Made by a program: the position numbers and the translations under genes. A stretch of 27,938 nt of DNA from a virus, in the IMG/VR virus record IMGVR_UViG_3300029787_000248, positions 1 through 27,938 of that record. One strand, written 5' to 3'. Of the stretch, positions 1-27,938 are shown one piece after another. Under the pieces are notes generated by a model. That model ran no database searches and was not told the DNA's origin. It saw nothing but the letters and a program-made list of their open reading frames with translations. Within the stretch, counting starts at the first letter, position 1. The number at the start of each line of letters is the position of its first letter.

Positions 1-2
1 GA

Positions 3-16
3 CGCAGGGTCGCAGG
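3..16 (+). repeat. CGCAGGGTCGCAGG repeat, copy 1
   Basis: A 14-nt sequence made of a doubled CGCAGG unit separated by GT. It recurs at 750-763, as 13 nt at 772-784, and at 881-894. This copy ends 3 nt before a promoter-like -35 hexamer (TTGACT at 20-25), as the 750 copy ends 2 nt before TTGACA. It may be an activator or sigma-contact site. It sits at the window edge, so more copies could lie to the left. Confidence 0.75.
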
Positions 17-19
17 GGT

Positions 20-47
20 TTGACTACACTAGTTTTTGTGATACACT
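20..47 (+). promoter_or_regulatory. Predicted sigma70-type promoter for the GP88 gene
   Basis: The -35 is TTGACT (20-25) and the -10 is TACACT (42-47), with a 16-nt spacer. The predicted start near base 54 would put a small stem-loop (55-76) at the very 5' end of the transcript. The CGCAGGGTCGCAGG repeat lies just upstream. The call rests on consensus matching by eye. Confidence 0.5.
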
Positions 48-54
48 GTACCTA

Positions 55-76
55 GTTTTATTTGGAGGACTAAAAC
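55..76 (+). promoter_or_regulatory. Leader stem-loop presenting the Shine-Dalgarno sequence
   Basis: GTTTTA (55-60) and TAAAAC (71-76) are perfect inverted repeats enclosing a 10-nt loop, TTTGGAGGAC, which contains the GGAGG ribosome-binding site of the gene starting at 78. Bases 61-73 are perfectly complementary to 808-820, and that second segment largely forms the loop of another hairpin. This makes the leader a candidate target for loop-loop (kissing) antisense control. Confidence 0.5.
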
Positions 77-77
77 A

Positions 78-680
78 ATGAAATCTAAAATACTTTCACA
101 CCCGTCAAAGATGCCATGTCCGGCAATATCATTGGACGCTCGAGCATGCAAAACGGGATCGAAGCTCGCAGAGATCGAAGGCACAGTTTGCCATGATTGC
201 TATGCGCTCAAGGGTTTCTATCGTATGCCCAATACCAGAAACGCCATGCAAAGACGCATGGATTTTATGACCAGTTTGGAATTCGTACCAAAGATGGTCG
301 AAGAACTACGCCAGTTTTGCACCAATGGATACTTTCGTTGGTTCGATTCTGGCGACGTGCAAAGCGTACAGATGGCCACCAATATCTTAGAGGTATGCCG
401 ACAGACTCCAGAGATTAAACATTGGATACCGTCCAAAGAGCCCGCCATTTGGAAAGATGCCCTCGCGCAAACGGAACAGCCGAACAATGCTATTGTTCGC
501 ATGAGCGCGACCAAAATTGATTCGGCTGCGTCCAACAAATGGGCGCATACGTCCACCGTTCACAAGGATCGAGACCCGTTCGGCCAAGCTTGTCCTGCCA
601 GTTTACAAGGCAACAAATGTCTCGATTGCAGAAGCTGTTGGAATACGAACGTGGCAAATGTTTCCTACAGCTTTCACTAA
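78..680 (+). CDS. GP88-family phage protein, Cys-rich
   Basis: A 200-aa protein that I recognise by pattern as the phage GP88 (mycobacteriophage gene 88) family. It has the N-terminal core CHDCYALKGFYR with Cys38 and Cys41, then an aromatic FRWFDSGDVQS stretch and a later HWIPSKEP segment. Further cysteines at 14 and 24, and a C-terminal cluster C172, C181, C184 and C187, could bind a metal or iron-sulfur centre; that is inference. The biochemical role of the family is not known to me. The start is fixed by a strong GGAGG 9 nt upstream. It has its own promoter (20-47), and the region downstream ends in a strong terminator (830-853), so it is probably a separate transcription unit from the divergent region that follows. 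Confidence 0.8.
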   Translation: MKSKILSHPSKMPCPAISLDARACKTGSKLAEIEGTVCHDCYALKGFYRMPNTRNAMQRRMDFMTSLEFVPKMVEELRQFCTNGYFRWFDSGDVQSVQMATNILEVCRQTPEIKHWIPSKEPAIWKDALAQTEQPNNAIVRMSATKIDSAASNKWAHTSTVHKDRDPFGQACPASLQGNKCLDCRSCWNTNVANVSYSFH

Positions 681-765
681 TCCAACCACAGGGGCTCCGG
701 CCCCCACCCTGGGGTTCTGCCGCCAAGATCATATACATATATACAAGGGCGCAGGGTCGCAGGAC
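681..765 (+). other. Non-coding spacer after the GP88 gene, with GC hairpin and repeat copy
   Basis: No convincing gene is seen. GGGGC (691-695), loop TCCG and GCCCC (700-704) form a small perfect hairpin, but no T-run follows, so it is not a clear terminator. An AT-rich stretch (729-746) of alternating TA/CA follows. Copy 2 of the 14-nt repeat is at 750-763, next to the -35 of the second promoter. Confidence 0.5.
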
Positions 766-784
766 TTGACACGCAGGGTCGCAG
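750..784 (+). repeat. CGCAGGGTCGCAGG repeat, copies 2 and 3
   Basis: Copy 2 (750-763) is a perfect 14-mer. Copy 3 (772-784) matches 13 nt. The two flank a perfect TTGACA -35 hexamer (766-771), so copy 2 sits upstream of the promoter and copy 3 fills its spacer. A protein bound to copy 2 could activate, and one bound to copy 3 could repress. Confidence 0.75.
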
Positions 785-794
785 AGCGCAGAAT
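766..794 (+). promoter_or_regulatory. Predicted promoter for a short non-coding transcript
   Basis: The -35 TTGACA (766-771) matches consensus perfectly. A 17-nt spacer is followed by CAGAAT (789-794), a 4/6 match to the -10. The expected start near 801 coincides with the first base of the stem-loop at 801-823. No gene follows on this strand before the terminator at 830-853, so the predicted product is an RNA of about 50-55 nt. Confidence 0.4.
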
Positions 795-800
795 CACTAC

Positions 801-853
801 CAGTTTCTTAGTCCTCCAAACTGAGAACCAACCCCTCTTCGGAGGGGTTTTTT
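801..853 (+). ncRNA. Candidate small antisense RNA (anti-Shine-Dalgarno loop plus terminator)
   Basis: CAGTTT (801-806) pairs with AAACTG (818-823) around an 11-nt loop, CTTAGTCCTCC, and a UUCG-capped intrinsic terminator (830-853) follows 6 nt later. Bases 808-820 are an exact 13-nt reverse complement of 61-73, the ribosome-binding region of the GP88 gene. Ten bases (811-820) also match TTTGGAGGAC at 2147-2156, the ribosome-binding site of the first early-operon gene. Two arrangements are possible: a separate RNA from the promoter at 766-794, or the 3' UTR of the GP88 mRNA folding back on its own 5' end. No expression evidence is available. Confidence 0.45.
830..853 (+). terminator. Rho-independent terminator with UUCG tetraloop
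   Basis: AACCCCTC (830-837), loop TTCG (838-841) and GAGGGGTT (842-849) make a perfect 8-bp stem closed by the extra-stable C(UUCG)G loop. A T-run at 848-853 follows. It ends rightward transcripts (GP88 mRNA or the candidate small RNA). The TAA stop of the leftward nuclease gene begins inside the T-run. Confidence 0.85.
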
Positions 854-1286
854 ATTGGGCAAATGCCTGATGAGAAAGGGCGCAGGGTCGCAGGGTTTGG
901 TCAGCTTGATCGCGGATCGCCTGGAACACAGACTCAATATCCTCGAGCCTAGAACCTTCAGTATGGAACACCCCCTCAGAAGCCAAGGTTCTCGCTTCAC
1001 GGCTCTCAAATAAATATAGGCTACCCGACCCTTGGTGCTTAACTAAGATGAACGAGAGACCTCCTGCGTGACTGTGTGAGATATGCCAAGCAGTTTGCTG
1101 TGGACTCAACTTCACTTTATTACTTTTAATTACCTTCAGTTCTATCCAGAATGATATTGATTCCCAAACGATATAAAGATCAGGCATCCCTGCTGAGACT
1201 CTGTTCTCCAACCTCCAAGCGTAACAATTTTTCGGTAGTTTCTTTCGGATCGCCGTCCAAAAGTTCGCTTCGGGTCCTCGTGACAT
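852..1286 (-). CDS. PD-(D/E)XK nuclease (VRR-NUC-like)
   Basis: A 144-aa protein with the core of a small PD-(D/E)XK nuclease: an N-terminal helix with Glu6, then RLENRVSAGMPDLY with Asp36, a hydrophobic strand leading to IELK with Glu49 and Lys51, and LSPQQ (Gln63/64) after it. This order fits VRR-NUC or Holliday-junction-resolvase-like phage nucleases. The ATG at 1286 has GGAG 9 nt upstream and is needed to include the first helix, so the gene overlaps the end of the terminase small subunit by 107 nt in another frame. Its last ~15 codons run through a copy of the CGCAGGGTCGCAGG repeat (881-894). A role in packaging or recombination is plausible from position but not shown. Confidence 0.75.
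   Translation of the reverse strand: MSRGPEANFWTAIRKKLPKNCYAWRLENRVSAGMPDLYIVWESISFWIELKVIKSNKVKLSPQQTAWHISHSHAGGLSFILVKHQGSGSLYLFESREARTLASEGVFHTEGSRLEDIESVFQAIRDQADQTLRPCALSHQAFAQ
881..894 (+). repeat. CGCAGGGTCGCAGG repeat, copy 4
   Basis: A perfect copy of the 14-mer, here inside the 3' end of the leftward nuclease gene. It is followed by GTTTGGTCA, resembling the GGTTTGACT after copy 1, but I see no -10 at the right distance. Placement in coding sequence suggests either repeat spread or a degenerated promoter element. Confidence 0.7.
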
Positions 1287-1749
1287 CTTTGAATTCTCCG
1301 TCGATTACTACATGAGGGTATCGTTTTTGAAGATCAGCCAACCGTCCCATAATTTCTTCTCTTGTCATATCATCGATTCGATTAACTGTTTCTCTTCTGT
1401 CGATAGTTAGACCACCCAATGCTGACCGAATTTTTTCTGCGTTGATTGCCGCAGAATATTGACCAACATCTTCCGCACCTTTTGATAGCTCAGACAGTCG
1501 TTTCATTTGACCAATCAGTGTCACTCCGTACTGGCGTTCTCTTTCCTCCCTCAGTTCTTTTATGTGTTCTACTACGTGAGGGTAGTCTTTCCCGTTCAGT
1601 AAAACAGAAGCTGTTTTCGGAGCCACATTCACAGAAAACCCTGCTTTCCTGGCGCACTCCGCATTTGAATAGATGCCTTCGACTATCAGTTTACAGAACT
1701 CTCTTTGGCGGTTCGTCAGCTTCCTCTCAGCCGTAACACTTTTAGTCAT
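1180..1749 (-). CDS. Terminase small subunit
   Basis: A 189-aa protein matching the Terminase_2 type of small subunit, which recognises phage DNA for packaging. The N-terminal domain starts LTNRQREFCKLIVEG and continues through a helix-turn-helix (SNAECARKAGFS). A helical oligomerisation region follows. The ATG at 1749 is preferred over an upstream in-frame ATG at 1791 because AGGAG lies 6 nt before it and the upstream 14 residues overlap the predicted promoter. Downstream in the same direction lies the nuclease, not a terminase large subunit, so the two terminase genes are split in this genome. A leftward promoter with a CGTTACG site in its spacer precedes it (1783-1811). Confidence 0.85.
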   Translation of the reverse strand: MTKSVTAERKLTNRQREFCKLIVEGIYSNAECARKAGFSVNVAPKTASVLLNGKDYPHVVEHIKELREERERQYGVTLIGQMKRLSELSKGAEDVGQYSAAINAEKIRSALGGLTIDRRETVNRIDDMTREEIMGRLADLQKRYPHVVIDGEFKDVTRTRSELLDGDPKETTEKLLRLEVGEQSLSRDA

Positions 1750-2056
1750 AACTTCTCCTATAAGGGTTTGACTAGCCAAATAATGATACAAATCCGTAAC
1801 GTTTTAATCAAAAAATCTAAGCTTTTTGCTGCAAAAGTTAAAAACCATTTTTACGTTTCCGTGGTTCTAGCACCTAGAAACGTTACGGATGTTACGAAAC
1901 AGGGTAAAACGTTACGAGTTCAATCTTTTTTTTTCCCAGGATTTTCAACAATTTATTTTAATCCGTAACATCCGTAATGCTCGTAACGCCTCATTTCAAA
2001 AAAAAAAAATAATTTTTTCTCCATTTCGCTGTGCAACCTTTTAAACACATGTTACG
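1733..2056. promoter_or_regulatory. Cluster of CGTTACG/CGTAACG sites in the divergent control region
   Basis: GTTACG or its complement occurs at 1733-1738, 1795-1800, 1882-1887, 1891-1896, 1911-1916, 1964-1969, 1983-1988 and 2051-2056. A one-base variant is at 1973-1978. The blocks 1881-1896 and 1964-1979 are inverted copies sharing 14 of 16 bases. The rest of 1750-2161 is AT-rich, with A- and T-runs around 1926-1934 and 1999-2019, and has no convincing gene. The arrangement fits repressor operators or replication-origin iterons. Confidence 0.55.
1783..1811 (-). promoter_or_regulatory. Predicted leftward promoter for terminase small subunit and nuclease
   Basis: On the minus strand the -35 is TTGATT (1811-1806) and the -10 is TATCAT (1788-1783), with a 17-nt spacer. 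The spacer contains CGTTACG, one of the repeated sites, so a protein bound there would block this promoter. The predicted start lies about 25-30 nt upstream of the ATG at 1749. Confidence 0.5.
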
Positions 2057-2124
2057 ATGGCCCCGTTGCACTACACATGTACACAGCACTACTGCTTTAA
2101 TTGCGCTAGTCGATAAACATGTGT
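2045..2124. promoter_or_regulatory. Three ACACATGT sites upstream of the early operon
   Basis: ACACATGT lies at 2045-2052 and 2073-2080, and its inverse ACATGTGT at 2117-2124. The core ACATGT is palindromic, as expected for a dimeric repressor. The third copy touches the predicted -10 box (2124-2129). The first overlaps a GTTACG site at 2051-2056, so two regulators may compete there. Confidence 0.45.
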
Positions 2125-2129
2125 ATTGT
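2101..2129 (+). promoter_or_regulatory. Predicted rightward promoter of the early operon
   Basis: The -35-like TTGCGC (2101-2106) and -10-like TATTGT (2124-2129) are separated by 17 nt. Both are imperfect. It is the best candidate between the divergent genes, and an ACATGTGT site overlaps its -10. The leader then carries TTTGGAGGAC (2147-2156), also found in the GP88 leader. Confidence 0.35.
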
Positions 2130-2161
2130 GGCTGACTCATTAATCATTTGGAGGACAAGCA

Positions 2162-2551
2162 ATGGAAACCAAAGTCATGAACACAAGGTACAGGGTTCAA
2201 GTATCAGCAGTCGTATCGGCAGGGGAGCCATCAACAGAGATCAACTGGCCTGTTGACACGATGGGCGAAGCCAAGGCTTTCATCGAAGGTTACAAGATGG
2301 CTGACACATCTCACCTCGCATACTCATTCAAGGTCATAGAGATCAGGGACGTTGGGACTGTTATTTCTGTCCATACCAAAGACGTTTTGAATATTGAGGT
2401 GTTCCGTGATCTATGTTCACACGCCTCAGAAAAAGAAGCTGAGGAGCATCTGGAGTATCTCAAAAGAGAGGAATTATTTGATGAGAATCTTGATGCTTAT
2501 GATTGGCATTTTGTGACTGTGAAAACAGAGGTAGAGGTTAGTTATGACTAA
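2162..2551 (+). CDS. Hypothetical early protein, 129 aa
   Basis: First gene of the small-gene operon. I do not recognise the family. The protein is acidic towards its end, with alternating strand-like and helical segments. There is no membrane segment or cysteine pattern that suggests a function. GGAGG 7 nt before the ATG gives a strong ribosome-binding site, inside the same TTTGGAGGAC block as the GP88 leader. Its last 8 nt overlap the next gene (ATGACTAA), so the two are probably translationally coupled. Confidence 0.75.
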   Translation: METKVMNTRYRVQVSAVVSAGEPSTEINWPVDTMGEAKAFIEGYKMADTSHLAYSFKVIEIRDVGTVISVHTKDVLNIEVFRDLCSHASEKEAEEHLEYLKREELFDENLDAYDWHFVTVKTEVEVSYD

Positions 2552-2750
2552 GCATCAAAAAGATCTTTTGAAGTCCATGAAAGTTCTTGGTCAAAGAATC
2601 GAGGCTGACACAAAGAATGCGTCACAGCTTGAAGAGCAAGAACAGGACTTATTGTACAGGTTTCTAGACACCTTACCGGACAATGGTAAGAGCGTACCTC
2701 TTCAATCAATCGCTGATCTTGTGAATTCAACGGAGGTGAATAGTGACTAA
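2544..2750 (+). CDS. Hypothetical early protein, 68 aa
   Basis: A small, charged, mostly helical protein of unknown function. It starts with ATG inside the last codons of the previous gene (8-nt overlap) and ends in an 8-nt overlap with the next one. The start sequence TGACTAAGCA is identical at this gene and the next, suggesting that the coupled junction was copied or selected. No recognised domain. Confidence 0.7.
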   Translation: MTKHQKDLLKSMKVLGQRIEADTKNASQLEEQEQDLLYRFLDTLPDNGKSVPLQSIADLVNSTEVNSD

Positions 2751-2994
2751 GCAAATGAAAGCGATCCACACTGAAATTATCAATCATGTGGATTATCAAC
2801 ATGAGTTGGAAAAGTCGTATGAGATTTACTACGAAGCGGACGAAGAGACCGGAGCCGTTCTCAGCGTCACTGAGATCATTGAACTGCCACGTCAGACCTT
2901 TGACGAGGTCAGGTATGACTCAATGCTTTGGCAACACCTTGTCAAGAAGTTTCAACCAGACGGCACGGAAGAAGAACAGGAGCAAGAGCTATGA
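2743..2994 (+). CDS. Hypothetical early protein, 83 aa, GTG start
   Basis: An acidic small protein (Glu/Asp-rich from residue 24 and a Glu/Gln tail) of unknown function. The GTG start at 2743 has GGAGGT 5 nt upstream and overlaps the preceding stop by 8 nt. An in-frame ATG at 2755 is possible but has poorer spacing. Acidic early proteins of this size in phages often act as inhibitors or DNA mimics, but nothing specific supports that here. Confidence 0.65.
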   Translation: MTKQMKAIHTEIINHVDYQHELEKSYEIYYEADEETGAVLSVTEIIELPRQTFDEVRYDSMLWQHLVKKFQPDGTEEEQEQEL

Positions 2995-3227
2995 CAGTCA
3001 TAATCGACGTTCAGCAAGTAGGAACCTGCAATGCAAGTTTAAATCAGTGCATCGATGAATTTAATACGAAGCGAGCGGGGCAGGGGTTTCTGTCCTGCTC
3101 TTCTGAGGATTCTCAGATGATTGATCAGATTGTCGGACAATGCACCGATTTCATCAACGAACACCAACCGCACTTTGATTGGTGTTCCATGAAAGTTGTG
3201 GTTAAGGAACAGGAGGACGAACTATGA
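2991..3227 (+). CDS. Hypothetical early protein, 78 aa
   Basis: Unknown small protein with five cysteines (CNASLNQC, SCSSED, QCTDF, WCSMK). The ATG at 2991 overlaps the previous stop by 4 nt (ATGA) and has AGGAG upstream. The open frame extends upstream to an ATG at 2928, but that would overlap the previous gene by 67 nt without a good ribosome-binding site, so the shorter form is chosen. Confidence 0.65.
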   Translation: MTVIIDVQQVGTCNASLNQCIDEFNTKRAGQGFLSCSSEDSQMIDQIVGQCTDFINEHQPHFDWCSMKVVVKEQEDEL

Positions 3228-3466
3228 TTTACGCTAGAGAATTCTGGTTTAGCCCACGGCTACATGAAAGCATTACCTCGCATGTCAGAGAGCGCACACT
3301 GACTGATGACATGCGACACGACGAGGCTTTATCCATCATTGAAAAGTTGAAGGAAAAGTCAAACGAGCAACTAGGCGAGATGGTGCGTGAATGGTTAGAG
3401 CATCCAGACGTTCAAGCATACCCACGCGATTTTACTGAGTGGGTGAATGAGGTCACCATCGAATGA
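3224..3466 (+). CDS. Hypothetical early protein, 80 aa
   Basis: Unknown protein, mostly helical and charged, with an aromatic N-terminus. GGAGGAC lies 5 nt before its ATG, and it overlaps the genes on both sides by 4 nt (ATGA). No family recognised. Confidence 0.7.
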   Translation: MIYAREFWFSPRLHESITSHVRERTLTDDMRHDEALSIIEKLKEKSNEQLGEMVREWLEHPDVQAYPRDFTEWVNEVTIE

Positions 3467-3579
3467 ATTTTTTTGATACAGCCACGTACTACCTGATCAT
3501 GTCCGTGGTCGGGTGGTCACTGGTCATCCTACAGATCACATGTGTGGTTTGGTTTTTAAAAAGTTGGAGGAAGAAATGA
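3463..3579 (+). CDS. 38-aa single-pass membrane peptide
   Basis: A tiny gene fitted between its neighbours by ATGA overlaps at both ends. The peptide has a short N-terminus, one hydrophobic segment of about 22 residues (roughly residues 9-31, containing LIMSVVGWSLVILQ) and a basic tail ending KSWRKK, which predicts an inner-membrane protein with its C-terminus in the cytoplasm. Function is unknown. Its place in the early operon argues against a holin; superinfection exclusion or membrane effects on the host are guesses. The exact fit of both overlaps is the main support that it is a gene. Confidence 0.6.
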   Translation: MNFFDTATYYLIMSVVGWSLVILQITCVVWFLKSWRKK

Positions 3580-4787
3580 GATACGCGACAGTCTGTTCGG
3601 GTGTTGAAGCCTGTTCCGTGGCGTGGGAGCCATTGGGTTGGCAACCAGTTTTCTTTTCTGAGATTGAGGACTTCCCGTCGGAGGTTCTCAGCACACATTA
3701 TCCAAGCGTCCCCAACCATGGGGACATGACAAACTTTGAGGAGTGGGGTTATGAAAGAGGATCAATTGATGTTATTTGCGGAGGAACACCTTGTCAGTCT
3801 TTCTCCGTTGCAGGACTCAGAAGAGGACTCAGCGATAACAGAGGGAATCTTGCGCTCACTTTTTGCCGAATGGTTGATCAGTTGCGCCCCAAGTACTTCA
3901 TCTGGGAAAACGTTGCCGGTTGTCTGTCATCCAACGGAGGACGGGACTTTGGTTCCATCACAGGGGCGATGGCAGAATTCGGGTATTCATTCGGATGGCG
4001 TGTGTTTGACGCACAATACTTTGGAGTCCCCCAGAGACGACGTAGAGTCTTTCTTGTTGGATGTTCTACAGGACAACCAGAACATATCCGACAAATATTG
4101 TTTGAGCCAGAGGGCGGCAGAAGGAATCCTACGGAGAGCCAAGAGACGGGGCAAGACATTACCCGAAACACTAGAGACGGCACTGAGGTCTTTGATTTCC
4201 AACGAATTGGTCAGTACGGAACCAAGGGCGTAGGATCGACTTGCATGGCGCGGGACTACAAGGACTCAAAGGACTTGGTCGTGTACGAATACCACGGTCA
4301 CGATTCCAGAGTCAAAGAGCTAGATCAGACGTGTCAGACCGTCACATCCAGATGGGGGACGGGTGGCAATAATGTGCCATTGGTTTCGTTCAGTTCAAAT
4401 ATGTCTGAGCCTGACGTGCTTGAGAACGTAGCACCGACGGTCAAGGTTGGTGGCAGTGGGTGCAGTAATCCCCCTGCCATTGCGTATGGCTTGAGAACCT
4501 CCAACACCAAATCAAATGGTTGGGGCATTCAAGAAAACAGAACGCACACGCTTGATGCATCAGGAGGAACGCATACCGTTGCAACAGAAAAACTGGTGCG
4601 TCGGTTGACACCGATTGAAGTCGAACGGTTACAGGGTTTTCCAGACGACTACACAAGTATTCCGTGGCGCGGCAAGACCGCACCGGATAGCCGTCGCTAT
4701 AAGGCGATGGGTAATAGCATGGCTGTTCCGGTCATGCGTTGGTTAGGTCAGCGTATCGCTGACATTGAGGAGGGTAACAATGAGTAA
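3576..4787 (+). CDS. DNA cytosine-C5 methyltransferase
   Basis: A 403-aa enzyme that transfers a methyl group from S-adenosylmethionine to cytosine C5. Family motifs appear in order: motif I near residues 3-11 (ATVCSGVEA), motif IV GGTPCQSFSVAG with catalytic Cys73, motif VI ENV (111-113), motif VIII QRRRRVFLVG (153-162), then a target-recognition region, and motifs IX/X (RRLTPIEVERLQGFP and KAMGNSMAVPV) near the end. All catalytic motifs are intact. GGAGG 7 nt upstream fixes the ATG at 3576, not an earlier in-frame ATG at 3513. No restriction enzyme is next to it, so it is an orphan enzyme, probably protecting phage DNA or altering regulation. A nested +1-frame reading frame lies at 3751-4233. 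Confidence 0.93.
   Translation: MRYATVCSGVEACSVAWEPLGWQPVFFSEIEDFPSEVLSTHYPSVPNHGDMTNFEEWGYERGSIDVICGGTPCQSFSVAGLRRGLSDNRGNLALTFCRMVDQLRPKYFIWENVAGCLSSNGGRDFGSITGAMAEFGYSFGWRVFDAQYFGVPQRRRRVFLVGCSTGQPEHIRQILFEPEGGRRNPTESQETGQDITRNTRDGTEVFDFQRIGQYGTKGVGSTCMARDYKDSKDLVVYEYHGHDSRVKELDQTCQTVTSRWGTGGNNVPLVSFSSNMSEPDVLENVAPTVKVGGSGCSNPPAIAYGLRTSNTKSNGWGIQENRTHTLDASGGTHTVATEKLVRRLTPIEVERLQGFPDDYTSIPWRGKTAPDSRRYKAMGNSMAVPVMRWLGQRIADIEEGNNE
3751..4233 (+). CDS. Candidate nested gene in the +1 frame of the methyltransferase, 160 aa
   Basis: A complete reading frame inside the methyltransferase gene. GAGGAG (3738-3743) lies 7 nt before its ATG, an ideal spacing, though the same bases encode Glu-Glu of the methyltransferase. 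The product begins MKEDQLMLFAEE, is polar with scattered Cys, and ends in a basic helix (CLSQRAAEGILRRAKRRGK then LPETLETAL). From memory, phage proteins with tails like YFLS-KAC-GILRRA-KRGK-LP are often annotated beside or over such methyltransferases, but I cannot verify this. It may be a true overlapping gene or only a frame shadow preserved by constraint on the methyltransferase. Confidence 0.4.
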   Translation: MKEDQLMLFAEEHLVSLSPLQDSEEDSAITEGILRSLFAEWLISCAPSTSSGKTLPVVCHPTEDGTLVPSQGRWQNSGIHSDGVCLTHNTLESPRDDVESFLLDVLQDNQNISDKYCLSQRAAEGILRRAKRRGKTLPETLETALRSLISNELVSTEPRA

Positions 4788-4932
4788 GGTTAAGATGAAA
4801 TATTACGTTGAGCTTTCCGGCTTTACAAAAGACGATCCAAATTTTTTCGTTTATGTAATGTCGGACTCCGTTAAACAAATTGAATCGATGTTTTGCGAAT
4901 ACAACATTATTTGTATTGACCAAGTTGATTAG
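4780..4932 (+). CDS. Hypothetical early protein, 50 aa
   Basis: A small unknown protein beginning MSKVKMKYYVELSG, with a strand-helix-strand pattern ending in YNIICIDQVD, possibly a compact alpha/beta fold. Its ATG overlaps the methyltransferase stop by 8 nt and has GGAGGG upstream. The start context GTAACAATGAGTAA is shared with the gene at 8631 and, in part, with the gene at 4951. Confidence 0.6.
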   Translation: MSKVKMKYYVELSGFTKDDPNFFVYVMSDSVKQIESMFCEYNIICIDQVD

Positions 4933-4950
4933 GAGAAGAGGAGAGTAACA

Positions 4951-5211
4951 ATGAGTGAAGAATGGCAAAAAATATATAACGAAAGAGCGGTCAAGCACAA
5001 CAAGCGGGTGAAGTCGATTCGCGAGAGTCGTCTGCCGAAGGATTGTGTTGAGGCTCTTGATCAAGCGATCCGTGCAATGGATAGCCTACACTTTTCAATC
5101 AAAGAGAGTATCTGCAACAACCACAACTGCATCACTATGGACGACATGATTCAGCTTGGCACTGCGCTCAACCGGATGAAAGAGGAATTCCAGGAGAGGG
5201 AGTTGAAGTAA
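4951..5211 (+). CDS. Hypothetical early protein, 86 aa
   Basis: A helical, charged protein of unknown function with one CNNHNC motif near residue 54 that could bind a metal; this is weak evidence. A strong ribosome-binding site (AGGAGAG) precedes the ATG. Its TAA shares one base with the next ATG (TAATG). Confidence 0.7.
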   Translation: MSEEWQKIYNERAVKHNKRVKSIRESRLPKDCVEALDQAIRAMDSLHFSIKESICNNHNCITMDDMIQLGTALNRMKEEFQERELK

Positions 5212-5408
5212 TGCCCACGATTTATAAGATCCGTGATCGGCTAAACCAAACATCTAAGTTTGTGGAATCTTATCCAAGAGCGCGTAAAGCACTCTTGGAT
5301 AATCCAGACGCGATCATTGAGCAATTGGAATATCAATACAAGTGGCAGATAGTTGTGATGTTAGAAAACGCATATTTAGAGGGAGTAATAGATGAGCGAG
5401 ACAGGTAA
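5211..5408 (+). CDS. Hypothetical early protein, 65 aa
   Basis: A small, mostly helical protein of unknown family, basic at the start and acidic at the end. TAATG coupling to the previous gene and a 17-nt overlap with the next one support it as a member of the operon. Confidence 0.65.
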   Translation: MPTIYKIRDRLNQTSKFVESYPRARKALLDNPDAIIEQLEYQYKWQIVVMLENAYLEGVIDERDR

Positions 5409-5697
5409 CGAAATTTTGTGGCACGTTAGCACGTTGTCCGCAATTGCAGGTCCCATTGAAGCTGTATTTGAAGACGGCGCAGGGGTAGCCTGGGCAACCG
5501 AAGTTGGTGGCGATTGGTGGCTGCGGCTGTTCAAAAAAGACGAAGAGTTCTTGATTCATATGGACGACCGTTATGGGGATCGTCTCAAGATGATGACGGT
5601 CGCAGGGTACGCACAGCATTGTGCCGAAGACATGGAATACACCATCTGCAACTGGGACGAGTTTGTCGGAGACATGGAAGCAAGAGTGGCACATTAA
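5392..5697 (+). CDS. Hypothetical early protein, 101 aa
   Basis: An acidic, Trp-rich protein (GGDWWLRLF, NWDEF) of unknown function. GAGGG upstream and the 17-nt overlap with the previous gene place its start. Around its stop, AGTGGCACATTAA (5685-5697) is imperfectly repeated as AGTGGCGCGTTAA (5701-5713), a small tandem duplication in the spacer before the next gene. Confidence 0.65.
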   Translation: MSETGNEILWHVSTLSAIAGPIEAVFEDGAGVAWATEVGGDWWLRLFKKDEEFLIHMDDRYGDRLKMMTVAGYAQHCAEDMEYTICNWDEFVGDMEARVAH

Positions 5698-5725
5698 AAA
5701 AGTGGCGCGTTAAGAGGAAACAACA

Positions 5726-5899
5726 ATGAGCAAGATGGGTGATTGGGTACTTGAGCTTGAGATGGACAAGGTTCATCTGACGAGGGAGCAGTTCGCTGCC
5801 AAACACGGACACATGTTTGTGTACATTTACGATGAACAACTTGGTGTTGTATCACAACCTTGTGTAGAATATTCAGAAGAAACTAAAGGAGAAAATTAA
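5726..5899 (+). CDS. Hypothetical early protein, 57 aa
   Basis: A small acidic unknown protein beginning MSKMGDWVLELEMD. AGAGG precedes the ATG, and its stop overlaps the next start by one base. Its coding sequence contains ACACATGTTT (5809-5818), the same 10-mer as the third operator-like site upstream of this operon (read inversely at 2115-2124). Confidence 0.6.
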   Translation: MSKMGDWVLELEMDKVHLTREQFAAKHGHMFVYIYDEQLGVVSQPCVEYSEETKGEN

Positions 5900-6078
5900 T
5901 GCCTAAGAAAGCACAGAAACCTGCGTTTGATAGGACGCAATTTACAACTATTTCCATACCGAACGATATATATCTTAAACTAAAAGAACTGGCTGACGCA
6001 GAGGATCGCAAGATCAGCCGCCAAGTAACTAGGTATATACTCAAGGCGTATGAAGAAAGAAGCACAACCACTGCATGA
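5899..6078 (+). CDS. Ribbon-helix-helix DNA-binding protein (Arc/CopG-like)
   Basis: A 59-aa protein with the ribbon-helix-helix layout: a short basic arm, a beta strand FTTISIP, helix NDIYLKLKELADAE, and a second helix starting SRQVTRYILKAYEE. Such proteins bind palindromic DNA as dimers with the strand in the major groove. AGGAG precedes the ATG, which shares one base with the previous stop. A natural hypothesis is that it autoregulates this operon through the ACACATGT sites at 2045-2124. Confidence 0.7.
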   Translation: MPKKAQKPAFDRTQFTTISIPNDIYLKLKELADAEDRKISRQVTRYILKAYEERSTTTA

Positions 6079-6251
6079 GCCAGATCATAATCGATCTGGC
6101 AAAGGAAGCGGGAATAGCTCACCTTCCTCTAATGGAAAAAATCAGAGGAAGGAGTTTCCTCGCGAACATGGAACAACTGACAATGTTCGCGAAGCTCGTT
6201 GCAAGGACAGCGAGAGAAGACGAAAGAAAGAAATTGAAAGGCTCAATCTGA
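6075..6251 (+). CDS. Small phage protein, 58 aa
   Basis: Chosen over a longer reading frame in another phase (6050-6280) because its ATG makes an ATGA overlap with the regulator gene, like most junctions here. Its sequence (LAKEAGI at the start, then LEQ-like MEQLTMFAKLVARTAREDE) resembles very common small phage proteins of the form EAGF...L--FA-LVR--ERE. Function unknown. It is the last gene of the operon; only 25 nt separate it from a convergent gene, with no terminator visible. Confidence 0.6.
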   Translation: MSQIIIDLAKEAGIAHLPLMEKIRGRSFLANMEQLTMFAKLVARTAREDERKKLKGSI

Positions 6252-6276
6252 TGAACCGTATTTGGAACGGAGAGGA

Positions 6277-6516
6277 TTAGTCTTTAGTCTTTGCCCAGGA
6301 ACACATCCCCTTCTTTTCCCTAAAGTCCGTCACCTTGATCTGACGACGTTTGCTATCTCTTTTACTACCAATCAAGTCAAGCAGCAGAGCCTTGCACACT
6401 TGCTGATTGAGACCTGTAATCTTTTCCATATCAGCAAGTGTGCGGTCCATGTCGCATCGTCCCATGGAATAGTTGTAAGCCAGTTCTAAAACCTGCTTGG
6501 TGTTATTTCCAACCAC
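6277..6516 (-). CDS. Hypothetical 79-aa protein downstream of the SNF2 helicase
   Basis: A small basic helical protein with several cysteines, family not recognised. The start is GTG at 6516 with GAGG about 10 nt upstream, inside the helicase gene (31-nt overlap), so it would be co-translated with the helicase. Its sequence of successive helices (LADMEKITGLNQQVCKALLL) could be a helix-turn-helix, but this is weak. Confidence 0.6.
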   Translation of the reverse strand: MVGNNTKQVLELAYNYSMGRCDMDRTLADMEKITGLNQQVCKALLLDLIGSKRDSKRRQIKVTDFREKKGMCSWAKTKD

Positions 6517-7964
6517 TTTCGAGCTTCCTCTTTCAGGACTTTCGCGCCAAGATCGATTTTGTTACGAAGAGCCCTGACAATTGTTTCATCGATTGTGTTA
6601 TTCGTAATCAGGTCAATGTAGGTTACAGGGTTCTTTTGTCCGATACGATGACAGCGATCCTCCGATTGGATCCGTGTTTCAAGATTAAAGTCATTCGCAT
6701 AGTAAACCACGGTGTTCGCTTCAGTTAGTGTTAGACCGTATCCGGCTGTCTGCGGGTTACCAATGAAGAACCGCAGTCTCGAATCAGGGTCTTGGAATTC
6801 AGTCACAATGTCCTGACGCTCAGAGTCGGGGGTGCTACCATAATAACAAGTCACTTGATTAGGAAACTTTTTCGATAAACTTTCCTGTAATTTTTGAATG
6901 TCGTTCCTGAACCGTGACCAGATCAACATTTTACCTTCAGTCTCTTCTGCGATATCCAACACAGCTTGAATGCGTTTGGTATCAACCTGAATCAAGTCAC
7001 CGTTGTCCGTGACTAGATGACCTGATAACACCTGTTGCAGCCGAAGCATCTGTGTCAGTACGTTGTGGGTCGTGATCAGTTCTCCGTTGTTCAACATAGT
7101 CAGAGCATGTTCTCTGATTTCGTTATACATCCGCAGTTGCTGTTCGGTCATAGAGATGTAGCGCATGGTATAAGACTTCTCTGGTAGATCGAGACAATCT
7201 TTTTTCAACACTCTGAAACTAAACTGGTTGACCTTGTACGACAGTTCCTCCAAGTTTCGGAACCCAACAATCTCTTGAAAGGTATGCGCTCCCATACTGC
7301 GGCGGTGCAGAATCGCGTAGTGGTTTTGATAAGCATAGAAACTGTCAAAGCCAAGAAGATTTGGAGCGAGAAACTCTGCCTGTGAATACAGATCCATAGG
7401 TGAGCGGGTAATAGGCGATCCGGTCAATGCTCTGCGATACTTAAACTCATGTGCAATCTTCAACAGAGCCTTGGTTCGTTTCGCCTGGTGGTTTTTGATC
7501 GTGGTGCTTTCATCGATCACAATCATCCCTGTTCTACCAAACCGTTGAGCCAACCATTTCCCTGCTGCTTGACCTTTAGCAGTGGAGAACGCTTCAACAT
7601 TCATTACAAAGATTGTGAGCCCGTCAAAGTTATCTTTGACTGACTGCATCTCTTCCTTCTGCTTTTTGTTTGCACCGGCAACCCAACGAATCGTTCGGTA
7701 CGGGATGTCTTCAGGTAGATGTTCGGGTATCTCTTTGGTGACCCAGTTGCGGTACACACCCTTGGGTGCAATGATTAGTGCAAAGTTGCACTTGTCTTCG
7801 ACAGCCAACGTTCCCAGGTTATCGAGCAGTGTTTTACTTTTGCCCGTACCCATTTCCATGAAGAAGGCAAACGCGGTACGATCTCCAGCCATATCCATAG
7901 CATCTTGTTGATGCTTATATGGCTCAGTCTTAAAGACATATTTTCTTTTTTTCTTGACAGACAT
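6486..7964 (-). CDS. SNF2-like superfamily 2 DNA helicase/translocase
   Basis: A 492-aa ATP-dependent DNA translocase. Motifs in order: Gln19 of the Q-like motif (YKHQQDAM), Walker A MGTGKS with Lys42, motif II DEST (151-154), motif III TGSP (181-184), then the second RecA domain with GYGLTLTEA near 408-416 and motif VI RCHRIGQ (437-443). This composition is typical of phage SNF2-family enzymes linked to replication, recombination or repair. GGAGG lies 5 nt before the ATG. It is transcribed away from the rightward replication operon, from a shared control region (7965-8058). Confidence 0.92.
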   Translation of the reverse strand: MSVKKKRKYVFKTEPYKHQQDAMDMAGDRTAFAFFMEMGTGKSKTLLDNLGTLAVEDKCNFALIIAPKGVYRNWVTKEIPEHLPEDIPYRTIRWVAGANKKQKEEMQSVKDNFDGLTIFVMNVEAFSTAKGQAAGKWLAQRFGRTGMIVIDESTTIKNHQAKRTKALLKIAHEFKYRRALTGSPITRSPMDLYSQAEFLAPNLLGFDSFYAYQNHYAILHRRSMGAHTFQEIVGFRNLEELSYKVNQFSFRVLKKDCLDLPEKSYTMRYISMTEQQLRMYNEIREHALTMLNNGELITTHNVLTQMLRLQQVLSGHLVTDNGDLIQVDTKRIQAVLDIAEETEGKMLIWSRFRNDIQKLQESLSKKFPNQVTCYYGSTPDSERQDIVTEFQDPDSRLRFFIGNPQTAGYGLTLTEANTVVYYANDFNLETRIQSEDRCHRIGQKNPVTYIDLITNNTIDETIVRALRNKIDLGAKVLKEEARKWLEITPSRF

Positions 7965-7994
7965 TTTTCCTCCAGTTACTGTCTACTGTGTCAA

Positions 7995-8025
7995 ATACAT
8001 TAACATATGTTTTGATACATTCAAA
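7995..8025. promoter_or_regulatory. Divergent control region between SNF2 helicase and replication operon
   Basis: The 94-nt spacer holds the palindrome AACATATGTT (8002-8011), the inverted repeat TTTGA-TACAT-TCAAA (8011-8025) and two ATACATT direct repeats (7995-8001, 8015-8021). A leftward promoter TTGAAT(16)TAATGT fits at 8024-7997. The palindromes overlap it, so a dimeric regulator could switch the two operons together. The rightward promoter is not clear. Confidence 0.45.
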
Positions 8026-8058
8026 CTCATAACCAAAACCTGAAGAGGAGAAACTGGA

Positions 8059-8628
8059 ATGAATGAGTTTTTTGAAGACATGATCGATGCAGCAGCAGAG
8101 CTATCGAGTGTAGACACTGAAAGCACAAAGACATTGTCTGGTGTTGTCAGACAACTCGAAAGTGTTCTGTCAGAAGTTGATCAAGCAGAAGAACATCTCA
8201 AGCGATTAAAGCAAGAGCGATTGAGATTATCTCAAGATGTAATTCCTTCTTTAATGGAAGAGATGGATGTCAATAGGATCGATGTTGGCGAAGGCGAACA
8301 TAAAGTATCCGTTTCTATCAAACCTTTTATCTCAGCCTCGATTCCTGTTGCAAATAAGGAACGAGCGTATGAGTGGTTAAGGGAGCATAACTGTGATCAC
8401 ATCATCAAAAACGATGTCATTATTTCTTTTGATCGTAAAAAGGATGCCCAGGCAAGCAAATTAATGCTTGAACTCGAGAACAAGGGTTATCACCCTGAAG
8501 CTAAAACACACATACATGCCCAGACTTTAAAAGGATTTATTCGAGAGCGTGTAGAAAACGGGAAACCAATTGACCTTGAATTGTTCGGGGCATTCGTTGG
8601 TAAAACCGCAGAGATAAAGAGGAAGTAA
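8059..8628 (+). CDS. Conserved-type phage replication-module protein, coiled coil, 189 aa
   Basis: First gene of the rightward replication operon. An N-terminal helical region includes a coiled coil at about residues 25-65 (VRQLESVLSEVDQAEEHLKR), followed by a compact domain with strands around KVSVSIKPFISASIP and a C-terminal part with HAQTLKGFIRER. I have the impression of a recurrent phage protein found next to SSB-like genes, but I cannot name it. AGGAG is 10 nt before the ATG. The next gene follows after 2 nt, so they are probably co-translated. A DNA-binding or nuclease-inhibitor (Gam-like) role is possible but unsupported by any motif. Confidence 0.75.
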   Translation: MNEFFEDMIDAAAELSSVDTESTKTLSGVVRQLESVLSEVDQAEEHLKRLKQERLRLSQDVIPSLMEEMDVNRIDVGEGEHKVSVSIKPFISASIPVANKERAYEWLREHNCDHIIKNDVIISFDRKKDAQASKLMLELENKGYHPEAKTHIHAQTLKGFIRERVENGKPIDLELFGAFVGKTAEIKRK

Positions 8629-8630
8629 CA

Positions 8631-9407
8631 ATGAGTAAACAAGTAAAAAAAGCAGACAACAATCTGCCATCGACAGATGTGATGGACTTATTCACATCGC
8701 ATGAGGGCGAGGGCCTGGACTATGATACGTCTGAGCTGCAAATTCCTTTCATCAGAATAATTCAGGCTCTGTCTCCTGAGATCAACAAAAGAGACCCGAA
8801 GTTTATAGACGGTGCTTCAAATGGAGACATCTTTAACAACGTCACCGGTCAATATTTCAATGGCGAAGAGGGGATAGTTGTTATTCCATGCTATCAAGAG
8901 ACAAAGTATTTGAAATTTACACCTCGTGACAGTGGTGGAGGTTTTCTTGGTGAGATAGCAAAGGGTGATCCAGAGATAGCAAAGGCTGTCAGAACTGGTG
9001 CTAAAGAAATTTTACCGGACGGTAATGAACTGGTTAAGTCTGATCAACACTATTGTTTAGTTTTAGCTTCTGATGGCATCCCTAGTTTTGGGATCGTTGA
9101 TATGAAGTCGTCACAACTTAAAGTATCCAAGCGTTGGAAGACACAAATTAGCATGCTGACAAAAGAGGTTAACGGTCAACTGAAGAGACCACCAATCTTT
9201 CTCACCATGTGGAAGTTATCGACTGTTGAGGAACGAAATGACCAAGGTGCATGGTTTAACTGGTCAATCGCCAATGCCGGTCATGTAGAGAATAAAGAGA
9301 TAGCTAACATGGCTTTAAATTTCCGTAAGTCTGTGATGTCGGGCGAGGCGAAAGCCGTTGCTGAAGACGTAGTAACAGAGCCAGCTGAACAACACTCAGC
9401 GTTTTAA
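8631..9407 (+). CDS. Putative SSB-like phage protein, 258 aa
   Basis: A protein of about 260 residues rich in beta-strand patterns (LQIPFIRIIQALSPEI, EGIVVIPCYQETKYLKF, FLTMWKLSTVE). Position between the coiled-coil protein and primase, and an acidic C-terminal tail ending in Phe (AEDVVTEPAEQHSAF), resemble phage single-stranded DNA-binding proteins such as T7 gp2.5 in general style. No clear sequence match can be claimed. It starts 2 nt after the previous stop in the context GTAACAATGAGTAA and is followed by an intrinsic terminator. Confidence 0.7.
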   Translation: MSKQVKKADNNLPSTDVMDLFTSHEGEGLDYDTSELQIPFIRIIQALSPEINKRDPKFIDGASNGDIFNNVTGQYFNGEEGIVVIPCYQETKYLKFTPRDSGGGFLGEIAKGDPEIAKAVRTGAKEILPDGNELVKSDQHYCLVLASDGIPSFGIVDMKSSQLKVSKRWKTQISMLTKEVNGQLKRPPIFLTMWKLSTVEERNDQGAWFNWSIANAGHVENKEIANMALNFRKSVMSGEAKAVAEDVVTEPAEQHSAF

Positions 9408-9411
9408 ATAT

Positions 9412-9458
9412 TAGGACACGGACGGAAAGCTACCTTTCTTTTCGTGTCCTATTTTTTT
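9412..9458 (+). terminator. Intrinsic terminator inside the replication operon
   Basis: TAGGACACG (9412-9420) and CGTGTCCTA (9443-9451) form a 9-bp stem, extended by an inner GAAAG-CTAC-CTTTC hairpin (9425-9438), and are followed by seven T (9452-9458). The next gene starts only 13 nt later, with no room for a promoter after the terminator. Expression of primase and the genes after it therefore depends on read-through, antitermination or a promoter inside the upstream gene. Confidence 0.85.
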
Positions 9459-9471
9459 CACGGAATATTTT

Positions 9472-10998
9472 ATGTCGGATGTTGAACAGTTTTTATCCCT
9501 GTTCCAAGGATCGAACACGGGATACGGCAAAACAATAATAGGAAGCAAAAGACGCAACGGAAAACAAGAAGCTAGATGTTACACAGTTCGAGAATGTCTT
9601 ACTGTTGAAGTTATGGCACAGCATTTAGAAGGTGAGACCAGTGTTGGTGCAATCCCAATAGATGAAAGAAACAACTGTAGGTTTGGCGCGATAGACATTG
9701 ATGACTATCCAATTGACCACAGTGAACTGGTCAAGAAGTTAAACAAGTTTCAGTTGCCGTTGGCCGTGTGCCGATCTAAATCGGGCGGGGCTCACCTATA
9801 TATGTTCTTTGTTGAATGGTTTCCCGCCTCTGAGGTACGCGAGTATCTAGCAGAGATTGCTGCATTGATAGGACATGCAGGGTGCGAGGTCTTTCCTAAA
9901 CAGGACAAGATTCTTTCGGATCGTGGAGATCTTGGTAACTTCATTAACCTGCCATACTTTGACCAAGAGAATACGCTCAGATACATGGTCGATAAGAAGG
10001 GCAACGCGGTTGGGTTTAAAGAGTTTCTACGTTGGACTTCCAAAAACAAAGTAAAACTTACTGATCTGGACAATCTTCTTGCTAGACCAGAAGAATCCCC
10101 TTATGGAGATGCTACTCCATGCCTGGAGTGCATGTTAAACGACGGCATACCAAAAGGGCAGCGAAACATGACCATGTTTCAAACAGGAACCTATCTTAAA
10201 CAGAAGTTTCCAGAAGGCTGGCAGAAGGAGATGGAAGCTGTTAACCAAACCACTTTTTATCCACCGTTGCCAGCTATTGAGGTTGTTCAGATACAAGAAC
10301 AACATGAAAAAAAAGATTACCAATACATTTGTAACCAAGAGCCCTTTAAATCTTACTGTAATAGGGAACTTTGTAAGACAAGAAAATACGGTATCGGCAG
10401 TGGTAAAGGAGACGAGAAGCCAAAGATCAGTGGACTGACGATTCTATTGTCAGAGCCCAGGCTATACTTTTTAGACGTTGCTGGTAAACGTCTGGAGATA
10501 ACGACAGAGCAATTACAAATTCAAATGCAGTTCCAGCGTCAATGCATGGAGCAACTTAATTATATGCCACCCGCACAGAAGGCCAACGAATGGCAATCAC
10601 TGGTCAACGATCTTTTACAAAATGCCACACAGATAGAGGTGCCTGAAGAACTAACACTTGGAGGGCAGTTTAAAGAACTGATTAAACAGTTCTGCACGTC
10701 CAGGATTCGAGCAATGTCTCCCGAAGAGATGGAGATGGGTAGACCCTGGACAGACAAGAATAAAACCTATTTCAAACTCAAAGGTATACAGGACTATTTA
10801 ATAAACCAAGGGTTCTCAAAATTAAACCGGCCACAGATACAGCAACGACTCAAGGATTTGGGTGGGGACTTTCACGGAGTGTATCGATACAAAGACGAGT
10901 CCGATAAATGGAAGGGTGTCCGAGTTTGGTGGGTACCTGAGTTTGAATACGAAGAAATAAGTTTACCAGAAGGAGATGAATATGAAGCCCCGTTCTGA
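9472..10998 (+). CDS. Archaeo-eukaryotic-type primase (AEP/PrimPol, TOTE-primase-like)
   Basis: A 508-aa primase predicted to start DNA synthesis for the polymerase downstream. The catalytic AEP core is visible: FGAIDIDD with Asp75 and Asp77, then SKSGGAHLYMF with Ser104 and His108, and GNFINLPYF (155-163). A PriCT-like region follows with CLEC (217-220) and GIPKGQRN. A Cys cluster (287, 296, 301) may bind zinc or an iron-sulfur cluster. The C-terminal ~90 residues look like a winged helix. The pattern resembles primases of TOTE-type elements and marine phages. The ribosome-binding site is weak (GGAA), consistent with low expression after a terminator. Its 3' end overlaps the next gene. Confidence 0.85.
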   Translation: MSDVEQFLSLFQGSNTGYGKTIIGSKRRNGKQEARCYTVRECLTVEVMAQHLEGETSVGAIPIDERNNCRFGAIDIDDYPIDHSELVKKLNKFQLPLAVCRSKSGGAHLYMFFVEWFPASEVREYLAEIAALIGHAGCEVFPKQDKILSDRGDLGNFINLPYFDQENTLRYMVDKKGNAVGFKEFLRWTSKNKVKLTDLDNLLARPEESPYGDATPCLECMLNDGIPKGQRNMTMFQTGTYLKQKFPEGWQKEMEAVNQTTFYPPLPAIEVVQIQEQHEKKDYQYICNQEPFKSYCNRELCKTRKYGIGSGKGDEKPKISGLTILLSEPRLYFLDVAGKRLEITTEQLQIQMQFQRQCMEQLNYMPPAQKANEWQSLVNDLLQNATQIEVPEELTLGGQFKELIKQFCTSRIRAMSPEEMEMGRPWTDKNKTYFKLKGIQDYLINQGFSKLNRPQIQQRLKDLGGDFHGVYRYKDESDKWKGVRVWWVPEFEYEEISLPEGDEYEAPF

Positions 10999-11170
10999 AG
11001 ATCGAATGTTAAAGGTTTCAGAACTAGCAGAGTTTCTTGGAGTGGCACCACCGACTATCTACAAGTGGGTAGACGAGGACAATCTTCCGAAGCCCTATCA
11101 GATAGGTGAGGCTGCGGTGCGGTGGAGACTGAGTGAAATAGAAACTTGGCTAGAAGAGAAAAGACGATGA
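10982..11170 (+). CDS. AlpA/excisionase-type helix-turn-helix protein
   Basis: A 62-aa MerR-like winged helix-turn-helix of the AlpA/HTH_17 type: LKVSELAEFLGVAPPTIYKW followed by a wing (QIGEAAVRWRLSEIETWLEE). Such proteins act as excisionase accessory factors or as transcriptional regulators. ATG 10982 is preferred over ATG 10976 because AGGAG (10971-10975) then has a 6-nt spacing. It overlaps the primase end and is joined to the helicase by ATGA, so it is co-expressed with replication genes. No integrase is in the window. Confidence 0.75.
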   Translation: MKPRSEDRMLKVSELAEFLGVAPPTIYKWVDEDNLPKPYQIGEAAVRWRLSEIETWLEEKRR

Positions 11171-12690
11171 CAGAGCAGTTAATCTTTGGTCCTCCAGGGT
11201 GTGGTAAAACACACACACTCATGGAGATTATTCGTAATGAACTCAATGCGGGGACCTCACCGGATAGGATCGGCTTTGTTTCTTTTTCCAGAAAGGCGGT
11301 TAGTGAAGCAAGAGAACGCGCCGGTGCTGCTTTTAATTTGACTGAAAAAGATACGCCGTACTTTCGTACCTTGCATTCATTAGGCTTTAAATGGCTGGGC
11401 ATGAAGACGACTCAGATGATTAACGCCTACGATCTTGCAAAGATTGGTAAAGATATGGGCTTGTTTTTTGATAATAGAGATGTGTTTGATGAAGATGGTT
11501 TGATGATGCAGTCTGCCAGAGAAGGCAACAAATACATGACCATAATTCATCGTGCTGCTATGAGACGGGTCTCTTTAGATAAGGAATTCAACTTAACGGG
11601 AGATTACAGATTACATTTTCCAATACTTGTAAAACTGTCTAAGTTGTACAACTCGTACAAAGAAGAAACCGGTAAGCATGATTTTACGGACATGATTAAG
11701 TTGATGGTGGAGCAGGGTACGGCTCCGATGTTGGACTTACTGATTGTTGATGAAGCACAGGATCTTACCCCGTTGCAGTGGGAGCAGGTTAAGTTACTGC
11801 GTAACAATGCCAAACGTATCTATTACGCAGGTGATGATGACCAAGCAATTTTTAAATACACGGGTGTGGACATTCGCTGCATGTTAAACGTCTGCAATGA
11901 TTTAAAAATATTAGAACAATCTTATCGAGTGCCCAGAGCGGTGCATCGTCTAGCTAATAGAATCTCTTCAATGATAGGAACCCGTAAAGTTAAAAACTGG
12001 GAACCCACAAACCACGATGGATCTATTCGACATTACATTAGTATCGATCAGATCGACATGGATGAAGGGTCTTGGACAGTGATGGCAAGAACAACCAAAA
12101 ACCTAAGAGTATTAGGGGATAACCTAAAAGCAATGGGTATCTTGTACAAGATCAACGACAGTTTGTCCTTCAATGAAAAACTTTTAAGATCGATTAACCT
12201 TTGGAAAGAATTACAGGCTGGTGAGTTTATTTCTGTAGAAGAGGCTGAACTCTTGTATTCACATCTACCAAAGCGTGGAGAAGGGGCAATGGTTAAGTAT
12301 GGTATGGCTAAGACACTTAAAGAAATAGACTCTGAAAAATCTCTAACATACAACGATTTGGTTGAGGATCATGGGTTGTTGGCAAATAAAGAATTAGTTG
12401 CAGAAAAACTATTGCGTATCTCAGAAGAGGATTTGAGATACCTTAATGCGATTCGTAGAAGAGGTAAGATATCCACAGACCCATCCATAAAACTATCAAC
12501 TATCCACAGGATGAAGGGTGGAGAAGACGACAATATTGTATTGTTAGACGATATGGGTTATTTGCCATACAAAAATTATGTAGAAGGTAACCCAGATGAC
12601 GAGCATCGAGTTTTTTACACAGCCGTAACTAGAACAAGACAGAACCTACACATCGTGCAAACGGGTTCTAGACACAGGTATCCACTATGA
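11167..12690 (+). CDS. UvrD/Rep-like superfamily 1 DNA helicase
   Basis: A 507-aa 3'-5'-type SF1A helicase. Walker A GPPGCGKT (residues 8-15), Walker B LLIVDEAQD, motif III YYAGDDDQAIFKY, motif IV EQSYRVP, motif V STIHRMKGGE and motif VI FYTAVTRTR are all present in order. It is shorter than bacterial UvrD (about 720 aa), in line with phage forms that lack parts of the 1B/2B insertions. The start at 11167 makes an ATGA overlap with the HTH gene. It probably unwinds DNA at the fork for the polymerase encoded two genes later. Confidence 0.92.
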   Translation: MTEQLIFGPPGCGKTHTLMEIIRNELNAGTSPDRIGFVSFSRKAVSEARERAGAAFNLTEKDTPYFRTLHSLGFKWLGMKTTQMINAYDLAKIGKDMGLFFDNRDVFDEDGLMMQSAREGNKYMTIIHRAAMRRVSLDKEFNLTGDYRLHFPILVKLSKLYNSYKEETGKHDFTDMIKLMVEQGTAPMLDLLIVDEAQDLTPLQWEQVKLLRNNAKRIYYAGDDDQAIFKYTGVDIRCMLNVCNDLKILEQSYRVPRAVHRLANRISSMIGTRKVKNWEPTNHDGSIRHYISIDQIDMDEGSWTVMARTTKNLRVLGDNLKAMGILYKINDSLSFNEKLLRSINLWKELQAGEFISVEEAELLYSHLPKRGEGAMVKYGMAKTLKEIDSEKSLTYNDLVEDHGLLANKELVAEKLLRISEEDLRYLNAIRRRGKISTDPSIKLSTIHRMKGGEDDNIVLLDDMGYLPYKNYVEGNPDDEHRVFYTAVTRTRQNLHIVQTGSRHRYPL

Positions 12691-13505
12691 AATTCTTTCG
12701 TGAACTAGAAAACCCAAAGCTAGTTGTAATTAGTTTAGGTGCAGGGGTTCAATCATCCGTACTGGCATTGATGGCAGAGGAAGGATGTTTCAGTAGAAAA
12801 CCAGACTGTGCGATCTTTGCAGACACTGGGTGGGAACCAGAGGGGGTGTATAAACACCTTGAGTGGTTAAAGACACAGTTAAGTTTTCCAGTGCATACGG
12901 TACACAAAGGCAACATCAGAAACGATCTGCTCAACGAAGACAAGAACAAGAACTATCGTAGTGCTCCTTTCTTTACAGAGAACGGAGGCATGGGCCGAAG
13001 ACAATGCACTCGAGAGTACAAGATAGAGCCTATACGCAAAAAAGAAAGAGAACTTATAGGTCTTAAACCAAGACAACGTGCTCCGAAAGAACCAGTTGTT
13101 GAAGTGTGGATCGGCATCAGCACAGATGAAATTCAACGTGTAAAAGAGAGTAAAGACACTTGGTCACATCATCGATGGCCTTTGATAGAAAAAAGAATGT
13201 CTAGGTCAGACTGTCAAAGATGGTTTGCTGAACGCTACGAAAATCGTGTGTTACCACGATCAGCTTGTATCGGTTGTCCCTACCACAATAACGATGAATG
13301 GCGGCACATGAGGGATAACGACCCTGTGTCTTGGCAAGACGCTATTCTTTTTGACCAACAGTTAAGATCAATAGATAGGAAGATGGAGAACAAGGAGTAC
13401 GTTCATAGAAGTTTAAAACCACTAGACCAAGTTGATTTATCCACTCCAGCAGATCATGGACAGCTAAGTTTTCTTGATGAGTGTGACGGAATGTGTGGGA
13501 TGTAA
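12687..13505 (+). CDS. PAPS-reductase-like PP-loop protein
   Basis: A 272-aa member of the adenine-nucleotide alpha-hydrolase fold. The PP-loop is SLGAGVQSS (17-25), followed by IFADTGWEPEGVY, RRQCTREYKIEPI with Cys107, WIGISTDE, a Cys pair in CIGCPYH (194, 197), and a C-terminal tail with Cys266 and Cys270. Phage members are usually annotated as phosphoadenosine phosphosulfate reductase, yet no sulfate-assimilation genes are nearby. The conserved cysteines suggest an iron-sulfur site as in related nucleic-acid-modifying enzymes, so a role in sulfur or base modification is possible. ATGA overlap with the helicase and direct abutment to the polymerase show co-expression with replication. Confidence 0.8.
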   Translation: MKFFRELENPKLVVISLGAGVQSSVLALMAEEGCFSRKPDCAIFADTGWEPEGVYKHLEWLKTQLSFPVHTVHKGNIRNDLLNEDKNKNYRSAPFFTENGGMGRRQCTREYKIEPIRKKERELIGLKPRQRAPKEPVVEVWIGISTDEIQRVKESKDTWSHHRWPLIEKRMSRSDCQRWFAERYENRVLPRSACIGCPYHNNDEWRHMRDNDPVSWQDAILFDQQLRSIDRKMENKEYVHRSLKPLDQVDLSTPADHGQLSFLDECDGMCGM

Positions 13506-15401
13506 ATGAAAGATACGAGCACGATTAATTATTTAGACAGAGAAGAACTCGACAACATGGAGGTTGATTGGTGTGCCCCAGAAATATTTCCAGATTTAAC
13601 ATCCTGCAAAGATATTGCAGTCGATCTAGAGACCTGTGACCCAAATATCAAAACGTTGGGACCTGGATGGGCTCGAGGCGATGGTTATGTTGTGGGAGTA
13701 GCTGTGGCTGCGGGGGATTTTGTGGGTTACTTTCCCATTCGTCACGAGAACAACGGTAATATTGACCCAAAGATTGTATTCAAATGGCTACAAAAACAAT
13801 TAGATACGCCACATATCAATAAAATTTTTCACAATGCAACCTATGACTTGGGTTGGTTAAGGCACGAGGGTATCGAAGTTAAAGGCAGGATCATAGACAC
13901 GATGGTCGCTGCGCCTTTGTTGAATGAGAACAGGTTCAGTTACAGTCTGGATAGCGTAGGCCGTGAGTATACCGGCGAGCGTAAGAACGAAAAGTTATTA
14001 AAAACTGCTGCTAAGAACTGGGGCATTGATCCCAAGTCTGAGATGTGGAAACTACCGGCTAAGTTTGTTGGTCAGTATGCGGAGCAAGATGCCGCCATGA
14101 CCTTGAATCTTTGGAGGGTGTTTGAAAAAGAGTTGGTGCGCGAAGAGCTAACCTCTATCTTTGAGTTGGAAACAGGTCTGATACCCTTGATGCTGGACAT
14201 GCGACAGAAGGGTGTGTTGGTTGATTTAGATAAGGCAGAGCAAACCAAAAAACTTTTACGTGAGCAAGAAGAGCAGATTAGAAAAGAGATCAAAAGGAAC
14301 ACAGGCGTTTTGGTTGAGCCTTGGGTGGCGACTAGCGTTGCCTCTGTTCTTGAACACTACGGCATCGAATACAAAACAACAGGTAAAACGAACCAGCCCT
14401 CAATTACAAAAGCCTATCTGCAATCAATACCGCACGAGGTCGCGGCACAAATACTTAAACTAAGAGAACTGAACAAAGCAAACAGCACGTTCATTGATTC
14501 GATTCTGCGTTATCAGCACAACGGTAGGATTCATTGTGAGTTTCATCAGTTGCGTAGCGATGACGGTGGAACGATAACGGGACGTTTCAGTTCGAGCAAT
14601 CCAAACCTACAACAGATTCCTGCTCGTGACCCTGATTTGAAGAAAGCAATCCGTGGATTATTTATCCCAGAGCCTGGTGACCAGTGGGGCTCGTTTGATT
14701 ACTCAAGCCAAGAGCCAAGATTGTTGGTTCACTACTGTCATGTTTTGTCTGGCAATGCGTCAGACTCTAATGTTCAAACTATTGTTGATGCATACCAACA
14801 AGAGGATGTGGACTTTCATCAGATGGTTGCAGACATGGCGGGGATCGGGCGTAAAGAAGCAAAGACCGTGAACCTTGGCATCATGTATGGCATGGGTCGC
14901 GGCAAATTAGCCAACACTTTAAGCATCAGTCAGGATGAAGCCAAAGAACTGTTGAATACATATCATGACAAAGTGCCCTTTGTTAAAAATTTAGCCGACT
15001 CTGCGTCTACCAGAGCAGCCAAGTACGGCAGGATACGCACGTTGTTAGGACGTAAATGTCGGTTTGATTTGTGGGAACCGACTACCTTTGAATACACCAA
15101 ACCATTGCCACTAGAAGAAGCTAAGAAGGAGTATGGCCCAGGCATACGCAGAGCGTTCACCTATAAAGCCCTTAACAAGCTCATACAAGGCTCTGCTGCG
15201 GATCAAACAAAGAAAGCAATGGCTGAGTGCCACAAAGAGGGATTGACTCCTCTACTCACCGTACACGACGAATTGTGCTTCAGCATCAGTTCTGAGGAGC
15301 AAGCATCGCGGATCAAAGAAATCATGGAGACGTGCGTTGATCTTCATGTGCCAAGCAAAGTAGACCAAGAGTTAGGCGACAACTGGGGGGAAGTTGGATG
15401 A
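13506..15401 (+). CDS. Family A DNA polymerase with 3'-5' exonuclease
   Basis: A 631-aa replicative polymerase. The exonuclease has Asp40 and Glu42 in AVDLETCD, Asp114 in NATYDLGW and Tyr191/Asp195 in YAEQDAAM, so proofreading residues are intact. The polymerase domain has motif A FDYSSQEPR with Asp398, motif B RKEAKTVNLGIMYG (449-462) and motif C VHDE (586-589) with Asp588. The residue matching E. coli Phe762 is Leu457. There is no 5'-3' exonuclease domain, as is usual in phage forms. The ATG follows the previous stop directly. It ends in an ATGA overlap with a 43-aa gene. Confidence 0.95.
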   Translation: MKDTSTINYLDREELDNMEVDWCAPEIFPDLTSCKDIAVDLETCDPNIKTLGPGWARGDGYVVGVAVAAGDFVGYFPIRHENNGNIDPKIVFKWLQKQLDTPHINKIFHNATYDLGWLRHEGIEVKGRIIDTMVAAPLLNENRFSYSLDSVGREYTGERKNEKLLKTAAKNWGIDPKSEMWKLPAKFVGQYAEQDAAMTLNLWRVFEKELVREELTSIFELETGLIPLMLDMRQKGVLVDLDKAEQTKKLLREQEEQIRKEIKRNTGVLVEPWVATSVASVLEHYGIEYKTTGKTNQPSITKAYLQSIPHEVAAQILKLRELNKANSTFIDSILRYQHNGRIHCEFHQLRSDDGGTITGRFSSSNPNLQQIPARDPDLKKAIRGLFIPEPGDQWGSFDYSSQEPRLLVHYCHVLSGNASDSNVQTIVDAYQQEDVDFHQMVADMAGIGRKEAKTVNLGIMYGMGRGKLANTLSISQDEAKELLNTYHDKVPFVKNLADSASTRAAKYGRIRTLLGRKCRFDLWEPTTFEYTKPLPLEEAKKEYGPGIRRAFTYKALNKLIQGSAADQTKKAMAECHKEGLTPLLTVHDELCFSISSEEQASRIKEIMETCVDLHVPSKVDQELGDNWGEVG

Positions 15402-15529
15402 GGTTTGAGATTTGGAATGACAATAAATGTTGGTACAGTTTTTCAACATTTGAAGAGGCTGAAAGACAACTTAAAAAAATTAAGCGTCTTTTTACTGGCG
15501 ACTTTGAAATTAGAAGAATGTGGATATGA
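15398..15529 (+). CDS. 43-aa hypothetical protein after DNA polymerase
   Basis: A short gene coupled to the polymerase by ATGA. The peptide starts MRFEIWNDNKCWYSFSTFEEAERQ-like (aromatic strand then a charged helix) and ends RRMWI. No family recognised. It stops 2 nt before the stop codon of the convergent endolysin gene and is the last rightward gene. Confidence 0.55.
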   Translation: MRFEIWNDNKCWYSFSTFEEAERQLKKIKRLFTGDFEIRRMWI

Positions 15530-15531
15530 AC

Positions 15532-15960
15532 CTAGAAGTCTGACGAATCTTCGCCTGTTTCCATCATGTCCCGTAAACGCTCTGCTCGAGCACCCACCTG
15601 AGATGCCCAACGGCTATCCATCATCTGGATTGATGCCTCTTTATAGTCCCCCTCATCCAAAGCTTGGATCATCTTCTTAAATTGTTGGAAGCGGGGCATC
15701 CCAAGATTAAACACCATATCAATTACGACACGTTGACGCACTTCATCAAGATCCGCGTACCAATCAAAAGTTCTGACCAGTTCGTCGGTGGCAATATTGA
15801 CATCATTGTTGAGGATGTAGTCAATCTCATCGTCGGACAGTCCTCGTTCCTCGATGTTACGACCCACGCCTATGGTCATGTATCCAGCAGTACATTGATA
15901 TGGTTTGTGTTCGACACCTTCGTGTAACCGAAGTTGTGCAAAAAGTTTTTGTCTATCCAC
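15532..15960 (-). CDS. GH24 endolysin (T4-lysozyme-like muramidase)
   Basis: A 142-aa cell-wall hydrolase of the phage lysozyme family. The active-site block LRLHEGVEHKPYQ...GYMTIGVG aligns with T4 lysozyme, giving Glu14 (T4 Glu11) and Thr29 (T4 Thr26). The residue in the place of T4 Asp20 is Cys23, a substitution known to be compatible with activity in this family. There is no signal peptide, so a holin is expected elsewhere. It is the last gene of the leftward virion operon, overlapping the preceding large gene by 8 nt. Confidence 0.9.
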   Translation of the reverse strand: MDRQKLFAQLRLHEGVEHKPYQCTAGYMTIGVGRNIEERGLSDDEIDYILNNDVNIATDELVRTFDWYADLDEVRQRVVIDMVFNLGMPRFQQFKKMIQALDEGDYKEASIQMMDSRWASQVGARAERLRDMMETGEDSSDF

Positions 15961-18900
15961 GTCTTGTCTCCAAGTCTCGCAATAATTGTTGTGTTCTAAA
16001 ATTGGGTGTTAGAGCAGATGAGGATGCCGTTAGTGGAGTAGACGTTGATTGAGGTGTGACAGATGCTACAGTTTGTAAGGGTGTTTGAGGTTGCACAGAA
16101 ACAACACTTGGAGTTTCGGTTTGAGGTTGCACCTGTGTTTCTTCAACTGGTTTTGGGTCAGGTCTTTCTTCTGCGCCAAAACCTCTTCTACGATCCTTTC
16201 TTTGCAAAGAACGTATTTCTCCTCTAGGCAGAAGCCTGTAGTTGCCTATTGATCTCATGTCTTTTTCAACTGAATCAGATATTTTCAGAGGCTCGTATCT
16301 TCCACGAAGTATCTCATCAATCCCACCAACATTTGTTTTCTCTTTTAAGATTCTTCTAATCTTAAACCTGCTCAGTCCAAGTGTCTTAACATCTTCTAGT
16401 GTTTGATGAAATGCATTAGTGGCTCTGTATCTAGCATCGTTGGCTTCGTTGTAAGCATCCAATAATTCATTAGGATCAGTAATGTTTAACGACCTTGCTA
16501 CGCGGTTGAATATGTTTGAAGACTGTTGTCGTGCTTTAGCAAACTCATAAGCTTTATATTTTAAAGCAAGCTCTGGATCAATTGTATTCTCTGTAACACC
16601 TGTGAAAGCTCTAACAAGTTCTCCTGCAAACTGTCTTTCTCTACCCTGCCGATCTTTTTCTGAGATACCTGCTAAATCATTTAAACCGGTGGCTGACATG
16701 AACGAACGGGTAAATCTACCGGCTTCAAAACCTTTTCCAGAAATATCAACAGGAGCAACAGACGGAACAACACCGTCTAGTATGTGAAGAAAACTACGGC
16801 CTATTTTAGTTCCTGAATCTTCTTGTGGATTATATACAAGAGCCCCTGTTTCTGTTCGACCACCACGAATTGTAACGTCTAATAGTTTTGCAGTGATAAT
16901 TGACTCATCAGTAAAGGCACTAAGCAATTCACTTAGAGATTCTGTTGCTGCCTCAAAAGCGATAACATCTCCAGACTTACCAAGTTTTTGTCCCTCCTCT
17001 ACTTTGTTTAAAGCTCCAGTAAGAGTTCTTTCCAACATGTCATAAGGGTTTGTATAACTGTAATTGATGTATGTTGGTAACCCGTTCTTATCTCTGCCTG
17101 TAGGTATTAAACGAGCATTCTTTTCCCAAGGTGCCGCGAGAGAACGTTTGAACGCACCCATTTCTTCTTCTGTAACTCCAGACACTGCATACGCAAACTC
17201 GCTTAAAGCAACTGGTGCAATTCCAAAAGTTGTTGTTGCTCCGCTTAATCTACGAAGACCAATCTTTTGTATCTCTTTGTTTGTGCTTGCAAGCTCATCA
17301 AGACCTCGACCGATTGTGTTGATTCCGGTTCGCATAATCTCATAAGGAAAGGCTATAAAATTACCGAAGGGTAACTTACGAAGTTCTTTAATTGCATCAG
17401 GAGCTAGGTTGTAGTTTGGAACGGTATTTTTAACTATATCGGCTGCTTCTTTTTTCAAGAAATCATCAACACTAACAAAGTCTTGACCTAGTTTTTCCAT
17501 CCGTTCTCTAGCAAAAGCCTCTCCTCCATCTTCCATTTTTGATAAGGCATTGCGAAGCTTATTTTGTTCAAATTTGTAGTTGTATATTTTCCAAACGTTA
17601 TCCCCACCCTGATAAAAATCTTCAGCTACTTTTCCAACACCTTTAATTTTCTTACCGGCAGAGTCTAAGAAGTCTGCCCCTTCGGATCTAGACACTCTTT
17701 GTGCAAGTTCTCTACCAAGCTTTGTTCTCGATGCCTTATCATAGACCCCTTCAGTCCCCCAGCCCTCTTTAATCAATGCACGAAGTTCTTGAAGTTCTGC
17801 TTGAGATCCAATGACACCCAGTTCTTGAAGTTCTTGAAGTTCTCGTAGCTGCTCGTCAGATGTCTTTTTTAAAATATCGTCCCAGACTAGACCTACAGAC
17901 TCAAAAACATTGGCTCCTTTACCTACATTTCCTTGAGCAGCAGCAAACAAAGCGGCAGAGGTTACGTTTCGTATTTGTGTAATAGGTGACAAAACGGTTT
18001 TACCGTATTGAGAGTAGCCTTTGGCTCGTAAGAAACTAGAATAAGTTGCTCTTACTAAATTTGCTGCAGGGTTTGCTAGATCATCTTTAACTTGTTTTGT
18101 AAGATCAGCGTAGACCCTTTCGGGTACGGCATAACCTTGAAGTGCTCCCCATTGAACAGCATCACTTGGAGCATCTTTAACTCCTATTGCACTTAGGTTT
18201 TCTAGATTTCCTAATGTAATATACCCGTCTGGAACCGGATCAGCATCACTGGTTCTTTTTACAAAAAACTTACCGATTCCTGCTTTAGACTCAGCCAATT
18301 TGGCAACGTTACCATAAAATTTATCGACTGCTTTAAACTCAGACAAGTCTGCAATTGTTCCAAGAAAAGCTTCTTGAGGGTCTTTAATCTCTCCCAAAAG
18401 TCTTCTTTGGTATTCTTTAAACATCTCCCGATTTTCAAACATACCTGTTCTTAATCGTTCCATTGAAACTCTAGCGGCTTGACCGCCCTTGTTTCTTGCT
18501 CCAAATTTAGACTTATACTCTTTTAAGAACTGGTCTGTCGCAACTTTAGCTTGTTCGTTCGTGACTTTTGAACCAACTAAATCTGTTCCATCGTCCAAGA
18601 AACCAAGTCTAGAAAGATCAGATCCTTCTTTTACTCCACCAGGTTTTACTGATCTTTTAAGAAGCTCAACTGTAAAATCTTTGTCACCTTTGAAACCAGA
18701 TAAGGCTAGGTCTATAGTTTCTTTGTCCGGTTTATAGTCTGGATCTAACGCCGCTCTATAACTTCTTCTAAGATAAGTATTGAGATTCTTTTCTACCGTG
18801 TCGTTGATAACATCAGCAACACTTTCTCCTTTTCTAGGTCCTTGTTGAACCTGAATACCCTCTTCTTTAAGACGTTTCAAAAGAGCACTGCTCTGAATAT

Positions 18901-20089
18901 CTTTAGATAAACGATCTATCTGACCTCTCATTTTTTGTGCTATGGGACGAACAGTTGGGGGCAAAGCTTCTATCAATACTTTACGAGCTTCTTCTGTATT
19001 TTTTCCAACACTACTGGGGTTGAGAAAAGCTTCCAATGCATTGTTGGTTTGAACTTTAACTAAATCGGATTGACCTTTTAAGATTGGCTCTAAAGCCTTG
19101 TTAAGCTGTTTTAAAGTCCTTTCTGCCTCTTTTGCTTCGGCAGAAGAAATGCCTTTGATAACAGCCCTTTCTGCTGCAACTTCCTCTGGCAAAGAGCCCC
19201 GATAACGTAGAACAGATAGGGTGTCTGACAAAACACTATCTACAAAACCTTGTTCGTCTCTTTTAAAAACTCTTTCCTCTGCAATGCGATCCAAATAATC
19301 TTTTGTATTCTTTACGGGTGCAGATTTTTTAACTGCTCTTGCTATTGGTGATAAGTTAGGAGCAACAACATCACTAACTTTTCCAGCAACCGCTCCAGTT
19401 GCCGTCAAAGCCCCGCCAAGTATGGCAGGTGCCGTCGCCACTATTGTGCCGGTTTCTGCACCTATCTTAAATTTGTTAGTTATCCTTCGCCACGCTTCTT
19501 CTCGACCCTGCAACCCTATATCTTTTTCAGTTACAGTCGGTCCACCATCGAAAAAATCGCCAATGGTTGTAATGCCATCTGTCGCTACAATAGCGTCGGC
19601 TAAACCTGCTGCAGCTATTTGCTCTGCCGCCAAACCTGCTTTTTGAGCTTTAGTTAACTCTGCTCCTGAACGAGCAAGCTTTCCAAGTTTCGTGGTTTTA
19701 GAAAGAATGTTGGCGGCTGCAACACCAGGAACTACAAACTGGGTAAGTATTTCTGCACCTTTACCCGCAAATCCTACTGGATCGATACCCCCTGCTCTAC
19801 GCACTTCATCAGCAAAGTCTGTGACATCTGAGGCGTAATTTGTATCAATGGCTAAATCAATTGCAGAGGCAGCAAGTTCCCCAACCCCTTGAATAATGCC
19901 AATGCCACCAGAAACAATACCCTCTCCAATCTCTTGAAGAGTCCCTTCACTTTCTGTTTTAGGTTTTTGTTCTGGTTCTTCTGGTTTTGGATTAGCTTTA
20001 AGAAACTCTTTAGCCTGACGACGTGCTTCTGTTTCATCTTCTGTCTGCGCGGTAAACGTGCGCCCATCAGGTAAAGCTACGTTTATCAC
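15953..20089 (-). CDS. Large virion protein, probable internal/ejection protein, 1378 aa
   Basis: The largest gene in the window. The N-terminus (INVALPDGRTFTAQTEDETEA) resembles the opening of many phage internal virion or ejection proteins. A Gly/Ala-rich hydrophobic part spans about residues 50-230, which could insert into membranes. Residues ~825-930 contain the segment LRKLPFGNFIAFPYEIMRTG, of a kind seen in large polyvalent phage proteins. A short Leu-Gln-Glu-Leu repeat sits near 748-770, and the last ~80 residues are a Pro/Gln/Thr/Ser-rich low-complexity tail. No transglycosylase motif was noticed. Position next to the endolysin, at the end of the virion operon, fits an ejected protein of a short-tailed phage. 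This is inference. Confidence 0.75.
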   Translation of the reverse strand: MINVALPDGRTFTAQTEDETEARRQAKEFLKANPKPEEPEQKPKTESEGTLQEIGEGIVSGGIGIIQGVGELAASAIDLAIDTNYASDVTDFADEVRRAGGIDPVGFAGKGAEILTQFVVPGVAAANILSKTTKLGKLARSGAELTKAQKAGLAAEQIAAAGLADAIVATDGITTIGDFFDGGPTVTEKDIGLQGREEAWRRITNKFKIGAETGTIVATAPAILGGALTATGAVAGKVSDVVAPNLSPIARAVKKSAPVKNTKDYLDRIAEERVFKRDEQGFVDSVLSDTLSVLRYRGSLPEEVAAERAVIKGISSAEAKEAERTLKQLNKALEPILKGQSDLVKVQTNNALEAFLNPSSVGKNTEEARKVLIEALPPTVRPIAQKMRGQIDRLSKDIQSSALLKRLKEEGIQVQQGPRKGESVADVINDTVEKNLNTYLRRSYRAALDPDYKPDKETIDLALSGFKGDKDFTVELLKRSVKPGGVKEGSDLSRLGFLDDGTDLVGSKVTNEQAKVATDQFLKEYKSKFGARNKGGQAARVSMERLRTGMFENREMFKEYQRRLLGEIKDPQEAFLGTIADLSEFKAVDKFYGNVAKLAESKAGIGKFFVKRTSDADPVPDGYITLGNLENLSAIGVKDAPSDAVQWGALQGYAVPERVYADLTKQVKDDLANPAANLVRATYSSFLRAKGYSQYGKTVLSPITQIRNVTSAALFAAAQGNVGKGANVFESVGLVWDDILKKTSDEQLRELQELQELGVIGSQAELQELRALIKEGWGTEGVYDKASRTKLGRELAQRVSRSEGADFLDSAGKKIKGVGKVAEDFYQGGDNVWKIYNYKFEQNKLRNALSKMEDGGEAFARERMEKLGQDFVSVDDFLKKEAADIVKNTVPNYNLAPDAIKELRKLPFGNFIAFPYEIMRTGINTIGRGLDELASTNKEIQKIGLRRLSGATTTFGIAPVALSEFAYAVSGVTEEEMGAFKRSLAAPWEKNARLIPTGRDKNGLPTYINYSYTNPYDMLERTLTGALNKVEEGQKLGKSGDVIAFEAATESLSELLSAFTDESIITAKLLDVTIRGGRTETGALVYNPQEDSGTKIGRSFLHILDGVVPSVAPVDISGKGFEAGRFTRSFMSATGLNDLAGISEKDRQGRERQFAGELVRAFTGVTENTIDPELALKYKAYEFAKARQQSSNIFNRVARSLNITDPNELLDAYNEANDARYRATNAFHQTLEDVKTLGLSRFKIRRILKEKTNVGGIDEILRGRYEPLKISDSVEKDMRSIGNYRLLPRGEIRSLQRKDRRRGFGAEERPDPKPVEETQVQPQTETPSVVSVQPQTPLQTVASVTPQSTSTPLTASSSALTPNFRTQQLLRDLETRRG

Positions 20090-22116
20090 TATTCTTCCAG
20101 AGTTATTGTTTTTAGAAGTTGTTGAATCTGTGCTGGAGTTGCTATGTCATCGTCTCCTATAAGACCTTGTTTAACAGCTAAATCGTTGTAATAGGTTCTT
20201 AAATTGTCATCTTTAAGAACGTCAGATAAGGTTAACGTATCTGACGTAGTTCTTGACTGACGGTAAAGTTCAGCATCTTCTTCCGCTCTTGTTCGCATAA
20301 ATTTTGAAAAATCTACAGTCTGCTCATCTGTCAAATTGTTAATATCCACGTCTGGATTTAGAGTCATATACTCGACTCCTGCTTTACCTAGAGCACCGAT
20401 CTTGGCATTAAATTCCATTCTCTTGTTTTGTATATTAGCTATATCTCTTTTCGTTTTTTCCGATTCTTCAAATCGTCTTTCAGCCGCATTTAGTTCTTGT
20501 GTAAATCTGCTTTCTTCCAATGTTATTCGAGCCGCGAACTTTGCTAAGTCAGCATCAGTTCTAAACTTTTCTCTAATTATATCAACGTCGGCACCAAATT
20601 TAAGTTCTGCCATTCTCTGATCATTTTTACGAAACTCTTCGTCTATTTTTAGTGTGGTATCTAGTTTGTATTGCTTATACCTTTCTTGTCTGGCTTTACG
20701 TTCCTTAGCACTTTGAGAGAACTTCTCTACTCCCTTCATTGCTCCCTGTGCAATGTTTTTTAAAGTGTTTGGACTGTCCCCAGCGGCAATAGCAAAACCA
20801 AGAAAGGCCAAGTTAAACCCGTTCTCTGTCTTAATGTCTTTCGGGTCTTCGTTGAATATTTCTTTGTACAGTTTTTCGTTTTCTTCTAGGATTTGTTTTT
20901 TGGTGTTAGCTCTTGTTTCGTCTTTTCTTCCTAAGAGTTCACGAATTTTTTCATTAATTTGTGAAGCACTAAGGTCCTGATTAGAAGCAGTGTCAGCAAC
21001 TGTTTGAGCAAGAATTGCTCCTCTTTTCTCTGCCTCAATATTCGGATTTGTTACAGCACTTGCAGCATCTGATGCCTTTTTGTCTGCATCTTGTTGAGCT
21101 TTAGTACTAGAGTCAGGATCGGGTTTAGGATCGGGTTCAGGTTTAGATTGATTCTCTGTTATTTCTTGTTGAGCTTTTTTAATATCTGCGGCAGTTGGCC
21201 CACGCATTGTTGGACTTAATCCTGCTCTTTTCTGTTCGCTTTCCTCAAACTTTTCAGGATCTTTGCTTTTAAGAGCACGTCTGTACTCTTCTTTTGATAG
21301 TTCAGGGAACTGTCCTTCTGCTATGTTTGCTTTCTTTTCTAAAAAGCGTTCCTCTAAACCAAGACCAAGAACGTCAGAAATAGTGGTTAACGTAGGATCT
21401 ACAAACTGGCCTAGTGCTTCTCCTGCTCGAGAAAACTCTTGTTTTCCTCGTTGAGTCAAGTTGAAAGAATCCACCAATTTGTCTTGTTCTTCTTTAGGCA
21501 ATTCATCAAAGTCTTCAACAAAAACTTCTTCAGGATTGATCCCTCCTGTCAATAAATCTTTTCCTACTATAGACTGCTTTGGAACCGCTTCGTATGATGG
21601 AACTGTTTCCGCTTCTAATGGGTCAGCAATGCCCCGACCAATTCCATATAAACCAGAAGCAACAGGTATTCTTTTAAGTAAGGTTGATATCCCACCGAAA
21701 ACAGGAGCATCAGTCAATCTTTTGCTTGAGTAGTCTTGTCCTATTAATAGTGGTGCTGGTCGTGCGCGAGAGGCTGGTCCGCGTGGAGAAATATTACCGG
21801 TTGTAAAACCTGTTCCTCTTTGCACCACTGATGGAAGTCCTCCGGTTGTTACAGGTCCTGATGGCACGAGGGCTCTGCTTGAAGGAACACGGGTATTGGC
21901 GATGGGTTCTCCTGAAAATATAGGACCGGTCATCCTAAACCCACGTCCCGTAACGTCCCGTAATTGTTGGCCGGGTATTCTAACCGTTTGCCCATTAGCA
22001 AACTTCTGCACAGACTGCATCAAAGGCACACTAGATGCCATAATACCGCCCATTTGATTTAGTTTTGCTCTGGCAGGGCGAGGCTTAAACAAACGTCTGT
22101 TATATATGTTGCTCAC
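20089..22116 (-). CDS. Virion-associated protein with coiled coil, 675 aa
   Basis: Unknown family. The basic N-terminus leads to MGGIMASSVPLMQSVQKF, a small motif I associate with marine-phage virion proteins. A Pro/Asp repeat linker (about 322-336, KPEPDPKPDPD) separates it from a long helical C-terminal half. That half is strongly charged with heptad-like spacing at about residues 470-590, predicting a coiled coil. It shares one base with its neighbours at both ends, so its production is coupled to the 1378-aa protein. It is likely an internal or tail-interface protein working with its neighbours. Confidence 0.7.
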   Translation of the reverse strand: MSNIYNRRLFKPRPARAKLNQMGGIMASSVPLMQSVQKFANGQTVRIPGQQLRDVTGRGFRMTGPIFSGEPIANTRVPSSRALVPSGPVTTGGLPSVVQRGTGFTTGNISPRGPASRARPAPLLIGQDYSSKRLTDAPVFGGISTLLKRIPVASGLYGIGRGIADPLEAETVPSYEAVPKQSIVGKDLLTGGINPEEVFVEDFDELPKEEQDKLVDSFNLTQRGKQEFSRAGEALGQFVDPTLTTISDVLGLGLEERFLEKKANIAEGQFPELSKEEYRRALKSKDPEKFEESEQKRAGLSPTMRGPTAADIKKAQQEITENQSKPEPDPKPDPDSSTKAQQDADKKASDAASAVTNPNIEAEKRGAILAQTVADTASNQDLSASQINEKIRELLGRKDETRANTKKQILEENEKLYKEIFNEDPKDIKTENGFNLAFLGFAIAAGDSPNTLKNIAQGAMKGVEKFSQSAKERKARQERYKQYKLDTTLKIDEEFRKNDQRMAELKFGADVDIIREKFRTDADLAKFAARITLEESRFTQELNAAERRFEESEKTKRDIANIQNKRMEFNAKIGALGKAGVEYMTLNPDVDINNLTDEQTVDFSKFMRTRAEEDAELYRQSRTTSDTLTLSDVLKDDNLRTYYNDLAVKQGLIGDDDIATPAQIQQLLKTITLEE

Positions 22117-23123
22117 TATGAACCGCCTCCAAACCCAAGCATACTAGGAATGTCAAAACCTGCTTGTCCTAAACCTGCTAAACCTACTCCAAGCCCTGCA
22201 ATCTGTGAAACTGTGGATGGAGAGGGTGCAGTTTGTGCTGTCAGTGTAGTTTGTGTGGACGGCACACCACGGAAGATGTCAGACATAAAGCTTATTCTCT
22301 GGAAAGGTTCAGCTTGTCTTTCAAGATCCGTGGCACGTTGTGCCTCCAGTTGTGCTTGTGCTTGTTGTTGCTCAATACCACCAAGACTTAACAGCGTGTT
22401 GATGTCTGCTTGCGACCCACGTTGTGCCGCCTCACCCAGTGCCGCCTGTGACAATCCGGTCTTTCCTAATGCAGAACCAAGTGTCCCGATCCCTTGTCCA
22501 AGTTGCCCGAACAACTGTGCAGCCGACTGTTGCCTAGCCATCTGATTGGCAAAAGCGTTTTGTGCTTGCGCCTGTGCTTGTTGAAATCCTGTTGAACGGA
22601 GTTGTGCGCCGGTTCTTGCCATCTGGTCGGCAAGATTACGCTGTAATTCCTGTTCAGCAACAGCCTGTCTTGATCCACCAAACGCACCAGACCTTACTGC
22701 CTGTGCTCCAATACCCTGTCTTTGAATATCACCCTGTCTTTGGATATCGCGTTCTGCTTGTCGGATCACCTGTTCTGTAAATGGATCCATGAACGCCTGT
22801 GCTGACGCTGGGTCAAAGGCAGCGGTAGAGCCCATCAGTAGTGGTGCCCCGCTAAGTGCTGTGCCTATACCTTGTTGTATTGCACCTGCACCTGCACCTA
22901 GTGTGCCTTCTCCCGCCTGTAGCATCGGCTGAAAAGCACCAATGCCATCGTAACCAAGTTGTATTGCTCGTTGTTGACCAGGAGAAAGAGTAGCAACCTG
23001 ACGCTCTGGTATAACAGTTGGATCGGCGGCTCTTGCTGTTGTTGAGGCAAGCAAGTCTTTGAGAAACTTTTCCTGATACTCCGGTAGTATACTGACCTGT
23101 TCGGTGCGGACTGTTTCAACCAT
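22116..23123 (-). CDS. Ala/Gln-rich virion protein, 335 aa
   Basis: Belongs to a recurrent phage type recognised by FMDPFTEQVI, repeated DIQRQG, and GAFGGSRQAVAEQEL (about 147-161), followed by a long Ala/Gln-rich helical stretch and a Gly-rich end. These proteins are found among virion genes of short-tailed phages and are often detected as structural, but their exact place in the particle is not known to me. One-base overlaps with both neighbours. Highly repetitive codons (GCAxCAG types) give the gene a distinctive composition. Confidence 0.75.
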   Translation of the reverse strand: MVETVRTEQVSILPEYQEKFLKDLLASTTARAADPTVIPERQVATLSPGQQRAIQLGYDGIGAFQPMLQAGEGTLGAGAGAIQQGIGTALSGAPLLMGSTAAFDPASAQAFMDPFTEQVIRQAERDIQRQGDIQRQGIGAQAVRSGAFGGSRQAVAEQELQRNLADQMARTGAQLRSTGFQQAQAQAQNAFANQMARQQSAAQLFGQLGQGIGTLGSALGKTGLSQAALGEAAQRGSQADINTLLSLGGIEQQQAQAQLEAQRATDLERQAEPFQRISFMSDIFRGVPSTQTTLTAQTAPSPSTVSQIAGLGVGLAGLGQAGFDIPSMLGFGGGS

Positions 23124-23839
23124 TACGCAACCCTTTCATATTTTTTCATTATTTCATACATACGGGCGGCACCTTTCTCTCGATCACCGTTACCCATACC
23201 ACGCACAGCGCGTTCTGTCATTACAAACTCACCGTCCGAAAGCCTTGCTTCCTGTACCTTCTGTCCGTTTTGAAAGATACCTGCGTTGATACTGTCGCTT
23301 CGTCCTGTCCCAGGACCTTGGATATAGCCGCCTTCAGCGGCAGCAAGTGGATAATCATACTCTTGCACAATGTTCTGACCAATGTAATCAGGAACTCGCT
23401 CACCTGTAGCCAGCTGTCGTCTCTGTAAGTCAGTTAACGTGTCTTCTTCCTCTTCACCGGCTAATAACGCGGCTAGTCCACCCCCTGTTAGCATACCTGT
23501 AGGAGTTTTTAAGAAATCAAGGAGCTTGGAGCCAACACCCTTTTCTGCAACCTGTTTACCCAACTCTTCAGTGGCGGCAGTTTCCAATACCTTTTTTTCT
23601 GCTGCGGCTGTGGCTGTGGCTTTAGCTGCGGCCTCTGGCCCAAACCCTGCGGCTGTAGCACCTGATCCTGCTAAACCAGATAAGGCAGCATTCTTAATCG
23701 CGTCTTTAACATCACCACCCGCTAGTAGTGTACCGATACCAGAGCCAAGAGCCGCGTTCACAGCAGCACTGGCAGCAGGTCCACCAAAGAATCCTGCTAC
23801 TCCTCCGATTATTGGTAAAAGACTTTTAAGACCCAACAC
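23123..23839 (-). CDS. Virion protein with GPGTGRSDSI motif, 238 aa
   Basis: The N-terminal half is Gly/Ala-rich and hydrophobic (LLPIIGGVAGFFGG onwards). The C-terminal half carries the widespread phage signature GGYIQGPGTGRSDSI (near 165-180), then LSDGEFVMTERAVRGMGNGD (near 200-220) and a final helix REKGAARMYEIMKKYE. Function is unknown; it is probably a structural or ejection component. The annotated GTG at 23839 is only 3 nt from AGGAG, so the TTG at 23836 (6 nt) may be the real start. Confidence 0.75.
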   Translation of the reverse strand: MLGLKSLLPIIGGVAGFFGGPAASAAVNAALGSGIGTLLAGGDVKDAIKNAALSGLAGSGATAAGFGPEAAAKATATAAAEKKVLETAATEELGKQVAEKGVGSKLLDFLKTPTGMLTGGGLAALLAGEEEEDTLTDLQRRQLATGERVPDYIGQNIVQEYDYPLAAAEGGYIQGPGTGRSDSINAGIFQNGQKVQEARLSDGEFVMTERAVRGMGNGDREKGAARMYEIMKKYERVA

Positions 23840-23845
23840 CCGCTC

Positions 23846-24139
23846 CTATGTAGTGATACTGACTGTACCGACTGCGCCAGTTGCGGAGTTGCCAGCAACG
23901 TGCGGATTATGACTTTGCGTTATCTTAACAAAGCCATCTACATTAAACAAAGCACCAACTTCTAATCCCTGATCGTGCGTTTGTATGTTTGTTAAGGTCA
24001 GTTCCGTGTGCCGTGCATCGCCAGGATTCTGCACTTGTTGCAGAAACACGGAGAAGGCGCGGATCACCTCTGTGAAATACACACTGTCGTAGTCCTGTGG
24101 TGGCACAGGAAAAAACGGTCTGGCTAATCGACGACTCAT
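23846..24139 (-). CDS. Small virion-operon protein, 97 aa
   Basis: A small protein with the core ARHTELTLTNIQTHDQGLEVGALFN, a recurrent form in phage virion operons next to the gene that follows here on its 5' side. The C-terminal part is beta-rich. Role unknown, perhaps a tail-interface or decoration protein. It is coupled by ATGA to the 641-aa gene and followed after 6 nt by the GPGTGRSDSI gene. Confidence 0.7.
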   Translation of the reverse strand: MSRRLARPFFPVPPQDYDSVYFTEVIRAFSVFLQQVQNPGDARHTELTLTNIQTHDQGLEVGALFNVDGFVKITQSHNPHVAGNSATGAVGTVSITT

Positions 24140-26061
24140 CGTCTGCCGTCCGGTCTAATATCAACACGCGGGCTACCTAGCCGCCAACCCACGCCTTCTG
24201 CTGTGCTTTCTACCCGTAAAGCAAACGACCGACCACGCAATCTCACATGCACCTGATCGGTAAACTGCTCAATTGGGCTGGTTGATGTCTGAGTGACACC
24301 GCCAGTTTCTGGGGTGCCATAGTTTGTTCCGGGGAAATTACGCGCTTTTAAAATAAAATTGGCGGCTGGGTTGTCGCTACCAGAGCCTGTAGAGGTTCTA
24401 AACGTCAAGTCAGGTAATATCCGTCGTATAAACAAGAACCCGTCGCCATCCTGTATGTCCATCTGACTTGATTCAATGTGCGCGGACAAAGCGGTGTTCG
24501 TGCTGCCGTCATCGAACCCAGATTCGTGGTTATATAAATAATTATCCGTGTTCGCTGCAATTGGAAAGTCGTTGATACCACGGTCTAGCCAAGCTGTGCG
24601 TGTCAGACTACCGATATACCAGATCTGTTGTTCATAGTTATAGATAACGTATTTGTCGTTTTCGGTAGAATTTGATGATGGATAGAACCACCATATCTCG
24701 CCAAAACTAGAGTTGACCCCCGCAATCACTTTCTCTGCCTGATCGGTATTGAAGTCACTAAATACATGGTCTTTGACGGAGCAGGGCAACTTTTTGACCG
24801 ATCCGCTATATACATAGAACTCCTGTACACCCATCCAGAACACCGTATCGTCTACAGCAACGGCGGCTTGTGGACTACGAATGGTGATGTTTTCAGAAAT
24901 CATCTGCACACCAAAGGTGAATGGTGGACCAAGGAACTGCATACTGTGAACAGACACATCTGTAATTACCAGAATCTGCTGTCTGGTTTCGACGGCAGTT
25001 ACGATCTCAGACCCAGAACCTATGCGTAGATCACCGGCAGTATTGGTTGCTGATGGTATCCAAGTGGTCGGGTCTTCCTGACTACTAAAACGAATCAACA
25101 ACGGGTCTTGTGTGCCAATGGCACCTACGCCATCACAGCCAAAAACGATGACATGACGATCCACATCAGAAACGATGACTTGTTTAGCAATAGTAGGAGT
25201 ACCGGCATCGGCATTTGTTCTGTCAGACAATTTGACAGATCGGGTGCTTGTTCCTGCGCTGGTGTCCCAATAAAAAATATCACCATCACGAACATTGATA
25301 ATCAGGTCTTCACCAAAATTGTCATGTGTCCAAATACGAAGAATCGAAGATGTGACGGAAATATCTGCATCTCCATTCCAAGTGCTACGACCCCAGGTTC
25401 CTGCACCCCAGCCACCACCTGTGACACTGGTGTCCAGACCTGCGTTAATCTGATAGGCAGCAACAACAGAACCACCACCATTACCTGTGTCCGATGAATT
25501 AGCCGTAACAGCAGTCCTATTGATCGCACCATCGTTTGTGATAGAGGCAATTGTGGTAGCTTCGGACCGTGCAATGATTGTGTAGGAGTTCTCGTTGACG
25601 ACGCTTTGAATTTCATATTCCTGATTCAGCACGTTGGCTGTAATCACACCTCCGAGTGTTGCAGCACCACTGAAAGTTACAAAATCACCGGCAATCGCAC
25701 CGTGACCGTTTTCTGTCACAGTAATTGTTGAGGATCCATTAGAAGCAGCAAAGGTTGCATCGCCAGCGGCAGTCGTCAGGCGAATAGGAGTAATATCGAG
25801 AAAAGCACCGCCTTCATGAACGTAATACTTTTTGTTGGTGCCAACACCTAAGTAACGACTTTTATCTAAGCCAACAAATGGATGTAATGCTCTGGCTGTG
25901 CCAAGGTACGAGTTTGTCGCAAACTTCTGCCAGCCACCTATCTTTTCAGCAAACCCTGCACGAAACCTGACTTTATCGCAGTCGTTCCAGCCTCCCTCGT
26001 TAGAGTACGAGGTAATCTCTTTCTGGATTCCTGGTCTAAAAGCAAGCTTCGTTAACGGCAT
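24136..26061 (-). CDS. Large beta-rich tail/structural protein, 641 aa
   Basis: The N-terminus has EGGWNDCDKVRFRAGFAEKI and GGW, a signature I link to conserved structural proteins of marine phages, where the motif describes 'map and rotate' tail components similar in style to tubular or stem proteins. The rest is rich in beta strands, Gly, Asn and Thr, with little helix and no enzyme motif. A tail tube, stem or nozzle role is inferred from position between tail-fibre genes and ejection-type genes. It overlaps its neighbours by 4 nt (downstream) and 1 nt (upstream). Confidence 0.65.
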   Translation of the reverse strand: MPLTKLAFRPGIQKEITSYSNEGGWNDCDKVRFRAGFAEKIGGWQKFATNSYLGTARALHPFVGLDKSRYLGVGTNKKYYVHEGGAFLDITPIRLTTAAGDATFAASNGSSTITVTENGHGAIAGDFVTFSGAATLGGVITANVLNQEYEIQSVVNENSYTIIARSEATTIASITNDGAINRTAVTANSSDTGNGGGSVVAAYQINAGLDTSVTGGGWGAGTWGRSTWNGDADISVTSSILRIWTHDNFGEDLIINVRDGDIFYWDTSAGTSTRSVKLSDRTNADAGTPTIAKQVIVSDVDRHVIVFGCDGVGAIGTQDPLLIRFSSQEDPTTWIPSATNTAGDLRIGSGSEIVTAVETRQQILVITDVSVHSMQFLGPPFTFGVQMISENITIRSPQAAVAVDDTVFWMGVQEFYVYSGSVKKLPCSVKDHVFSDFNTDQAEKVIAGVNSSFGEIWWFYPSSNSTENDKYVIYNYEQQIWYIGSLTRTAWLDRGINDFPIAANTDNYLYNHESGFDDGSTNTALSAHIESSQMDIQDGDGFLFIRRILPDLTFRTSTGSGSDNPAANFILKARNFPGTNYGTPETGGVTQTSTSPIEQFTDQVHVRLRGRSFALRVESTAEGVGWRLGSPRVDIRPDGRR

Positions 26062-26621
26062 CAGATTTCTTCAGGCCAATTGTGGATCGGTGCATTACCT
26101 GTAGGGTTACCACTACTGTCCACAGGCGTATCGTACAGAGCCATGAACTTCGCGTGAGTATCACAGGCTGTTATTGCATCTTCGATAGTTTTGCTCTTAG
26201 CTCGGACAGCCGTTCTGTAATCTGATACGGCAGTTGGTATCGCTGTTCCCGCCTCTGTCTTTCGCGTAACGTACCAATCAGTTTGGCTAAGTTTACCGCC
26301 CGCTGTTTCTTTTGTTCTTGCAATAGCGACTGATTTAAGTCCGAGTGTGACGACTTGGTTTCCGTCTTGATCAAGGATGGGGTTCCCATCGTCATCGACC
26401 TCGTTGACATCCGCAATGTTCCTTTCGATGAGCGCAGTTTCATCGGCGTTCCATCCCCAGTAAAAGCGATTGTCCCAAGTTTTTGGATCGGCAACAAAGG
26501 TCAGTCCTGCCGCTTTCTTTTCGTCGTCAGTCCAACGCGCCCACGTTTGCGGATGGGTAACTCCATTAGAGTCTCTCCATGACTTGCCTTCGCGGATGAC
26601 TGTATCGCCTAATTTCCACAT
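26061..26621 (-). CDS. Tail-fibre-associated protein (chaperone-like), 186 aa
   Basis: Begins MWKLGDTVIREGKSW, contains WTDDEKKAAG and NRFYWGWN, then a C-terminal part TDWYVTRKTEAGTAIPTAV followed by two helices (YRTAVRAKSKTIEDAI). The TDWYVTRK...Y R region is common in small phage proteins next to tail-fibre genes, some of which are fibre-assembly chaperones. The position directly after the fibre gene (TAATG overlap) fits this. It could instead be a minor fibre subunit. Confidence 0.65.
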   Translation of the reverse strand: MWKLGDTVIREGKSWRDSNGVTHPQTWARWTDDEKKAAGLTFVADPKTWDNRFYWGWNADETALIERNIADVNEVDDDGNPILDQDGNQVVTLGLKSVAIARTKETAGGKLSQTDWYVTRKTEAGTAIPTAVSDYRTAVRAKSKTIEDAITACDTHAKFMALYDTPVDSSGNPTGNAPIHNWPEEI

Positions 26622-27938
26622 TATTCCGTACCTCCGTTGGCGAACTTAAATGGCTGATCTGCAAACGCCATGTAAACATAAGATTCATTGGTGGTGTTAA
26701 TATCGCCAGACCCGCCTCTAATCTTAAATCCGTTACTCAAAAATGAAATATCGTGATTTGACGCATCGGTTTGTTCGGCGGCTGAAGTGTTTGCTCTGAG
26801 ATATACGCCATCATCAGGTGTCCGTTTATTGTCATACATGACCCATTCTCGTCCGTTTGCATCACCCTTGATCATTAGCCAAGCGGGTCTGAATCCGGTG
26901 TAGACAAACGGGGAGTCAATATCATAATCGCTGATATAAGCATCATCATAAGTGCCGAACTTGCTGAAGCCTTCTTTTGGTGCAAAGCAATACGCTATGA
27001 ACGCTTCACCACTTTCATTGACTTGTCCTGCCCCACTGCCGCCTAAAGTAAACACGGAAGAAGTCGGAGTTGTACTATCAAAAAAGATCGCTCCGTCTGT
27101 ATCAGCGTCATTTGTCGAATTTAAGAAAAAGTTCTTAGCGGCCCCAACACTGACATGATACACAGCCCAGTTTGCCGACCCATCTTCTCTGCTTTTCAAA
27201 ATTATCCATTCGGGGACAGTTCCAAGCCCGTGAGCCACAGTGCCTGCTGATCCGGTTCCCGTGTAGCTGATGACGCTGAATCCAGCCTCTGTGCTGACTG
27301 TTCCTGTTGAGTCAATCGTGCCTACACTCGTGGCACTCGCATCGTTGCTGAATGATGTTCCTGCTTTCCATGACCATGCGACATATGTATCACTAGAACC
27401 ATTGATTGAACCAGAGTTACCAATTGTAAACCCATTAGAATCAAACGATGTAATCAATGTAGATGCAGATTGTTCTGCGGCTGTGGTGTTTGGATGTAAA
27501 TACTTACCAGTACCAAGGATAGAATCCTGAGCAATGTGATTGATTGCGCTATTTCGTTCTTTTGTCCAGACCCAATCTGGTTGATGCCCTGTGGTGATAC
27601 TACGGCTTGATGTTCCATCACCTGACCATATGACCGTATTAAAATACTCCGTAGGATTCTCGCCCTGTGCTGGATTAATCGCCGGATCGGGTAGGTTGGC
27701 TGTGCTGAGTGCGACAAACCCTGTGGGCGGTGTGTGGGTAAATGCTAGCTGTCCAAAGTTGATTGAGTGTGTCCCTGCGTGAGAAAAATCAGTCGCAATA
27801 GTCCACGTTCCATTTGATGGTGATATGTTGATAGAACCTTGGCTAGAATTATCTTTATAGAATGCAATTGTCTGCGGAGAAGAATCTAAATCTAACGCAA
27901 TCGCTATGACATTCCCTGAACCATAAGAATCACCATAA
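26621..27938 (-). CDS. Tail fibre, partial: SPRY-like domain plus three repeated modules
   Basis: The frame is open from the stop at 26621 to the window edge, so at least 438 residues are visible and the N-terminus is missing. An apparent TTG start at 27457 is internal. The visible part opens with a SPRY-like segment (YGDSYGSGNVIAIALDLD then IAFYKDNS, about 27937-27690). Three related modules follow, each with a pattern of WSGDG/YTGTG/YTG, PDWVW/PEWII/PAWLM, and a closing YVAWSW/FIAYCF/YVYMAF. They span about 27663-27360, 27290-26940 and 26925-26650. This is the C-terminal, probably receptor-facing part of a phage fibre. Confidence 0.8.
   Translation of the reverse strand, partial: YGDSYGSGNVIAIALDLDSSPQTIAFYKDNSSQGSINISPSNGTWTIATDFSHAGTHSINFGQLAFTHTPPTGFVALSTANLPDPAINPAQGENPTEYFNTVIWSGDGTSSRSITTGHQPDWVWTKERNSAINHIAQDSILGTGKYLHPNTTAAEQSASTLITSFDSNGFTIGNSGSINGSSDTYVAWSWKAGTSFSNDASATSVGTIDSTGTVSTEAGFSVISYTGTGSAGTVAHGLGTVPEWIILKSREDGSANWAVYHVSVGAAKNFFLNSTNDADTDGAIFFDSTTPTSSVFTLGGSGAGQVNESGEAFIAYCFAPKEGFSKFGTYDDAYISDYDIDSPFVYTGFRPAWLMIKGDANGREWVMYDNKRTPDDGVYLRANTSAAEQTDASNHDISFLSNGFKIRGGSGDINTTNESYVYMAFADQPFKFANGGTE

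Follow-up and report, generated by a model that had tools for sequence, protein, structure and literature searches.

A small RNA of about 55 nt, encoded downstream of the phage gene GP88, very probably acts in trans to block translation of a block of phage genes that share one ribosome-binding site (RBS) tag. The architecture of the RNA gene, its conserved hairpin and seed, the shared tag and the co-occurrence of tag and RNA can be seen directly in the sequences compared here; from these we infer that the RNA is produced, pairs with its targets in vivo and represses them. The analysed stretch of DNA (the window) is a whole, linear IMG/VR record of 27,938 b from an uncultured phage.

The GP88 coding sequence (78–680, + strand; PF17338, E=7e-25), a predicted target of the RNA, belongs to a Pfam family without an assigned function and without a solved relative. 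A promoter scan placed TTGACT-16-TACACT with a TG at 20–47 on the + strand (TATAAT in some relatives). This promoter scores 9/12 against sigma70 and predicts a start near 52–54, which agrees with the claim of an earlier sequence-only reading that the GP88 leader lies at the 5′ end of a transcript. The same reading had paired the leader with a second element farther downstream, and the perfect 13-nt complementarity was verified: positions 61–73 (TTTGGAGGACTAA, the putative target site in the leader, + strand) and 808–820 (TTAGTCCTCCAAA) form the only complement pair with 0 mismatches in the window. Ten nucleotides are also shared, as had been noted, with the early-operon site at 2147–2156, where TTTGGAGGAC recurs. 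Among 300 dinucleotide shuffles of the window, 2 gave the GP88 leader any 13-nt complement on the + strand. The duplex predicted between this leader and the real hairpin has an energy of -12.9 kcal/mol; hairpins shuffled at the same composition averaged -4.2, but the best of them, at -16.1 kcal/mol, surpassed it, and energy by itself therefore does not decide the case. The 13-nt match in a single genome is likewise suggestive but not decisive, and we therefore compared relatives.

Searches with GP88 returned 15 close relatives (95–98%) and distant matches, and a second, diverged clade (L066/G003 and L170–L178) was found by means of an RNA pattern and a hairpin pattern. Between the two RNA-bearing clades GP88 identity is ~59%, and the other shared proteins compared are mostly 30–80% identical. 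The allele comparison thus covers 14 distinct RNA alleles from two related phage clades. Isolated phages gave no DNA match to positions 1–1200 of the window, and a search of 50,697 isolated-phage records with the small RNA gave terminator-like matches only. The RNA patterns were not found in 84,980 bacterial and archaeal species. A promoter pattern run against IMG/VR in search of relatives with a changed seed returned known members and chance matches only, and a scan with the bare 14-mer gave more than 119 matches, near the chance level. No such RNA was found around GP88 in its relatives from isolates (CRP-4, CRP-125, HTVC027P, Seuss and others). In two members of the second clade, on the strand in which the small RNA is oriented, a diverged GP88 homologue of 238 aa with the RBS TTGGAGGAAAAACCC stands in the GP88 position (L173, 9109–9825, PF17338 E=6e-23; L176, from about 2460).

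The second element has the appearance of a true small-RNA gene (~55 nt, about 801–856 by its predicted ends, + strand), with a putative promoter and terminator of its own. The promoter scan found the sigma70-like TTGACA-17-CAGAAT at 766–794 (+ strand); it scores 10/12 against sigma70, has a near-consensus TTGACA and is kept, with its TTGAC, in both clades. Its predicted start near 801 is in line with the proposal that this element, too, stands at a transcript 5′ end. The UUCG-loop terminator proposed to follow the second stem-loop was recovered by a terminator scan, in which 830–849 plus the T-run is the strongest match of the region (intrinsic terminator with U-tract, 830–856, + strand). The letters of its stem vary among alleles with the pairing retained (CCCCUC-UUCG-GAGGGG, GCCCCGCCUAGUGCGGGGC, GCCCCGGAG...CUCCGGGGC). 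A stem that is rebuilt with other letters while its pairing is kept evolves as that of a terminated RNA does. The minus strand of the RNA copy holds no conserved reading frame. Against all families described in Rfam, c4 and sar included, neither the window nor six relative loci gave a match above the gathering threshold; the best sub-threshold score was 18.4 bits against a cut-off of 43.

The surroundings of the RNA gene show further regularities. Copies of the repeat CGCAGGGTCGCAG lie at window positions 3–20, 750–767, 772–789 and 881–898, all on one strand. Those at 750–789 (+ strand) flank the -35 element and fill the spacer of the small-RNA promoter, and two copies at -57 and -35 from the hairpin occur in most contigs of both clades. 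The CGCAGGG[T/C]CGCAG repeats just before the -35 element and in the spacer hold the same place in nearly all contigs, and further copies of CGCAGGGTCGCAG are found within the cassette and before GP88. These repeats may be operators; as a speculation, a DNA-binding regulator bound to them may time the small-RNA promoter. Right after GP88 (691–704) there is also a hairpin, GGGGCTCCGGCCCC, with no U-tract, whose stem varies in relatives with pairing kept. In L004, L006, L009, L010 and L016 an extra small ORF is present between GP88 and the small RNA, and the RNA is kept.

Within the RNA, the pairing across 14 alleles defines an anti-RBS hairpin with the stem 805–811/821–827 and the loop UCCUCCAAA at 812–820 (+ strand). 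This UUCUUAG/CURAGAA stem is paired in 100% of the alignment cells, its changes are confined to A/G opposite U, and it is the minimum-energy fold in every allele tested. It takes the place of the CAGTTT/AAACTG stem (801–823) drawn from the single sequence, for which 77% of cells are paired and two of six pairs are broken in most alleles; folding prediction, too, favours 805–811 with 821–827. The loop UCCUCCAAN, complement of UUGGAGGA, is present in 14/14 alleles, and the seed AGTTTCTTAGTCCTCCAA is unchanged in the same 14 distinct alleles of both clades. According to the allele alignment and the RBS consensus, an invariant stretch of 12 nt, UUAGUCCUCCAA (808–819, + strand), is complementary to the shared RBS UUGGAGGACUAA. 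Co-variation of seed and target is not seen, because the seed never changes, and no allele among the 14 was found in which the leader is kept and the complement lost. As for the leader itself, the letters of the proposed GTTTTA/TAAAAC stem are present, and occur in two forms among relatives (AGTTTTA..TAAAAC and GGTTT..AAACC), but the predicted fold has little stability (-3.6 kcal/mol, z -1.3) and pairs the leader differently. Most other targets have no stem of this type, and the interaction does not require two kissing hairpins.

A second anti-RBS sequence, GATTAGTCCTCCGG, was observed in L150 (G003 record ~19911–19960), L173, L174, L176 and L178. It lies just 3′ of the stop codon of a cassette gene and before a terminator, and has the same 10-nt seed with other flanks. 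Possibly it is a second RNA derived from a 3′ UTR, or a product of chance.

The putative targets lie mostly outside the window, which starts at the GP88 promoter; the relatives extend further upstream, and there a block of small unrelated genes precedes GP88, with the RBSs TTTGGAGGACTAAAAATG, TTGGAGGACACAATG and TGGAGGACAAAAATG among others. The cassette proteins received no function from Pfam or PHROG. Genes of 20 contigs were grouped into 164 families, and those on the same strand from -4 to +1.5 kb were counted as near the RNA. A GGAGGA[C/T] RBS was found in 22/36 families near the RNA vs 3/128 elsewhere (Fisher 6e-15, in a test that treats gene families as independent and takes its genes from a simple home-made caller). 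When one member was taken from each of the 26 block families with GGAGG, the RBS consensus UUGGAGGACUAA complemented the RNA at 12/12 positions. The bases further upstream are near random, and conservation ends at the edge of the complementary stretch; 23 other GGAGG families are without such flanks. Given the 16S tail, a ribosome would favour AAGGAGGUG, and the flanks UU and ACUAA therefore fit the small RNA, not the ribosome. For the tagged families, duplexes with the RNA seed are predicted at about -14 to -20 kcal/mol, and those with the 16S tail at about -9. Clades 1 and 2 have different cassette families near the RNA, yet the tag is the same in both. The complement fits the consensus RBS of some 20 gene families that are unrelated to one another, and the early operon is among them.

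Inside the window the clear targets are only two or three, namely GP88, the gene at 2162 and perhaps the one at 3224. The first early-operon gene (2162–2551, + strand; 129 aa, no family) is a predicted target, judged by its sequence, through the site UUUGGAGGAC at 2147–2156 (+ strand), which reads TGGAGGAC in clade 1 and TGGAGGAT in clade 2. In clade 2 both GP88 and this early gene carry GGAGGAU, with a G.U pair, and are without CUAA. The four strongest predicted interactions in the window are those with the methyltransferase, GP88, gene 2162 and gene 3224 leaders, all on the + strand within 4.8 kb. The candidate site of the methyltransferase gene (3576–4787) is TTGGAGGA at 3564–3571 (+ strand, -14.0 kcal/mol), without the motif's AC. 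A weaker candidate is the GGAGGAC of the 3224–3466 gene at 3212–3218 (+ strand), fourth of ~30 leaders with -8.7 kcal/mol.

Across the loci compared, the tag and the RNA occur together. The 20 RNA-bearing contigs (312 kb) hold 62 TGGAGGAC sites, 60 of them on the RNA's strand. Only 2 such sites, against 228 GGAGG sites, occur in the 469 kb of 67 GP88 loci that lack the RNA (loci from the alignment search together with the earlier distant matches); both belong to the same gene in the near-identical L208 and L209. The RNA core near GP88 was absent from the loci examined outside the two clades (45–59% identity; best 80 GP88 loci). The carriers being two related clades, the co-occurrence of RNA and tag may rest on one origin. 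L208 and L209 are the nearest GP88 relatives without the RNA (58–59%); in them the repeats are preserved, the gene neighbourhood is similar, GP88 is followed by an ordinary terminator, and one TGGAGGAC site is left. They are candidates for the state before the RNA was gained or after it was lost.

In the mechanism that we propose, the loop UCCUCCAA on the 5′ hairpin would nucleate pairing with UUGGAGGA at the Shine–Dalgarno sequence. The 5′ stem arm CUUAG would then open and let the duplex extend over the downstream CUAA (CUUAG/CUAAG), and the resulting duplex of 9–13 bp would cover the RBS, so that initiation would be blocked and less protein translated. Predicted targets are GP88, the block of small genes that immediately precedes it in relatives, and the first early-operon gene, all marked by the tag UUGGAGGAC(UAA). 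More speculatively, the RNA would accumulate with the multiplication of the phage genome and shut off early accessory genes. Both GP88 and the RNA have sigma70-like promoters and could both be read early, and the RNA might then serve as a brake that grows with the number of genome copies. It also seems fairly likely that this is a system of RBS tags, in which any accessory gene with the leader UUGGAGGACUAA would come under one small RNA and a cargo block of changing content would be silenced as a unit without a protein repressor.

We consider it unlikely that the RNA works chiefly in cis, or that it is a product of the 3′ end of the GP88/cassette transcript and pairs back to upstream RBSs in an OppZ/CarZ-like feedback. 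Such an arrangement would suit the position of the RNA, downstream of its targets and on the same strand in all contigs, and the hairpin at 691–704, whose lack of a U-tract makes read-through plausible; clade 2 even has its second anti-RBS sequence in a 3′ UTR before a terminator. The RNA nevertheless has a predicted promoter of its own, conserved in both clades with a near-consensus TTGACA, and a separate transcript, past the predicted terminator, would carry the early-operon target. In systems such as OppZ and CarZ, an RNA located 3′ of a gene can pair with a binding site of its own operon, and RNAs of the OppZ type are released from the mRNA by RNase E and have no promoter of their own. Here, in contrast, there is promoter-like sequence of the RNA's own, and the putative targets are in other transcripts. 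OppZ and CarZ of Vibrio are described as autoregulatory sRNAs derived from 3′ UTRs (PMC7398697).

We find it very unlikely that the CCUCC loop titrates host Shine–Dalgarno sequences generally and so shuts down host translation. The loop UCCUCCAA does match any UUGGAGGA site, and sRNAs that bear CCUCC do exist in Alphaproteobacteria (cuckoo RNAs). However, the match to the phage sites exceeds a generic Shine–Dalgarno sequence (UU before it, ACUAA after it), which is unneeded for host shut-off. Cuckoo or CcsR RNAs are small hairpins with a CCUCC-type loop and a CCUCCUCCC motif. The RNA of the window resembles them in being a small hairpin RNA with such a loop, but it is phage-borne, has no Rfam match and does not carry the CCUCCUCCC motif, its loop being UCCUCCAAN in all 14 alleles. 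Additionally, CcsR RNAs have a DUF1127 partner in Alphaproteobacteria (PMC10253847), to which the two neighbours compared here, GP88 and a terminase-like gene, are unrelated.

It is highly improbable, in our opinion, that the shared RBS is a recombination border, or a strong site copied among cassette genes, and its antisense copy an inverted, non-regulatory relic. Cassette genes do move about between phages, and hairpins often stand before them, which would suit recombination driven by borders. Yet conservation stops where complementarity stops, and the inverted copy combines a predicted promoter and a hairpin with a predicted terminator whose changes preserve pairing, while no reading frame is conserved on its minus strand. 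Hardly any credence is due to a cis antisense RNA for GP88 alone working through kissing hairpins, which would account for the perfect 13-nt complement and for leader-stem letters kept in two forms, but not for the same or a near-same complement at some 20 other gene families, for best matches in clade 2 that are not GP88, or for the weak leader fold.

The trans-acting RNA with many targets thus keeps part of what had been proposed from the single sequence: the anti-Shine–Dalgarno loop and the predicted promoter and terminator of its own stand, and GP88 is not the sole target. The view that no phage system of this form had been described was too strong, as P22 sar and P1/P7 c4 block RBSs by pairing (PMC12197685). 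The c4 RNA is a phage small RNA that pairs around the RBS of a phage mRNA, with complements likely in loops (PMC12197685). Here, too, the complement covers the Shine–Dalgarno sequence of a phage gene, but c4 was described for one target (ant), and the seed of the RNA studied here matches some 20 gene families. The sar RNA is a small antisense RNA that pairs with the ant mRNA and hinders translation initiation (PMC12197685). The predicted RNA would likewise be a small phage antisense RNA directed at translation initiation. Unlike sar, an antisense to a single gene, it lies on the same strand as its targets, ~740 nt downstream of the GP88 site, overlaps none of them and would act in trans on many genes. 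T4 shuts off many genes with two proteins: RegA, a competitor of the ribosome on about 30 mRNAs, and RegB, which cleaves GGAG motifs within initiation regions (PMC3014915). Ours is an RNA, but in each case a single phage factor silences, or is proposed to silence, a group of early mRNAs by acting on their initiation regions.

Phage RNAs that block RBSs are thus known already; what would be new is one such RNA with many targets, doing a RegA/RegB-like job. Those previously described that we found act on one gene each, and no paper on such a multi-target system was found in the literature searched, which included few subscription journals. If the reading is true, a regulon built on one RBS and one loop would provide post-transcriptional control of modular cargo genes. 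The tag could serve to find early-shutoff gene sets in uncultured phages, and a two-plasmid version of the system could be set up in a laboratory host.

Two further features of the window were recorded. The stretch 1792–1990, which lies between the terminase-like gene and the start of the early operon, carries clustered CGTAAC/GTTACG repeats, both direct and inverted (ATCCGTAACGTTT, AAACGTTACGGAT, TCCGTAACATCCGTAA), and looks like an origin or operator region. Finally, the protein encoded at 9472–10998, in a phage replication module, contains a primase domain of archaeo-eukaryotic type as in TOTE conflict systems (PF22548, E=5e-19).
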